DNA from: Candidatus Tanganyikabacteria bacterium
GTDB taxonomy: Bacteria > Cyanobacteriota > Sericytochromatia > S15B-MN24 > VGJW01
Length of the DNA: 64,000 bases
Direction of reading: 5' to 3'
Assembly: GCA_016867265.1 (NCBI GenBank)
Contig: VGJW01000011.1
Span: forward strand, 1-64,000
The position numbers were made by a program, and so were the translations under genes. The notes beneath the pieces were generated by a model. The model saw nothing but the letters and a program-made list of their open reading frames with translations. It made no database searches and was not told the DNA's origin. This document shows positions 1 to 64,000 of the stretch, one piece after another. Within the stretch, counting starts at the first letter, position 1, and the number at the start of each line of letters is the position of its first letter.

Positions 1-583
1 GCACCGGTCCCTCGAGCGGCATCAGGCCCAGCGTGGCCCATCGGACGCCCTGGTCGTGGAAGTGGCGCATGCAGGCGAGGACCAGCATCTCGACCGTTCC
101 CTGCGGCGCATCGGGTGCCCGTACCAGGTGAACGACACTCCAGTGGTTTCCTGCCCGGGGCAAGGCCAAAGCAGCTCCAACCAATTCATGATCTCGCCAC
201 GCCAAGCCAATCAACGCGCGCGCAGCCACCTGTTCCCAGCGGGAAGCGGCAGCGAAGGCCATCGGGGGAAGGGGCTTGGCCTCGCGCCAACGCGCAAGCA
301 AGGCTGCAAGTGGCCCACCGGCAATCTCGATGGGTGCCGTGGCCTCACAGGCGTGAAGGACGATACCGACACCCTTGCGTCTTCCCCGCCGCACCTGTCG
401 TAGCACCGAGGTCAACGATCGCTCATGGTCCGGCCATCGCTCAAGACGCCACCAGGGCTCGCAACCTGCCACCCAGGCCGCCCCGGTCAGTCGCTGGTCC
501 GGGGAGAGCAGGCGGCCGAAGGTCACCGGCCCTTCGGCAAGTATCTCACCCTGAAATTGCCCTTCGCAATCAGTTCCGGTCAT
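1..583 (-). CDS. DUF2156 / phosphatidylglycerol lysyltransferase C-terminal-like protein (partial)
   Basis: This minus-strand reading frame runs open from an ATG at 583 to the left edge, so only about 194 N-terminal residues are visible and the C-terminus is missing. It contains a basic stretch like LRQVRRGRRKG, followed further on by GNHWSVVHLVRAPDAPQGTVE and then WATLGLMPLEGP. This pattern is typical of the GNAT-fold DUF2156 domain, also found as the aminoacyl-transferase half of MprF. Family members transfer amino acids to membrane lipids or are uncharacterised acyltransferases. There is no N-terminal membrane region, so this would be a stand-alone cytoplasmic domain. The start overlaps the end of the upstream lipoprotein gene by 14 bases, suggesting co-transcription. 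The family call rests on motif resemblance only; the substrate is unknown. Confidence 0.7.
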   Translation of the reverse strand, partial: MTGTDCEGQFQGEILAEGPVTFGRLLSPDQRLTGAAWVAGCEPWWRLERWPDHERSLTSVLRQVRRGRRKGVGIVLHACEATAPIEIAGGPLAALLARWREAKPLPPMAFAAASRWEQVAARALIGLAWRDHELVGAALALPRAGNHWSVVHLVRAPDAPQGTVEMLVLACMRHFHDQGVRWATLGLMPLEGPV

Positions 584-1811
584 CCGGCCACCAATAGTCC
601 TCGAACCAGGTCTTGGCGAGGCCCGCCCGACGGGCTTCCAACTCCAAACGGATGCCGACTGGCCCACCCTTGCCAGCCATTCTCCATAGGCCCGTCCGAA
701 AGACGGGTGAACGGCCCGACGGCAGCATGACGGGTCCCAGATCAATGACGGGTTGTTCGAAGACAACGGTCGGATCGCCTGTACGCAGCGTCAGGCGCAA
801 GCTATCCCAGCCCTGTTCTTCCGGAGCAGACAGGCCCAGGACCAATTCAGCCCGTCGCCCCTGAGGCCAATCCTGAAAGACGAGTGCCTCCAGGACCACG
901 GGCCACGGTCGATCCGGCGGATCCGCAACCGACGGTTCGAGCGGCACGGCCAGCCCCTCGCTGCTCCAGCCCAGGTGCTCGCTGGCCATCACCCATGCCC
1001 GGGTCCGCCCTGATGCCGCACCGGCCGGAGTCGGCCCAAGCAGCTCGAACGAGACCTCTTGTCCTTGGTCCAGACGATCGACCCTTGACGGCCTCACGCC
1101 CCAGGCAGCCGTGCTGCCCGGGACGGTGCCTTCCACGGACAGGGCCAGATCCCGGACGGATGCGCCGGCCACAAGGGCCACGCCGACACCAACGGAAGGC
1201 GTCCCCTGCTGGAGGCTCAATTGAAGCAGCGGCATCGATCCGGAGGACACGGGTACTCCCGGCAACGCCCGTGGCAGGCGCCACGAGGCCATCCGATAGC
1301 CTTTCCTGACCAAGTGCAAGCTTCGCGTGCCACCCGAGCGATAGCCGGAAGCCGGAAGTTCCGCGATCAAACGACCCGATGCGTCAGCGGCCAGCGGACG
1401 ACGATCAGCCCCCCGAGGGGTCTCGACCTCGAGTGCTTCGCCTGTCGTGCCGATAGGACCGGGCAGGACCAGCCCAAGCAAGGCCGCAAAGACGAGATCC
1501 GCCGCGATGAGCGGCCTCGCGATGTCTGCCGGCACAGGTCCGATGACACTGGCCATCCCGGCCATCAACAACGGCAACCCCAGTACCCCGTAGAGCGCAA
1601 CCAAGCCAGAGTCACCTGCCGCAACTCCCGCATGGCCCTGCGTCAACCGCAACTGATAGGCATCCGATTCGGCTGCCACACTCAGGAGGGGAGGCTCCGA
1701 CCACGCCCGGTCGGCCAGTACCGCAACGGTGGTGCAGCCCGCCAGCGGAATCACGCAGGCGGCTCCTACCAGGAGCCTGACTGCACGGTGCCTGCAGGCT
1801 AGATGAGACAC
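570..1811 (-). CDS. Predicted lipoprotein, unknown function
   Basis: 413 residues. The N-terminus has a basic segment, a hydrophobic stretch and the lipobox LAGC at about residues 23-26, so it is probably exported and lipid-anchored. A second hydrophobic region at about 70-115 (VALYGVLGLPLLMAGM and AADLVFAALLGLVLPG) could be one or two membrane segments. The rest is soluble and beta-rich, with no motif I recognise. The start is a GTG with an AGGA ribosome site 7 bases upstream. It is divergent from the lipoprotein gene at 1884, with a 72-base shared control region, and is followed by the DUF2156 gene with overlap. No function can be assigned. Confidence 0.65.
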   Translation of the reverse strand: MSHLACRHRAVRLLVGAACVIPLAGCTTVAVLADRAWSEPPLLSVAAESDAYQLRLTQGHAGVAAGDSGLVALYGVLGLPLLMAGMASVIGPVPADIARPLIAADLVFAALLGLVLPGPIGTTGEALEVETPRGADRRPLAADASGRLIAELPASGYRSGGTRSLHLVRKGYRMASWRLPRALPGVPVSSGSMPLLQLSLQQGTPSVGVGVALVAGASVRDLALSVEGTVPGSTAAWGVRPSRVDRLDQGQEVSFELLGPTPAGAASGRTRAWVMASEHLGWSSEGLAVPLEPSVADPPDRPWPVVLEALVFQDWPQGRRAELVLGLSAPEEQGWDSLRLTLRTGDPTVVFEQPVIDLGPVMLPSGRSPVFRTGLWRMAGKGGPVGIRLELEARRAGLAKTWFEDYWWPDDRN

Positions 1812-1883
1812 GCAACCATCCTACAGGGCAAGCCAGGATGTGGGTGATATCGGCCCCTCGTATGGGGGAGCGCTGAAGGTACA

Positions 1884-2897
1884 ATGACCAACATGGCCCC
1901 ATCTGGATGGACCCGCCGGGTCATCGACGCGAGCATCAAGTTCGTTGCGGCCGGCCTGTGCATGGTCCCGACAGGTTGCGTGACCCCCAGGATCGATCCC
2001 GTGGCAGGGTCTCGCATCCTGACTAACACCCTGCTGCCCGGTCCAGTCAGGCAACTCTGGGGTGTCCCGGGCGGCATCCCTCACACGCTCCTTCCGCTGG
2101 GCAGCAAGTACGTGGCCATGGGCACCCGGGAAGGCAGGATTGTCCTGTTCACGCGAGAGACAGGTGCCGTCGGAAATCAGTGGCTTCTGGAGCAGCCTCT
2201 GATCGCCCTCCTGCCCGTGGGTTCGGAACGTCAGCAGATGGTTGCCATCGCCGAGGATGGTACCGTCGTCCAGCTGTCTCCGGGTGAGCCTGACCCGCTG
2301 GTTTCCATGGCGACCGGCCTTACGGTGACCCACGCCGGGCTTTGGCTGGGCGACGACACCCTCTGGCTGCGCCATGACGACCAAGTCAGCCTGCTGGACC
2401 TCAAGACCTCCAAGTTGATACCGGCTCCGGAAAGTGGTCCGTGGTCGCGTTCGGCAGTTAGCCCAGATGGCACCCGTCTCCTGCTTTCGCGCGAGGATGG
2501 CCCACCTGCCATGTGGACACAGGTTGAGGACAATGCCTGGAGCGGCGAACCCGTTCCCTACGAAGTACCTTTCGAGGTCCTGCCCGCTTGGGCTCCCGAC
2601 GGCAAAAGCTGGCTTCTGGCGGGGGCAGGCCGAGTGTGGATTGAGCGTTCGGGAACGCAATCGACCATGGTCGACTTCGAGACAGAGGTCGCCTCCCCGC
2701 AGTCGGTCGCGTGGCTGCCCAGGGAAAAAACCGTCGGCATCGCCGGTTCGGGAACGCTGGCGTTGCAAAGCATCTGGTCCGGCAAGACCTTGCATCGATG
2801 GCAGGGCCGGGGAGAGCCCGTCTGGGCGCCGTCGAACAGCGACGTCCTCCATGCGCTCACCCCCGGATCCGTCGCCCTGTGTGACGCAGGTGCCTAG
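1884..2897 (+). CDS. Propeller-like predicted lipoprotein
   Basis: 337 residues. After a positively charged start and a hydrophobic segment there is a cysteine in the context MVPTGC (about residue 32), consistent with a lipoprotein signal. The body shows repeated beta-propeller blade signatures (SPDGTRLLL, APDGKSWLL, IAEDGTVVQL, LLDLKTSKL), similar to WD40/TolB-like repeats. It is probably an envelope-anchored beta-propeller with a scaffolding role rather than an enzyme. The ATG has AAGG 4 bases upstream. It converges with the frameshifted lipoprotein gene with only 13 bases between stops. Confidence 0.65.
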   Translation: MTNMAPSGWTRRVIDASIKFVAAGLCMVPTGCVTPRIDPVAGSRILTNTLLPGPVRQLWGVPGGIPHTLLPLGSKYVAMGTREGRIVLFTRETGAVGNQWLLEQPLIALLPVGSERQQMVAIAEDGTVVQLSPGEPDPLVSMATGLTVTHAGLWLGDDTLWLRHDDQVSLLDLKTSKLIPAPESGPWSRSAVSPDGTRLLLSREDGPPAMWTQVEDNAWSGEPVPYEVPFEVLPAWAPDGKSWLLAGAGRVWIERSGTQSTMVDFETEVASPQSVAWLPREKTVGIAGSGTLALQSIWSGKTLHRWQGRGEPVWAPSNSDVLHALTPGSVALCDAGA

Positions 2898-2910
2898 TGA
2901 GGCTCGAGGC

Positions 2911-3476
2911 TCAGGGTCCCTGTTCCTGCTCCAAAGGTAGTTCCATGACCTCTCTACGGGTCAGCGTTCCTTCGCCCTCACCGACCGACAGGGCGACCTC
3001 CAGCAGCAAAGGCTCCTGTAGAGGCACATCCGGTGCCAGCACGAGGCTGCCCCCGACACCTCTCGGCCCTCGTGGTCCAAACCCACAGCCTGGACGATAC
3101 GCCTTGGACCGGGGGTCAGCCCGACCAGGGACACCGCAAAGACCCCGTCAACCACGGGTGCGGTCACATCCGGCAATACGGGCTGGCCATGGCCAACAAT
3201 GGAGACCTTCACGGAGGCCAGTTGCGCCAGGTCCAGCCCCTGAACGACGCGTCCGCCGACACTGACCCGGGGGGCCAAGCGCTCACCTACGAGACGTAGG
3301 GACGCCAAGCCGACCCTGGCTGCAGCAGCGCCGACAGGGACAGCAGCCGGCAGTGCGGCTTCAGGTATCGCGGCGACAGGCCGAACCGTGGAAACCACTT
3401 CGGACAAAAGGCCACAACCCGATGGCGCAATCAAGCTAATCCAGAAGGCAGCGCAACGCATTCGGGTCAAGACCAT
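2911..3476 (-). CDS. Predicted lipoprotein with a probable -1 frameshift near its 3' end
   Basis: The uninterrupted frame begins at an upstream ATG (3533) and ends at 2961, but its last 30 residues (rich in Cys, Trp and Arg) do not look like the preceding protein. Adding one base in the C5 run at 3050-3054 continues the frame into a natural-looking C-terminus (VLAPDVPLQEPLLLEVALSV and onward) that stops at 2911, just 13 bases from the convergent neighbour. The protein has a lipobox-like APSGC, so the most sensible start is the ATG at 3476. The middle part, with short beta-strand patterns such as VSVGGRVVQG and PVVDGVFAVSLVGL, resembles a carboxypeptidase-regulatory or Ig-like fold. The frameshift may be a sequencing error or a real mutation. 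Confidence 0.6.
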
Positions 3477-3587
3477 ATTGGGATCCTGCCTTGACGCGCT
3501 CGCCATGAACAGCAGGGCACGAGTAGCCCCCAAAGCCCAATCCCCCGCCCGACTCGGACGAGGGACTGAAAGCCGTTACTGCCAGCG

Positions 3588-4109
3588 CTACTTGATCAGC
3601 TCACGCTTGACATAGCTGACCAGCGCCCAGCGCTCCTTGATCGTCAGCTTCTTCTGGTACTTCGGCATGATGGGCTCGATGCCCGGACCAAAGGGATGGC
3701 CGTTGGTGATGCGCAGATACCACTGACCTTCGGACATGGCCTTGTACATGGGCTGTTGCAGATTGTAGGGCGGAATCAGCAGCGCACTGCCCACCGCGCC
3801 ATTGCCATTACCCCCTAGGCCGTGGCACGAACCGCACTGCGCCTCGTACTTGCGCTTGCCAAGCGTCAGGATGGCCTTGGAAGGATTGCCGTAAGGATTG
3901 GCCGGACCACCCGTGACTTCCATCGGGTAGTCGAGGTTGACCTCCTCGTCGTTCTGGGCGACGGCAGAGGCGGGCACAGGGAGGGGGCTCTCCTGGGCAC
4001 GATAGCTGATCTGGTCACGCATCTGGCCCTGGCAACCCGCCACGAACATTGCGGCGGGCAGGATGCCGGCAAACGCAGGCAGCACCTTCGCGAAGCGACG
4101 ACTAGACAT
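3588..4109 (-). CDS. actE: Alternative complex III subunit E, monohaem cytochrome c lipoprotein
   Basis: From the chosen ATG at 4109 the protein has about 173 residues. It begins with an N-terminal signal ending in the lipobox FVAGC, so it is anchored to the outer face of the cytoplasmic membrane. A single haem-binding CGSCH lies mid-protein, and GIEPIMPKYQKKL supplies a likely distal methionine ligand, as in class I cytochromes c. It is the last gene of the act cluster and overlaps actD by 8 bases. The start was chosen because GAGG lies about 9 bases upstream; an in-frame ATG at 4124 is also possible. In this complex ActE passes electrons from ActA/B towards the terminal oxidase. Confidence 0.85.
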   Translation of the reverse strand: MSSRRFAKVLPAFAGILPAAMFVAGCQGQMRDQISYRAQESPLPVPASAVAQNDEEVNLDYPMEVTGGPANPYGNPSKAILTLGKRKYEAQCGSCHGLGGNGNGAVGSALLIPPYNLQQPMYKAMSEGQWYLRITNGHPFGPGIEPIMPKYQKKLTIKERWALVSYVKRELIK

Positions 4110-4614
4110 GACGAAGAACCTCATCAGCGTTGCTCGCCTTGAGCACCTCGTCCACCTTGGTAGCCTGCGACTCGTCCATGCAGCGCACCGACAAGACCAC
4201 GTGACCATCCGAGACAGCCGGGTGATAGGGCAACTTCTTGAAGTTGGGCAGCTTGCTCTCGATGAGCGTGGCGGCAGCGACCGAGAAGATACCCATCAAC
4301 ATGGACATCTCATAGACGATGACTGCGGTTGTCGGCAACGAGACGATAGGCTTGCCGCCAGTGGGCAGGGGATAGAGCCAGGCCGTTCCAGCCGCGAGCG
4401 TGAAGCCGCAGCAGGCACCGATGACCCAGAACAACGCCGCAACCTTGCGGATGTTGCTCTTGCTCTCCGGAAGACCCCAGACCTCTTCGGGGTAGGGAAC
4501 ACCCGTCATCACATCGATGTCCTCGGGCTTGACGCTGGCACCCAGCAAACGCTGGATGCCGGCGGCAGCGGGATCGACCTCGCGGTAGCGCGCCAAGACG
4601 TACGTATCGGACAT
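4102..4614 (-). CDS. actD: Alternative complex III subunit D (DUF3341)
   Basis: 170 residues. There are two hydrophobic helices at about 58-82 and 95-115, with soluble regions on both sides. The N-terminal YVLARYREVDPAAAGIQRLL and the GVPYPEEVWGLP region match the DUF3341/ActD family, a small two-helix subunit of the membrane arm. The gene lies 9 bases after actC and overlaps actE, which confirms the assignment by position. It carries no cofactor ligands; its role is structural. Confidence 0.88.
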   Translation of the reverse strand: MSDTYVLARYREVDPAAAGIQRLLGASVKPEDIDVMTGVPYPEEVWGLPESKSNIRKVAALFWVIGACCGFTLAAGTAWLYPLPTGGKPIVSLPTTAVIVYEMSMLMGIFSVAAATLIESKLPNFKKLPYHPAVSDGHVVLSVRCMDESQATKVDEVLKASNADEVLRHV

Positions 4615-4623
4615 GGTCGTCTC

Positions 4624-5994
4624 CTACTCCGCCACGATGGCCCGCAGCTTCGCCTGGCCCATGGTCTTGTAGGCCTCGGCGACACGGTCCTCGCGGATCT
4701 CCCAGATCGAGATGAAGGGCGCCATCTTGACGAACAGCACGTACAGCATCACGAAGCCAGCAAAGGGATAGATGCTCATCATCAGCTCGACCCAGGTGGG
4801 CGAATAAGTCGTCCAGGTGTACGCCGGACCCTTCTGCACCAGGGTGGGCACCGCAATAAGGTAGCGCTCCAGCCACATGCCGACGTTGATGAAAACTGTC
4901 AGGAACAACAGCGCCCAGGGGCTCGTACGAACCTTCTTGAAGGCGAGCATCGGGATGGCCACGATGGTGTTGGCGAGCATCATCGTCAACTGGTGCCAAA
5001 AGTAGGCACCACCATTCTTGATGTCGAGAATCACCTTCTCCTCAGGCAGACGACCGTACCAAGTAATCAGGTAATCGCCACACCAGAGATACGTCCACAG
5101 AATGGCGGCCACGAGCATGATCTTGCTGAGCTTGTCCAAGTGGAACGGCGTGATGTAGTCCTCCCACTTGAAGGCCCACCGGATAAGGACGGTAAGCGTG
5201 ACCACCAACGCCATTCCCGAGTAGATGGCCCCGAGCACGAAGTAGGGGCCGAAGATGGTGGTGTGCCACTGGGGCGCCAGCGCCATCGCGAAGTCCCACG
5301 AGACGATGGTGTGAACCGAGACGGCGACAGGCAGGACGAGAACGGCCAGCATCAAGATGGCCAGATTCATGCGGTGCCATTCCTTGCGGGTACCACGCCA
5401 GCCCAGGGCCAGCATCGTGAACAACTTCTTCCGGACTGGCGTGGTCGCATAGTCGCGGGCAATCGCGAAGTCGGGCACGGTCGGAAGGTAGAGATAAATC
5501 AGCGAACCGGACAAGTAGGTCAGGATGGCCATCAAGTCCCAAGCCAACGGGGAGCGGAAGTTGCCCCACATTTCGCGTTGGTTCACATACGGGATGATGT
5601 AATAGAAAAACCATGTCCGGCCCAAGTGAATCAGCGGGAACTGCGCCGCCATCAGGACCGTGAAAACCGTCATCGCCTCGGCTGCCCGGGTAATCGGACG
5701 CCGCCAGTCGGCCTTGGCCAACCGCAAGATGGCAGAGATGAGCGTACCGGAGTGGGAAAGGCCAACCCAGAACACAAAGTTCGCGATGAAGACGCCCCAC
5801 ATGACCGGACGATGAAGACCCGTGACCCACATGCCGGCGCCAAGCATCCACATCCAGGTCACGAAGCCCGCACCGAAACCCGTCAGGCAGAGGCCAAAGA
5901 GGGCCCACCACCGCCAGCTGGTCTCGAACAGGGGACGAAGGATATCCCGATTGATCTTGTCATCGCCGTGGACGAGAGGAGGATGCAGCTTCAT
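4624..5994 (-). CDS. actC: Alternative complex III subunit C, NrfD-like quinol-binding membrane protein
   Basis: 456 residues with about ten membrane helices (for example WWALFGLCLTGFGAGFVTWM near the N-terminus). This is the length and pattern of the NrfD/PsrC-like ActC subunit, which carries the quinol oxidation site and may contribute to proton translocation. The start ATG overlaps the actB2 stop in an ATGA arrangement, giving translational coupling. Conserved features include SHSGTLISAILRL and the HxG-type HLGRTWFFYY region. No second NrfD gene (actF) follows in this cluster. Confidence 0.92.
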   Translation of the reverse strand: MKLHPPLVHGDDKINRDILRPLFETSWRWWALFGLCLTGFGAGFVTWMWMLGAGMWVTGLHRPVMWGVFIANFVFWVGLSHSGTLISAILRLAKADWRRPITRAAEAMTVFTVLMAAQFPLIHLGRTWFFYYIIPYVNQREMWGNFRSPLAWDLMAILTYLSGSLIYLYLPTVPDFAIARDYATTPVRKKLFTMLALGWRGTRKEWHRMNLAILMLAVLVLPVAVSVHTIVSWDFAMALAPQWHTTIFGPYFVLGAIYSGMALVVTLTVLIRWAFKWEDYITPFHLDKLSKIMLVAAILWTYLWCGDYLITWYGRLPEEKVILDIKNGGAYFWHQLTMMLANTIVAIPMLAFKKVRTSPWALLFLTVFINVGMWLERYLIAVPTLVQKGPAYTWTTYSPTWVELMMSIYPFAGFVMLYVLFVKMAPFISIWEIREDRVAEAYKTMGQAKLRAIVAE

Positions 5995-6779
5995 GCCTGG
6001 CCACCCTTCAGGTAGTAGACGACGGGCTCGGTGCCCAGTGCCTCGAGGAGACGGAAACGCCGGGCAGATGCGATGGCCGTGGAGACCTTGCTATGGGGAT
6101 CGAGCAGGTTGCCGAAAGTGATGACGTTGGCCGAGCAGCTCTGGGCGCAGGCCGTCGTGATTTCGCCGTCCTCGAGCAGTCGCTCTTCGGCCTTGGCATC
6201 GGCGGCCGCCTCACGGATGCGATGCACGCAGAAGGTACACTTCTCCATGACGCCACGCGAACGGACCGTGACATCCGGGTTCAGCTGGTTGGCGAGAGGC
6301 TCCACGAAGTTGAGCGCCGCCTCGAACCAATTGAAGAACCGGACGTTGTAGGGGTCGTTGTTCTGACAGTACTGGGTCCCGATGCAACGGTTGTAGACCA
6401 TCCCGTTCAGGCCTTCCGGCGTATGGTAGGTCGCGAAGACGGGACACACGGGCTCGCAGGGCGCATTCGTACAGTGCTGGCACATCACGGGTACGAAGTG
6501 CGCCGTGACCTCGGGGTAGTGCCCCTCCCAATAACGCTCGACCCGCATCCAGTCGACCGAGCGCCCCTCATCCGTATCGATGGGACCCGCGATCGGCAGG
6601 TTATTCTCGGCATGGCAGGCCACCACGCAGGCACCACACCCTGTACAACGGTCAAGATCGACCGACATACCCCAGCGATAAGGAGAACCGGCACCTGCAT
6701 AGGGCGCTGCCATCGCACCCTGGACGGCACCATGATCTGCCCCGTGGGCAGCTTCGTGAGTGGCGGTCATGAGATCGGC
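5991..6779 (-). CDS. actB2: Alternative complex III iron-sulfur subunit B2
   Basis: About 262 residues from the ATG at 6779 (MADLMTATHE), which overlaps the actB1 stop by 13 bases. It is a four-cluster ferredoxin-like protein. Cysteine groups in order are CTGCGACVVACH, CQHCTNAPCEPVC, CIGTQYC with CTFC, and CAQSC. In the complex these clusters (typically three [4Fe-4S] and one [3Fe-4S]) form the electron wire from the quinol site to the haems. In many organisms this domain is the C-terminal half of one ActB polypeptide; here it is a separate gene. A longer in-frame version starting at 7004 would lie entirely inside actB1 and is not needed. Confidence 0.9.
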   Translation of the reverse strand, partial: ADLMTATHEAAHGADHGAVQGAMAAPYAGAGSPYRWGMSVDLDRCTGCGACVVACHAENNLPIAGPIDTDEGRSVDWMRVERYWEGHYPEVTAHFVPVMCQHCTNAPCEPVCPVFATYHTPEGLNGMVYNRCIGTQYCQNNDPYNVRFFNWFEAALNFVEPLANQLNPDVTVRSRGVMEKCTFCVHRIREAAADAKAEERLLEDGEITTACAQSCSANVITFGNLLDPHSKVSTAIASARRFRLLEALGTEPVVYYLKGGQA

Positions 6780-9109
6780 CATACCTTGAACTCCTGCTCG
6801 ACGCGCGCGGGAACCGCGGGCGACTCCTGCGGCTGGATGCTCTTGGAAACGAGCACCAGACGCTTCGACTTCGCACCGGTCGGCGTCAGCGAGACGCGGA
6901 CCGAACCCCAAGCCAAGCCACCGGCAGCTTGCGCGGCCTTGGCACCCAGCAAGGCCCGGGCATCTTCGCCCCGACCCGGGTCCTTCTTCATCGTGGCTTC
7001 CCACGTACTGCCGCCCTCGACGCCGTCGTAACGCGTCCCGTTGCGACGGCTGAAGTTGATCGGCATACCGACGACATCCTCGGGAAGACCAGGGTAAGGA
7101 ACGACCCCCACCTTGACCTCGCCGTACAAACTCTTGACCACCACCTCGTCATACTGGGCAAGGCCCAGCTTGGCCATCGTGTGAGGGTTGACCTCGAGCC
7201 AGCCGCCCCACGCAGCAGCCGACATTGGGTCAGCCATCTCCTGCAGCCAAGGAAGATGTGCAGCTTGGCCCTCCCGGTACTTCATCGACTTGACGGGCTG
7301 AAGAACAAACGGAAAGTCCTGTTCGCCACCCTCGAACCGGGGGGCGGGAAGATCCGCTGCCGGCATCCGGGCCGCGAGGGGCGCCCCCTGCGCGGGCTTG
7401 TGGACACCACCGTTGCGCAACGCCTTCTTCCAGGCGCTCTGGGTGCCGGGCACCTGATTGTCACTGGCAATGCCGGCCCACCTCGCCTTGAAGTAAGCCT
7501 CGGCGGACGCAAACCCGAGATCCTTGCCGGCGGCCTTGGCAGCCGTGAGCAGTACATCCTCGGCCGAGCGCGTCTCGAAGAACGGCACCACCAAAGGCTG
7601 CATCAGCGTCGCGACAGACGAACCGGAACCGACGGAGGGCGTGGCGTCGCCCCAGCGCTCAAGGAAGGTGCTGTCCGGCAGGACGAGGGTCGCGTGAGCC
7701 GCCGTGTCATCCGGGACAGTCGCCATCGACACAACCTCGGGAACAGCCTTCAGGGCATCCTCGAGACCGGCATCTCCAGGCAGGGCCATGAACAGATCAA
7801 CGCCAGCAACGACGAGCGCCTTGACCTGACCGGCCTTCATGCGATCGACGAGCTTGACGAGCTCCTTGTACGAGATGGGGGCAGGCGGCGCCATGCCGGC
7901 GATCGGCGAAGGCGCAGCAGGCACGATGCCACCCTTGCGACCGACCATGCCCGCCGCGACATTGATGCCGTTGACCAGCGACAACGTCTCGACGGCATTG
8001 GTGTGGCCCAGTACCTCGCCACCCCCGAAAGCCACCTTGAGTTCGGTCGCGGCAACCCACCGCACGAACTTTTCAAGCCGCTCGACCGGCGCTCCGGTCT
8101 TCTCGTGTGCCTCGGCGACCGAGACACCCCCCTTGCCCATGGCGTGCAGCGCCAACTGGGCAATCACGCCATGCGTGCCAGGCCGCACCGGAATCCAGAG
8201 ATCAGCCACCGTTGCCGCTTCACCCATTCGGGTGCTTACGGCGACAAACAAGCCGCGAACCAACTCCCTGCCGCGGCGCATCTCGCCGAAGCCCCAATTA
8301 AACAACGTAGGTGCCGGGCCGGTCGTGAAGGGCTCTTCACCAAAGCAGATGGCCAACTCAGTGTTGGCCAAGTCGACATACGGCATGTCAGGTCGACCAT
8401 AGACAGCCTGGTTCGCCGCACGGACGGCCTCATAACCGAAGGGCTCGACGATGACGGGGGCCGGCGCACCGAAGGCCTTTGCGACTTGGGCGAACAACTG
8501 GTAGCGATGGCCGCGGACCTGAGGTCCAAGCACCACGACCGTGCCGGCGCCGGAGGCTGCAAGGACCCTGCCCAGGCGATCCGCAGCTTGCGCCCACAGG
8601 TCGGCTCCGAACTTGCGGGCCTCGGCAGCCTTGGCATCCGCCAACGCGAAATCGGGAGCAGCGAAGCTGGTCAGACCGACCTTGAAGTTCTCGGGCACGG
8701 TGGTGGGACGCTTCTTGGCCTTGAAGACGTCATCGAAAAGCATCTTCAGCTTCAGGTAATCCGGACTGACCTCTCCGGCCTTGACGCGCAAATCAGGCCC
8801 ACGGAAGCGATCGGGATGGTACTGGTGCTGCACCCCCGCCTGCCCCAGAGCGCACAGTCCGCCGTGGCTCAAGGGGTGGCCGTCGAGACCCTCCACTTTG
8901 ACCGACCGCCCCTCGATGATCCGGACGGACACTCCGCACCCGGCGGAGCACAAATCACACGTCGTTGCAAAGTGGTTACCCGTGCCGGGCTCAAGCGCGA
9001 TCGGGCGCTCGACGTAGGCTATGAGCTGGGAGCTGTAGTCTTCGCAGCCACCCAGGACCATAGCCGTCCCGGCCAGCCCCGAGAGCTTCAGGAATTCGCG
9101 GCGTTCCAT
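6767..9109 (-). CDS. actB1: Alternative complex III subunit B1, molybdopterin-oxidoreductase-like
   Basis: 780 residues. The N-terminus is a twin-arginine signal (RREFLK at 3-8) ending in LGGC with Cys22, so a Tat-exported lipoprotein is likely. The rest has the fold of molybdopterin oxidoreductases. Cysteines at about 51, 54, 58 and 86 have the spacing of the [4Fe-4S] site found in that superfamily; whether a cluster binds here cannot be told. ActB1 in known complexes carries no molybdenum. A GAGG ribosome site lies upstream, 16 bases after actA. It could be mistaken for a formate dehydrogenase or polysulfide reductase large chain, but the gene order identifies it. Confidence 0.9.
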   Translation of the reverse strand: MERREFLKLSGLAGTAMVLGGCEDYSSQLIAYVERPIALEPGTGNHFATTCDLCSAGCGVSVRIIEGRSVKVEGLDGHPLSHGGLCALGQAGVQHQYHPDRFRGPDLRVKAGEVSPDYLKLKMLFDDVFKAKKRPTTVPENFKVGLTSFAAPDFALADAKAAEARKFGADLWAQAADRLGRVLAASGAGTVVVLGPQVRGHRYQLFAQVAKAFGAPAPVIVEPFGYEAVRAANQAVYGRPDMPYVDLANTELAICFGEEPFTTGPAPTLFNWGFGEMRRGRELVRGLFVAVSTRMGEAATVADLWIPVRPGTHGVIAQLALHAMGKGGVSVAEAHEKTGAPVERLEKFVRWVAATELKVAFGGGEVLGHTNAVETLSLVNGINVAAGMVGRKGGIVPAAPSPIAGMAPPAPISYKELVKLVDRMKAGQVKALVVAGVDLFMALPGDAGLEDALKAVPEVVSMATVPDDTAAHATLVLPDSTFLERWGDATPSVGSGSSVATLMQPLVVPFFETRSAEDVLLTAAKAAGKDLGFASAEAYFKARWAGIASDNQVPGTQSAWKKALRNGGVHKPAQGAPLAARMPAADLPAPRFEGGEQDFPFVLQPVKSMKYREGQAAHLPWLQEMADPMSAAAWGGWLEVNPHTMAKLGLAQYDEVVVKSLYGEVKVGVVPYPGLPEDVVGMPINFSRRNGTRYDGVEGGSTWEATMKKDPGRGEDARALLGAKAAQAAGGLAWGSVRVSLTPTGAKSKRLVLVSKSIQPQESPAVPARVEQEFKVWPIS

Positions 9110-9125
9110 CGGGGTTCCTCGGCAA

Positions 9126-9731
9126 TCAGTAGTGGCAGGACCAGCAGTCCTTGCTGGCGCCGTACTTGTCGTGACAGGAGAGACAGGTGCCCATGCGGAT
9201 CAGGTCGATTTCCTGGCGGACCACCTCTTGCTTGGCGATGTTGCCATGGCAGTTGATGCACGCCGTCTCGGCTTCCTTCCCCTGCTTGGTCGCAAGAGCG
9301 TAAATATGAACCTGATGCGGGAAGTGCGCATGGTTTGGCAGGTCATAGACCCGATTCCACTTCACCGGGTTCAACGGATCCTTCAACACCATGTTGGGCG
9401 CGTTGCCCACCATGAACTTACCGATTTCCTTCTGCTCCCACTCTGGCAAAGCCGCCACATTGAGCGTCTTGTGACAACCGGCGCAGGTCTCCATTGACGG
9501 GATGCCGGCGTGGGCGTTCTTGTCGACGAATTGGTGGCAGTAGGTGCACGAAATGCCCCGCTTGCCGACGTGAATCTCGTGGGAAAAGAGAATCGGCTGC
9601 TTGACCGGCGCCGCATGGGGGGCCGAAAGGCTCCATCCCGTTTCGTGCGCGTGCTCGTTGTAGAGCACGAAGGCTAGGGCGCCGATGGCCACCACTGGGG
9701 CAATGGCCACGAGGGCCTTGATGGGGTTCAT
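9126..9731 (-). CDS. actA: Alternative complex III subunit A, pentahaem cytochrome c
   Basis: 201 residues from the ATG at 9731, which has GGAG 5 bases upstream; a GTG directly before it is less likely. One N-terminal membrane helix is followed by five haem-binding motifs: CTYCH, CAGCH, CINCH, CLSCH and CWSCH. This is the standard pentahaem ActA, anchored in the membrane with its haem domain outside. It heads the operon actA-B1-B2-C-D-E; no terminal oxidase genes are adjacent in this window. Confidence 0.92.
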   Translation of the reverse strand: MNPIKALVAIAPVVAIGALAFVLYNEHAHETGWSLSAPHAAPVKQPILFSHEIHVGKRGISCTYCHQFVDKNAHAGIPSMETCAGCHKTLNVAALPEWEQKEIGKFMVGNAPNMVLKDPLNPVKWNRVYDLPNHAHFPHQVHIYALATKQGKEAETACINCHGNIAKQEVVRQEIDLIRMGTCLSCHDKYGASKDCWSCHY

Positions 9732-9862
9732 CACGACTCCAATGAAGGGAAGAGAGAGCGAAGCTTGCCTGCTGGGATGGGCACAAGGTTACTAGGCCCT
9801 CTGACGGATGTCCAGACTGCCTCCACGTGTCGAACACATCTTTACGTTCCGTGACAGGACGC

Positions 9863-10606
9863 TCAGATGCGCCCTCCGTCCTCGAGCAGGGTCTGACCAG
9901 TCATATAGGCGAAGTCCTGCCCGGCAAGAGCCACGATGCTCCGCGCGATCTCTGCGGGAGCCCCGATGCGGGCCAGCGGGATACCGCGAATGATGTCCTC
10001 GCGCTGCTCAGGAGAAAGCCCGGCTTGCAGGCGGGTCTCGACATAGCCCGGCGACACGGCGTTGACACGGACCGTGGGGGCATAGGCCCGCGCCGCGGAC
10101 TTGGTCAGGGACACCACGCCCGCCTTGGCCGCCGCGTAGTGGGGCGAAGAGGGCGCACCCTCGAGCGCCCGCATGCTGGCGACCAGCACGAGGCTGCCGC
10201 CTCCCGCTTCCCGCATCCGGCCGGCCATAGCCTGGACGAGGAAGAAGACGGACTTCAGATTGACGGCAAGGACCTCATCCCAGATGTCCTCCTCGACATC
10301 GGGCCAGCCTCCACGTCGCACGATGCCATGACACAGTGCGGCCGCGGCCAGCGGGCCGGCCTCGCCCCACGCCCTCGCGACGAGGTCGCGGCAGGCATCG
10401 GCCCTGCCCAGGTCCGCGCACGCCGCCCAAGCCCTGCCCCCGGTGGCCCGGATACCGGTGACGACAGCTTCGATGGCTGCCTCATCGTGGCCCCCGTGCA
10501 CGACGACGCCGGCCCCCCTCGAGGCAAAGGTTTCGGCCACGGCCCGGCCGATACCGTGGCTCGCCCCCGTGACCAGCACCGTCCTGCCCTGCCACTCGCC
10601 GTCCAT
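9863..10606 (-). CDS. Short-chain dehydrogenase/reductase (FabG-like)
   Basis: 247 residues from the ATG at 10606, preceded by a good GGAGG site. A Rossmann nucleotide-binding motif TGASHGIG lies at about 13-20. The catalytic serine is probably in the SLVLVASM segment and the YAAAK tyrosine-lysine pair follows. The C-terminal PLARIGAPAEIARSIVALA and MTGQTLLEDGG are typical of the 3-oxoacyl-ACP reductase-like group. Substrate is not predictable: fatty-acid, polyhydroxyalkanoate or secondary-alcohol metabolism are all possible. The longer frame to 10795 would cover the divergent promoter and was rejected. Confidence 0.85.
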   Translation of the reverse strand: MDGEWQGRTVLVTGASHGIGRAVAETFASRGAGVVVHGGHDEAAIEAVVTGIRATGGRAWAACADLGRADACRDLVARAWGEAGPLAAAALCHGIVRRGGWPDVEEDIWDEVLAVNLKSVFFLVQAMAGRMREAGGGSLVLVASMRALEGAPSSPHYAAAKAGVVSLTKSAARAYAPTVRVNAVSPGYVETRLQAGLSPEQREDIIRGIPLARIGAPAEIARSIVALAGQDFAYMTGQTLLEDGGRI

Positions 10607-10657
10607 GAACCATCCTCCGGGCTTGTCCCGACGGGACGTGGCTGACAAGATAGCAGG

Positions 10658-10867
10658 ATGACACGCCGCAAGCTGCTCGCCGCCCTTCTGGTCACCGGGG
10701 GGTTGGCCCTCGCGACCTGGTCCCAGGTGACGCTGCGGGATACGACCGGTCCCCAGGTCGTCAACCGCGAATTCGTCCACGATGCCGCCGGCCATACCAA
10801 GGACGAGCTGATCGGTGTCGGGACCGGGATCGTCATGGTACTGGTCGGCGCCCTGCTCGTGATCTAG
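10658..10867 (+). CDS. Small two-helix membrane protein, unknown
   Basis: 69 residues. A basic N-terminus precedes a hydrophobic stretch LLAALLVTGGLALATW, and the last 19 residues form a second helix (IGVGTGIVMVLVGALLVI). Between them lies a hydrophilic linker of about 25 residues. It is divergent from the short-chain dehydrogenase and its stop overlaps the end of the convergent aldehyde dehydrogenase gene by 4 bases. Composition supports a real gene, but there is no recognised family. Confidence 0.5.
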   Translation: MTRRKLLAALLVTGGLALATWSQVTLRDTTGPQVVNREFVHDAAGHTKDELIGVGTGIVMVLVGALLVI

Positions 10868-12240
10868 GGGCGCCAGACCCGCGGCAACCAGCGCTCCGCA
10901 AGGGCACTCCAGCGCTCTTCATAGGGATGCAGCCACGGCTTGAACCCCCAGGGCATCCGCGGCATGTTGAGGTGCCTCCAATGCACCATGGCATCCAGGC
11001 CCTGGGTGCCGTGCACGCGCCCCCAGCCTGAATCCTTCTGGCCGCCCCAGGGAGTTTCCGGCATCGCGTGCGTCAGGATGACCTCGTTGACCATGACCGT
11101 CCCGGTCTCGAGGCGCGCAGCCAGGGCCCTCCCCGCCGCGACGTCACGGCAGAAGACGTAGCCGAGCAGGCCGACCTCGCTGTCATTCGCCAGATGCACG
11201 GCCTCGGAAACGTCCATCACCGGACACATCGGCAGCAGGGGGCCGAACGTCTCCTCCCGCATCACCCGTGCATCCGGAGGACACGGGGCGAGGACCGCCG
11301 GGGCATAGTATGGCGATGGGAATGAGGCTGCAGGACGCATGACCTCGGCACCGCGGGCCACGGCATCCTCGATCTGCGCATCCCACCGGGTCGTCGCCTC
11401 GGGCATCGTCGGTCGCCCGACGTCGAAACCGGGACGCAAGCCAGCAACCTGCTGCCGGACGAGCCCGAGCAACTCGGCCCAGAGCTCGCGCGGCACGTAC
11501 ACCCGCTCGATGGCCGCGCAGACCTGGCCGCAGTTGGCAAAGGCGCCCCATACCAAGGTCCGTGCCGTCGCCTCGAGGTCGGCATCCGGCATGACAATGG
11601 CCGGTGCCTTGCCTCCAAGCTCGAGCGTCGTCGGAATCAGCCGCTCGGCTGCCGCCACCGCCACATGGCGCCCACCGCCAACCGAGCCGGTGAAGACCAC
11701 GTGGTCGGGACGCGCCGCTATGAGCGCCTGCCCCGCCTCAGGCCCACCCTCGACCACGATCAGCAAGTCGGGATCTCCGCCCGCCTCCCGCCACCAGCGC
11801 TCCAGCAGGCGGGATGAGCCGGGTGTCCGTTCGGACGGTTTGAGCACCACGGCATTTCCGGCAAGCAGCGCCGTCACGGCATCGCCGACGCCGACGGCAA
11901 CGGGAAAGTTCCAAGGCGCCAGAATCCCCACCACCCCGAGGGGGACAGGCACCAACTCCGACCGACGATGCCTGGCGAGATGCAGCGGAATCCGCCTGGG
12001 GCGCAGGTGCCGGGGAACATGGCGCATCTGGTAGCGGATGCTGTCGAGCAAGGGCAGCACCTCGTGGAACAAGGCCTCGAAGCGCGGCTTGCCCGTCTCT
12101 GCGACCAGGGCATCGGCGAGTTCGCCCATCCCAGCAAGGATCCGACGCCACCACGGACGGAGCGCCCGGGCCCGGCTTGCAGGAGTCATCGCCCCCCAGG
12201 CCTGTTGGGCGCTTCGGGCGCGCAAGACGGCTTCCTGCAT
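10864..12240 (-). CDS. Aldehyde dehydrogenase family protein
   Basis: 458 residues, NAD(P)-dependent aldehyde oxidation family. Visible key residues are the active-site asparagine in PWNFP (about 111), KPSE (about 134), the general-base glutamate in LELGGK (about 207) and the catalytic cysteine in GQVCAA (about 241). Its length is slightly short compared with the usual 470-500 residues, because the N-terminus lacks the usual first strand. A proline/tryptophan-rich C-terminal extension (MPWGFKPWLHPYEERWSAL) resembles the membrane-associated or long-chain/succinate-semialdehyde-type group. It starts 42 bases from, and divergent to, queG. Confidence 0.87.
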   Translation of the reverse strand: MQEAVLRARSAQQAWGAMTPASRARALRPWWRRILAGMGELADALVAETGKPRFEALFHEVLPLLDSIRYQMRHVPRHLRPRRIPLHLARHRRSELVPVPLGVVGILAPWNFPVAVGVGDAVTALLAGNAVVLKPSERTPGSSRLLERWWREAGGDPDLLIVVEGGPEAGQALIAARPDHVVFTGSVGGGRHVAVAAAERLIPTTLELGGKAPAIVMPDADLEATARTLVWGAFANCGQVCAAIERVYVPRELWAELLGLVRQQVAGLRPGFDVGRPTMPEATTRWDAQIEDAVARGAEVMRPAASFPSPYYAPAVLAPCPPDARVMREETFGPLLPMCPVMDVSEAVHLANDSEVGLLGYVFCRDVAAGRALAARLETGTVMVNEVILTHAMPETPWGGQKDSGWGRVHGTQGLDAMVHWRHLNMPRMPWGFKPWLHPYEERWSALAERWLPRVWRP

Positions 12241-12282
12241 GTGTCGGTTTCTCCGTCAGGCCGGTTCCTGCATGATGACAGC

Positions 12283-13383
12283 ATGCACGTTGATTGGGAC
12301 GCCCTGTGTGCCGAGGCCCATGCCCTCGGTTTCGATGCCATCGGGGCGGCACCCGCTGAGCCGTCGCGTTACGGCACGCAATTCCGCACGTGGTTGGCAC
12401 TGGGCCGGAACGGACCGATGACGTGGCTCGAACGGGACCCGGAGCGTCGCATCGACCCGAGGCTTGTTCATCCGACTGCCCGCAGCGTGATCGTCGTGGC
12501 GATGCGGCATGACCTCCCTCCGGCAGGACCCATGCCCGAGGACGTACCCCGGGGCCGCATCGCCTCCTATGCCGTGGGCGAGGACTACCACGAAATCATG
12601 ACGCCTCGCCTGCGTGCACTGGCGGAGCACATCGGCGATCCGCTCGCACGCGCCTACGTCGACACGGGACCCGTGCTCGAACGCAGTGCGGCCGAAGCCG
12701 CAGGCCTGGGCTGGATCGGTCGCAACTGCAACCTCATCGTGCCGGGCCAGGGATCGTTCACCTTTCTAGGCGTGATGCTGAGCAGCCTCGAGACTCCTGC
12801 GCCCCGACAGGTTACGATCTCCTGCGGTCGCTGTACGGCGTGCCTGGCTGCCTGCCCGACGGGCGCCTTGACAGGTCCGAACCAGATGGATGCCCGGCGC
12901 TGCATCAGCACCCTGACCATCGAGACCCGCGGCATGTTGGCCGAAACCGACCGCCCCCTGCTCGCCGACTGGGTCTATGGCTGCGACCTCTGCCAGGAGG
13001 CCTGTCCGTGGAACAGGAAGGCAGCAGGCACCCGCGAACCGGCAATGAAGGCCCTGGCGGACCGCCTGTATCCTTCCCTTGACGAGCTTCTTGCCCTCGA
13101 TGCGGCCGCATTTTCCTCGCGGTTTCGGCGGAGCGCCATCAAGCGCACCAAGCGGGAGGGCCTGGCGCGCAACGCGGCCGTGGTGCTGGGAAACAGCGCG
13201 CACAAGGATGCTGCTGCCGTCCTCGAGCAACACCAGGCCCACGACTTGCCTGTCGTGCGTGCCCACGTGGCCTGGGCACTGGGCCGTCATCGGGCAGGCG
13301 GCGTGCTGAGGCGCATGCGGTCCCGCGAGCAGGACGCCGGGGTCACGGCCGAGATCGACAAGGCATTGTTGGGAATCCGTTAA
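12283..13383 (+). CDS. queG: Epoxyqueuosine reductase QueG
   Basis: 366 residues from the ATG at 12283. This cobalamin- and [4Fe-4S]-dependent enzyme performs the last step of queuosine synthesis in tRNA. Two ferredoxin-type cysteine clusters, CGRCTACLAACP and CDLCQEACPWN, lie in the second half. The region around YHEIMTPRLRAL and GPVLERSAAEAAGLGWIG is the conserved QueG core, and the C-terminus has HEAT-like helices. A longer frame from 11968 overlaps the aldehyde dehydrogenase gene and is not supported. Confidence 0.95.
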   Translation: MHVDWDALCAEAHALGFDAIGAAPAEPSRYGTQFRTWLALGRNGPMTWLERDPERRIDPRLVHPTARSVIVVAMRHDLPPAGPMPEDVPRGRIASYAVGEDYHEIMTPRLRALAEHIGDPLARAYVDTGPVLERSAAEAAGLGWIGRNCNLIVPGQGSFTFLGVMLSSLETPAPRQVTISCGRCTACLAACPTGALTGPNQMDARRCISTLTIETRGMLAETDRPLLADWVYGCDLCQEACPWNRKAAGTREPAMKALADRLYPSLDELLALDAAAFSSRFRRSAIKRTKREGLARNAAVVLGNSAHKDAAAVLEQHQAHDLPVVRAHVAWALGRHRAGGVLRRMRSREQDAGVTAEIDKALLGIR

Positions 13384-13439
13384 ATCGCACAAGGAGACCC
13401 GCATTCTCCGGTAAAACACAGGGGAGAGGTATCAACTGC

Positions 13440-13742
13440 ATGAGCACCATCAAGGCCAACACCCCCCTGGCGCAGAAGGCTGCCCCGGTCAAGGTCGAGA
13501 ACCAGTCCTTCGATTTCGGTGCCATCGCACAGGAAGTCGGGATGGCCCGCAAGACTCTGGGTGAGGACAAGTTCAAGGCCGAGAATCCCGGCCTGTGGCA
13601 GAAGACCAAGGAAGTCTTCTCTTCAGGTGCCAAGAAGGACCGTCTCCAGCGCATCGAGAACGCCGAAGCCTTCGAGAAGCTGTTCGACCAGCTCATGAGC
13701 CTGGTGGCCAAGGCCAGCAAGGCCGTCTTCGGCGAAGCCTGA
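13440..13742 (+). CDS. Small unknown protein, 100 residues
   Basis: A helical, charged protein with the sequence pattern FDFGAIAQEVGMARKTLGED and a lysine-rich middle (KTKEVFSSGAKKDR). There is no signal peptide or known motif. A strong GGGGAGAGG ribosome site lies about 10 bases upstream of the ATG, so the gene is probably well expressed. It follows queG in the same direction. Confidence 0.6.
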   Translation: MSTIKANTPLAQKAAPVKVENQSFDFGAIAQEVGMARKTLGEDKFKAENPGLWQKTKEVFSSGAKKDRLQRIENAEAFEKLFDQLMSLVAKASKAVFGEA

Positions 13743-13800
13743 TTCACCGGCGCGCCATCCGCGGTCCTCTTGCCCTCAAGGCAGGGGGGCCGTGTCCGTT

Positions 13801-13817
13801 GGGCAGACCGTCTGCCC
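13801..13817. other. Short perfect inverted repeat between convergent genes
   Basis: GGGCAGAC and GTCTGCCC flank a single C, forming a stem of 7-8 bp. It sits in the gap between the small gene ending at 13742 and the convergent coiled-coil gene ending at 13823. No T-run follows on either side, so it is not a typical intrinsic terminator; it may still help end transcription. Confidence 0.4.
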
Positions 13818-13822
13818 GGAGC

Positions 13823-14707
13823 TCAGCGCGGCCCGAGGCCGAACAGGCCGAGAAATCCGCCCTTCTTGGCCGGCTTGGCTTCGGGTGCCTGCAACTGGCC
13901 CGTCGGCGTCCGCGAGGGCAAGGGCAGGCGAATGGGCTGTGGCTCGGGGAACAGCTTGGAGAATTCGGGGTCGCCCGCCACCTCGGCAGGCAAGCGTTCG
14001 AGTTGGTACAGCTTGCCCGCAATCGCGGGCGTGCGCATGGTCTGCAGCTGTTGCAGGGCATCACGCCCCGCCATGCGACGCACTTCGTCGACTTGCTTGG
14101 AAAGTTGAGGCAACGCCGCTGCGAGTTCGTCGTAGGTCTGCAAGGCCAGCTGCAGCCGGGGCACCAGTTGGGCCTGCGTCTTGAGGCGTTCCTTGAGACG
14201 ATTCAGCTGGGCCAGTTCAGGTGGCGCGTAACGTCCGGGCTTGCCCAACGCGCCCGCAAGCATCCGCATCCGCGGCGCCATGTCATCGACGGCCAGGCGG
14301 GCACTCGCCAGAATCGACTGCGCCTCAATCAGCCGCATGTTCGTCAGGTCTTGGTTGGTGACCCGCAACGGCGAGGTGTCCGCCCTGCCTGCGGCTAGTG
14401 ACGCCGGTTGCCGCGTCTGGGCATCCTCGAACCCTTCGGAGGCCGCCTTGATCATCTGATAGAAGCCCATCTTCTGCTCGATGCGGCTGATGGCCTGATT
14501 CCGCTGGGGGCTAGGCGGTTGCGCCCGCAGCGTCTCCAACTCGGCATTCTGTTGCTGGGCGAGCTGGTCCAGGTAGTCGAGACGCATCCTGAGCTCGCGC
14601 GTCGTGGCCCGGATCTGTTGTTCGAGACGCGCGGCATCGAGTTTGGCCTGCTCGGAGACGCCGCAGCGATTCTCCTGTGTGCCCTGCGATTCTTGCGACG
14701 AAGCCAT
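13823..14707 (-). CDS. Coiled-coil protein, unknown
   Basis: 294 residues, strongly helical, with heptad-rich coiled-coil segments at about 20-65 (LEQQIRATTRELRMRLDYL) and 165-215. There is no signal peptide. The C-terminus ends in a basic, glycine-phenylalanine-rich tail (AKKGGFLGLFGLGPR). No domain is recognised. It is divergent from the NHL-repeat lipoprotein gene. Confidence 0.55.
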   Translation of the reverse strand: MASSQESQGTQENRCGVSEQAKLDAARLEQQIRATTRELRMRLDYLDQLAQQQNAELETLRAQPPSPQRNQAISRIEQKMGFYQMIKAASEGFEDAQTRQPASLAAGRADTSPLRVTNQDLTNMRLIEAQSILASARLAVDDMAPRMRMLAGALGKPGRYAPPELAQLNRLKERLKTQAQLVPRLQLALQTYDELAAALPQLSKQVDEVRRMAGRDALQQLQTMRTPAIAGKLYQLERLPAEVAGDPEFSKLFPEPQPIRLPLPSRTPTGQLQAPEAKPAKKGGFLGLFGLGPR

Positions 14708-14779
14708 AAGGTGTGCGTACCCCCCCCGCCACGTGCATTAACCCCGAAACACAGCAATTCGGGCGGGTAGGATACAAGC

Positions 14780-16879
14780 ATGCGCCTGACTTCCGTGCGC
14801 CTTCTGTTCGTGGCCACCTTGGCCATGGTGGCCTGCAGGCTGCCTGAGGTCCCTTCGCCCCCCGTGACCGCGGCCGTGCCTGTGTCCGTGGCCGCGGACG
14901 CAACCAAGGCCTTGCCCTTCTCCCCGATGACCGGCTTGGTCCTCGCCCCACCCCACGCCGGTCCCGGGGCAAGGCTGACCCTGTTGGGCCAGGATCTCGG
15001 TCGACCGGGCACACGGGTCCGGGTCGGCGGCCGGGAAGCGCTCTGGGAAGTCCTGGCCAGGCGTGTCCAAGGCGCGACGGACCTGATCGCCGTGACCGTT
15101 CCCCTAGGGGCGCGGACCGGCGTGCTCGAGGTCATGCAGGACGACGAGATCCGCACGGCCCCTATCGCCATCCTCTCGAGCCTGACGGTGACGAGCGGAA
15201 CGTTGGACCTTGCTGCACCCGGTGTCCGGACACGCCTCGAATGGCGCGGAACGGACACCGCGGGGACCGTGATCGACCGGCCGCGCGTGTCCTGGCTGGC
15301 TGACCCTGGCGACCTCGTCACGATAGATGCCAGCGGCACCTTGACGGCCCTGCGCGCAGGCCGCGTGCAACTCACGGCCCAGAGCGGCTTCATCGTCAGT
15401 CCGAGACAGACAACAGCCGTGATCCTCAGCGATGCACCCGACCCGATCCTGGTCGGCACCTCATCGCTGCTCTTTCCCTTCGGTGCGGAACCGATGCCCT
15501 TTGCCGACAAGCTTGCCCTCACCACCGAGGCCGGCACGGCATCGCTCATCGAATACCAGCCGACCCCTGCCAGCGTGGCACGCGTCGGACGAATCACGGA
15601 CATGATCTATCCGTTCCGCCTTGCCCCGCGCACGCAGACCGTCCAACAGGAAGGCATCCTCTTCGTCGACAGCACGGCCGGCAGGGTCCGGTTCGTGTCC
15701 CTCTCGGGCAGTGGCCCGTCCCAGTCCGTGACGTGGACGGCCGTCGGTGGCGGCACGACCCTTCCCAATCCCGAGACGACCCACGAGATACGCCTCATCG
15801 AACCGTGGGGCATCGCCGAGTGCCAGGATCCCTACCTGATCAACGGCGGCACGGCGGCCGCGACCTATGCCGGCAGGCGGATGGTCGTAATCACGGATGC
15901 CGGCCGCAATCGGGTCTACGGATGGCTCCCCGATCCCCCCACCGATCTGAGGATGGACGATCGCATCAGGGACAGCGTCTTCCCCTTGATGGGTGGCAAC
16001 CCGGCACCTGCCGCGACGCCCGTGCCCAATGCGTCGGCCAGCGCGACTCCCAATCAACGGTTCGAAGCCGGCGACTCCGTGCCGCTGGACGCCCGAGGCA
16101 TCATCGAGGCGGATAAGGCCGGACTCGCCTTGCCCCGCGGCGTCACGGCCGGGCGCATGATTGGCGGCACGACAAGGATCTTCATCGCCGACTCCGGCTA
16201 CCATCGCATCCGCATGCTGGTGCGTTATGCCCCGTCCTCCGCGCGCAATGCCCGCAACACGACGGGCTACGTCACGACGCTGGTGGGTACGGGGAAGCGG
16301 GGCAACGGCGTGGATCTGGCCACGAGCGTGCTCTCGACGAACCTCTACACGTTGCCCATCGCGGCACCCATGGATGTGGCCCTGCACGAGTTCTCGAAAA
16401 ACTCCGCGGTGCTTAACCCGATCCCCAACGACCTGGATCAGAATCTTTACATCGCGGACACCGACAATCGGTCCATCCTCCGCTTGAGCCTCGAGTCGCC
16501 CGTCCGGAACAACGGCGGCCCCTCGACCGGCACCAATGCCGTCGAACGCAAGTTGGGCCGCGTCCGCTTCGAAGCGTGTCCCTTGGGCTATCCCGTCCAG
16601 TTGCAGCTGGCCGCCGATCCCAACGTGAGCACGAATGCCGACCTCCTGATCGCGGACACAAGCGGCAACGCCGTCTGGCGCTACGACATCCAGTCCGACT
16701 TGATGACGGCGACGCTCAAGAGTTGGCTCGGCAGGCCGAACCTGAGGACGGCTTACCCCGGCCTCCTCATGCCGACGGCCGCCACGCTGGGCAGGGATGC
16801 CGGCACCATATTCGTGGCTGACTCGTTCAACCACTTGATCCGATCGATGGACGCCACCTCGAGCCGGGCCTGTCCGTGA
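14780..16879 (+). CDS. Large NHL-repeat predicted lipoprotein
   Basis: 699 residues. A signal peptide ends at AMVAC (Cys19), so it is likely a surface or periplasmic lipoprotein. Residues about 50-130 resemble an IPT/TIG Ig-like domain (LTLLGQDLG, VRVGGREALW) and about 180-210 a bacterial Ig-like domain (ASGTLTALRAGRVQLTAQSG). From about 290 onward there are NHL-propeller signatures: VVITDAGRNRVYGW, IFIADSGYHRIR, LYIADTDNRSILR, LLIADTSGNAVWR and IFVADSFNHLIR. It is therefore an extracellular propeller with adhesive or scaffolding character. Function unknown. Confidence 0.75.
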   Translation: MRLTSVRLLFVATLAMVACRLPEVPSPPVTAAVPVSVAADATKALPFSPMTGLVLAPPHAGPGARLTLLGQDLGRPGTRVRVGGREALWEVLARRVQGATDLIAVTVPLGARTGVLEVMQDDEIRTAPIAILSSLTVTSGTLDLAAPGVRTRLEWRGTDTAGTVIDRPRVSWLADPGDLVTIDASGTLTALRAGRVQLTAQSGFIVSPRQTTAVILSDAPDPILVGTSSLLFPFGAEPMPFADKLALTTEAGTASLIEYQPTPASVARVGRITDMIYPFRLAPRTQTVQQEGILFVDSTAGRVRFVSLSGSGPSQSVTWTAVGGGTTLPNPETTHEIRLIEPWGIAECQDPYLINGGTAAATYAGRRMVVITDAGRNRVYGWLPDPPTDLRMDDRIRDSVFPLMGGNPAPAATPVPNASASATPNQRFEAGDSVPLDARGIIEADKAGLALPRGVTAGRMIGGTTRIFIADSGYHRIRMLVRYAPSSARNARNTTGYVTTLVGTGKRGNGVDLATSVLSTNLYTLPIAAPMDVALHEFSKNSAVLNPIPNDLDQNLYIADTDNRSILRLSLESPVRNNGGPSTGTNAVERKLGRVRFEACPLGYPVQLQLAADPNVSTNADLLIADTSGNAVWRYDIQSDLMTATLKSWLGRPNLRTAYPGLLMPTAATLGRDAGTIFVADSFNHLIRSMDATSSRACP

Positions 16880-17000
16880 AACCGGGATTGCGACCCAATT
16901 AGCATCTTGTTGTCGCAGCGAGGCCCGGAATACGTTACGGCGATAGCCCATGGGGTACATCGCAAGCAGGGACGCCCTATGCCGGGCGCGGGAGAGCGCA

Positions 17001-18038
17001 TTGGGAACCGATCTTCGCTACGGCCTGATCAACACCTTCTCGGTGATCGACCGGTTTCGGCAGAATGTGCTCTTCAACCTTCAGGGAGCGGTATCGGCGG
17101 GCTTCAACCGCAAGAACACGCAACTGACAGTCTCGAGCAGCCTGACCAGCTTCACCGATGCGGCCTCGGGCGGTGCGAGCCGCGCATCCCGTGTCGGCAT
17201 CCGGGGCGGCCCGAGCGAACTTCGTATCTCGGCAACCGGCATCGACTTCCTGCAGGGCGGCCTTTCCCAGAAGGTCGGCAAGTTCACCAACATCGCCATC
17301 AATGACAAGGCCCAGGGACATTTCTTCGCCGTCGCCGAATCGCTCAGGCCCGGGGCACGGGTCCTGCTTACGCGCGATGGCGAGTTCCAGTGGGAAGAAC
17401 AGAAGGACGGAGCAAACCGGTCGAGCAACCGCCTCTGGTTGCTCAAGAATTCCCGCAACCTGTATGTCCTGAGAGCCCAGGACATCGAGTCCGACCCCAC
17501 CAAACCAGGCTTCTTCCGGGTCAAGGAACTGCCGCCGGGCGACCAATCCGGGATGATGACTTCGACCTCCTACCAGCGGGACGCCACGCTGGCCGGTCCC
17601 GCCGGGAGTGATCCGAGGACGGACGCCCTGCAATGGCAACCTGATCGACTGCGCGGCATCATCGGGTTTACCGGTGACCCCTTCGACATGACGCCCGGCG
17701 AGCGTGCCAACCCGCTCAACAACAACTCCGCCCTCGCCATCGTCAAGGTCCCCAGCCAAGGCACCCTGACGGACTCCGCCTTCGGTGGCGCCATCTACGA
17801 GACGAACATCTCCAACCGGGCCGGCATCACCATCGAGAGCTATGCTACACGCCGTGCCAGGGGTGGTGAAGGCTTCATCGAGGTGCAGAGCGAGACACTC
17901 GAGCAACCCGACTTCAACAGCATCGAACGCGAGAGCAACATCACGCTGGATGTCGCCAACTTCGTCTACAAGAACCTGACCAAGATGCTGGACGACTACA
18001 ACAACTCCATCGACCAGCTCATCAACCTGGTCAAGTAA
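17001..18038 (+). CDS. Flagellar hook/rod-like protein (FlgE/FlgG-related), divergent
   Basis: 345 residues from the TTG at 17001, chosen for the GGGAGAG site 5 bases upstream; an in-frame ATG at 16950 is possible. The early segment NVLFNLQGAVSAGFNRKN matches the position of the ANNLANVNTTGFKR motif of axial proteins. DFLQGGLSQKVGKFTNIAIN resembles the DFSQGxL-x-LDLAI region followed by the usual FF. The C-terminal VANFVYKNLTKMLDDYNNSI resembles the terminal helix needed for axial assembly. Sequence is clearly diverged. No other flagellar gene is near, so a flagellar role is not certain. Confidence 0.6.
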   Translation: MGTDLRYGLINTFSVIDRFRQNVLFNLQGAVSAGFNRKNTQLTVSSSLTSFTDAASGGASRASRVGIRGGPSELRISATGIDFLQGGLSQKVGKFTNIAINDKAQGHFFAVAESLRPGARVLLTRDGEFQWEEQKDGANRSSNRLWLLKNSRNLYVLRAQDIESDPTKPGFFRVKELPPGDQSGMMTSTSYQRDATLAGPAGSDPRTDALQWQPDRLRGIIGFTGDPFDMTPGERANPLNNNSALAIVKVPSQGTLTDSAFGGAIYETNISNRAGITIESYATRRARGGEGFIEVQSETLEQPDFNSIERESNITLDVANFVYKNLTKMLDDYNNSIDQLINLVK

Positions 18039-18890
18039 TCACCGCTCTGCAGCCAACCGTTCCAGGCGACGTACCCGATCGGCCATGGGCGGATGGGTAC
18101 GGAACAGGCCCTCGAACCAAGCGCCCGCGCGCAACGGATCGACGATGTAGAGGTGTGCGGAACCGGGCGCGACATGGGCCATGGGCGAGCGCTCCGCTTC
18201 GCGCTCGAGGCGGAGCAAGGCGTCCGCAAGGGCCAACGGCTGACCGGTCATGCGGGCTGCTGCGGCATCTGCCTCGTATTCCCGGGTCCGCGAGACGGCC
18301 ATGCGCACCAGAACGGCTGCAAGAGGCAGCAGGATGGCAAGCAACAAGGCCGCCCACGGCGGGGGGGCATCCTCATCCCCTCGCCCCCCTCCCAGGATGG
18401 CGCCCCACCTGGCCAGGTCCGCAAGGAAGCCGATGGCCGCCGCCAAGGATGCCGCCATGGCCATGGCCAGCGTGTCCCGATTGCGGATGTGGGCCAGCTC
18501 ATGAGCCAGAACCCCACGCAGGGCATCCGGCGGCAACGTACGCAGCAGGCCCTCGGTCACGGCCACGACGGCGTGAGCCGGGTCCCGGCCCGTGGCGAAG
18601 GCATTGGGGGTATCCTCCGGAATCAGGTAAAGGGCGGGCATCGGCAGCCCCTCCCGGGCCGCAAGCTGCGCCAGCAGATCATGAACGCCAGGCGCCTCGT
18701 CCGGCGCCAAGGGCACGGCGCCGCTCGTCGCCAGCACGATCCTGTCTGAAAACCACCAACTGCCAAGATTCATCGCCAGCGCCAGCACGAGGCCGATGGC
18801 CGCCCCGTTGCTGCCCCCGAGCGAACGTCCCGCCACGACGAGCAAGCCGGAAAGCAGCACGAGCAGGATCAGGGTCTTGATCTGGTTCAC
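18039..18890 (-). CDS. htpX: HtpX-like membrane zinc metalloprotease (M48)
   Basis: 283 residues. Two N-terminal membrane helices are followed by a zinc-binding HELAH motif (His130, Glu131, His134). The third ligand is a glutamate in REYEAD (about 204), and two more hydrophobic helices lie at about 145-160 and 180-198. This is the usual HtpX layout: a cytoplasmic-facing quality-control protease. Converges directly on the hook-like gene (stops abut). Confidence 0.93.
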   Translation of the reverse strand: MNQIKTLILLVLLSGLLVVAGRSLGGSNGAAIGLVLALAMNLGSWWFSDRIVLATSGAVPLAPDEAPGVHDLLAQLAAREGLPMPALYLIPEDTPNAFATGRDPAHAVVAVTEGLLRTLPPDALRGVLAHELAHIRNRDTLAMAMAASLAAAIGFLADLARWGAILGGGRGDEDAPPPWAALLLAILLPLAAVLVRMAVSRTREYEADAAAARMTGQPLALADALLRLEREAERSPMAHVAPGSAHLYIVDPLRAGAWFEGLFRTHPPMADRVRRLERLAAER

Positions 18891-18951
18891 GGGAATCCCC
18901 TCCGAGATGCAGACGCCCGAAGCCTCCCCCGTGTTTCACCCGGCAGCGCCA

Positions 18952-19731
18952 TCAACCCTGGCGCAACAGACGCACGACTTCACGAACGGCAGGCTCCATC
19001 CCTGCTTCAAGCGCGCGGACCAGCACGGCATGGCCCACGTGCACTTCCTCGAGGCCCGGCACGGTCGCCAAGGCAGGCAAGGCGGCAAGGCCCAATCCGC
19101 GGCCGGCGGCCACGCCCAGACCCCGATCCGTGGCCACCGAGGCCGCTGCGGCCAGCTGGCCCAAGGCGTGGGCCGGATGGCCCCCACCCTTCAGGAACCG
19201 ACCCTCCAGCAAGGCCTCGATCTCGTCGGGTGGCGACCAGCCCGGCCGCAGCACCGTCCGGGCATAGTGCGCCGTATCCAGTTCGACACCATCGAGGCCA
19301 GCGTCCGCAGCAGCGAGGACCTGCTCAGGGTCGGCCGCCACAAAGGCCACGACACGGATACCGGCATCTCGCAGGCGTGCCGCGACGGGAGCCATGGCCG
19401 ATGCCGCCTCCGTAAGGTCCAGCGCGGGGGCCATGCCCCCCGAGAGGGCGTCTTCAGGCACCAGGGTGACCTGGTCGGGCTGGATCCACGCGAGCTCATC
19501 CAGACGTGCTCCGAACGGGGAAACCTCGATGTTGAGGCAGCCACGCACCAACGCACGCAACATGCGGAGGTCCCGGCCAGTCGAGACCGAGTCACGGGAG
19601 GAGAGCGCGACGCTGATGCCGTCCGCCCCGCCCGACTCTGCCCGCATGGCCAGGGCAACCGGGTCCGGATCCCGTCCCCCCCGGCCCGATCGCAGCTGCA
19701 GAAGACCATCGAGGTGGACGGACAGGCGCAT
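18952..19731 (-). CDS. PdxJ-fold protein with altered active-site residues
   Basis: 259 residues, homologous along its length to pyridoxine 5'-phosphate synthase: the PDPVALAMRAESGGADGISV, NIEVS, DAGIRVVAF, GVELDTAHYA and EEVHVGHAVLVRALEAGM segments align with it. However, several key residues of PdxJ differ. The N-terminal NIDHI is replaced by HLDGL (histidine to glycine), the ITVHL histidine is alanine (about residue 42), and the NAGHGL histidine is arginine (VAAGRGLG). The catalytic glutamate in NIEVS is kept. It may be an inactive paralogue or have a new reaction. The ATG overlaps the stop of the tetratricopeptide gene by one base. Confidence 0.75.
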   Translation of the reverse strand: MRLSVHLDGLLQLRSGRGGRDPDPVALAMRAESGGADGISVALSSRDSVSTGRDLRMLRALVRGCLNIEVSPFGARLDELAWIQPDQVTLVPEDALSGGMAPALDLTEAASAMAPVAARLRDAGIRVVAFVAADPEQVLAAADAGLDGVELDTAHYARTVLRPGWSPPDEIEALLEGRFLKGGGHPAHALGQLAAAASVATDRGLGVAAGRGLGLAALPALATVPGLEEVHVGHAVLVRALEAGMEPAVREVVRLLRQG

Positions 19732-22700
19732 CACCGGGCAGGTTCCCCCATGAGATCAAGCGCACAGCGCACCTCGAGGGCCAGTTCGCTGTCGGCCTCG
19801 AGCAGAGCGTGCGCCCGCACGAGATGAACGCGCGCCTCTTCGGCACGGGTCTCGCGGAGCAGGCCGAAGCCAAGCCGGGCAAGGGCTTCCGGTTCGTCCG
19901 GATTCAGCACGAGAGCCTGCCCCCATGCAGCCATCGCCTCATCTTGCTGGCCCTGGCCCGCGCAGATCCGCCCTAGCGTGACGTGGTACCTCGACACGGC
20001 TCCGTGCACGACGGCATTGGTCGCCGCTCGGCGCGCCTCCTCGTGCTGGCCGAGGTCGTGGAGCAGACGGGCCAACTCGTGCCAGCCTTCTGCGTGGCGA
20101 GGATTTCGGGCCACGAGGTCCCGGTAGGTCTCGAGCGAAGCGCGCTTCTCGTAGCGCGCCTCGAATGCCTGGGCAAGGTCGAACATCGCCTCAGGATCAT
20201 CCGGCACGACATCGAGAATCGCCTGCGCCCAATGCACGACATCTCCTGGCTCCGCCCGCTCACGTGCGATTCGCGACAGGGCACGAAGGGACGCCAGATC
20301 GCCGGGGCTCGCCGCGACGACCCGCTTGAGCGCTGCCTCGGCCCGCTGGGGATGGCCGACCTGACGGTAGACATCGGCCAGGCGATGGCAGAGGTCGACA
20401 TCGTCCGGTTTCTGATCGACGGCCTTCTCGAGACTGTCTGCGGCACCGAGCAGATCACCCAGCATCAGCCTCGCCTCGCCGATGGATCGCAGGGCCTCGG
20501 CATCGCGTGGATGTTGCCTCAGGACCAACTGCCACCACTGGTGGGCCGACCGGGCATCGCCATGGACCATGCACGCCTTGCCGAAGTGCCGGGCGAGGAT
20601 GGCGAACAGCTCGAGCCCACGGGGATGCCGGCTCTCGCGGCGAAGCAGCTCTTCGAGGTGCTGCCAGGCCGTATCGGCCTCACCATCCTGCCAGGCAGCC
20701 TCGGCGAGGCCCAGCAAGGCGCCGCTCTGGACATTGCCGCGGCTGACCAGTACCGCGAAACGCTCCCGAGCAGCAGCCACGAGGCCGCGATCCAGATCCA
20801 GCCACGCCCGCTCCTCGAGCGTCGCGAGATCGTCCGGATCGAGGGACAGCGCCCGGGACAACGCGGCCTCGGCCTCGTCGAACCGCCCCTCGGCGCGGGC
20901 AATCGCCCCAAGGGCCCTGTAGGCCTCGAGGTCCTGGGACACGATGCGCAGCAGGGCCTGCCAGGACTCACGGGCCGCCTCGTGACGACCTTCGCGAGCC
21001 GCAGCGCGCGCCAGACGGCGGCAAACCTCGCTGCCGAGGGTCAAGGCCCGGGCATGGCCGGATCGCCGCGTCAGAACCCGGTCCAGGTGATGCCAGGCCA
21101 CGACGTCCTGACCCTGCCTGACCGCCATCTCGGCTGCGGACAGCCAGTCCTCTTCCGGTCGGTCTGCCACCTCGGCCGCGGCCAGCACCGCATCCATGGC
21201 TTCACCGACGCGACCGCCACGCTCGAGCAGCGCGGCCAGCGCGCGGTGCGCACGGGCCATGGCGGGTTGACGCTCGATCACGCCACGGATGATGTCGACA
21301 GACTCGGCCGGCTGCTCGACCGCAACCAGGACAGCCAGCTCGAGCCAGCCCTCGTCGTCGCGGGGATGTCGGGCAAGCCATGGCCGGAGCAGCGCCTCTG
21401 CATCCTCGACCCGACCTTCGCGACCATGCAGCGTCGCCAACTCGAAGACCGCCTCGCGGTCCTGCGGCGCAAGGGCCAACTGGACCTGGCGGTAGACCAA
21501 GGCCGACCCGAGATCGCCCTCGCGATCGGCGGCCTGCGCCATTTCCCGGGCCATGCGACCGGCAACCTTCCTCGCCTCGGGACGCGCACCGTGTGCATCC
21601 AGCAAGCGCTGTGCCACCACCCAGCCCTCATCGAGGCGCCCGGCCTCGAGACAGACGCCCGCCACGGCCATCAGGGCCTCACGCTCGAGATCGGGGTCAC
21701 CCTCGGCCTCGGCAAGGACGACCTCGCTCAGCGCGAGTGCCTTCTCGACCTGTCCGGAACGCGCCAGCCACATCATCTCGAGCCGACGATGCGTCCCATC
21801 TACCTCACCGACCTGACGCATCTGCTCCAGAACGCGACCGGCCTCACGCGTGCCCTCTGCCGCCATCATGCCGAGGCAGACGATTCTCAGACGGTCGACC
21901 CGCGCGTGGACGATCACCGTGACCTCTTCCCACTGGCGCACGGCTGCTTCGTGCCGGCCCGCACCGGCCAGTTCCTCGGCCCTGCTGCGTCCCGCCTCCC
22001 ATGCCAGCTCGGCCGCGACCAGCGAATGCGGATGCCTTGCAAGGACCCGCCCGGTCCAAAGCCAGGCACCAGCAGCATCGCCACGATCGAGGCCTTGCTC
22101 GGCGAGCGCGCACCCGACGCGCTCCGTGCCATAGGTCGCATGGTGGTCTTCCCAGAGTGCCAGGGCCTCTTCGGATCGTCCTGCGGCAAGCAGGGCACGG
22201 CCAAAGGCCACGACGGCCTCGGGGTCCTCCGGACGGTCCTCGTGCAGGACGCGCAGCATGTCGAGGGCCTCATCCTCATGGCCCAGCGCCAGACCCAGTC
22301 GGGCCGCAGCGGCAAAGGCCTCGCGATCCTCAGGGAGCATCCGACCCACCTTGAGCCATGTCTCCCGAGCTGCGCGAAGGTCACCCGCCGCCTCGGCATG
22401 GGCCGCCTGCCACCGCAAGACATCCACGAACGAACGCTGCAGCAACCCCTCGGCAAGACCCGCGTCGCGGGCGCGCGACCAGACTTCGTCCACGGCCTCG
22501 TCCACACCCGGCCCTGCAAGGTCCTGGCGATCCAACCTCCGTATCAGTTGCAGCGCCGCCCACGCGGCCTCCCGCTCGGGACGACCCGAGATGGCATCGT
22601 GGCGTTGGTCAAGACGGTCGAGCCAAGGTCGCGCCGCACCCAGATCACCGACGGCAAAGGCCAGGCGCGCCGCGGCCAAGGCGTTCTCGGCAGCCTCGAC

Positions 22701-25700
22701 CGGGTCCCCGGGAGCGACCTCGAGACGCTCACGCAGCGAGAGGGCGTTCCGCAGGTCTCCCAGTTTTTCGAAGGCCTGCGCCGCCGCAAGGCCAATCAGG
22801 CGCTCACCCGGCAGCACGTCCCACAGGTCCCGCAGGATGGCGGCTTCGATCTCACCGTCACCGAGGCGCCGTGCCGCATCGAGGCCCAGCCGCAGCAAGG
22901 GTGCGTGCGGCACTCCGATGGAGGCAAGCTGTGACCACAGGTGGAGAATGTCGCGGTCCCGTCCCTCGAGCCGGGCACCCTCGGCCAGCTTGACCGCCGC
23001 GTGCTCCAGCAGGCGACGCTCCTCGTCACCGGGACGCCCTTCGCGTCCCATGGCCATCACCGCGTCACGCACGGCGGCGTGGTCCTGAATCGCAGCCCCG
23101 AGCCGAGCCTCGGCGAGGCGCAGGCCCTCGGCACGAGGGTCTCGGATGCGCGCCTCCGCCAGTGCGCGTGCCGCATCGTCGTGACGGCCCGCGACCTGCA
23201 TCGCCTCAGCCTCGAGAATGCACCACCGGGCCGCATCCGGCTCCATCAACGCCAGCTCCCCGTACAGGCGCGCCGCATCAACGGGCCGGTCCATCCGTCG
23301 CAACAGGTCGGCGTAGGCCGCGCGCGCCAGACGGTCGGTGGGGCGCAGGACCAACAGGCGATGCAGCCAGACGGCCTGCTCCCCGTCGGGCTGCGACACT
23401 CCCGCGGCTTCCCGTGCCAGCTCTGCCATTGCCGTCCCCGTCTCCGGGTCATCCGGCTGCAGCGCTTCGAGGCGCTGCAACGCAGCCCACGCCTCGGCCA
23501 GGCGACCGGTAGCCCTCAAGGTCCTTGCCAGCAGAAAAAGGGCATCCGGATGGCCCTGGAGTGCCGGGCCGAGTCCCTCCAGCCAAGTCAGGGCCTCCGC
23601 GGGGCGACCGGCCTGCCACGCCGCTGAGGCCAGCAACCACGCAGCGGAAGGTTCCTTGGCCACCGGGGACAGGACCTGCAGGGCCTCGTCATGCTGGCCG
23701 CGCGACGCCAGGTACTTGCCCAGATAAAGGGCTGCCTCGACGTCCGCGGGCTGCGCCACGAGCAGGGTGCGTGCAGATTGTGCGGCATCCTCGAGTTGGC
23801 CGGCCGCACGGTGGAATTGCATCAGGCGGCGCTGTAGCGCCACATCGTCGGGAGCGAGGCGCTGGGCCTTCCGCCACCAATCGAGTGCACCCAGTGCATC
23901 GCCGGAAGCCTGCGTCGCCTCTGCCGCAGCCACGGCCGCATCCAGCGCAAGCGCCCGGGCGGCCGGGTCACCGTCGCGCGCTTCGCCGAGGAGATCCCAC
24001 GCCCCGGCACCATCCCCGGACAGAATCCTCGCCCGGACGAGCGCCAGACGCACGGCAGCATCTCCCGGATGTTCCCGGAGCAGTGCCTCCAGACGCTCCC
24101 GACCCGCAGGGACCGCCCCGAGCTCGAGATCGATCAGCCCGAGTGCCACGGCAACCCGGGGATCGCCTCCCTCGACGGCAGCCGCAAGGCGCTCCCGGGC
24201 CGTCGAGAGGTCCCCGGAACGCCGGAACCGCTCAGCCAGGAACAACGCTGCCTCACCAGCCGTGGGGTCGAGGGCGAGCCAGGCCGTGGCTGCCTCGACA
24301 GCCTCGGACTGCGCGCCGATCCGGGCATAGGCATCCCAGAGTCCCCGACGCACCGAGGCGTCTTCGGGCTCGAGAACGACAAGGCGCTGCCACCAAGCGA
24401 TCGCACCTGCCGGCTCCTGCTCGGTCGCAAGGGCACGCAGGGCCGAACAAGCGATTTCATGGGCCTCACGGCGTGCAGGATCCTGCGCCAGCACGCGACG
24501 GGCATACTCCCAGGCCTCGAGCGGTTGGCCCGACACCAGTGCATCCCGGGCGAAGCCCAGGACCGCCGGGACATGATCCGCATCCAAGTCCATCAGTCGC
24601 TCGTAAAGCTGGTACGCCTCCTGCCGACGACCAACACCCCACACCAGGTCGGCGAGGGCCCCGAGCGTCGCCACGTCATCCGGCTCGAGGGCAAGGACTT
24701 GGCGGTAGCAACGTTCGGCCTCGACCGTACGCCCTCCCGTCGCGGCCAGATCGCCGAGGGCTGCCAAGGCCTCGCGATCGTCCGGCTGCTGGACCAGGAC
24801 ACGCTGCCATGCCTCTTCGGCACCCAGGCGATCCCCGGCGCGCGCCCGCGCCGCAGCAAGGCTTCGCAACGCGCCGCGATCCCCCGTCAGGGCAACGACC
24901 CGCTCGAGGTGGTCGGCCACCGCCAGCAAGTCGCCCTTCCGCGAAGCCTCATCGGACAGGCCCTGGTGGGCACGGGCCGTCAGGCTCCGGGCCAAGGCCG
25001 CATCGGCGTGCGCGGCTTCATGGGCTTCGAGGATGGTCAGGGCATCGTGCGGGAACCCGAGTTCCAACAATACGCCGGCCAGTTGCAAGGCAACCTGCGC
25101 ACGAAGCAGCGCATCTTCAGGCCGAACCTCGATCGAGAGCGCCTGCTCAAGGCTGTGGCGTGCCGCCTCGGCCTGTCCCCTGGCCTGCTGGACGGCGCCG
25201 AGGTCGGCCCAGTGCCGCATGGCCGGCGCCAGCGCCACCAGGCGCTCGAGCACCCGCAGGGCTTCCGTGGTCGCACCGCGACGACCATAGAGACCGGCGA
25301 GCAGGTCAAGGACCTGGACGTCGTCCGGCTGAAAGACCAGAAAGCGCTCCCACCACAGCAGGGACACGGCATCCGCATCCGCATCGGCCGGAGGATGGAG
25401 CGCGAAGCGGCGACACAGCGCGGCCCCCTCCGTACGCACCTCCGGCGCGTCGGGGTAATGATCCGCCACGGCCTGCAGGGCTTGCCACGCCTCTTCATTA
25501 CGGCCTGCCGCCTGATGGACGCGCACGAGCATGAGCTCCGCATCGAGGGCGGCTTCGCGAATGCCAAGGGCCTGTCGGGCCAACGCCTCGGCACGATCGA
25601 GGCGCCCTTCCTCGACGCAAAGGTCCGCCAGCAGGAACAGGACGTCCTTGCGCCGGGGCTGCCGGCCGAGGAAGACCTCGAGTCCCGCAATGGCTTCCAC

Positions 25701-26699
25701 ACGGTGTGCCGCACGGACCCGGGCGCGGGCCAGCGCAAGCGCCGCATCGACATCATCCGGGCGGGCGGTGGCGCAACGTTCCAGGTAAGGCAGGGCACGC
25801 GGCACCAGGTCCATCAGGACGTACAAGTCAGCCAAGCGCTGTTGCAGGGGTGCGTCCTCGGGCCGCAACTCGGCGAGGGCCTCGAGCCAGCGGGCTTCGG
25901 CCTTGCGATCCCCCGCGTGGGCCGCCGCCTCGACGAGTCGCCCGAGGTAGACGGCGTCGCGGGCCCTGTACGGCACGAGCCGCTCGAGCCAGCGTGCCTC
26001 GCCGGCCAGGTCACCATCCAGGGCTGCACGGGCCGCACCCTGCTCGACGAGGCGCTCCACCAGGCCTTGGACACCCAGGAACTCGGGATCGACCGCACGG
26101 ACCCGATCCAGCTCGGTCCAGGCTTCCTCGGGCTGGCGCTCGAGCAACCATTCCGCCCGCAGGAGACGTGCAGGAAGCAAGTCGGGACGACGCCGCACGA
26201 GACCCTCGATGGTCGCCAGCGCCCGATCGGCATCACCGCTTTCCCTGTAGGCCCGGGCCAGCTGGAACCAGCCATCCTCCTGGTCAGGCCTGGCCACGAC
26301 GAGACGATGGAGCACGCCAAGGGCCGCCTGCTTCTGGCCCGTCTGGTGGTGCACCCACAACAGGCTCTCGAGCGCAGGAACAAGCATTGGATCGATACGC
26401 AGGGCACGCTCGAAGGCCTGCTCGGCATCTGCCAGGCGCGTGGCTGCGGCCAGAGAGACGCCGTGGTTGTAGGCCAGCTTGGCATCTTCAGGCCGCCTCG
26501 CGGCCAGCAGTCCGTATTGCTCGGCAGCAGCCGCAGCCTCTCCTGCAAGGTGCAGGGTCGCAGCGAGGGCGACACGTGCGTCATCCGCTGCCGGATCGGC
26601 CTTCAAGGCGCGTTCGAATGCCAGGCAGGCTGCCTGATGGTAGCCCCGGTCGCGGTGCGCCAGGCCTTCCTGGTAGTGGGTCTGTGCGTCTGGATGCAT
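19731..26699 (-). CDS. Very large tetratricopeptide-repeat protein (about 2,322 residues)
   Basis: The ATG at 26699 has GGAGAAG just upstream, so the 43 preceding residues in the longer frame are not used. The entire protein is built of TPR units (recurring W-x2-L-G-x2-Y-x8-A-x3-F and ALxxDP signatures), with room for up to about 65 repeats of 34 residues. There is no signal peptide, membrane segment or catalytic domain, so this is an intracellular solenoid scaffold. Codon usage is high-GC like its neighbours. It ends in PdxJ-fold gene overlap, so both are probably one operon. Partners unknown. Confidence 0.85.
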   Translation of the reverse strand: MHPDAQTHYQEGLAHRDRGYHQAACLAFERALKADPAADDARVALAATLHLAGEAAAAAEQYGLLAARRPEDAKLAYNHGVSLAAATRLADAEQAFERALRIDPMLVPALESLLWVHHQTGQKQAALGVLHRLVVARPDQEDGWFQLARAYRESGDADRALATIEGLVRRRPDLLPARLLRAEWLLERQPEEAWTELDRVRAVDPEFLGVQGLVERLVEQGAARAALDGDLAGEARWLERLVPYRARDAVYLGRLVEAAAHAGDRKAEARWLEALAELRPEDAPLQQRLADLYVLMDLVPRALPYLERCATARPDDVDAALALARARVRAAHRVEAIAGLEVFLGRQPRRKDVLFLLADLCVEEGRLDRAEALARQALGIREAALDAELMLVRVHQAAGRNEEAWQALQAVADHYPDAPEVRTEGAALCRRFALHPPADADADAVSLLWWERFLVFQPDDVQVLDLLAGLYGRRGATTEALRVLERLVALAPAMRHWADLGAVQQARGQAEAARHSLEQALSIEVRPEDALLRAQVALQLAGVLLELGFPHDALTILEAHEAAHADAALARSLTARAHQGLSDEASRKGDLLAVADHLERVVALTGDRGALRSLAAARARAGDRLGAEEAWQRVLVQQPDDREALAALGDLAATGGRTVEAERCYRQVLALEPDDVATLGALADLVWGVGRRQEAYQLYERLMDLDADHVPAVLGFARDALVSGQPLEAWEYARRVLAQDPARREAHEIACSALRALATEQEPAGAIAWWQRLVVLEPEDASVRRGLWDAYARIGAQSEAVEAATAWLALDPTAGEAALFLAERFRRSGDLSTARERLAAAVEGGDPRVAVALGLIDLELGAVPAGRERLEALLREHPGDAAVRLALVRARILSGDGAGAWDLLGEARDGDPAARALALDAAVAAAEATQASGDALGALDWWRKAQRLAPDDVALQRRLMQFHRAAGQLEDAAQSARTLLVAQPADVEAALYLGKYLASRGQHDEALQVLSPVAKEPSAAWLLASAAWQAGRPAEALTWLEGLGPALQGHPDALFLLARTLRATGRLAEAWAALQRLEALQPDDPETGTAMAELAREAAGVSQPDGEQAVWLHRLLVLRPTDRLARAAYADLLRRMDRPVDAARLYGELALMEPDAARWCILEAEAMQVAGRHDDAARALAEARIRDPRAEGLRLAEARLGAAIQDHAAVRDAVMAMGREGRPGDEERRLLEHAAVKLAEGARLEGRDRDILHLWSQLASIGVPHAPLLRLGLDAARRLGDGEIEAAILRDLWDVLPGERLIGLAAAQAFEKLGDLRNALSLRERLEVAPGDPVEAAENALAAARLAFAVGDLGAARPWLDRLDQRHDAISGRPEREAAWAALQLIRRLDRQDLAGPGVDEAVDEVWSRARDAGLAEGLLQRSFVDVLRWQAAHAEAAGDLRAARETWLKVGRMLPEDREAFAAAARLGLALGHEDEALDMLRVLHEDRPEDPEAVVAFGRALLAAGRSEEALALWEDHHATYGTERVGCALAEQGLDRGDAAGAWLWTGRVLARHPHSLVAAELAWEAGRSRAEELAGAGRHEAAVRQWEEVTVIVHARVDRLRIVCLGMMAAEGTREAGRVLEQMRQVGEVDGTHRRLEMMWLARSGQVEKALALSEVVLAEAEGDPDLEREALMAVAGVCLEAGRLDEGWVVAQRLLDAHGARPEARKVAGRMAREMAQAADREGDLGSALVYRQVQLALAPQDREAVFELATLHGREGRVEDAEALLRPWLARHPRDDEGWLELAVLVAVEQPAESVDIIRGVIERQPAMARAHRALAALLERGGRVGEAMDAVLAAAEVADRPEEDWLSAAEMAVRQGQDVVAWHHLDRVLTRRSGHARALTLGSEVCRRLARAAAREGRHEAARESWQALLRIVSQDLEAYRALGAIARAEGRFDEAEAALSRALSLDPDDLATLEERAWLDLDRGLVAAARERFAVLVSRGNVQSGALLGLAEAAWQDGEADTAWQHLEELLRRESRHPRGLELFAILARHFGKACMVHGDARSAHQWWQLVLRQHPRDAEALRSIGEARLMLGDLLGAADSLEKAVDQKPDDVDLCHRLADVYRQVGHPQRAEAALKRVVAASPGDLASLRALSRIARERAEPGDVVHWAQAILDVVPDDPEAMFDLAQAFEARYEKRASLETYRDLVARNPRHAEGWHELARLLHDLGQHEEARRAATNAVVHGAVSRYHVTLGRICAGQGQQDEAMAAWGQALVLNPDEPEALARLGFGLLRETRAEEARVHLVRAHALLEADSELALEVRCALDLMGEPAR

Positions 26700-26814
26700 G
26701 AATCTTCTCCAGTTCCGCACGGCCGTCCCTGCACGCCTGGTCGGGGTACACTGGCTCGTGCGGACCTGATGCCCTGTGTGCCGACCATGGTGGCGCCGGC
26801 AGGACGGGTTCGCA

Positions 26815-28623
26815 GTGACCGCCGTCATGCTCTACACCTCGATGCGCCTTCTGGGCCGGCTGGCCTGTGCCCTGCCGCGGCGCGCCGCCATGGCGCTCGG
26901 CCGTGGAGCCGGCGAAGGCCTCTGGCTTCTGGCACGGCTGCTCGGGCACGGAGACTTCGTGCCCGGTCACGTGCGTGCGGCCTATCCCGACTGGCCCGAA
27001 AGGCGGGTACGGAGCGTGGCGCGTCATTCGGTCCGGGAAACCGTGGCCTCGATCGTGGAACTGCTCAGGATGCCGCTTTGGCAGACGCCGGACGCCCCTC
27101 GCGTGGCGATCCATGGCGTCGAGCACCTGAAGACGGCACTGGCCAGGAACCGCGGGGCCATCATCGTGACGGCCCACTACGGCAATTGGGAGCTGCTGGC
27201 GGCCACGCTGGCCCGTGAGGTCGGACCGATGACGGTCCTGATCCAGCCGCCCACCCAGCCGGCTTTCCGGCGCCTCTTCGACGAACTACACGCGCACGCC
27301 GGCGTCCGGGCCCACTCCAACGTCGGCCTGGCCTCGCTGCGTCCGGTGCTGACGACGCTGGCGTCGGGCGGCCTCGTCGGGCTGGTATGCGACCAGCACG
27401 GCGAGGGATCGGCGGTTACGGTCCGATTCCTCGGGCATGAAGTGGGCGTGCCGACCGGCGCCTTCCTGCTCGCGCGCAGGACCGGAGCCAGCCTGGTCCC
27501 TGCACGCATGGTCCGGCTTCCGGACGACACGCATCGCCTGGAGGTCGAGACGCCGCTTGTCCTCGAGGAAGACGATGCCCGCATGGCCCAGTCGATGATG
27601 GATCGGTTCGCAGCCTGGATCGAGGACAGGCCCGACCTCTGGCTCTGGATTCATGACCGCTGGGCCAAGGCGCGGCGCCTTCCCCGGGAGCACGGCCCGA
27701 TCCCGGCTCTGGCGATGGCTGTGGCCATGTCCTTGGCACTGGCGCTCGCCGGAAACCCGGCGGATGCACGGGGACGCCCCCGACAGGTGCCGCCGCCGCC
27801 CCCCCCACCTGTCGTGAGGCCTGCCGGCCCCCCGCTGCTGGCCGCTTTCCCGGACCGAATCGAGGTGCGCTGGCCCAGCTCTCCCGGATTGCAAGGTCGC
27901 ATCGCATTGCCCGCCCCCCCCGAAGCCTGGCTGCCCTTGCCGGACAGGCAGGCAATTCTGGTGCACCTGCCGAGGCGGCAGGAACTCCATTGGGTGGATC
28001 TCTCCCCCACGTCCGCGACGCGCTTCCAGACGACACGGACCTACCGCGACGAAACACTGGGAGGGTTCGACCTGGTCCTCGAACGCGTGGCGGACCGCGT
28101 GCTCATCGGCTACGGTCGGACCGTGGTCGCGGACCTGGGCCTCTCCGACGGAACGTGGCGCGCAGGGTTCGACCGCCCGGACCAGACGGGCCACCCCTTC
28201 CGCCCGTGGTCGAGTCTGCCCTGGCAGGGCGGCTTCCTGACGCTGGAGCAGGGTCAACTGCGCGTCGAGACGGGCAGGCCCGATCCACGCTTCCGCGGAC
28301 CGGAAACCAGGGTCATCGACCTGCCTCATCCGGTCGTGGCCCTCCAGACCATGGGCCGGGACGGGCAAGTCGCCGTGCTGTGCAGGCCGTCCAATGGCCT
28401 TGCCGCCTTGGTGGAGTTGTCCGGAGCGCAGATGCAGACGCGGCGCATCCTCGAGATACCCGGCGCACCCATCGCCCTAGGTCGCCTCGGTCCGGACAGG
28501 CTCGGCGTGGTGGCCGGCACCGACCTGCACGTCGTCTCGGTGGCAGGCTGGAGTGTCCGTTCCCGTGGCGTGCGCCTCTGGGGCCCGGTTCCACCGCTGC
28601 GCGTCCACTTTCCCCTGCCATGA
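26815..28623 (+). CDS. LpxL/HtrB-type acyltransferase fused to a C-terminal apparently exported domain
   Basis: 602 residues from a GTG at 26815 (start uncertain; ATG at 26827 also possible). Residues 1-290 are an LpxL/HtrB lysophospholipid-type acyltransferase with the HYGNWE catalytic motif (His122 to Glu127), a second segment GLVGLVCDQHGEGSAV, and the usual ending WLWIHDRWAKARR. Such enzymes add acyl chains to lipid A or related glycolipids. After this the frame continues: a hydrophobic LAMAVAMSLALALAGN segment (about 298-313), a proline tract, then about 280 residues of beta-propeller-like sequence. The segment looks like a signal peptide, so an internal start at 27715 could make a separate exported protein, but no clear ribosome site is seen there. 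Confidence 0.75.
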   Translation: MTAVMLYTSMRLLGRLACALPRRAAMALGRGAGEGLWLLARLLGHGDFVPGHVRAAYPDWPERRVRSVARHSVRETVASIVELLRMPLWQTPDAPRVAIHGVEHLKTALARNRGAIIVTAHYGNWELLAATLAREVGPMTVLIQPPTQPAFRRLFDELHAHAGVRAHSNVGLASLRPVLTTLASGGLVGLVCDQHGEGSAVTVRFLGHEVGVPTGAFLLARRTGASLVPARMVRLPDDTHRLEVETPLVLEEDDARMAQSMMDRFAAWIEDRPDLWLWIHDRWAKARRLPREHGPIPALAMAVAMSLALALAGNPADARGRPRQVPPPPPPPVVRPAGPPLLAAFPDRIEVRWPSSPGLQGRIALPAPPEAWLPLPDRQAILVHLPRRQELHWVDLSPTSATRFQTTRTYRDETLGGFDLVLERVADRVLIGYGRTVVADLGLSDGTWRAGFDRPDQTGHPFRPWSSLPWQGGFLTLEQGQLRVETGRPDPRFRGPETRVIDLPHPVVALQTMGRDGQVAVLCRPSNGLAALVELSGAQMQTRRILEIPGAPIALGRLGPDRLGVVAGTDLHVVSVAGWSVRSRGVRLWGPVPPLRVHFPLP

Positions 28624-29759
28624 TCGCCATTCGCAACCTCGGCCTGCTGCTGCCCCTCCTGCTCGCGGCATGCCTGCGTGATCCCGGTGGCCCCCCGAAC
28701 CAGCTCGAACTGGAGATTCGGGATGTCCGGACCGAGGCTCCGGTCGCCGAGGCCAAGGTGACGGTGCGCATCCCTGGTCGGTCACCCGTCGAGGCCGTCT
28801 CGGACGCGGACGGGCACCTGACGGTCGACCGACCAGGGATGCGCACCGACATCACGGTCGAAGCCGAAGGCCTCCACCGATACGTCCGGACCATCCGGCT
28901 CGACCGAGGGGAGGCCCGCCGGGTCGAGGTCTACCTGGGCCCGACGGACACGGCCACGATGGATGATCGCGTTCTTTGCGTCCACGAGGACGGCATTTGG
29001 GGCATCGACCCGCAAACCCAGGCCTTCACCCCGCTGGCGACGCCCGACGGGCATCCGCTGGATGCACCGACCTGGCATCCCGACAGGACCCGGTTCGCCT
29101 GCCTCGAGCGCATACCCAACGGGACACGCATCCTGATCCGCCACGCCGATGGCCGTCCCTTGCGGACGCTCGGCCCCATCAGCGATGCCGTCGACCAGTT
29201 GCGGTGGGTTCCCGACGGACGTTCCCTCGTCATGACCCAGGCAGCCTCCACCAACAACCGCATGCGCCGGGAGATCCGCATCATCGATGCCTTCACGGGC
29301 ACCCACAAGGACCTGGTCAGCGCCGGCACGGATCAGGACCCGGCGTGGTCCCGGGACGGCAAGTGGCTGGCCTGGGCAAGGCTTTTCCCGGGCAAGACCT
29401 GGGAAATCTGGCGGCGCAGTTCGGCAAGCGGCCACGAACAGGTGCTCCTGCGGGGCTTCAATGCCCTCGAACCCACGTGGAGCCCGGACGGGCGGCGCGT
29501 GGTCTTCGCCAGCAATCACGATGGGCCCTGGACGCTCTACGAGGTGGCGGTCGAAGCACCGCAACCCACACGCGCCATCAAGCTGCCGACGGGCGCCTTC
29601 GCCCGACGGCCGGCCTTCGCACCCTTCGGCGCGAGCATCGTCTTCGAAACCAACGTGGCGGGCAGCGACCTGACGGAAGGGACCCATCTGGCCGTTCTGG
29701 ACCTCAACCGCGGCAAGATGCGCACGCTCGTTGAAAACGCCCGCGGAGCCTCGTGGTGA
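28620..29759 (+). CDS. TolB/PD40-type propeller lipoprotein
   Basis: 379 residues, starting in an ATGA overlap with the previous gene's stop. The signal peptide ends in LLAAC, so it is lipidated. Residues about 22-110 form a beta-sandwich (SPVEAVSDADGHLTVD, like a carboxypeptidase-regulatory domain). The rest contains TolB-like propeller blades: WHPDRTRFACLERI, WVPDGRSLVMTQ, WSRDGKWLAWARL, WSPDGRRVVFASN and FAPFGASIVFETN. It may work with the propeller part of the upstream fusion protein. Function unknown. Confidence 0.75.
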   Translation: MIAIRNLGLLLPLLLAACLRDPGGPPNQLELEIRDVRTEAPVAEAKVTVRIPGRSPVEAVSDADGHLTVDRPGMRTDITVEAEGLHRYVRTIRLDRGEARRVEVYLGPTDTATMDDRVLCVHEDGIWGIDPQTQAFTPLATPDGHPLDAPTWHPDRTRFACLERIPNGTRILIRHADGRPLRTLGPISDAVDQLRWVPDGRSLVMTQAASTNNRMRREIRIIDAFTGTHKDLVSAGTDQDPAWSRDGKWLAWARLFPGKTWEIWRRSSASGHEQVLLRGFNALEPTWSPDGRRVVFASNHDGPWTLYEVAVEAPQPTRAIKLPTGAFARRPAFAPFGASIVFETNVAGSDLTEGTHLAVLDLNRGKMRTLVENARGASW

Positions 29760-29763
29760 CAAG

Positions 29764-29779
29764 TGAAATGTCGGTTAAA
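29764..29779 (+). promoter_or_regulatory. Candidate 11-bp-period repeat upstream of the small gene
   Basis: TGAAA at 29764-29768 and TTAAA at 29775-29779 are spaced by exactly 11 bp in an otherwise GC-rich sequence, about 50 bases before the gene at 29831. The arrangement resembles the half-sites of OmpR/PhoB-family operators, and similar pairs occur upstream of two protease genes. Suggestive only; one half-site is imperfect. Confidence 0.3.
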
Positions 29780-29830
29780 CAGAGCAAGCGTGACGGCCGC
29801 ACCGGCGAAGCCTAGACGTGGGAGGGTTTC

Positions 29831-30214
29831 ATGAGCGGCATCCAAGGCGCGGGGCCTACCGGCCCCTTCGGTCCCAGAATTGCGAGCCGGCTGCCTGACA
29901 CGGGCAAGCTGCCGCTTCCCGAGGGCAAACCCGGCAGCGCACCTGAGCGTGGCGGCATGGTGCGACGGCCACCGGCGACCGATCGGCTGGAGTTGGGCCG
30001 GGTGCAGCGCGCCCTGCCCGTGCTCGGGTCGGCCGGGGACATGGTGCGGGGCGCGGGCGGGCTCTCCGACCTGATCCAGCAAGCCCTTTCGCGAAACCTC
30101 GATCGGCCCGTCCGTCTCGGCCGGCACGCGGCTGGCCTCGTCGACTTCGTGGCGGGCGGCCTGGCCGCCGACGGTCTCTCGTTCGAGGACCTCAAGCGCC
30201 GCCTCGGTTCCTGA
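29831..30214 (+). CDS. Unknown small protein, 127 residues
   Basis: Basic and helical in the second half (LGRVQRALPVLGSAGDMVRG, LVDFVAGGLAADGLSFEDL), with a proline/glycine-rich N-terminus. A strong GGGAGGG site lies before the ATG. No known domain. It is followed by the DnaB-like gene in the same orientation after about 57 bases. Confidence 0.55.
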   Translation: MSGIQGAGPTGPFGPRIASRLPDTGKLPLPEGKPGSAPERGGMVRRPPATDRLELGRVQRALPVLGSAGDMVRGAGGLSDLIQQALSRNLDRPVRLGRHAAGLVDFVAGGLAADGLSFEDLKRRLGS

Positions 30215-30271
30215 AACTGAACCGTGGGGCTTGATCCGCTCCAGGAGCCCGGCTCCCAGTACGGGCGGTCG

Positions 30272-31243
30272 ATGGAACCCCGTCGCGACAACTTGGGCAT
30301 CGAGCCCGAGGATCCCCGTTGGCGCGGCCGGGATCCCGAAGCACCGCAGGTCGCGGCGCCGCCCCCGGCGGAACAGGCCCCGGGACGGCTGGGCCAGGAT
30401 CGGACCCGGTTCACGGCACGCGTCGAGGATCCCTTCAGCGTGCTCATCCGGGAACACGTCCCGGTCCAGCAGGCAGAACAGCAAGAGGGAACCCCGCTGC
30501 CCGAGTACCGACGTTTCGGTCTGCCGGAACTGGACCGCGCCTGGGGCGGCCTCTGGCCCCGAGTCTACATGGTGGAAGGACCTTGGCCGCTCGCGGGTGA
30601 TGTCGCCCACCACCTGGCCATCCAGGTGGCCAAGACACGCCGGGCGACCTTCGTCAGCCATCACGCCAGCCTCCGGGACCTGACCCTCAGGACGCTCGCC
30701 CGCCTGAAGGCGCCGACGGCGGGTCTCGACCTCGTCCGGGCGCGAGCACTGGCGGAGGCCTACAGGCCCGTCCGCGACAACCTGCGCTTGCTGTCGCTCA
30801 GGGGGTGGGACTCGGCGGATTCCCTCGGCAAGCGTCTGGCCGGCGACGATGCCGTGCCGATGGCGCTCGTGGTCATCGGGCACACACGTTTTGCACCTGC
30901 CGAGGCTACCTCGCCGGAAGGCCCCGGAGGGTTGCTGCTTCGTTGGCCGGGGGATACGCCACCCGGCCAGGAGCTCCGTCCCCTGCTTGCCGGCATGCGC
31001 TCCCTGCAGAAACGACTCGAGGCTCCCCTGCTGCTGGTACGACCGGCGTTCGGGGAAGTCGGGCCGGATCCGGAGGCGTGGAGCCACGTGATGCCGACCC
31101 TGTCCGTCACGGCGCCCGAGGACGGCCGGATTCGCTGCACGGCGACGGTACCGCGCACGTGGCTGGCGGTCAGACGGCAACCGGAGCGCATGAGCTGGAC
31201 CTGGGCCTGGGATGAAAGTCGAGGCCTTCAAGTCGGCCCCTGA
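30272..31243 (+). CDS. Degenerate RecA/DnaB-like fold protein lacking a P-loop
   Basis: About 323 residues from the ATG at 30272 (a GTG at 30224 is another option). The pattern FGLPELDRAWGGLWPRVYMVEG matches the DnaB/KaiC start FxxLDxxxGGLxPGxLxVIaG, and ATFVSHHASLRDLTLRTLAR resembles the SLE(M)S-type helix that follows. However, the Walker A motif is replaced by EGPWPLAGD (about 102-110), so ATP binding is doubtful. The N-terminal 60 residues are proline-rich and probably disordered. It may be a regulatory or structural homologue of an ATPase; the call is my inference from motif order. Confidence 0.5.
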   Translation: MEPRRDNLGIEPEDPRWRGRDPEAPQVAAPPPAEQAPGRLGQDRTRFTARVEDPFSVLIREHVPVQQAEQQEGTPLPEYRRFGLPELDRAWGGLWPRVYMVEGPWPLAGDVAHHLAIQVAKTRRATFVSHHASLRDLTLRTLARLKAPTAGLDLVRARALAEAYRPVRDNLRLLSLRGWDSADSLGKRLAGDDAVPMALVVIGHTRFAPAEATSPEGPGGLLLRWPGDTPPGQELRPLLAGMRSLQKRLEAPLLLVRPAFGEVGPDPEAWSHVMPTLSVTAPEDGRIRCTATVPRTWLAVRRQPERMSWTWAWDESRGLQVGP

Positions 31244-31258
31244 TAAATCTTTATTAAA
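31243..31258 (+). promoter_or_regulatory. Candidate 11-bp-period operator upstream of the carboxypeptidase gene
   Basis: ATAAA (31243-31247) and TTAAA (31254-31258) are spaced by 11 bp. The 15-base segment TAAATCTTTATTAAA (31244-31258) matches the subtilase upstream segment at 42699-42713 with one mismatch. It lies about 100 bases before the ATG at 31345, upstream of a weak -10-like TATTCT at 31290-31295. This could be a binding site for an OmpR/PhoB-type activator or an AT-rich UP element. Confidence 0.4.
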
Positions 31259-31344
31259 TCCCTTATCCGCCCCTTTTCCTTGTCTTAACTATTCTTGTAC
31301 GCTCGGTGCAGCCTCCCCTGATACCTTTTCTCGGAAACCACCCG

Positions 31345-32727
31345 ATGCGCCTACGTCCCTTGGGTCTTGCCCTCGCCGCGATGCTGGCACTCTCCGGCTG
31401 TGGCGCGCCCCCAGCCCAGACAGGCTGGGCGCCACGCAGCGGCAATGCGCAAGTCCAGCAGGCCTTTGCCGCAGGCGAGGGCCTCGTGGCCGTCGACCTC
31501 TTCAATGCTACGAAGCCGCAGTTGCTCGAACTGACCAAGGCCGGTATGGATCTGTGGGTCCACTCGGCGCAGGTCGAAGGCAAGGTCAGCCGGGTCCGCG
31601 GCACGCTCAGCCGCGATGCCTGGGACCTCGTCCGCAAGTGGGGCATGTCGGTGGTCAAGCTGCCCAGCATCCATGGACTGAACACCTTCGACAAGGGCTA
31701 CCGCACCTATGACCAGGGCATGGCCGAGTTGCGCGACCTCGCGCAGCGTTACCCCGACCGCTGCACGCTCGTCGAGCTGGGCAAGTCGGTCGAAGGCCGC
31801 CCCATCGTCTCGCTCAAGGTGGGCAAGGGTGATGGCACCCAGAAGCCGTCCCTGCTGTTCACCGGCGAGAACCATGCGCGAGAGATCGTGACGGCCGAGA
31901 TCGTGATGAACCTCGCCCAGTGGCTCGTCACGGAATACGGCAAGGATGCCGAGGCCACCTTCGCCGTCGAGAACCGCGAGATCTGGGTGACGCCCTTCGT
32001 CAACCCGGACGGCCGGATCCGTGCCGAAAAAGGCCAGGACTGGCGCAAGAACGCCAACCCCAAGTACGGGGGCGGCGGCTCGGCGCCCAACGGCCCGGGC
32101 GTCGACCTCAACCGCAACTACGACGACCGCAACTGGGGCTCGACGGGTACGGACCAACGGCCCGGCGGTGCAACCTATGGTGGCCCCGGCCCCTTCTCGG
32201 AGCCCGAGACGCAGGCCATGCAAAAGCTCTACACCAGCCGCAAGCACGCGATGCTGATTACGTGGCACAGCTTCAGCAACCTCGTCATGTGGCCCTGGAA
32301 CGACTCGGACGAGGCGCCTGCCGACGATCGCCTGCCTGCCATCGGCAAGAAGATGGGGCAGGTCTCGGGTTACAAGCCTGAGCAGGGCAGCGAACTGTAC
32401 TTCACCAGCGGTGACGACACCGACTACGTCTACGGCAAGCTCGGTATGCTGGGCTTCACCATCGAGGTTGGCGGCTGGAGCGACGGCTTTGACCCACCGT
32501 TCAAGAAGATGCCGCAGTTCATGAAGGAGAACTTGCCGATCGCCAAGCTCGCCATCGCCATTGCGGACAATCCCGGCGCGGCCAAGGGTCCTGACCTCGG
32601 CACCTCAGGCACTCGGGTTGCGGAGCGCGTCGTGCAGACGGCCACCGGGCGGTCCGTCGCCATTCGGCAGGCAGTCGACCCGCGGAGCGGACAGCCTGGC
32701 GTGCCTCAGATCAGCTGGGCTCGCTGA
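31345..32727 (+). CDS. Secreted lipoprotein zinc carboxypeptidase (M14)
   Basis: 460 residues from the ATG at 31345. A signal ends at LALSGC (Cys19). Zinc ligands are His177 and Glu180 in the motif ENHAREIVTAE, and a third histidine in ITWHSFSNLVMWPW. The substrate region NPDGRIRAE and DLNRNY is conserved, and the catalytic glutamate is in FTIEVGG. It removes C-terminal amino acids from peptides at the cell surface. A prodomain of about 100 residues precedes the catalytic part. It overlaps the end of the convergent XRE gene by 17 bases. Confidence 0.93.
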   Translation: MRLRPLGLALAAMLALSGCGAPPAQTGWAPRSGNAQVQQAFAAGEGLVAVDLFNATKPQLLELTKAGMDLWVHSAQVEGKVSRVRGTLSRDAWDLVRKWGMSVVKLPSIHGLNTFDKGYRTYDQGMAELRDLAQRYPDRCTLVELGKSVEGRPIVSLKVGKGDGTQKPSLLFTGENHAREIVTAEIVMNLAQWLVTEYGKDAEATFAVENREIWVTPFVNPDGRIRAEKGQDWRKNANPKYGGGGSAPNGPGVDLNRNYDDRNWGSTGTDQRPGGATYGGPGPFSEPETQAMQKLYTSRKHAMLITWHSFSNLVMWPWNDSDEAPADDRLPAIGKKMGQVSGYKPEQGSELYFTSGDDTDYVYGKLGMLGFTIEVGGWSDGFDPPFKKMPQFMKENLPIAKLAIAIADNPGAAKGPDLGTSGTRVAERVVQTATGRSVAIRQAVDPRSGQPGVPQISWAR

Positions 32728-33121
32728 TCCCCACCGAGCCCGCACTCCGGGACACGCGGCGCTCGGTCCGGTCATCGAGCGCCGCTTCCCATCGGGCGAC
32801 AAGCGCTTCCTGCATCACCATGGGCAGGCGCCTGAGCCGCGCCAAAAGCCGCCACTCGACCTCGGTGAGTTCGGGTCCCGGCCGGTGGCCGGCCAAGGCG
32901 AGCCACGGCAGGAGATCTTCACCCAAGGCTGCCGCCAGCTTGACGGTAATGTGGTAACCGGGCGAGATCGGCCGATCCGTATGGGCATCGCGCCCGCGCT
33001 CGACCTCTGCCGGGCGGCCAAAGGAAACGCCCGCGAGTCGAGCAAGCTCACGAAGGCTCCACCCGCGTTCTTGACGTTTCCGCCGCAAGGCCTCTCCGAA
33101 GGGAGGCGACAAATCTGCCAT
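32711..33121 (-). CDS. XRE-family helix-turn-helix regulator
   Basis: 136 residues from the ATG at 33121. FGEALRRKRQERGWSLRELARLAGVS is a clear Cro/CI-type helix-turn-helix, followed by a ligand-free C-terminal helical region. The middle (ERGRDAHTDRPISPGYH) is a longer loop than usual. No ribosome site is obvious. It may regulate a nearby gene; its target cannot be read from the sequence. Confidence 0.75.
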   Translation of the reverse strand: MADLSPPFGEALRRKRQERGWSLRELARLAGVSFGRPAEVERGRDAHTDRPISPGYHITVKLAAALGEDLLPWLALAGHRPGPELTEVEWRLLARLRRLPMVMQEALVARWEAALDDRTERRVSRSAGSVGISEPS

Positions 33122-33470
33122 TCCATCGGAGAGTGACGAGGCATGCCCGTGTGGTGACCACAAGCAGATAACTCCAAGATTACGACCCAGCCTTGTCTGC
33201 CCGCCCATCCGATGCCCTCGGCCCCCGGCGCCGGTCAGTCCACGCGCTCACGGCGTGGCTGCACGGGCAGGCGGCGCGACTGGCCCCTCGAGGTCCCCTT
33301 CGTCAGGCGCGACTGGCGGCGTGGTTGCGCCCTTGGCTGGCGGCCCGGCCTTACTTGCCCAAGCGGGTGAGATGGATCCTGAGCCAGGTGCTGCGACGGG
33401 GCTTGCCGCCCATAGGTGGGCCCATCGTGTTACGGCGGCTCAGGGGGCGCTGGCGTCCGCTCCGGCCGAT
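33122..33470. other. Region without a confident gene
   Basis: An open frame at 33193-33528 (+) codes for 111 residues, highly basic (WLRPWLAARPYLPKR), but its start is a poor TTG with no ribosome site and it runs into the convergent ylxP gene. I see no other motif. Treat it as noncoding or uncertain. Confidence 0.3.
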
Positions 33471-33830
33471 TCAGTCCTCACGGTCATCCGCATCCGGTAT
33501 GTCCGACCACGAAGAAGCACCTTCGTAGCGCGCCTGCGCCAACGGATCGATCACCTCGAGGGCATCGATGACCCACGTGACATCCGGACGCTCGCGGACC
33601 ACACCCTCGCACGCTGCCTCCACGACCTCCCGCGCATGGGCGGCTTCGCCGGAAACATAGGCAAGCCCCAGTTCGATGCGCTGCCACTTGTCCTGGGATG
33701 CCGTTTCCGCTGCTGCGACGTGATGATGGAGCCTCAAGCGATCGAGGACGCTGCGAACCACCCGACGCTTGTCCTTGAGCGACGCTGCGGCCGGCAGATG
33801 ACCCAGCAGGCGGGCCACGGCAACCTTCAT
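33471..33830 (-). CDS. DUF503 / YlxP-like protein
   Basis: 119 residues. The family pattern SLKDKRRVVRSVLDRLR and AETASQDKWQRIELGLAYVS matches DUF503, called YlxP in Firmicutes, where it sits near ribosome-assembly genes. Here it overlaps the B12-binding gene at an ATGA junction and ends that operon. Function unclear; possibly RNA or ribosome related. Confidence 0.75.
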   Translation of the reverse strand: MKVAVARLLGHLPAAASLKDKRRVVRSVLDRLRLHHHVAAAETASQDKWQRIELGLAYVSGEAAHAREVVEAACEGVVRERPDVTWVIDALEVIDPLAQARYEGASSWSDIPDADDRED

Positions 33831-34228
33831 GACCGGACGGTCGCGCCGGTGCGGACCGCCTCGACGATGCGCGCCGTCGGGGTTCCGGGGCCGAAGACAC
33901 CAAGGACGCCCTGACGGACCAGTTCCTCGGCGTCCTCCGGGGGAATGATGCCGCCGACGAGGATCCGGATGTCCTCGGCCTCGCGCGCCTTGAGACGCGC
34001 AAGAACGGCCGGGACGAGGGTCATGTGGGCACCCGAGAGCAGCGAGAGGCCAATCACCGCGACGTCCTCCTGGATGGCCGTCGCCACGATCTCGTCCGGC
34101 GTCTGGTGCAAGCCGGTGTAGATGACCTCCATGCCGGCATCGCGAAGTGCCCGGGCGACAACCTTCGCACCTCGGTCATGGCCATCGAGGCCCGGCTTGC
34201 CGATGAGCACCCTCAAGGTCGCGGACAC
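33827..34228 (-). CDS. Stand-alone cobalamin-binding domain (methylmalonyl-CoA mutase C-terminal-like)
   Basis: 133 residues, GTG start with AGGAGG 6 bases upstream. The motif GKPGLDGHDRGAK contains the lower-axial DxHxxG histidine, followed by GLSLLSGAHMTLVPAV and ILVGGIIPPEDAEEL as in the C-terminal B12 domain of methylmalonyl-CoA mutase and related acyl-CoA mutases. It lacks the catalytic TIM-barrel domain, so it needs a partner large subunit. The gene lies 9 bases after icmF and overlaps ylxP. Confidence 0.9.
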   Translation of the reverse strand: MSATLRVLIGKPGLDGHDRGAKVVARALRDAGMEVIYTGLHQTPDEIVATAIQEDVAVIGLSLLSGAHMTLVPAVLARLKAREAEDIRILVGGIIPPEDAEELVRQGVLGVFGPGTPTARIVEAVRTGATVRS

Positions 34229-34237
34229 GGAGACCTC

Positions 34238-37200
34238 CTACATCGAACGGCGGTACTGGCCGCCGACAGCGTACAGCGTGGACGAGATCTGGCCCAGCGA
34301 GCAATGGGCAACCGTATCCATCAGGGCCTCGAAGAGGTTCCCCCCCGACCGGGCCGTGCGGGTCAACGCCGCGAGGGCCTCGGGTGCCCGGGCAGCGTGC
34401 CGGGCATGGAACGCCGCCAGATTTTCGATTTGCTGCTGCTTTTCGGCGGGGGTCGAGCGGATGAGTTCGATGGCCCCGGGGTCGGCAGGATGCGGATTCA
34501 GGAAGGTGTTGACCCCGATGATCGGCAACTCGCCCGAGTGCTTCAGGTGCTCGTAGTGCAGGGATTCCTCCTGGATCCGTCCCCGCTGGTACATCGTCTC
34601 CATCGCACCCAGCACGCCGCCCCGGTCCGAAATCCGCGTGAACTCGAGCAGGACGGCCTGCTCCACGAGGTCGGTCAGGGCCTCGATGTAGGCCGAGCCT
34701 TGCCAAGGATTCTGGTTTTTCGCAAGGCCCAGTTCCCGATTGATGATGAGCTGAATCGCCATCGCCCGGCGCACCGACGCCTCGGTCGGGGTGGTGATGG
34801 CCTCGTCATAGGCGTTCGTGTGCAGCGAGTTGCAGTTGTCGAGGATGGCATAGACGGCCTGCAACGTCGTGCGGATATCGTTGAAGTCGATTTCCTGAGC
34901 GTGCAGGCTGCGTCCCGAGGTCTGGATGTGATACTTGAGCATCTGGGAACGCGGGGATGCGCCGTAGCGTCGCTTCATCGCCCTCGCCCAGATACGCCGG
35001 GCCACCCGGCCAATCACGGCATATTCGGGATCGAGGCCGTTGGAGAAGAAGAAGCTGAGGTTCGGCGCAAAGTCGTCGATGGCCATGCCCCGGGCAAGGT
35101 AGGCCTCGACATAGGTAAAGCCATTGGCCAAGGTGAACGCCAGTTGCGTGATGGGGTTGGCCCCTGCCTCGGCGATGTGGTAGCCGGAAATCGAGACGCT
35201 GTAGAAGTTGCGCACCTCGCGGTCGATGAAGGACTGCTGGATGTCGCCCATCATGCGCAAGGCGAACTCGGTGCTGAAGATGCAGGTGTTCTGGGCCTGG
35301 TCTTCCTTGAGGATGTCGGCCTGCACCGTGCCACGCACGGCGCGCAGCGTTCCGGAACGAATCCGCGCGTAGACCTCGGCATCCACCAGGTCGCGAGGAT
35401 CCGCCCCCAGCGTCGCGAGGCCGAGCAGGTCGGTCCGGACCGGGCCCTCGAGGACGTAGCGCGGCCGGGCTTGCCCTGCGAAAAGTGTCTCCATGCGGGC
35501 TTCGAGGGCCTCGGCCCCCTCGGTTTCGAGCAGGTGGCGCTCGACTTGCTGGGCCACGGCACCGGCCATGAACATGGCGAGGATCATAGGTGCAGGACCA
35601 TTGATGGTCATCGACACGCTGGTCGAGGGCGCGCACAGGTCAAAACCCGCGTAGAGCTTGCGAATGTCGTCGACCGTGCAGATCGAGACGCCCGAGTTGC
35701 CGATCTTGCCGTGGATGTCCGGCCGCACCGCCGGGTCCTCGCCATAGAGCGTCACGCTGTCGAAGGCTGTCGACAGGCGCGTGGCCGGCTGGCCGGAGGA
35801 GAGGTAGTGAAAACGCTTGTTGGTTCGCTCGGGCGTCCCTTCACCCGCAAACATGCGGGTCGGGTCCTCCCCCTCGCGCTTGAAGGGAAAGACCCCAGCC
35901 GTGTAAGGATATCTACCTGGCACGTTCTCCCTAAGCTGCCAAGTCAACACATCACCCCAGTCATGATGTTTGGGAACAATCACCCGGGGGAGGGACAGGC
36001 CCGACAGCGTCTCCGTCCTGTTGGGCACGGTCAGCGCCTTGTCGCGAACGGTGTAGGAGAAGTCGGGGGCCGCATAGGCCGCACATGTTTCCGGCCAATC
36101 GGCCAGAAGGGCGAGGGCTTCGGGCGACAGGCGTTCAAGGGCCTCGTGGTAGTGCGCCACCAGTCCCGCTGCGTAGGGATGGTCAGGCTGGACCGGCACC
36201 CGCCGTGCCATCGGGGGCGGCTCGATGCCGGCGCCAGCCAACAGGGTCCAGGCCGCCCCCGCCTGGCGCGCCGCCTCGACCTCGGCCGCCTGGCGCGCAT
36301 CATCACTTGCAAGCGCCTCGACAAGTTCGGCCAGGTAGCGTACCCGAGAGGCAGACAGCAGGCCACGAGCCGTCCCGGCAGCCTCGCGCAGGGGCACGGG
36401 CGCGACGGGCAGGCCGGCCTCCCCTGCCGCAGCCAGCAGGGCCTCGAAGAACTGCCACGTACCCTCATCGTCGAACCAGGAGGCCATCGTGCCGAAAACC
36501 GGCATCTGCCCGAGCGGCTGATCAAAGGCCCCACGATGACGCTGCACCTGCTTGCGCACGTCCCGCAAGGCATCGTCCGAGCCGCGCTTGTCGCACTTGT
36601 TGAGCACCACGAGGCGGGCATACGCCAACATGTCGATCTTCTCGAGCTGGGAGGGCGCGCCGAACTCGCTGGTCATCACGTAGACAGGTACGTCGACAAG
36701 GTCCGTGATGCGGCTGTCCGCCTGCCCGATGCCGGCCGTCTCCACGATGACGAGGTCGAACCCCGTCCGCCGCAGCAGCTCGATGGCCTTGGGCAATGCT
36801 GCCGACACGGCCACGTGGGCCTCGCGGGTCGCAAGCGAACGCATGAACACCCGCGGATCGTGGATGGCGTTCATGCGGATGCGGTCGCCGAGCAAGGCTC
36901 CGCCGCTGCGTCGCTGGCTCGGATCGACGGACAGGATGGCGATACGGTGGGCCGGCTGCGTCTCCAGCCACCTGCGCACCACCTCGTCGACGAGGCTGCT
37001 CTTGCCCGCCCCGCCGGTACCCGTAAAGCCGATGACGACGCACGGCTTGCTCAGAGCCGGGACGGCCACGTCCTCACCTCGCTCGATGGCCGAGAGCGCC
37101 CGGGCAAGCTCGAGATCCGCCCCGACCTTCAGGGCTTCCGGACGACACGGACGCGGCCCTGCCTCGCGGGCGGCATCCAGCATCAGGTCAATCATGCCCT

Positions 37201-37615
37201 GCAACCCCAGCTCGCGCCCATCGTCCGGACTGAAAATCCGGCGGACCCCCTCGCCGTGCAAGGCTTGGATCTCGTCGGGCACGATGACGCCCCCCCCCCC
37301 GCCGAAAACCTGGACGTGCCCGGCACCTTCGGCCCGCAGGCGCGCGACGAGGTAGGCAAAATACTCCATGTGGCCGCCCTGATAGCTCGAGACGGCGACG
37401 GCATCGGCATCCTCGGCGACCACCGTCCGGACGATCTCGTCGACGCTGCGGTTATGGCCCAGGTGGATCACCTCGGCCCCTGTAGCCTGCAGGATCCGCC
37501 TCATGATGTTGATGGATGCGTCATGGCCATCGAAGAGCGAGGCAGCCGTAACGAAGCGCAGGGGGGCGCGATCCGTGGCCGCCGCGGCCGGATGGCGTGC
37601 AGGTTCAAGAGCCAT
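34238..37615 (-). CDS. icmF: Fused isobutyryl-CoA mutase IcmF
   Basis: 1,125 residues from the ATG at 37615, with GGGAG 8 bases upstream. Domain order: B12-binding ([13 protein letters not shown], residues 27-40; then [11 protein letters not shown]), MeaB-like GTPase ([13 protein letters not shown], about 195-210), linker, and the mutase barrel ([19 protein letters not shown] onward). FPF at the substrate site and [13 protein letters not shown] match IcmF rather than methylmalonyl-CoA mutase, so it interconverts isobutyryl- and n-butyryl-CoA, or acts on isovaleryl-CoA. It overlaps meaB by 11 bases. An 11-G run encodes part of the GGGGG segment (37290-37300 on the plus strand). Confidence 0.95.
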
Positions 37616-38564
37616 CGGATTCTCCCGTTTGCAGGACATGCCGCACCACGTCGGCGAGCCAGGTCTCAGCGGCGGACTCGGGCATCGCGAGGTCTGCCGG
37701 CGGGGGGACGGCCTCGAGGTGGTCCTGAAGGCGCCGCAGCACCATGGCCCGCACCAGAGCACGGACATCCCGGCCCCGCGGTTGCCAGCGCCCGTCACGA
37801 GCCGCCAGCAAACGCTCGGCGAGGGCACCTCGCGGCGCGAGCGGTCCATCCTGCTGCTCGGCCGCCACCAGCAAGACCCGATCGGCCGGGGGCAAGCCCG
37901 GCTCTTCTCCCCGCAGGTCGGCCAGTTCGTCGAGCATCGCCAGGATGGCCTGGCGCGTCGCACGGGCACCCGGGAGGTCGGCCTTGTTGACGACAAACAG
38001 GTCGGGTACCTCGAGGATGCCGGCCTTGAGGGCCTGGATGCCATCCCCTGCCTCGGGATGCAGGACCAGCAGCACCAGATCCGCGACACCGCGAATGGCC
38101 ACCTCGGACTGGCCGACGCCGACCGTCTCGATCAGCACGACACCGTGGCCCGCCGCGGCCAGCACCCTGCAAGCGGCATCCGTCGCCTCGCTGAGCCCAC
38201 CCAGCTGCCCCCGCGACCCCATGCTCCGGATGAAGACGCCCGGGTCCCCGGCATGACCCTGCATCCGGATGCGGTCGCCAAGGATGGCCCCCCCGGTATA
38301 GGGGCTGCTGGGATCGACGGCAAGCACGCCGACCTTGAGGTTGCAGGCCCGGAACGCGCGCACCAGACCGTCGACGAGCGTGCTCTTGCCTGCACCAGGC
38401 GGGCCTGTCACTCCGACGCGCAGGGCACGGCCGACGGGCAGCCCGGCAAGGATCGACAAGGCCTCGGGCTGGCGGTCCTCCAACCAGCTGATCAGGCGCG
38501 CGCAGGCGCGGGGGTCGCCTTCGACCACCCGGTCCGCGAGCGCGGTCACGCCCATGCCGGCCAT
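37605..38564 (-). CDS. meaB: MeaB/ArgK-type GTPase, B12-mutase chaperone
   Basis: 319 residues. Walker [41 protein letters not shown] and [10 protein letters not shown] form the G3E-family MeaB signature. These GTPases load, protect and repair adenosylcobalamin mutases. It heads the operon meaB-icmF-B12 domain-ylxP. Because IcmF carries its own G-domain, this free MeaB probably serves a separate mutase, possibly one using the stand-alone B12 subunit. Confidence 0.92.
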
Positions 38565-38622
38565 GGCGTCATGTTACCGCCTCCGGGTGCCGATGCCCCG
38601 GAGGAGCGTGCTAGGATGAAGC

Positions 38623-39768
38623 ATGAACTTCCAGCTCACCGAAGACCAGTTGATGCTCAGGGAGATGGCCCGCGAAGTCGCGGAGCGGGACATTGCCCCG
38701 TTCGCCGCCGACGCGGACCTCAACCAGGAGTTTCCGAGGCGCCAGTTCGAGGCGATCCGCGACGCGGGGCTGCTGGGGCTGCCCTTCCCCGAGGAAGTCG
38801 GCGGCCAAGGCGCAACGACCCTCGACTACGTCATCGTCATGGAAGAAATCAGCCGTGCCTGCGCCTCGACCGGCGTCACCTTCTCGGTCCAGACCTCCCT
38901 CGCAGGCCTGCCTCTGTTCCGTTTCGGCAACGAGGCCCAGCGCCAGCAGTTCCTCGCTCCGCTCAACCGTGGCGAGAAGCTGGGCGCCTACAGCCTTTCC
39001 GAGGCCAACTCGGGAACCGATGCGGCCTCGCTGACGTGCGCCGCACGACGGGACGGCGACCACTATGTCGTCAACGGTACCAAGATGTGGGTCACCAACG
39101 GCTATCACGCCGATACCTACATCGTTTACGTGACGGTGGACCCGGCCCTCAAGTACAAGGGCATCACGGCCCTCATCATCGAGAAGGGCACCCCGGGCTT
39201 CACCTTCGGCAAGAAGGAAGACAAGCTCGGCATCCGGGGATCCGCGACCTATGAGCTGGTTTTCCAGGACTGTCGCGTCCCTGTTGCAAACCGTCTGGGC
39301 GAAGAAGGCGAAGGCTTCAAGATTGCCATGTGGACGCTGGACGGCGGCCGAATCGGCATCGCCGCCCAAGCGATTGGCATCGCGCAGGCTGCCCTCGATG
39401 CCGCGACGCGTTACACCCAGGAGCGGGTCCAGTTCGGCAAGCCGCTCTCCGAGCAGCAGGCCATCGCGTTCACGCTGGCCGAGATGGCGACCGACATCGA
39501 AGCGGCCAGGTTGCTGATGTACCGCGCTGCCGTCCTCAAGGACGAGGGCGAGGATCACACCCAGGCGGCCTCGATGGCCAAGTTGCTGGCTTCCGAGACG
39601 GCGATGCGGGTCACGACGCAGGCGGTCCAGCTCCACGGGGGCTACGGCTATGTCCGTGAATTCCCGGTCGAACGTCTGATGCGCGACGCCAAGATCACCG
39701 AGATCTACGAAGGAACGAGCGAAGTGCAGCGGATGGTCATCTCCCGGGCGGAACTTTCGGTCCGTTAG
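38623..39768 (+). CDS. Acyl-CoA dehydrogenase, short/branched-chain type
   Basis: 381 residues, FAD-dependent. FTLAEMATDIEAARLL and YSLSEANSGTDAASL are the classic signatures; the catalytic base is the glutamate in IYEGTSEVQ (about 364). Loop KMWVTNGYHADTYIVY lines the FAD site. It is divergent from meaB and sits beside the mutase operon, suggesting oxidation of short or branched acyl-CoA (butyryl-, isobutyryl- or isovaleryl-CoA). AGGA ribosome site present. Confidence 0.94.
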   Translation: MNFQLTEDQLMLREMAREVAERDIAPFAADADLNQEFPRRQFEAIRDAGLLGLPFPEEVGGQGATTLDYVIVMEEISRACASTGVTFSVQTSLAGLPLFRFGNEAQRQQFLAPLNRGEKLGAYSLSEANSGTDAASLTCAARRDGDHYVVNGTKMWVTNGYHADTYIVYVTVDPALKYKGITALIIEKGTPGFTFGKKEDKLGIRGSATYELVFQDCRVPVANRLGEEGEGFKIAMWTLDGGRIGIAAQAIGIAQAALDAATRYTQERVQFGKPLSEQQAIAFTLAEMATDIEAARLLMYRAAVLKDEGEDHTQAASMAKLLASETAMRVTTQAVQLHGGYGYVREFPVERLMRDAKITEIYEGTSEVQRMVISRAELSVR

Positions 39769-39772
39769 GCCG

Positions 39773-40405
39773 GTGTCCTTCGTCGCCGTCCCGGGCGGCT
39801 ATGCCGGGGCCGCTTGGACCAGCCCCGCCAGCGACAGGTCTCTTCCCTCGTTCGAATGCCTCGGGACCACGGGACTCGGGCTGGACGGAACGACCTCGGG
39901 TGCCACCTTCCTGCGCCTGATGGCCGTCTTGCCATTGCCTGCGAAAATGCAGGCGGGCCTCGTCGTCGCCGGTCGCGGTGACGGCAGCGCCGGTCAGGGA
40001 CAGGCCTGGTACCGCTGGGATCTCGTGGGAGACGATGCCGGTATCGGGCTGCTGGGGGCGCTGCACAATGTCCCCGGCACGAACACGGTCGGCGGTGCAC
40101 TGACGCTGCGGGGTCAGCTTGGTAACTGGGCCGCCGAGGCCGGTCTCGGTACTGCCCCGGCAGGCAACAGGCCCGAGGTGCAAGTTGTCGTGGGCTACAG
40201 GCGAGCCTTGGATCGTGCCGAGATCCGGCATGAGGCGTGGACGAGGCGCGTGGGCCCGGAGAGCCGATGGCATGCCGGAGGGCGCACGGGCCTCTTCTGG
40301 CAACTGGGCCCGGGGCCGACCATCGGGCTGTCCGTAGGCGTCGGCATGCCTGTCGACGCACCGGCCGCGTGGCTCCTCGAGCCTGCGCTTGCGCTGAGTT
40401 GGTAG
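39773..40405 (+). CDS. Possible outer-membrane beta-barrel protein
   Basis: 210 residues, GTG start 5 bases after the acyl-CoA dehydrogenase stop. Long runs of alternating polar and aliphatic residues (QAGLVVAGRGDGSAGQGQAW, GGALTLRGQLGNWAAEAGLG) and a terminal tryptophan (LEPALALSW) suggest a beta-barrel. There is no clear signal peptide, which argues against export. Alternative frames in this stretch are shadows. Uncertain. Confidence 0.45.
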   Translation: MSFVAVPGGYAGAAWTSPASDRSLPSFECLGTTGLGLDGTTSGATFLRLMAVLPLPAKMQAGLVVAGRGDGSAGQGQAWYRWDLVGDDAGIGLLGALHNVPGTNTVGGALTLRGQLGNWAAEAGLGTAPAGNRPEVQVVVGYRRALDRAEIRHEAWTRRVGPESRWHAGGRTGLFWQLGPGPTIGLSVGVGMPVDAPAAWLLEPALALSW

Positions 40406-40453
40406 CCCGTGCCGGACGCCGTGGCCTGCGACCACTCGGTATGATGGGCAGGC

Positions 40454-41551
40454 ATGAGCGCGCTTGAGTCGACCCTGCTGCCTGCCATCGCCGTTGCGCT
40501 GCTGGCAGCAGGTGAGCTTGCCACGACGTGGGGCGTCGCAACCCCGGCGCGGCGGTCGGGCTGTCGCTTGGCAGCCGCAGCTGCCTTGGCATGTGGCCTC
40601 CTCGACGGTGCGATGCAGGCCGCAGCCCTTGCCCTGCTGGCCGTGGCCGGCAGTGTGCGGGGCGCAGGGCTGGCAAGCCCTGTCGGCTTGTTGGGCATGG
40701 TCGCGGCCACATCTCTGACGCTCTCTTCACAAGGCGGTGGCAGCGCACGCGGCTGGGCCGGCATGGCCTTCCTGGTGATCGCGGGCAGCTTGGTTCGCCT
40801 TCAGGACGGGCGTCGGACGCGCACGGTCCTGATGGCCATCGCGTTGCCCATCGCGGCCCTGGCCGGTGCCCAGATCGAGCCGGGCGATCTGCGCACGCCC
40901 CTGCTGCTGCTCGTGTCTGCCGCGGCCGGATGGCTGACGGCCCTTTCGGGGCTGCCGAAGGCCATGACGGGCATGCTCGCCCTCGGAAGCTGGGCGTTGG
41001 CTGGTCCGTGGGGAGGCCTGTGGTGCCTTGCCGCCTGGCAAGCCACGACCTCGGAGACCGACGAAGAGGACGCCACGGCCGAATTGGCACTGGCGCTCCT
41101 GCTTGCCGGGCCCGTCGCCGAGCTGACCGGATTCTGGACCGTGGGCCCCGACCCGGGCCAACCCCATCTGCTTCTTGCCATGGCAGCCGGCCTCCTGCAA
41201 GCGGGCCTTGGCCTGTGCAACCGGGCGTGGAGCGGTATCGCGACGGCGACGGGCTTGCTGCTCGGTGTCGCCGGCTCCTCCGGGGCCGTCTGGGTGGGCG
41301 GGTGGCTGACCGGTACATTGCTGGCCCGCGCGGCCAGACCGTCCCTCGCCAACTCCCATCCCGCTTCGCGAGCCGCACACCTCGTGTTTGCCGTGAGCCT
41401 CCCCTACCTTCCGGCCTTGCCTTCCCCGCTCTCGCTGCCGCTGACGCTCGTAGCCGTGGCAGCCCTGCTCGGACTCGTGACGTGGCAGGCCTCGAAGGAC
41501 CCCACGTCCGTCGCAGGCGGTGCGCCCGCGCGCGCTGGCGCACCGGACTGA
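40454..41551 (+). CDS. Polytopic membrane protein, unknown
   Basis: 365 residues with around ten hydrophobic helices, rich in leucine, alanine and glycine; short polar loops include RRTRTV and TSETDEEDATAEL. This looks like a transporter or NADH-dehydrogenase-like membrane subunit (the overall run resembles proton-pumping families), but no diagnostic motif is visible. The reading frame was chosen over long arginine-rich shadow frames because of its regular helix spacing. Confidence 0.5.
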   Translation: MSALESTLLPAIAVALLAAGELATTWGVATPARRSGCRLAAAAALACGLLDGAMQAAALALLAVAGSVRGAGLASPVGLLGMVAATSLTLSSQGGGSARGWAGMAFLVIAGSLVRLQDGRRTRTVLMAIALPIAALAGAQIEPGDLRTPLLLLVSAAAGWLTALSGLPKAMTGMLALGSWALAGPWGGLWCLAAWQATTSETDEEDATAELALALLLAGPVAELTGFWTVGPDPGQPHLLLAMAAGLLQAGLGLCNRAWSGIATATGLLLGVAGSSGAVWVGGWLTGTLLARAARPSLANSHPASRAAHLVFAVSLPYLPALPSPLSLPLTLVAVAALLGLVTWQASKDPTSVAGGAPARAGAPD

Positions 41552-41900
41552 GCAGGTCGGCGCGCCTACGGCTTCGGGGGCGTTGCCGCGAGTCTGGCAA
41601 GCCAACGGGACAGCCATCCTCGGACGAGGCGAACCGCCCATCCGGCTGAAGCTGTCTCCAAGGACCCGGCTCGTCGTGGCGTCCCGGATTGCGGTCGCGG
41701 GTCCGATGCCGTGTCCCCACCCGCGCCCCCACCGCGGACGCTGGCGGCGACACGTCGTCCCCCCATACCGAAGCGCCGGGCATTCGGCACCCTTGGACAG
41801 CCTATGCGCATGAGCACCCTCCCCTGGAGCCATCCTCGGGGCAAAGGGCGCCGCCTCCCATGACCGTTCACAAGGTCTTGTGGAAGGGCATGAAAAAGCC
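41552..41900. other. Region without a confident gene
   Basis: About 350 bases of GC-rich sequence with only arginine-rich open frames on both strands. I see no hairpin, repeat or RNA motif that stands out, apart from the ribosome-site-like GGAAGGG at its end that serves the next gene. Confidence 0.5.
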
Positions 41901-42368
41901 ATGGCCAAGTGTCTTCGGTCCCTGCCCATCGTGCTGGCGCTGATCGTCGGCTGTGCCGGTGCCGAACTGCCCGATGCCCCCGATCCGCCCAGACGAACGG
42001 ACGGTGGGTTAGCGACACCGCCACCGGACAACGGCAGCGCCCTGCCGGCGACGGGGCCCCGACAAGGTACGCTTCTGGGCACGCCGCTGGGCTGGCTCGA
42101 AGTCCTTGAGGCCACCAACCAAGGGCGCCTCGTGCGCTACGTGTTCCTTTACGACAAGGCGCTCGCAGGCATCACCCTGCCTGCTTCCGGAGCACGGGCG
42201 ACGTGGACCGCGAACAGTGCGACGACGACGCTCAAGGCATTCAACGAAACGTCCGGGGGGCTGCTCTTCTATGCATTCCCCGACCAGCGGACACCCTCGG
42301 GCACTAGCGTGACGCTCAACGTGACGGCAGGCGCCACCGGTTGGACCACGACGCTCAAGATGCCCTGA
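41901..42368 (+). CDS. Small predicted lipoprotein, unknown
   Basis: 155 residues from the ATG at 41901. A signal ends at LIVGC. The mature part begins with a proline-rich linker and then a small beta-sheet domain (ATWTANSATTTLKAFNETS, TSVTLNVTAGATGW) similar in character to DUF-type secreted domains. It is followed by a strong bidirectional terminator before tRNA-Asp. Confidence 0.55.
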   Translation: MAKCLRSLPIVLALIVGCAGAELPDAPDPPRRTDGGLATPPPDNGSALPATGPRQGTLLGTPLGWLEVLEATNQGRLVRYVFLYDKALAGITLPASGARATWTANSATTTLKAFNETSGGLLFYAFPDQRTPSGTSVTLNVTAGATGWTTTLKMP

Positions 42369-42371
42369 GGG

Positions 42372-42404
42372 CAAAGGCGGCCACCCGATGAGTGACCGCC
42401 TTTG
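42372..42404. terminator. Bidirectional intrinsic terminator
   Basis: CAAAGGCGGCCAC and GTGACCGCCTTTG pair over 13 bp (one G-T pair), with a 7-base loop CCGATGA. It is flanked by A and T runs on either side and sits between the convergent lipoprotein gene and tRNA-Asp, so it can stop transcription from both. Confidence 0.75.
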
Positions 42405-42415
42405 ATACTGCTGAG

Positions 42416-42489
42416 CGGGGTTGACGGGGCTCGAACCCGCGACCTCGGCCTTGACAGGGCCGCATTCTAACCAACTGAACTACAACCCC
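42416..42489 (-). tRNA. tRNA-Asp (anticodon GTC)
   Basis: A complete 74-nt cloverleaf. Acceptor GGGGTTG pairs with CAACCCC, D-arm GTTC/GAAT, anticodon stem CGGCC/GGCCG with loop CTGTCAA (GTC at 42455-42453), and the T-loop TTCGAGC. CCA is not encoded. It is 45 bases downstream of tRNA-Sec on the same strand. Confidence 0.95.
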
Positions 42490-42534
42490 AACAGGCTTAC
42501 CATGTTATCAAGGGGTGGTCCTGACTGTCAACGA

Positions 42535-42628
42535 CGGAGGCGTGTGGGAATCGAACCCACCTGGCCCGGTAAACCGGACCTGACACGGTTTTGAAGACCG
42601 CCGGGCCCACCAGGACCCTGTCGCCTCC
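42535..42628 (-). tRNA. selC: tRNA-Sec (selenocysteine, anticodon TCA)
   Basis: A 94-nt tRNA with loop CTTCAAA carrying the UCA anticodon (42594-42592). Diagnostic selenocysteine features are a 6-bp D-stem (GGGTCC/GGGCCC with a 4-base loop) and a long variable arm (GGTCCGG/CCGGGCC). The acceptor starts GGAGGCGA and ends CGCCTCC, with an A-A mismatch at the eighth pair. It reads UGA as selenocysteine with SelA and SelB; those genes are not in this window. Confidence 0.93.
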
Positions 42629-42638
42629 ACGCCCTGCC

Positions 42639-42667
42639 AGAGTGTCAGCCCGAGCGACCGCCGTCAA
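42639..42667 (-). promoter_or_regulatory. Candidate promoter of the tRNA-Sec/tRNA-Asp pair
   Basis: On the minus strand TTGACG (42667-42662) and CACTCT (42644-42639) are spaced by 17 bases, placing a start point a few bases before the 5' end of tRNA-Sec. The -10 box is weak. Confidence 0.4.
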
Positions 42668-42697
42668 GCCCGGCACCAGACGACCGAGGCTCAATTA

Positions 42698-42713
42698 TTA
42701 AATCTTTCTTAAA
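42698..42713 (+). promoter_or_regulatory. 11-bp-period operator upstream of the subtilase promoter
   Basis: TTAAA at 42698-42702 and TTAAA at 42709-42713 are spaced exactly 11 bp and lie just upstream of the -35 box at 42730. The pair closely resembles the carboxypeptidase upstream site. This fits a dimeric OmpR/PhoB-type activator. Confidence 0.5.
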
Positions 42714-42729
42714 CAGGCCCTTACAGGAC

Positions 42730-42758
42730 TTGAGCACAAACCAGTCTTGCGCTAGGCT
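42730..42758 (+). promoter_or_regulatory. Candidate sigma-70 promoter of the subtilase gene
   Basis: TTGAGC (42730-42735), a 17-base spacer, and TAGGCT (42753-42758). A start near 42765 would leave an untranslated leader of about 50 bases. Confidence 0.5.
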
Positions 42759-42768
42759 TGCCCTATCG

Positions 42769-42784
42769 TTAACTCTGACTTAAC
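42769..42784 (+). promoter_or_regulatory. Second 11-bp-period repeat, downstream of the promoter
   Basis: TTAAC at 42769-42773 and TTAAC at 42780-42784, again 11 bp apart, with sequence GTTAACTCTGACTTAACG. Because it lies at the likely start point, a protein bound here could repress. The TTAAC form is reminiscent of cyanobacterial PHO-box half-sites. Confidence 0.45.
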
Positions 42785-42816
42785 GAAGACACCCACCCGA
42801 CTGGAGATTCGCAACG

Positions 42817-44112
42817 ATGCGCCGCTTCGCCACTGCCTCGCTCCTCGCCTCGTTGACCGCCACCGTCGTGGGCTGCGGCACCCATGTCACCGGCGCCACC
42901 CAAGCGCTGTCCGTGGGCGCCAGCCAGGGTCGTCTTTACACCAAGGGCGGGATGGCTCAGGTGCTCGTGAAGCGGGCGCCCGGCACCACGGCTGCGCTGA
43001 ACGTCGCCAACGTCGCGCTCCGCCCGATGGCCATCAGCGTCGGCATGGCCCAGCTAGGCTGGTCGATGGTGGGCGTCGCCCCCAGCCAGGTCAACACGGC
43101 TCTGAGCGCCCTTCGGCAGGACCGGTCCGTCTTGGCCGCCCAGCCCAATTTGCAGCGTAACCTCGTCAAGCCCGGCGTGGCGCCCGGCCTCGAGGCAGCC
43201 GGTCTTCCCGGTTTCGTGACGGCAGCCGCTCCCAATGATCCGCTGTTCGGTAAGCAGTACGCCCCGCAACTCGTCAAGGCTCCCGGGGCCTGGGGCTTCA
43301 CGACCGGCAAGGGCCAGACCATCGCCATCGTCGATACCGGCGTGGATACCGGCCACCCCGACTTGAAGGCCCACATGGTGCCCGGCTGGAACACCGTCGA
43401 CAACAGCGCCAACGACAAGGATGACTTCGGCCACGGCACGCACTGCGCCGGCATCGCCGCCGGTCTGACCAACAACAAGGTCGGCATCGCCGGAATTGCA
43501 CCGGATGCCAAGATCATGTCCGTCAAGGTCCTTGGCAGCGACGGGTCGGGCTCGGACGAGACTGTGGCGTCCGGCATCACCTGGGCCGCGGATCACGGCG
43601 CCACCGTCATCAGCCTCTCGCTCGGCGGCCCCGGCGAGTCCAAGGTCATGAACGATGCCGTCGACTACGCCATCCGCAAGGGCGCGGTCCTCGTCGCCGC
43701 GATGGGCAATGACGGAACCAACGAGAAGTCGTATCCCGCGGCTTGCCCGGGCGTCATCGCCGTCGGCGCCTCCGACAGCCAGGACAAGATTGCCGACTTC
43801 AGCCAGTGGGGTTCGTGGATCAGCGTGGCTGCCCCCGGCGTCAAGATCTTCGCCACGATGCCCACCTACAAGGTCGCGATGAGCGACTGGGGCTTCCCCA
43901 GGAACTACGCCAGCATGGATGGCACCTCGATGGCCTGCCCCGCTGCCGCCGGCGTCACGGCCCTGATCCGGGCCAGCCAGCCCAGTTTGGCCGTCGCTCA
44001 GGTCAAGGCTCGTCTCGAAGCCACCGCGGACAAGGTTCCCGCGCAGAACAACGCGCCGAACGAGTACTTCGGCAACGGTCGCGTCAACGCCCTCCGCGCC
44101 GTCCAGCGGTAA
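42817..44112 (+). CDS. Secreted subtilisin-like serine protease (S8)
   Basis: 431 residues. A signal ends at VVGC (Cys20). A prodomain of about 120 residues precedes the catalytic part: Asp173 in IVDTGVD, His206 in FGHGTHCAG, Asn298 in AAMGNDG and Ser371 in GTSMACP. It is thermitase/fervidolysin-like and probably acts at the outer surface, being lipid-anchored. It ends before a strong hairpin. Confidence 0.93.
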   Translation: MRRFATASLLASLTATVVGCGTHVTGATQALSVGASQGRLYTKGGMAQVLVKRAPGTTAALNVANVALRPMAISVGMAQLGWSMVGVAPSQVNTALSALRQDRSVLAAQPNLQRNLVKPGVAPGLEAAGLPGFVTAAAPNDPLFGKQYAPQLVKAPGAWGFTTGKGQTIAIVDTGVDTGHPDLKAHMVPGWNTVDNSANDKDDFGHGTHCAGIAAGLTNNKVGIAGIAPDAKIMSVKVLGSDGSGSDETVASGITWAADHGATVISLSLGGPGESKVMNDAVDYAIRKGAVLVAAMGNDGTNEKSYPAACPGVIAVGASDSQDKIADFSQWGSWISVAAPGVKIFATMPTYKVAMSDWGFPRNYASMDGTSMACPAAAGVTALIRASQPSLAVAQVKARLEATADKVPAQNNAPNEYFGNGRVNALRAVQR

Positions 44113-44142
44113 CAACCGCCAACAGCAAGGCGCCGTCGTATG

Positions 44143-44171
44143 GAGCGGACATCCCCACAGGATGTCCGCTC
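44143..44171. terminator. Perfect 12-bp hairpin between convergent genes
   Basis: GAGCGGACATCC and GGATGTCCGCTC flank a CCACA loop. It begins 30 bases after the subtilase stop and overlaps the stop codon of the convergent gene at 44170. No T-run follows, so if it terminates it probably does so with Rho or as a 3' end stabiliser. Confidence 0.55.
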
Positions 44172-44709
44172 AGGCCTTGGGCGGAAAGGCCTGACGCAAC
44201 CAGCCTTCAAGACCGGCAACGGCCACTTCCCCATCGACGGGTTGCGCGGGCCTGGTCTCGTCGCCCACCCGTTGGTCGAGGCCCTCGGTGCCCTGTGGGA
44301 CCAGGCTTCGCAAGGCCTTGAGGAGTCGCGCCATCTCACCGGCAGCAGGCGGCGAACCAGAAAGGGCAAGGGAACGCAACAAGCGCGCCAGCAGGCGAGG
44401 ACCCTCCGGACCAGCACCAGCCATCGCCTGCCCCAGATCCACAAGCAGTGCCAAGACCCGTTCCAGACGCGCGATCATCTGAAGGATTTCAGCCTCGCTC
44501 GCCCCGGACAGCAGCAGGCCCTGGGCCATCTGGAGCAAGGGCCCCAGCAGGGCTGCGACCTCGGCAGGCAGGCCCAAGAGCAAGTCCCGGACCGCGGCAA
44601 TCAACTCGCGCAATCGATCGCGCGCGACGGTAGCTGACCCTCCCTCCAAGGACCGGGTGGTGGCCACGCGCTGGGTCCGCGCCTTGCGAACGCGGGACGA
44701 TTCGTCCAT
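44170..44709 (-). CDS. Helical protein, unknown
   Basis: 179 residues, leucine/alanine-rich and helical (LRELIAAVRDLLLGLPAEVAAL). No signal peptide or domain. It lies 45 bases downstream of the SpoIIE-type phosphatase gene on the same strand, so it may belong to that operon. Confidence 0.5.
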   Translation of the reverse strand: MDESSRVRKARTQRVATTRSLEGGSATVARDRLRELIAAVRDLLLGLPAEVAALLGPLLQMAQGLLLSGASEAEILQMIARLERVLALLVDLGQAMAGAGPEGPRLLARLLRSLALSGSPPAAGEMARLLKALRSLVPQGTEGLDQRVGDETRPAQPVDGEVAVAGLEGWLRQAFPPKA

Positions 44710-44754
44710 GCGTCTTGTTTACCCGGGGAAGCAACGTTCGCCCCGGCCAAGACG

Positions 44755-47283
44755 TCAGGACGCAGGTGCACCCGATGCCGGCGCTGCGGCCGGTGTCGGC
44801 ATCGCAGGGGCCGCAAGGGGCTTGGCCAGCATCCGCATCGTGACCATGGTGACATCGTCGAACGGCGCCCGCTCCTGCCGGAAGTTGGTGATCTCCTCTG
44901 TGAACTGGTGCAGCAACGCGGCTGCACCGTCGCGAGCCGCCCGAGCATTGGCAAAGATCCTGTCAACACCGTAGGTGGCACCTTGGGGACTGTGGATGTC
45001 CTCGAGACCATCGGAATAGAAGAGCAACGTATCGCCCACCTTGAGCGAGACCTCAATCTCCCGATACTTGTAGCCGTTCATCATGCCCAGCGGCGGCCCC
45101 TTGGCGACGATCTCCTCGCCATTCTGCAGCGGACGAGGCATGCCGCCGTTGGCAAGCAGCATCTTGCCGGAGGGCTCCCAGATGGCGTAACAGACTGCCA
45201 CGAACATCCCCTCGGCAGGCTTGTTGGCGCAGATGATCTCGTTCATCCGACTAAGCATTTCCGCTGGCGACTCATGGGACTTGACTGAAGTCCTGAAGCA
45301 GGAGAGGGCCGTCGTCATCAAGAGCGCGGCCGGCATGCCCTTGCCCGAAACGTCGCCGATGAGCATGCCGAGGCGACCATCGTCGAAGGCCACCACATCG
45401 TAGAGATCGCCCCCTACTTCAAGCGCGGGCGTCGAACTGCCGAAGACTTCGGCACCGGCCACCACGGGCATCCTCTTGGGCAACAGGCCCAATTGGACCT
45501 GCCGCGCGATTTCCATCTCGTGCCGCAGCTTTTCCTGGTCCGCGACCTGCCCAATCAGGCCGATGCGGTCCAGGCCAATCTGGAGCTGGTCCCCGAGGCG
45601 GGCCAGCAATTCGGTGTCATCGGGCAACCACGGCTCTCCGGAACGCCTCGGGCCAACTACCACCACGGCCACCGGCGGCTTGCCCTGCTCGGGACGGATC
45701 ACCAGGGACAGGCCCTTCTGCTTGGTGTCCCCGCCACGGCCCACCTCGATGCCGCGGGGCGAATAGGCCCCGACATAGCGCGGCAGCCCGGGCTCATCGA
45801 GGCGCAGAGGCTTGACGCGATCGCTTGACACCCCGAGCACCCTGCGCGGCATAAGGGCCATATCGCCCGAATCCTTCGTGAAGGCCATCAGGTAACGCGG
45901 CTGGAAGGCCTTCTCGCACTGGGCAAGCAAGGCTTGGTAGAGGGGTTCGTGCTTGGTCAGGTTGCGAATGGAAATGGTGAACTCATCCGTAATCAGGGCC
46001 GTATCGGCACGCTTGCGCTCGAAGACGACATCCATAAACACCCGCATCTTCTGCAGCAGCCACGGACAGGCGGGCACGACCAGCAACGTGGCGACGAGGT
46101 GGGCCGTGACCGCGTCATAACCGAGGTCCGCCCCGAGCGCACGCCCCAGCCAGCCTGCAATCCCGGCCACCGGCGCATAGATCAACAGCAACGCGACGCC
46201 CGTCGCCACGATGACGGTCGCCGTCTCGAGATGCTCCTGCAGCCAAGCCGGGCGCACGCGCGCGATGACGGCCGCCGTGGCCAGCGGAAAGACACCGAGC
46301 AGCGGCAAGGACAAGGCGACGCCCAGGTCGATGCCCCCAGCCTCGCTGAACAGCGACAGCAGGCCGAACGTCGCGAGGGGCAAGGCGGCCGACACTAGGG
46401 CTTGCAGCATCTGGCGCGCTTGGCCACGCGCACCCGGCAAGCTGGACTCGAGTGACACCTGATAAAGGAAGCGTCCCATCCACACCATACCCGCCAGCAC
46501 GGGCCCCCAGACGAGGACTCCTACGACCGAGAGAGTCCACACGAGGTCCGTGGCCTTGCCCTCACGGGCACTGCCGAGCATCCCCGAGGCAAGCAACGAG
46601 AGGACTAGGGCCGCAAGATACGGGACGAACCGAGCGATGGGCAGATCCTTGAGGACCCGGGGCGGCGACGGATAGACAAGGACAAGGTGGCCCAATGCCG
46701 CCGCAACCCAGGGCACCGAGGCCAATAGCAGGGTCGCCGGGCTGGAGCCCTCCGTAAGGCCGAGGCGCGGCAGGCCCAGCACCGCCATCAGGCCCACAAG
46801 CAGCATCTGGAGGGCCACGCCAGCCTCGATGGTCCGCGCAAGCCTGTAGGTGACGACGGCTGCACCGACGCAAATCAGCGACATGCCCAGCAGGGGAAGG
46901 ACGCCCTTGGCCACATCCCCCATGGACCACTTCCGCACCGTGACCATCACGGCATAGGGCTTGGCCGGGTCATCCCCGAGGACCAGTTGGTGCTCGCTGC
47001 CAGGCGCCGCTTCATCGAGGATGGCTTGGGCATCCCACGGACGCTTGACCTCCAGCCCGTTCACCTTGGTCAGGAAACGGGCATCCCCGGGAATGCCCTT
47101 GAGGAGTTCAGGCTGAACGAGATGGCGGAGGCCCATGGTCTCCGTCAGCTCGAAACCGGCGTGGGCCCGGGCGTCCAGCCAGCCGAACTGCCGGACGATG
47201 GTCGACAGGTCCAGCACAAGCGCCAGCAAACAGACCAGCACGAGGCCGATCAGTGAGAGGGCTTGGGCGGTTGTGGCGCGCAC
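44755..47283 (-). CDS. Membrane SpoIIE/RsbU-type PP2C phosphatase with PDZ-like sensor
   Basis: 842 residues, GTG start with AAGGAG 6 bases upstream. One N-terminal helix, a PDZ-like extracytoplasmic segment (about 45-115), about nine further helices to about residue 410, then a GAF-like region. The C-terminal PP2C domain has VGGDLYDVVAF, GDVSGKGMPAALLM, SDGLEDIHSPQG and FDDVTMVTM, with metal-binding aspartates intact. It would dephosphorylate a STAS protein in a partner-switch; the gene for such a STAS is directly upstream. Confidence 0.87.
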   Translation of the reverse strand: MRATTAQALSLIGLVLVCLLALVLDLSTIVRQFGWLDARAHAGFELTETMGLRHLVQPELLKGIPGDARFLTKVNGLEVKRPWDAQAILDEAAPGSEHQLVLGDDPAKPYAVMVTVRKWSMGDVAKGVLPLLGMSLICVGAAVVTYRLARTIEAGVALQMLLVGLMAVLGLPRLGLTEGSSPATLLLASVPWVAAALGHLVLVYPSPPRVLKDLPIARFVPYLAALVLSLLASGMLGSAREGKATDLVWTLSVVGVLVWGPVLAGMVWMGRFLYQVSLESSLPGARGQARQMLQALVSAALPLATFGLLSLFSEAGGIDLGVALSLPLLGVFPLATAAVIARVRPAWLQEHLETATVIVATGVALLLIYAPVAGIAGWLGRALGADLGYDAVTAHLVATLLVVPACPWLLQKMRVFMDVVFERKRADTALITDEFTISIRNLTKHEPLYQALLAQCEKAFQPRYLMAFTKDSGDMALMPRRVLGVSSDRVKPLRLDEPGLPRYVGAYSPRGIEVGRGGDTKQKGLSLVIRPEQGKPPVAVVVVGPRRSGEPWLPDDTELLARLGDQLQIGLDRIGLIGQVADQEKLRHEMEIARQVQLGLLPKRMPVVAGAEVFGSSTPALEVGGDLYDVVAFDDGRLGMLIGDVSGKGMPAALLMTTALSCFRTSVKSHESPAEMLSRMNEIICANKPAEGMFVAVCYAIWEPSGKMLLANGGMPRPLQNGEEIVAKGPPLGMMNGYKYREIEVSLKVGDTLLFYSDGLEDIHSPQGATYGVDRIFANARAARDGAAALLHQFTEEITNFRQERAPFDDVTMVTMRMLAKPLAAPAMPTPAAAPASGAPAS

Positions 47284-47293
47284 GCTTCACTCC

Positions 47294-47638
47294 TTATCGG
47301 AGCAAATCCTCGATGGCCTTGTCCTTCGTCTCGTAAAAGGTAAAGAACGAAGGGAAGTCGAGCAGATCGAAGACCCGGTAGACATCCTCGCGGACGCCAG
47401 CCGCCACGACCTTGCCCCCCTTCTCGTCGGCAAGGTTGCGCGCCACCAGCAACAGGCCCATGCCCGAGCTGATGATGAACTCGAGGCCACTGAAATCAAA
47501 GACCAGCGACGCCTGATTGCCACCGAACGAATCCCGGATGCGTGCCTCCAGGGTGTTGACGTCCGCGGGGTCGACCCGGCCGGATACGGCAAGCACGTTG
47601 AAGGTTTCGTAGGACTCCTGGCGAATGGTGATAGCCAC
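47294..47638 (-). CDS. STAS-domain anti-anti-sigma factor
   Basis: 114 residues from a GTG at 47638 chosen for the AAGGAG 8 bases upstream. The fold signature VLAVSGRVDPADVNTLEARI and the phospho-site region EFIISSGMGLLL are typical of RsbV/SpoIIAA. It lies 10 bases before the phosphatase gene. No RsbW-type kinase is present nearby. Confidence 0.85.
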   Translation of the reverse strand: MAITIRQESYETFNVLAVSGRVDPADVNTLEARIRDSFGGNQASLVFDFSGLEFIISSGMGLLLVARNLADEKGGKVVAAGVREDVYRVFDLLDFPSFFTFYETKDKAIEDLLR

Positions 47639-47704
47639 GAACAATGCTCCTTGATGAACGAATACCAAGTCCAACGTACCCTTGCCGGGTGCCGTTACAC
47701 ATCT

Positions 47705-50700
47705 TCAGAAGTTGGCGCCAAGGCCCAATATCAGCTGATGCGCCCCCAGGGCGGGATGCAGGCCCCGGCCATAGCCGAGGCGCAGCTGGGACGGAATACC
47801 CTGCGCAAGCGTGACATGGGTGCGCAGTTCAGCCCCGACGCCCCACATTTCCTGTGATTCGGCAAACAGGGTCCAGACCCTGGCCAGGTCGACGAAGGGC
47901 GCGAAGGACAGGCGCTCGATGAATACCGGCACGGTGCCTGGACCAGTCATGATCTCGCCAAGCGGAATTCGCCACTCGAGGGAACCGAACGCCGCGTGTT
48001 GCCCGACTGGGGTCTGCGTACCCACGGCATATCCCCGCAGCGGCAGCTTTCGGTCCGGCGAGTCTTGCAGCACGCGCAGGTCCTGCAGGTCGTAGAGCGC
48101 CGTGCTGGTCGCCCTGCCCATCAGCAGTTGGGCGTTGGGATCGGCTTGGTTGACGGAGGACGCAAGGTCCGCGGCATACCAACCGAAGTTGTTCCGGGCA
48201 TAGGGCACTTCGGCCCGGTCATCGAAGAGGGTCCCTGCGAAGCCCCGGAACGCCAGCACGTGGCGACCCGGCAGGGCCACGTAGCGCCTCCAGTCGGCGA
48301 ACGCCCGGGTATACCCCAGCATGCTGCCGAGGGTCGCCCCGCCCACGCTGACCTGCGGCAGGGTCCGCTCCAGGCCGACGTTCCAGAGCGCCCCGTCCGT
48401 CAGGCTGATGGGGCGACCGGGACGAAAGGCCGAGTTGCCCAGCAGGTTGACGCGGGCGATGTAGAAGTCCGAGGGAGGAACCTGAGCCGGGACCAGAACG
48501 GGAAAGGACTGTCCCGTCAACGAAGTCGCCTGTCCCTCGATCAGCACCGCGTCCGGAATGCTCTGCGAAGCCAGCATCACGCTGCTCGACAGGCGCTTCC
48601 ACTCGAACCCGATCTTGGTCGTCATGCCGTCCTGCCACGGACTGATCAGGAAGTTTGGCGGCGGATCCAACTGGATGCTGCCGACAGCGCTCTGGGTCGT
48701 CCGGGCCTGGAACAGCGTGGGTGTCAACGTGTCACCGGGAAGGTACTGTGCCAGCACCTTGCCGGACGAGTCGACGGCCAGCAGGGGTTGACTGACACGA
48801 CCACCATTGACAATCAGGGACGGCTCGGAGACCTGGGAGTAGGAGATGGCCAAGGTCGGATCCCACTCATCCGACTGGAAGGCCCCCTGGATGAACGGCG
48901 TCATCGGCGTGTCGGGTTGCAGCACCGACGTCACGCCCAAGCTGGCGAACCAGAACTGACGGCGCAACGCGTCCTCTCCGTAGCCACGCAGGGCCATGTA
49001 GTGCCCGAATCCGCCCAGATCCCCGCCCGGCAGCCGCAGGTCACGCAGCAGGGTCGTCGTGTGGTCGAAGAAGGCAAAGGGCCAGACCAGCCGAGGCTGA
49101 AGCGACTGCAGAGGGTTGTACGGCGCGTCGGAGAGGATGTCAGTCACGCTTGCTGACGATTGTGCCGATGAAGCCTGCAGCGGCTTCATGACCACAGGAT
49201 CGCCGTCGAGGCCGCGAAACAGGCCCTCGCCGCGACCTTTGCCCTCTGGCGTGAAGGAAGCCGGGTCGAAGGGCATCACGTGCACGTCGTAACCCTTGGG
49301 ACCATAGTCGACGAACGCGAGTTGGCGACCATCGGGCGAGACCTCGGGGTCGAAGGCCCCCCCGAGCACGTTCGTGACCTGGAAGCGCGCGCCGTCGGCG
49401 AGGCGGATCGCATGCAGGTTCATGACGCCCGTCCGATCGCTCGCGTAGACCACCCACCGACCATCCGGCGAGACGCACGGAGCAATCTGTACCGCGTCAT
49501 CAGGCACGACTGGCGTCAGCTTGCGCGTCTCGGCATCGAGCCACACCAGGTTGGTGCGGCCTTCCTGCCACTGGACCAGGACCGCCCGCCGACCGTCCGG
49601 GTGCCAGACGGGGCTGGCAAAGCTGCCCAGCATCGGCCCCTTGAGCCGCCACTGCACCTTGCCCTCCGGGTCGAGCATCGCCAGATCGTTCCGTCCCCCC
49701 CCATTGAGGACCACGAGCGTCCGGCCGTCCGGATGCGGGGCCGGGCACGAAGCCCGCAGGCCACGCGTCAAGGGCCGGGTCGCGCCCGCTTCGAGGTCAT
49801 GCGTGAACGCATCCGTGAAGCTGGTCAGGCGGGGGCTCTCCCCGGCCCCGTAGAAAACCAGCTTCTTGCCACCAGGCACCACCCGGAAGTCCTTGCGCGA
49901 CGACTTGGCCAGCACGAATCGCGTCTTGCCCGTAGCCAGGTCATGCCGGACCACGCCGACCTCGTCCTCGAGGGGCGACTGGGTGTAGAGCAAGGTAGCG
50001 GCATCCAGCCAATGGGGATGTCGATGATTGCGCCCGGTGGTCGTCAGGAGACGCGACGACGTCAGGGGCCGTCGCCGGATGGCCTCGACCTGCCGGGCAT
50101 AACGGTCCCTGAAAAAAGCCACGGCGTCGTCCCACAACCGGTACATCGGCTTGCCCGTCGCGCGCAGGGCGGCCACGTTGATGCCCGCCCACGGGAACTC
50201 ACCCAGGCGATCGCTGATTCGGACGGCCTGATCTATCCCGCCCTTGGCCGCAAGGTACTTGTGGAAGATCGTGCCGTAGGAATACAGGGCCCCACCCGGT
50301 GCCCACTCGAGCGCGTAGTTTCCCGAAGCCTTGTCGATGCTGAAAGGTGCCCCTTCGAGGAACTGTCGGCGCAGGACCATGTCGAACTGGCCCTCGATCG
50401 CCCTGCCTCCCCCCGTGAGCGCACTTTCCTGAAAGACGGCGAGACCTTCCTTGAGAAAGTTGGGCAGGAAGTCCAGTTGCAGCAGGACGGCGAACTCGGG
50501 CAAGAGGAACCGCAGCACCGAAGCATTGATCCAGCCGTTGATCTGCCCGGGGCCGGTCGCGGAGCGCAGGTGCAGCACGTGGGTGTACTCGTGCGCGATA
50601 ATCATCTTCAGCCAGTTGTCGTAACGCCCGACATACCAGTCCTCCTCGGGGCTGGGCGGCGTCACCCAGAAGGTCAGCGATGAGTCCGGGTAGGGCGTCG

Positions 50701-51025
50701 CGAAGCCGTTCGTCGTGTCCTCGGTGTCCAGGATGGTGACGTGCGTCCGGTCGTCCTCCCGATGAAACATCGACCCGAGCACGGCATGGCTCTCTTCGGC
50801 ATACTGGGCGGTCTTGAGCGCCACCTCCCGCAATTCGCTGGGGTAATGCACCCAGAAGTGACGGGTCGTAAGTGTCCGCCAATCGCCGCCCGAGGGGACG
50901 AAATCGGCCGCGAGGGCCGGGCGAGGCAAAGCAAGGGCGCCAAGGAGCGCCAGGCCGACCACCCCGGGAAGCGTGCGGGACCAAAGGCGCGGGGACACGG
51001 CGCAATCTCCCATCTTGGGCTTCAT
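47705..51025 (-). CDS. Metallopeptidase-propeller-outer-membrane-barrel fusion
   Basis: 1,106 residues, GGGAGG ribosome site. A signal peptide (about 1-40) is followed by a zinc-peptidase domain with HEYTH (His145 to His149) and a later glutamate in LKEGLAVF (about 193). Residues about 345-620 are a TolB-type propeller (CVSPDGRWVVYASD, VSPDGRQLAFVDYG, WHPDGRRAVLVQWQ). The last 470 residues are beta-rich and end in ILGLGANF, a terminal phenylalanine typical of Omp85-like barrels. Such peptidase-MA/TolB/barrel proteins are rare; cell-surface function likely. Confidence 0.8.
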   Translation of the reverse strand: MKPKMGDCAVSPRLWSRTLPGVVGLALLGALALPRPALAADFVPSGGDWRTLTTRHFWVHYPSELREVALKTAQYAEESHAVLGSMFHREDDRTHVTILDTEDTTNGFATPYPDSSLTFWVTPPSPEEDWYVGRYDNWLKMIIAHEYTHVLHLRSATGPGQINGWINASVLRFLLPEFAVLLQLDFLPNFLKEGLAVFQESALTGGGRAIEGQFDMVLRRQFLEGAPFSIDKASGNYALEWAPGGALYSYGTIFHKYLAAKGGIDQAVRISDRLGEFPWAGINVAALRATGKPMYRLWDDAVAFFRDRYARQVEAIRRRPLTSSRLLTTTGRNHRHPHWLDAATLLYTQSPLEDEVGVVRHDLATGKTRFVLAKSSRKDFRVVPGGKKLVFYGAGESPRLTSFTDAFTHDLEAGATRPLTRGLRASCPAPHPDGRTLVVLNGGGRNDLAMLDPEGKVQWRLKGPMLGSFASPVWHPDGRRAVLVQWQEGRTNLVWLDAETRKLTPVVPDDAVQIAPCVSPDGRWVVYASDRTGVMNLHAIRLADGARFQVTNVLGGAFDPEVSPDGRQLAFVDYGPKGYDVHVMPFDPASFTPEGKGRGEGLFRGLDGDPVVMKPLQASSAQSSASVTDILSDAPYNPLQSLQPRLVWPFAFFDHTTTLLRDLRLPGGDLGGFGHYMALRGYGEDALRRQFWFASLGVTSVLQPDTPMTPFIQGAFQSDEWDPTLAISYSQVSEPSLIVNGGRVSQPLLAVDSSGKVLAQYLPGDTLTPTLFQARTTQSAVGSIQLDPPPNFLISPWQDGMTTKIGFEWKRLSSSVMLASQSIPDAVLIEGQATSLTGQSFPVLVPAQVPPSDFYIARVNLLGNSAFRPGRPISLTDGALWNVGLERTLPQVSVGGATLGSMLGYTRAFADWRRYVALPGRHVLAFRGFAGTLFDDRAEVPYARNNFGWYAADLASSVNQADPNAQLLMGRATSTALYDLQDLRVLQDSPDRKLPLRGYAVGTQTPVGQHAAFGSLEWRIPLGEIMTGPGTVPVFIERLSFAPFVDLARVWTLFAESQEMWGVGAELRTHVTLAQGIPSQLRLGYGRGLHPALGAHQLILGLGANF

Positions 51026-51065
51026 CCTATCACCCTCCCGTCACGGCCGTTCCCAGCGGCAAAAC

Positions 51066-51094
51066 TTGATTGTTTCTTGAGGTTTTCTTTATCG
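51066..51094 (+). promoter_or_regulatory. Candidate promoter of the repeat protein gene
   Basis: TTGATT (51066-51071), a 17-base spacer and TTATCG (51089-51094) lie just before the gene at 51126, in an AT-rich patch. Within it CTTGA-type half-sites (51066 and 51077) are also 11 bp apart. Confidence 0.4.
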
Positions 51095-51125
51095 GGCACG
51101 GCGGTCATCCGGGGACAACCGACGC

Positions 51126-52535
51126 ATGGAAGCAGCCCCCCGCACCGCCCACGGCGCAGCCGTGCTGGCGCAGTTGCGCGAGGCCGTGCGCCGTCCTCGC
51201 CGGGAAGGGACCTCACGGCTGCAGACCAGCCACGCCTCGGGGAAGAGGGCGGATGGCATCGTCCAGCGTCCGGCACCGGGTGTCCTGCTTGCAGCAGGCC
51301 ATCTCGAGGCGTGGCGGCAGGACGGGATCTCGGCGCAGGCAACAGGGCGCCACGAGGGTCCGCTCGTCCAAGCAGAGGGACAGGCGTGGGCCAACGCTGC
51401 GACCGAGGCCGGCGTACGCCTCGTGGGCGGACTCGCGGCCATTCCGGGCTTGGCCATCGCCGCCGGCGCCGCCGAGGTCCAGGCCACGGCAAAGGTCGAG
51501 GGCGGGGCACAAGGCAAGGCCAAGGTCGGACGCAGCCTGCTCTCCATCGACGGCTTCATCCACGCCGTTGGTGAAGTTGGCGCGCGTGCCCGGGCCGCCG
51601 GCGTGGCCCTGCTTGGCATCGACAGCCTGGGCTTGCCGGGCTTCGAGTTCGGCGGTGCAGCCGAGGGGATGGCGGGGGCACAGGGCACGGGCCGTGCCGG
51701 CCTCGCCGTGTCGTTGCTGGGCCTGATTCGCGTGCAGGTCAGGGGTCTTGCTCAGGGTATCGCAGGCGCAGCAGGTGCCGCGGCCGCGCACCTCAAGTTC
51801 CGGGACGGCGACCTTTCCGTAGGCTTCGGGGCGGGTGGTGCCGCCGGCGTGGGGGGTGGCGTGGGCACCGAGGTCACCGTCGGGCTGGGCAAGATTCCCC
51901 GTGGCATCCTGCAGACAACGGTCGCCCCTATTCTGCAACTGCCGATGTTCGCCCTGAACACGATCGGCAAGGCCTTGGGCATCAAGGCGCCCGAGGGCCG
52001 CGAGATGCCGGTCCTCAAGGAGTGGGACAACTGGGCCAAGCGCAGCGTTGATCAGGGCCTGAAAGCCGTTGGCGAGGGCTTTGCGGAGATTGGCGAGGAT
52101 CTGGGTGCCGTGGCTTCCTTCGTGGGAGGTGCTGTCGTCGACGGCGTCACGGGCGTGGCCAAGGGTGTCGGCAAGGCGGCAGAGGCCGTGGGCGGCGCCG
52201 TCGTCGACGGCGTCACGGGCCTCGCCAAGGGAGTCGGCAAGGCGGCGGAAGCCGTCGGGGGCGTCGTCGTCGGGGCCGTCACCGGTATCGGCAAGGGTAT
52301 CGCCGCCGTAGGCGAGGGCATCGGAGACGCCATCGGCAGTCTCTTCGGCAGCAAGAAGCGCCGCAAGGAAGCCGCGGACAAGCCGAACGACGCAACGCAG
52401 GCGAAGCCCGCGACCGAGGCCAAGATTCCCGCAGCATCGGCGCCCCCTGCAACCTCGCCCACCGTACGCGAGGTCCCGCGGCCCGGATCCGGGGATGTGA
52501 TCCTGCTTCTCGGGAACCTGCCCGCGGGACGCTGA
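51126..52535 (+). CDS. Glycine/alanine-rich protein with 22-residue repeats
   Basis: 469 residues without a standard signal peptide. The middle is a very Gly/Ala-rich series (GVRLVGGLAAIPGLAIAAGA and so on), as seen in some polymorphic-toxin or exoprotein trafficking regions. Residues about 334-400 hold three tandem amphipathic units like GGAVVDGVTGVAKGVGKAAE. The C-terminus is basic (SKKRRKEAADK) and then proline-rich. Function unknown; it could insert into membranes. Converges on the rRNA methyltransferase gene 4 bases away. Confidence 0.6.
   Translation: MEAAPRTAHGAAVLAQLREAVRRPRREGTSRLQTSHASGKRADGIVQRPAPGVLLAAGHLEAWRQDGISAQATGRHEGPLVQAEGQAWANAATEAGVRLVGGLAAIPGLAIAAGAAEVQATAKVEGGAQGKAKVGRSLLSIDGFIHAVGEVGARARAAGVALLGIDSLGLPGFEFGGAAEGMAGAQGTGRAGLAVSLLGLIRVQVRGLAQGIAGAAGAAAAHLKFRDGDLSVGFGAGGAAGVGGGVGTEVTVGLGKIPRGILQTTVAPILQLPMFALNTIGKALGIKAPEGREMPVLKEWDNWAKRSVDQGLKAVGEGFAEIGEDLGAVASFVGGAVVDGVTGVAKGVGKAAEAVGGAVVDGVTGLAKGVGKAAEAVGGVVVGAVTGIGKGIAAVGEGIGDAIGSLFGSKKRRKEAADKPNDATQAKPATEAKIPAASAPPATSPTVREVPRPGSGDVILLLGNLPAGR
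52126..52323 (+). repeat. Three tandem 66-bp coding repeats
   Basis: The segment TCGTCGACGGCGTCACGGGC recurs exactly 66 bases apart at 52135 and 52201, with a third diverged copy from 52258. Each unit encodes 22 residues of an amphipathic helix. Confidence 0.75.
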
Positions 52536-52539
52536 GTCC

Positions 52540-53922
52540 CTATGCCACCGCCGGCCGCTCCAGCAGGACGACGGTCTCGACGTGCGCGGTCTGGGGAAAC
52601 ATGTCGATGGGCTGGACCCGGGCGACGTGCCAGCCGGCCGCCACGAAGGCGGACAGATCCCGCGCGAGCGTCGCAGGTTCACAACTGACGTAGACGATAC
52701 GGCGCGGACGCACGGCCAGCAGGGCGTCGATCACCGAGCCTTCGAGGCCCTTGCGCGGTGGGTCCACCAAGACCACGTCAGGCCGCCATCCCCCGGCGAC
52801 GAGGGTCGGCAGCAGGTCCTCGACCGTGCCCTCGAGGAAGCGTGCGTGACGCATGGCGTTGCGCGCCGCGTTGGCCCGCGCGTCGACCACGGCGGAGGGC
52901 ACGACCTCGATGCCGGTGAGTTCGCCGGCATCGCGCGCCACCGCCAGACCAAGTGCCCCCACCCCGCAATAGGCGTCGAGGACCCGCTCGTCGTGCCGGA
53001 CCTGCGCCAGACTGCGCACGACCCGGAACAACGCCGCGGTCTGTTCCGGGTTCACCTGGAAGAAGCTTGTCGCCGCAAGCGAGAAGTCGAGGCCGTCGAT
53101 GCGCTCGATCACATGCCCGGGGCCGGCGAGGACGTGGGTCTCACGGCCCAGCAGCTTGTTGCCACCGTCAGGGTGGACATTCAGCACGACCGTCGTCAAC
53201 CGCGGCATCAAGCGGATGAGCGACTTTGCCCAAGCACCCCCGTCGGGACTTTCGGAGGTCGTCCCCACGACACCTGCGAGGCACTCGCCCGTACCCGTGG
53301 CCACTCGGGCGAAGGCCGAACGCAGCCAGCCCTCTCCCGTCCGTTCGTCCCGAAGATCACCGGCCAGGGGCGCGAGCGCTTCCTCGAAGGCGGCCCGCAA
53401 GGCATCGACGTCCGGATGCTGGATCAGGCAAGCGTCCGGAACCACCAGGTCATGGCTTCTTGGCGCGAACCAGCCAAGGCGAACCCGAGCGCCCTCGCGG
53501 CCCAGCGCCCAATGCGCCTTGGCGCGGTAGCCCCAGGGGTGGGCCATGGCCAGCACAGGTTCGATGCGCTCCTCCCGCAGCCCCCCGATACGCTCGAGGG
53601 CATCGCCGACCAGACCCAGGCGTGCCTGCCCCTGTGCCTCGTGCGACAGATGCTGCCACGTGCACCCTCCGCAGCGGTCCGCAACGGTGCAAGGCGGGTC
53701 AACGCGACCCGGTGACGTTTCCACGATGCTTGTCACCAGCGCACGGGCATGGCGCTTCTGCACCGTCAGGACCTTCGCCTCGACCAGGTCGCCCGGCGCC
53801 GTACCGGGCACGAAGACGACCTGCCCTGCCACGCGGGCAAGGCCTTCCCCGCCCGCAACCAGGCGTTCGACGCGCACCGTGAGGCGATCGCCGGGCCTCA
53901 AGCGGGCAACCGTGTCATCCAT
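52540..53922 (-). CDS. rlmD: RumA/TrmA-family m5U RNA methyltransferase
   Basis: 460 residues from the ATG at 53922. An N-terminal TRAM domain is followed by iron-sulfur cysteines C78, C84, C87 and C165 (PPCTVADRCGGC, DACLIQH). The SAM motif DAYCGVGALGL and catalytic cysteine in YVSCEPATL complete the family pattern. It methylates a uridine in 23S rRNA (RlmD/RlmCD) or tRNA; which one cannot be told. Confidence 0.9.
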   Translation of the reverse strand: MDDTVARLRPGDRLTVRVERLVAGGEGLARVAGQVVFVPGTAPGDLVEAKVLTVQKRHARALVTSIVETSPGRVDPPCTVADRCGGCTWQHLSHEAQGQARLGLVGDALERIGGLREERIEPVLAMAHPWGYRAKAHWALGREGARVRLGWFAPRSHDLVVPDACLIQHPDVDALRAAFEEALAPLAGDLRDERTGEGWLRSAFARVATGTGECLAGVVGTTSESPDGGAWAKSLIRLMPRLTTVVLNVHPDGGNKLLGRETHVLAGPGHVIERIDGLDFSLAATSFFQVNPEQTAALFRVVRSLAQVRHDERVLDAYCGVGALGLAVARDAGELTGIEVVPSAVVDARANAARNAMRHARFLEGTVEDLLPTLVAGGWRPDVVLVDPPRKGLEGSVIDALLAVRPRRIVYVSCEPATLARDLSAFVAAGWHVARVQPIDMFPQTAHVETVVLLERPAVA

Positions 53923-53940
53923 GGCAACATGGTAGCCGAG

Positions 53941-54912
53941 ATGGAACGCATCGACGTACACGTGCACATGGTGGATCGAGGGGGCGCAGGCTGTCCCTGC
54001 CACGTCTCGCGCCGGATGCGGCACTCCTGGCAATTCCGCATCCTCGACCGGATGCTGGCGCATCACGACGTGCGCGACGGCGACAGTTGGGTGGCACGGC
54101 TCACGCGATGGCTTGACGAGGCCCAGTACATCGATCGGATCGCGCTCTTCGCCCTCGACGGCGCCTACCACGCAGACGGCACGCTCGACTTCGCGAACAG
54201 CCCCATGGTCATTCCCAATGCGGTGGTCACCGAAGTCTGTCGCCAGCACGCCGGCCTGTTGCCCGTCATCTCCATCAATCCGGATCGGGCCGATGCCGTG
54301 GCCGAACTGGAACGCTGGGGGCCGCAAGCCGTGGCGCTCAAGTGGCTGGCCCCCATGCAGCGGTTCCGCCTGGATCGCCTGCGCCACGCGGCATTCATCG
54401 ACCTGCTGACAGAGCTGCGATTGCCCGTCATCTCCCACGCCGGCGCGGAGCACACCTTTCCGGCCGCGGTGCAGGAGCTGGGCGATCCCGTGCTGATGGC
54501 GCCCCTGCTGGAGCGCGGCATTCCCGTCATCTTCGCGCACTGCGCGACGGGATCGTTCATGCATCCCCGCTCGGGTCGCCTCGAAGCCTTCCTCAACACG
54601 CTTGAACGTTACGACCACGCCTTCGGGGACAGTTCAGGATTCACCAGCCTGGTCAGGGGTCGCTGGCTCGCGGATCGCCGGCTTGACGGCGTGCGCGAGC
54701 GCATCCTGCACGGTTCGGACCTGCCCGTGCCGCCCATGCCGCTTGCGCTGGCCCCGTGGGTCGGTGCCGGCGAGGCCGTCCGCCTGCAGGCCGTGGCCAA
54801 CCCCCTCGACCGGGACGTGCTCGCGAAGCGGGCCATCGGCGTGCCCGACGCGGCCTTCCTCCGGGCCTCGGCCTTGCTGGCCCCCGGGATCCGACGCGTG
54901 AAGGGCCACTGA
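53941..54912 (+). CDS. Amidohydrolase family protein
   Basis: 323 residues. Metal-site residues are His7 and His9 in IDVHVHM, a histidine in [10 protein letters not shown], a histidine in VIFAHCATG and an aspartate in LHGSDLP. This is the TIM-barrel amidohydrolase-2/PHP-like layout, with a likely hydrolase or decarboxylase role; no substrate is indicated. It starts 19 bases from the divergent methyltransferase gene. Confidence 0.8.
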
Positions 54913-54965
54913 CCGCCCTACGCCCTGACGCGGTATCATGCCCCCCAGTCGAAGGGGAGGAACCC

Positions 54966-56624
54966 GTGCCCGCCTACCAGTACGTCTACACCATGCATCG
55001 CCTGTCCAAGGTGGTGCCACCCAGCCGCAAGGTGTTCGAGGACGTCACCCTCGCCTTCCTGCCCGGAGCCAAGATTGGCGTGCTTGGCGTCAACGGGGCA
55101 GGCAAGTCGACCCTGCTGCGCATCATGGCAGGCGTCGACCCCAACTACCTCGGTGAAGCCCGCCTGGCCGATGGCGCCACCGTGGGCTACCTGGAGCAGG
55201 AACCGCAGCTCGACCCGGCCAAGACCGTCCGCGAGAACGTCGAGGACGGACTCGCCTACCAACGGGATCTGCTGCGCCGCTTCGAGGAGCTCTCCGCCAA
55301 CTACAGCGACGAGACAGCCGACGAGTTCCAGAAGGTCCAGGACGAGATCGAGGCGCTGGACGCCTGGAGCATCGACACCAAGATCGAGATGGCCATGGAT
55401 GCCCTGCGCGTGCCGGACGGCGAGTCGGACGTGACAAGACTGTCGGGCGGTGAACGTCGTCGCGTGGCGCTGTGCCGCCTGCTGCTGTCGGCGCCGGACC
55501 TGCTGCTGCTTGACGAGCCTACCAACCACCTCGACGCGGAATCCGTCGCCTGGCTCGAGCGCCACCTGCAGGACTACAAGGGCACCGTCGTCGCCATCAC
55601 CCACGACCGGTACTTCCTCGACAACGTCGCGGGCTGGATTCTGGAGCTGGACCGGGGCAAGGGCATTCCCTGGGAGGGGAACTACACCTCGTGGCTCGAG
55701 CAGAAGCAACGGCGCCTCGAACTCGAGGACAAGCAGGCGTCGGCCCGGCAGCGCACTCTGGCGCGTGAGCTCGAGTGGGTCCGGATGGCACCGCGCGCCC
55801 GCCAGGCCAAGCCCAAGGCCCGCGTCCAGAACTACGAGGCCTTGCTGGCCGAGGAGCAGGCGGCGCGCATCGAGGAACTCGAGATGCACATCCCGACGAC
55901 GCGCAGGCTGGGCAACCTCGTCGTCGAGGGCAAGGGCCTGACGAAGGCCTACGGGGACAAGCTGCTTTTCGAGGACCTCGACTTCGACCTGCCCCCGGGC
56001 GGCATCGTGGGCGTCATCGGTGCCAACGGCGCGGGCAAGACCACGCTGATGCGGATGATCATGGGCCAGGAACAGCCGGACAACGGTACGTTGCGCGTCG
56101 GCGACTCGGTCGAACTCGCCTATGTGGACCAATCCCGCGACGACCTCATGGCCGACAAGACGGTCTGGGACGAGATCAGCGGCGGCGAGGACAAGCTCAA
56201 GCTCGGCAGCCGCGAGATTGCCTCGCGGGCCTATGTGGCCAGCTTCAACTTCCGTGGCACGGACCAGCAGAAGAAGGTCGGGGCCCTGTCCGGGGGCGAA
56301 CGCAACCGCGTCCACCTGGCCAAGCTGCTTCGCCGCGGCGGCAATGTCCTGCTGCTGGACGAACCGACGAACGACCTCGATGTCGACACCCTGCGCGCCC
56401 TCGAGGAGGCCCTCCTGCGCTTCACGGGCTGCGCCGTCGTCGTCAGCCACGACCGCTGGTTCCTCGACCGGATCGCCACCCATATCCTCGCGTTCGAGGG
56501 AGACAGCCGCGTCGTGTTCTTCAACGGCAATTTCGAAGCCTACGAGGAAGACAAGCGCAAGCGCCTCGGTGCGGACGCCGCGGAACCACGTCGCATCAAG
56601 TACCGTCCCCTCGCCCGGTCCTGA
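54966..56624 (+). CDS. ettA: Energy-dependent translational throttle protein EttA
   Basis: 552 residues from a GTG preceded by GGGAGG. Two ABC domains: Walker A GVNGAGKS at 41-48 and GANGAGKT in the second, signature LSGGE in both. The N-terminal [19 protein letters not shown] is diagnostic of EttA, which gates the first peptide bond on the ribosome according to ATP/ADP ratio. The long linker between the domains contains the P-tRNA-interacting coiled region. Confidence 0.96.
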
Positions 56625-56628
56625 CCTC

Positions 56629-57621
56629 GTGGGGAACCGCAAGTTCCTCGCAGGGGCCGACATCGGAGGCACGAGCCTCTCGGTCGTCCTCGCGACCCCG
56701 CGTGGCCGCATCCTGGCCCGTGCAAAGGGCCTGACCCCTCCGCCGCAGGAAGACCCTGCGGCCGTCCTCGACGTGCTCGAGAACCTGCTCAGGCAGTGCG
56801 CGGACAAGGCCGGGTGCTCGCTTGAGGACATGTCCGGGCTCGGAGTCGGCGTACCGGGTGCCGTCGCCCGTGATCGCGGCGTCGTCACGCGTGCCGTCAA
56901 CCTGGGCTGGCGCGAGGTCCCGTTGGTCACCCTGCTCGAGTCACGCCACAGGGTCCCGGTCACCCTGGCCAACGACGTGCAGGTCGCCATCGAGGGCGAG
57001 CACCGCTTCGGCGCGGCCCAGGGAGCGCGTCAAGCCGTCGGGATCTGGGTCGGGACAGGCATAGGTGGCGGCCTGATCCAGCAGGGTCGGCTGCACACCG
57101 GTGCCTCGGGCGCAGCAGGCGAGATTGGCCACATGGTCGTCGCCTCGACCAGCGAGCCCTGTGGCTGCGGCCGTATCGGCTGCGTCGAGGCCCTTGCCAG
57201 CAGGACCGCCGTGGAGCGCCACATTCGCGCCCTGATGGCCGCGGGCCGGACCTCGGCCATCCCGAGACTGCTGGCCGAGAAGGGGCGCACCCGGATAACC
57301 GCCGGCATCATCCGCAAGGCCCTGCTCGAAGGTGACGCCGTCGCCCAGGAGGCGATGGCCGAGGCCCAGATCCATCTGGGCACCCTCGTCACCAACATCC
57401 TGAACCTGCTCGATCCCGAAGTTGTCGTCATCGGGGGGGGCTTGGTCCAGAAGCTGGGCGAAAGCTTCGTGGCCCCCGTCCGGGAGCGTGCGCGCGCCGC
57501 ATGCCTTCGCGGCTGGAAGAGCGACGAGGGCCCCCGCATCGTGCCCTCTTTGCTCGGGGACGACGCGGGTCCGCTGGGCGCTGCCGCACTGGCCCACGCT
57601 CCCGCCGCGCGCAAGCGCTGA
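56629..57621 (+). CDS. ROK-family sugar kinase (glucokinase-like)
   Basis: 330 residues, GTG start 4 bases after the ettA stop. ATP-site DIGGT (11-15), Asn115-Asp116 in LANDVQVA, sugar-binding GEIGH (His168) and the zinc cysteines C178, C180 and C185 (CGCGRIGC) are present. It phosphorylates glucose or another hexose. Close linkage with ettA may give coupled expression. Confidence 0.9.
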   Translation: MGNRKFLAGADIGGTSLSVVLATPRGRILARAKGLTPPPQEDPAAVLDVLENLLRQCADKAGCSLEDMSGLGVGVPGAVARDRGVVTRAVNLGWREVPLVTLLESRHRVPVTLANDVQVAIEGEHRFGAAQGARQAVGIWVGTGIGGGLIQQGRLHTGASGAAGEIGHMVVASTSEPCGCGRIGCVEALASRTAVERHIRALMAAGRTSAIPRLLAEKGRTRITAGIIRKALLEGDAVAQEAMAEAQIHLGTLVTNILNLLDPEVVVIGGGLVQKLGESFVAPVRERARAACLRGWKSDEGPRIVPSLLGDDAGPLGAAALAHAPAARKR

Positions 57622-57628
57622 GGCGGCC

Positions 57629-59329
57629 TCAGACGGTCAGGCCGGCCGCCCGGCCTGACACGGAGGTTTGCCACTGGCCGAATCGTCGCTTCGCGGCAGC
57701 CTCGGCGCGTCCGTCCGGCCGGAAGGCATGATTCAGGCGCTCCCCCACCAGCAAGGTGGTCTCGCCGGACTCACGCGGACGCTCCCAGCGCACCTTCCAT
57801 GCATCGCCCACGGCCAGTGCGGCGAGCTTCGCGCCCGCATCCCCGCCGTCGGGCAGCGTCACGAGGTCTCCACGCTGGATACCGGCCTGCTCGGCGGGCG
57901 AAGCGGCATCGACGGCCGCCACCCGCCCCGCGGCCCCCATCCTGAGCCCCAGCCAAGGCGCCTTTCGGACTTGATGCACCAGGCCAGCGCGACGGGCCAG
58001 CGCGGCCCAGTCCGGATCTGCGTGGTCGCGCAACCAGACCGCGAAGAAGGGCTCCAGCCCCGGAACCAGCGCGCACGCCATCTCCTCCGCGGCCGCGGGC
58101 TCCCAGGGACGGACGTCGCCGAACTTCTGCCACATGGCGCGCATCATGTCATCCAGGGACAGGCGATCCGCCGAGCGCTCGCGCATCTCATTGTCCAATG
58201 CCCACGCCATCAGGGCACCCTTCAGGTAATAGTTGACGGCGCCATTCCAGCGATCATCCATGAAGTTCCACGTGATGAAGCTGGACTCGGCCAGCGTGGT
58301 GACCTTGCGTCCCGGCATCCCCTCGAGGGCGGTGACGAGCCCCCCCAACTGGCGGGTCCACGCCGTCGGCGTCATCAATCCCGTGCGCAGCATGATCAGG
58401 CTGGCGTAATACTCCGTGCAGCCCTCGACCACCCAGAGTCCTCGGGTGTGGCCGGGCCGCCAGTAGTCGCCCCCCCGCTCGAGCCCAACGGGCGACATCC
58501 GCCGGCCGTTCCAAGCGTGGAAAACCTCGTGGGCGACCATGGTCAGGAAACCCTCGAGATCACCGTCCAGGCCGAGCGGCCCTTGCATGGTCATCGCGTC
58601 ACGATGCTCGAGGCCGTTCAGGAAGCCGGGTTCCTCGCACTCGTGGAAGATCGCCTGGTAGCGGTCGAAGGGCACGTCGCCGAACAAGGCGGCAATCTCG
58701 CCCCCAAGCCGTCCCATGGTGCCGGCGAGGTCGGGCAGCATGGCCCCGATCCGGGGGTCCCCGGGGCCAAGGACATCATGATGGACCACCTGCCAAGTGA
58801 CACCGTGAGACGTGGCTTCCGCCTCCTCGTGCCAGCGCCCGGCCTCGATGGGCGCCTCGATGAGCGTATCCCAGTCCCGGGCATGCCAGCCCCCCGCCGT
58901 CTTTGGGAGATTCCAGGCCACGCGCCAGCCCGGCGACAGCGCCAGGCGCACCTCCGCCGGCCAATCCCGGCACTCGCGAATCCCCAGCCAGAGAACCTGC
59001 CCACAGGCGTGCAGATGCCCCGCATCCAGCTGCCCCTGATGAATCATCAGCTTGTCGAGGAAGACCTCGTAGTGCACGACAAGTCCGCGGGAGGCATCGG
59101 CGACACGCCACGCGTGCAGGTCGAGTCGCTCCGGTGCGACCGGTGTCCCGTCGGGTTCCGTGACCTGCAAGCCACGCAGGTTCCGGGCGTGGTCGACGAC
59201 TTTGTAGGCACCGCCGGTCCATGAGGCCATGGCAAGTGTCAGCGGCCCACCATGGGGCGGCACCTCCATGCGGACGCGCGCCCGGTGGGTATGGGGCCTC
59301 GTCGCCTCGAGCTGATATCGGACAGTCAT
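57629..59329 (-). CDS. M61 glycyl aminopeptidase-like protein
   Basis: 566 residues. Zinc site HEVFH (His267, Glu268, His271) with Glu302 or nearby in VVEGCTEYYA. The N-terminal beta-domain contains AWRVADASRGLVVHYEVF, and the C-terminus is a PDZ domain (APWLGLRMGAAGRVAAVD, SPAEQAGIQRGDLV). No signal peptide, so it is probably cytoplasmic. It hydrolyses N-terminal residues from peptides. Confidence 0.9.
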   Translation of the reverse strand: MTVRYQLEATRPHTHRARVRMEVPPHGGPLTLAMASWTGGAYKVVDHARNLRGLQVTEPDGTPVAPERLDLHAWRVADASRGLVVHYEVFLDKLMIHQGQLDAGHLHACGQVLWLGIRECRDWPAEVRLALSPGWRVAWNLPKTAGGWHARDWDTLIEAPIEAGRWHEEAEATSHGVTWQVVHHDVLGPGDPRIGAMLPDLAGTMGRLGGEIAALFGDVPFDRYQAIFHECEEPGFLNGLEHRDAMTMQGPLGLDGDLEGFLTMVAHEVFHAWNGRRMSPVGLERGGDYWRPGHTRGLWVVEGCTEYYASLIMLRTGLMTPTAWTRQLGGLVTALEGMPGRKVTTLAESSFITWNFMDDRWNGAVNYYLKGALMAWALDNEMRERSADRLSLDDMMRAMWQKFGDVRPWEPAAAEEMACALVPGLEPFFAVWLRDHADPDWAALARRAGLVHQVRKAPWLGLRMGAAGRVAAVDAASPAEQAGIQRGDLVTLPDGGDAGAKLAALAVGDAWKVRWERPRESGETTLLVGERLNHAFRPDGRAEAAAKRRFGQWQTSVSGRAAGLTV

Positions 59330-59366
59330 GGCCTGACAGGGTACCGCAAGGGGTGAGCGTGCTACC

Positions 59367-62105
59367 ATGGACCCTCCCATGACGAATGGCCTGTCTCCCG
59401 CCCCCGGTAGCTCAGCTGCGGTCTATACCCTGCAGGTCGGTCCCGTGCCGCGCAAGCTCGAGGGCTACTTCATGCGGCCCCAGTGCCTCTGGCTGGCCGT
59501 GGACTTCGCACGGGTCCACGAGGATGGCATGCCCGGGCAGGTGCGCCCCTTGCAGATTTGGGCGCCCCCCTCGGCCTGGCAGATTCCCGAGGACGAGAAG
59601 CCGCTGGTGCAGGCCCTCGTGCCCTTCCACAACCAGCACAAGGCGGCCATCGCAGACGCCCGGTGCCGTGGGATGCCGGTGCCCGATCCGCTGGTTCCCC
59701 GGATCATCGAGGGCCTGACCCGCTGCCACTTCGTCCGCGCGGAGATCCGGCCCGATTTGCCTGCCATCCTGCAGGCGCGGGCCATCTACGACCTGCCGCG
59801 CTTGCTTGAGCCCGACGGTACGCCCATCGCGACCGGAGCCCTGCTGCTGGGTCCCGAGGACAACATCTGGGCGTGGGTCGAGGGCGTGATTCGCCCTGTC
59901 CGTCCGGGTGAATCCCCTGGCCCCCTGCCCGAGGCCCTGGCGGACGAAGGTCCCGAAGAGCAGGCGCCCGAGGCGCTCCAGCACACCCACCCCAAGGTCG
60001 ACCCCGTGCCCCGGCTGACCTTGCTCGAGGACAACGATCGTCTGGTGGCGCGCCTGACCTTCCGCTACGGCGAGGCGACGCCCATCTCGCCGGGCGATCC
60101 CCGCCAAGCCGTCCCGGGCCAGCATGAGGGCCGTTGGGGCCACTGGCTGCGACGTCCGGAACGCGAGGCCACCCTGATGGAGCGCTTGCTCGAGACGGCG
60201 CTGGAGCCCCGTATGGCGGGTGTCTTCGTCGCCGAGGATGACGCCGCCCTAGACTTCCTGATGGACCACGCAGCCAAACTTCTGGCCGAGGGCTGGGAGA
60301 TTTTCGGGCGCGAACGCCTGCGTCGGCTGCGCGTGACCGAGGAGCGTACGCGGGTCCGTGTCTCCGTATCGACGGGCATCGATTGGCTGGAGATCCGGTC
60401 GGACGTCATGCTGGGCGACCAACTGCTGGACGAGTTGACCCTGCTCGAGGCCTTGAAGGGACGCAGTCGCTACGTGCGCCTCGGGGATGGCAGTCACGCC
60501 CGGTTGCCCGAGGAATGGCTGCGACAGCAACGGGGGCTCGGTCCGGGAACGGCCCTGACGCGCCGCCTGCCCGGCTATCTCGCGACCGTGGTCGAGGACC
60601 TGCTCGCCTCCGCGGATGAGGCGGACCCCGATCCCCGCTGGCTGGCCTTCCGCGAACGTCTCGTCAACCGCGACGAGCTCGTCGCGGTTCCGGTGCCAGG
60701 CGGCCTCGACGGTGAGTTGCGCCCCTACCAGCGGCGCGGCCTCGACTTCTTGTCCTTCCTCTCGGACCACGGCCTGCATGGCATCCTTGCCGACGACATG
60801 GGCCTGGGCAAGACGATCCAGGCCATCAGCTGGATATTGCGGGAGCACGAGCGGGGCGTGACGGCGCCGACCCTGCTGGTCGTGCCGACTTCGGTCATCT
60901 ACAACTGGGAGCGCGAGCTCGAGCGTTTCGCCCCCAATCTCAAGGTCCTGGTCCTGCATGGCCCCGGCCGTCGGCCCTTCATCGCACGGGCGCCCGAGCA
61001 TCACGTCGTCATCACCAGCTACAACCTGCTGCGCAGGGATCTGGGCTTCCTCATCGATCACAAGTGGCACGCGCTGATCCTGGACGAGGCCCACAACATC
61101 AAGAACCCCCACGCCCAGTCGGCCCAGGCTGCCCGGACGTTGCAGGCCCGCCACAGGCTGTGCCTGAGCGGAACCCCGCTCGAGAACCACCCGCTCGAAC
61201 TGTGGAGCCTGTTCCATTTCCTGATGCCCGGCCTGCTGGGCACCGAACGCGAGTTCCGCCAGGCAACCACGGGCGCGGCAGCCACCGGCGACACGACACG
61301 TTGGGAGCGGCTGCGCCGCCGGACCTCGCCCTATATTCTCAGGCGCCTCAAGCGCGACGTCGCGACGGACCTGCCCCCCCGCAGCGAGATCGTCACGTGG
61401 TGCGAGTTGGGCGACGAGCAGCGTCGACTCTATGACCAGACGCTGCAGTTGCTGCGCGGTGGGGTGCTCGAGGCCGTCGAGCGCCGGGGCGTCGGGGGCG
61501 CGCACCTGCATATCCTCGAGGCCCTCCTGCGGTTGCGACAGATCTGCTGCGCGCCCGCCCTGCTCGGCAGCGAGGCCGTCCAAGACGTCCCCTCCGCCAA
61601 GGTGGACGCCCTGCTCGAGTTGCTGGGGCAGGCCGTGGCGGAAAGTCACAGGGTCTTGGTGTTCTCGCAGTTCGTCAGGGTGTTGCAGTTGCTGAGGCCT
61701 CGCATCGAAGCCTTGGGCATGGCGACCGAATACCTCGACGGGCAGACGCGCGACCGCCTCGAGCGTGTCGAGCGGTTCAACCAGGGGACGACACCGGTCT
61801 TCCTGATCAGCCTCAAGGCCGGCGGAACGGGTCTCAACCTGACGGGGGCCGACTACGTCGTCCACTTCGACCCGTGGTGGAATCCGGCTGTCGAGGACCA
61901 AGCCACGGACCGGGCACACCGCATCGGCCAGACTCGCCACGTCTTCAGCTACAAGCTGATCGCCCGCGGCACGATCGAGGAGAAGGTCCTGCAGTTGCAA
62001 GCGCGCAAGCGCCAGATGGTCCAGGAAGTCCTGTCGGAAGGCACGATCTCGTCGTCGCTGACGGCCGATGACGTCCGTTACCTCTTCGAGGTCGAGGCGC
62101 GTTGA
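59367..62105 (+). CDS. SNF2-family helicase/ATPase
   Basis: 912 residues, start at 59367 with AAGGGG upstream. Walker A ADDMGLGKT (about 474), DEAH box in LDEAHNIKN, LSGTPLENH, and the helicase C-terminal KAGGTGLNLTGADYV and HRIGQ (about 850). The N-terminal 450 residues include a SNF2_N-type region. These bacterial Swi2/Snf2 enzymes remodel protein-DNA or polymerase complexes; RapA is an example. Overlaps the next gene start. Confidence 0.93.
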   Translation: MDPPMTNGLSPAPGSSAAVYTLQVGPVPRKLEGYFMRPQCLWLAVDFARVHEDGMPGQVRPLQIWAPPSAWQIPEDEKPLVQALVPFHNQHKAAIADARCRGMPVPDPLVPRIIEGLTRCHFVRAEIRPDLPAILQARAIYDLPRLLEPDGTPIATGALLLGPEDNIWAWVEGVIRPVRPGESPGPLPEALADEGPEEQAPEALQHTHPKVDPVPRLTLLEDNDRLVARLTFRYGEATPISPGDPRQAVPGQHEGRWGHWLRRPEREATLMERLLETALEPRMAGVFVAEDDAALDFLMDHAAKLLAEGWEIFGRERLRRLRVTEERTRVRVSVSTGIDWLEIRSDVMLGDQLLDELTLLEALKGRSRYVRLGDGSHARLPEEWLRQQRGLGPGTALTRRLPGYLATVVEDLLASADEADPDPRWLAFRERLVNRDELVAVPVPGGLDGELRPYQRRGLDFLSFLSDHGLHGILADDMGLGKTIQAISWILREHERGVTAPTLLVVPTSVIYNWERELERFAPNLKVLVLHGPGRRPFIARAPEHHVVITSYNLLRRDLGFLIDHKWHALILDEAHNIKNPHAQSAQAARTLQARHRLCLSGTPLENHPLELWSLFHFLMPGLLGTEREFRQATTGAAATGDTTRWERLRRRTSPYILRRLKRDVATDLPPRSEIVTWCELGDEQRRLYDQTLQLLRGGVLEAVERRGVGGAHLHILEALLRLRQICCAPALLGSEAVQDVPSAKVDALLELLGQAVAESHRVLVFSQFVRVLQLLRPRIEALGMATEYLDGQTRDRLERVERFNQGTTPVFLISLKAGGTGLNLTGADYVVHFDPWWNPAVEDQATDRAHRIGQTRHVFSYKLIARGTIEEKVLQLQARKRQMVQEVLSEGTISSSLTADDVRYLFEVEAR

Positions 62106-62737
62106 ACGTCCGGGTCCCTGCGCCGCACGGGGAACTGGAGGGCATCCACTGGGTTCCGGAGCAGCCTTGGGCCGCAGCCGTCGTGTGTCATCCCCACCCC
62201 CTGCACGGCGGAACGATGCACAACCATGTCACGTTTCGCGTGGCCGATGCCATGCGGCAGGCGGGTATGACGGTCCTGCGGTTCAACTTCCGTGGCGTGG
62301 GACGGTCAGCCGGCAAGCACGGTGGTGGTACGGCCGAGCGTGAAGACGTCCGGGCGGGCCTCGATTGGCTGGCATCGAAGCATCCCGGACTGCCCCTCTG
62401 GGTGGGTGGCTTCTCATTCGGGTCCGTCGTGGGCCTCACCGAGGGGGACGCGGATCCGCGGGTCACGGGCCTGCTGGGTGTCGGCGTGCCGCTGGTCCGA
62501 GGTTGGGACACCGGCCCTCTGGTGGGCAGCCGGAAGCCGAGAGCGCTCCTTTGCGGGGGGGAAGACGAGTTTGCCCCGGATGTTGCCTCGTGGTTCGCCT
62601 CTGTCCCCCCGCCGGTGCGAACGTGGCTCATTCCCGGCGCCGACCATCTGTTCAACCGGGAGCGCAAGGCCCTTGACGGCGCCTTGTCCGAAGCCGTGGC
62701 TTGGCTGCGCGATGTTACGGCAGGCAAGGAATCGTAA
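62102..62737 (+). CDS. Alpha/beta hydrolase
   Basis: 211 residues, TTG start overlapping the SNF2 stop (TTGA). Early motif CHPHPLHGGTMHN, nucleophile elbow GGFSFGS, acid in the GGEDEFAPD region and catalytic histidine in GADHLFNRE form a dienelactone-hydrolase-like family of small serine hydrolases. Substrate unknown. Confidence 0.85.
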   Translation: MNVRVPAPHGELEGIHWVPEQPWAAAVVCHPHPLHGGTMHNHVTFRVADAMRQAGMTVLRFNFRGVGRSAGKHGGGTAEREDVRAGLDWLASKHPGLPLWVGGFSFGSVVGLTEGDADPRVTGLLGVGVPLVRGWDTGPLVGSRKPRALLCGGEDEFAPDVASWFASVPPPVRTWLIPGADHLFNRERKALDGALSEAVAWLRDVTAGKES

Positions 62738-62797
62738 AGCCGGGCGTCATGGCCAGCGCGCATTGGGTATGATGCCCGGGTCCCTGAAAGTCAGCCC

Positions 62798-63646
62798 TTG
62801 AAGTCCCCAAGTCGCACCGTCCAGCTGGACCCACCGGGTCGTCCTCGTCGCCGCGGACGCCTGCTGCTTCTCGGGCCGCTGCAGATCCCCTCCCTCGGGC
62901 GTACGCGCACCGTGGCGATCTACCTGCCCCCGGGTTACGACCCGAAGGGCACGGCCCGCTACCCCGTGACCTACCTGTTCGATGGGCAGAACCTCTTCGA
63001 TCCCTTCACGTCGTTCTCGGGCGACTGGGAAGTGGACCTCACGGTGGACCGTCTGACCGAGGAGAGTCGCTTCCGCACGGGCATCACGGTGGGGATCTAC
63101 AACGGCGAAGGACACCGGATCAGCGAGCAGAGCCCTTGGCCCGATGCCCACTACGGCTGTACGGGCGAGGGCGACAAGTTCATCGACTGGGTCGCAGGCG
63201 GCCTTCAGGACGAGATCAACCATCGCTTCCTGACCCTGACAGGTCCGGCGAACACCGGCATCGGCGGGTCGTCCATGGGCGGCCTGACAGCCCTGTACGC
63301 GTTGTTCCGCCGCCCCGACACCTTCGGTCGTGCGCTGGTGATGTCCCCCTCTCTCTGGTTCGCGCGCGGTGCCATCTTCGATTACGTGGCAGCCGCCGCG
63401 GCGCGGCCCAAGGGTTCCCGCGTCTACCTGGACTTCGGAGGCCGGGAGATGCGTGCCGGCCCCGGCACGAGGCTGCTGCGGGACGCCCGCATCATGAAGG
63501 AGCTCCTGCTTTCGGTCGGCTTCACGGCTGGGGAAGACCTCATGTGGGTCGAGGACCCGACGGGCATCCACAATGAAGCGTGCTGGGCGGCTCGCCTGCC
63601 CCGGGCCTTGAGTTTCCTGTGGCCGGCGACGACCCAGGACGACTGA
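62798..63646 (+). CDS. Esterase (enterochelin-esterase/EstD-like)
   Basis: 282 residues, TTG start (62798) since no in-frame ATG or GTG precedes it. Nucleophile motif GGSSMGG, AIYLPPGYDPKG and YPVTYLFDGQN are typical of the esterase-D/PHB depolymerase-like family; the histidine in GIHNEACW completes the triad. Cytoplasmic serine hydrolase of unknown substrate. Confidence 0.85.
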   Translation: MKSPSRTVQLDPPGRPRRRGRLLLLGPLQIPSLGRTRTVAIYLPPGYDPKGTARYPVTYLFDGQNLFDPFTSFSGDWEVDLTVDRLTEESRFRTGITVGIYNGEGHRISEQSPWPDAHYGCTGEGDKFIDWVAGGLQDEINHRFLTLTGPANTGIGGSSMGGLTALYALFRRPDTFGRALVMSPSLWFARGAIFDYVAAAAARPKGSRVYLDFGGREMRAGPGTRLLRDARIMKELLLSVGFTAGEDLMWVEDPTGIHNEACWAARLPRALSFLWPATTQDD

Positions 63647-63695
63647 CCGACCGCGATCAGGTACTATGGGGCCCTGTTCTTCGGAGGCCCGGACC

Positions 63696-64000
63696 ATGCC
63701 TGTGACCACGCCCGACCTGACGGCCACGCTCGAGGCCGCGATCGCCGCCTCCCCTGCCGATGCCACGGAATTCATCCTGACGGATTCCCGGGAAGAGCTG
63801 ACGCGATTCGGGGACAACGCCATCACCCAGAACGTGGCGAAGCAGGTCCGCACTCTGTCCATCCGGGTCCAGCATCAGGGACGCGAGGCGCGGGTCGACA
63901 CCACCCAGCTGCACGAGAAGGGCATCCGCGACGCCATCCAGGACGCGCTCGGACTGGCGGCCCTGCAGGAGCCGGATCCGGCCATGATGCCGATGCTCCA
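63696..64000 (+). CDS. pmbA: TldE/PmbA metalloprotease subunit (partial)
   Basis: The first 101 residues are visible before the right edge; GGAGG lies 10 bases before the ATG. ELTRFGDNAITQNVAKQ is the characteristic N-terminal motif of TldD/PmbA proteins, which form a heterodimer that processes peptides such as microcins and degrades unfolded peptides. Whether it is TldE (inactive) or TldD cannot be told from this part. Confidence 0.8.
   Translation, partial: MPVTTPDLTATLEAAIAASPADATEFILTDSREELTRFGDNAITQNVAKQVRTLSIRVQHQGREARVDTTQLHEKGIRDAIQDALGLAALQEPDPAMMPML

Follow-up and report, generated by a model that had tools for sequence, protein, structure and literature searches.

The 64,000-nt stretch of DNA analysed here, which we call the window, carries a short gene with a UCA anticodon next to a tRNA-Asp gene (Table 1). 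This raises the question of whether the gene is a working selenocysteine (Sec) tRNA, selC, in Cyanobacteriota, since Cyanobacteria were counted in a 2022 review among the few lineages appearing to lack Sec (PMC9312934). We are highly confident that it is the functional selC of a complete bacterial Sec-decoding system. The supporting genes, UGA positions, hairpins of the SelD and UxxC genes and phyletic pattern were all computed from draft genomes.

Table 1. Positions of the tRNA-Sec gene, its landmarks and its tRNA neighbour in the window.
Feature	Position	Strand	Evidence
tRNA-Sec gene (selC), 94 nt, anticodon UCA, G73, no encoded CCA	42535..42628	-	ARAGORN, Rfam RF01852, fold, alignment with 6 relatives
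UCA anticodon of tRNA-Sec, reads UGA	42592..42594	-	ARAGORN position 35; sequence
A8 of tRNA-Sec, 5' half of eighth acceptor pair (A-A mismatch)	42621	-	sequence; invariant, 7 genomes
A, 3' partner in tRNA-Sec eighth acceptor pair (A-A mismatch)	42543	-	sequence; invariant, 7 genomes
tRNA-Asp (GUC; ARAGORN GTC), neighbour, outside Sec system	42415..42489	-	ARAGORN; Rfam RF00005, 69.6 bits

The locus is a genuine and ordinary-looking bacterial tRNA-Sec. The initial annotation had read it as a 94-nt tRNA-Sec beside a tRNA-Asp from its UCA anticodon, 6-bp D-stem and long variable arm, and ARAGORN, the Rfam model and the predicted fold all agree with that reading. The RF01852 match (42536-42628, minus strand) runs end to end over positions 1-91 of 91 with 69.3 bits (E 4.4e-12; gathering score 47), and the 94 nt folded alone reach -52.8 kcal/mol, with a z of -4.26 against shuffles, none of which equals it. 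The D-stem has 6 bp and a 4-nt loop in both the fold and the seven-genome consensus, while the fold gives an anticodon stem of 5 bp, a variable arm of 7 bp and a T-stem of 5 bp. The acceptor has seven paired bp, and by fold and alignment eight positions lie between the T-stem and G73, the eighth being an A-A mismatch; the gene accordingly shows, together with G73, the 8+5 acceptor/T-stem layout known for bacterial tRNA-Sec (PMC5330540). With the E. coli selC type it shares the UCA anticodon, the D-stem and loop dimensions, the long variable arm, the 13-layer acceptor and T stem, and G73, but it differs in the A-A eighth pair, which is fixed in its class, and in lacking an encoded CCA.

A serine-type tRNA that suppresses UGA, or a decayed tRNA, could be taken for tRNA-Sec from a UCA anticodon and a long arm, and both the A-A pair and the genuine tRNA-Ser genes of this genome, which reach 47 bits with RF01852, speak for such a misreading. 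We nevertheless regard it as very improbable: the gene scores 69.3 bits against 47 for tRNA-Ser and has the 6-bp D-stem with its 4-nt loop, the tRNA-Sec genes of seven genomes of the class retain 86% mean column identity with paired changes in the D, anticodon, variable and T stems, and tRNA-Sec co-occurs with selA and selD. The presence of SelA, SelB and a UGA-containing selD refutes this alternative for practical purposes. The tRNA-Sec gene was found as a single copy by the RF01852 search of the 2.85-Mb genome, the remaining matches typed with ARAGORN being Ser, Leu, Tyr and Trp tRNAs.

The A-A pair had been flagged in the initial annotation as unusual for a tRNA-Sec. The mismatch is present as described, but its rarity does not hold, since every one of the seven tRNA-Sec genes of the class has it and non-standard eighth pairs are common in other phyla. 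In a set of 23 tRNA-Sec genes from other bacteria, each located close to selA, eight have G-A as the eighth pair, all from Bacillota records, and a few more have other non-standard combinations, with a few assignments possibly shifted by a bulge. Because the pair is fixed in the class and non-standard eighth pairs occur elsewhere, A-A is a lineage feature at a position where such pairs are tolerated, and not a defect.

The surroundings of the gene offer some minor observations. The tRNA-Asp lies 45 nt downstream on the same strand (ARAGORN), and by eye the spacer (42503-42531, minus strand) contains TTGACA, a 17-nt spacing and ATAACA, which is promoter-like for the tRNA-Asp alone. The neighbourhood is partly kept in relative G002, where tRNA-Sec (L024, 1500-1594, minus strand) and tRNA-Asp (1850-1924, plus strand) lie within 260 nt of each other on opposite strands. 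In the window, a gene for a subtilase-family (S8) protease (42817-44112, plus strand) adjoins the tRNA pair.

The initial annotation had reasoned that the genome must recode UGA through SelA and SelB despite the lack of such genes and of selenoproteins in the window; the absence of selA, selB and selD had been named beforehand as refuting evidence. None of the three lies in the window, as had been noted, and all three are present elsewhere in the genome, above their cut-offs: selA (TIGR00474, 531 bits, cut-off 268) and selB (TIGR00475, 325 bits, cut-off 242) on contig C25, overlapping by 4 nt, and selD (TIGR00476, 343 bits, cut-off 125) on contig C1. Genes with in-frame UGA also exist, so the recoding claim is borne out. 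SelB, of 618 aa, comprises the GTPase, the SelB beta-barrel and a C-terminal winged helix (PF09107), a domain that serves SECIS binding. A further SelB-like match on contig C18, next to tRNA-Tyr and tRNA-Thr, is probably EF-Tu and not a second SelB. The selenouridine synthase ybbB (TIGR03167) was not matched in this genome, and in 20 genomes searched no match rose above the cut-off, so a use of SelD for selenouridine is not indicated.

All four components of the known bacterial Sec-decoding trait (SelA, SelB, SelC and SelD) are therefore found above cut-offs, with selA and selB overlapping. The biochemical activities that we infer for them follow the established pathway. SerRS would load the tRNA-Sec with serine, SelA would convert Ser-tRNA to Sec-tRNA with selenophosphate supplied by SelD, and SelB would carry the Sec-tRNA to UGA codons that are followed by a SECIS hairpin; the predicted products would include SelD, a Bcp/PrxQ-like peroxiredoxin whose peroxidatic position holds Sec, and a UxxC redox protein related to SelL.

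The assembly, an estimated 98.2% complete, is still in draft form (41 contigs), with selC, selAB and selD placed on three contigs (C11, C25 and C1), so the Sec genes could in principle belong to contigs of another bacterium binned into the genome. We give this explanation very little credence. The assembly has an estimated contamination of 0.34%, selC lies on a contig of 98.7 kb, the same gene set recurs in six other assembled relatives, and in the SelA tree their proteins stand as a single clade, separate from every sampled phylum.

The selD gene is itself a selenoprotein gene in which Sec insertion is predicted from an in-frame UGA followed by a covarying SECIS-like hairpin; SelD is likewise a selenoprotein in many Sec users. 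The TGA occupies the active-site position (SGGUAAK) and is present in seven of eight class genomes, the eighth (G008) having TGC (Cys). At nt 30-46 from the TGA, the window's genome has the hairpin GTCCCAG-GTT-CTGGGAC. Among class genomes, its outer pairs vary with pairing kept (GC/UA, UA/AU/GC), most of the hairpins carry a CAGGU loop, and the hairpin is broken in the Cys-type gene of G008. The CAGGU loop resembles the SECIS loop of E. coli fdhF. In three relatives (G001, G002 and G004; L062, L064 and L065), a second strong hairpin, for example AAGATCGGCCCGGCCGATCTT, lies between the selD UGA and the SECIS-like hairpin.

Counting SelD, the genome encodes at least three predicted selenoproteins; they were sought by family searches and in single stretches, and the selenoproteome given here is a lower bound. 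When AhpC/TSA proteins were sought with stop codons allowed, in-frame TGAs turned up in the Sec-bearing genomes, the translated cases falling at the peroxidatic or redox Cys. Some 6 kb away from selB, the window's genome carries a Bcp/PrxQ-like peroxiredoxin ORF (C25:16648-17199; KAFTPGUEAEMK); on contig C4 it encodes a SelL-related UxxC protein (C4:79977-80333; FFRVFTUGHC). Like known selenoperoxiredoxins and SelL-related UxxC proteins, these candidates place UGA where the peroxidatic or redox Cys would be (AFTPGU; FTUGHC), and they have an AhpC/TSA domain and Cys homologues in relatives, but they differ in scoring under the curated PrxQ and SelL_rel cut-offs, and are for that reason described only as family-level relatives. 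In the UxxC family, a separate hairpin has AGUU as its loop, and four of its pairs show changes in both partners across four sequences, so that selD and the UxxC gene both combine a UGA at a Cys position with a covarying SECIS-like hairpin; for the peroxiredoxin, no convincing hairpin was found. Only one genome lacking Sec genes (G017) has an in-frame TGA in an AhpC/TSA gene, where it follows an intact redox Cys; this peroxiredoxin is not a selenoprotein.

The genome differs from the common bacterial pattern in having no detected formate dehydrogenase alpha subunit (FdhA), the most widespread bacterial selenoprotein; the matches, all below 26 bits, belonged to different proteins. Among these is a 780-aa protein of molybdopterin type in the window (6767-9109, minus strand), which has weak FdhA likeness and is not FdhA; it resembles QrcB, a menaquinone reductase subunit, below cut-off. 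A coding-potential scan of the window for UGA read-through gave nothing convincing, its one weak candidate being probably antisense, and the scan is insensitive, as it missed selD, whose upstream part is short.

How the trait came to this lineage depends on its distribution. A search for photosystem I PsaA/PsaB was positive for 10 of 39 genomes sampled from the phylum and for no member of the window's class (18 genomes, among them the window's own), a pattern from which we take the class to be non-photosynthetic and the phylum to be Cyanobacteriota. Another family of the phylum, f9, outside this class, also lacks PsaA; its genomes measure about 1.7-2.3 Mb, and we take it to represent Melainabacteria/Vampirovibrionia. 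By elimination, the Sec-bearing class is most likely Candidatus Sericytochromatia, which are non-photosynthetic relatives of Cyanobacteria (PMC8245535). Within it, tRNA-Sec (67-72 bits) and selA are confined to one shared set of seven genomes, from three families; true selD occurs in these seven and in G003, whereas tRNA-Sec, selA and selD are all absent from ten other members (families f2, f3, f6 and f7). G003, which is 64% complete, has a UGA-containing selD without selA or tRNA-Sec, probably owing to incompleteness. Across the phylum, selA was found in 7 of 386 sampled genomes, all seven in this class.

In the SelA tree, the seven proteins of the class group as a single clade (SH-aLRT 98), nested in no sampled phylum. 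Family f1 is recovered as a subclade at 98, and f4 groups with f5 and not with f1, so that taxonomic order is not quite matched. This single clade agrees with a single ancestral presence within the class and several later losses; the trait would have been held by the class ancestor among non-photosynthetic Cyanobacteriota and then lost from several families. The direction of gain and loss, like the class name, is our inference. The system could instead be real and yet have been gained by the class laterally from another phylum and not from the phylum's ancestor, as might be expected from its absence in most of the phylum and from the known lateral movement of Sec genes (PMC1794560). We treat lateral gain as possible, if somewhat doubtful, given the single SelA clade with its f1 subclade and the Sec-type SelD shared by three families, which make a recent transfer unlikely; an old transfer into the class ancestor may have occurred. 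The fuller scenario, in which Sec decoding was ancestral to the class and perhaps to the whole phylum and was lost toward the oxygenic Cyanobacteria, the class keeping a peroxiredoxin-rich selenoproteome without formate dehydrogenase, is conceivable, and we put it forward as a tentative and rather unlikely reading.

Neither the tRNA nor the enzymes nor the selenoprotein families are new in kind; what is new is the phyletic record of a textbook Sec system from a phylum where none was expected, and its interest is modest. Earlier surveys report some Prochlorococcus and Synechococcus that lack the Sec trait and carry selD, partly accompanied by ybbB (PMC1273633, PMC5029168), and the open literature that was searched yielded no paper on selenocysteine in Sericytochromatia. 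Finding the full system, predicted selenoproteins included, in a non-photosynthetic class of this phylum corrects the map of lineages thought to lack Sec, and makes it a testable question whether Sec was lost before oxygenic photosynthesis. It also carries a warning for annotation: in these genomes, the genes for SelD and peroxiredoxins will be recorded as broken at UGA. Relatives add to the set of predicted selenoproteins (L162, L163, L164, L165, L166 and L167), with a peroxiredoxin-like TPGUNRQLSEL, a thioredoxin-like ASWUGGC and the SelL-like HFGULFC and HFGUMFC.
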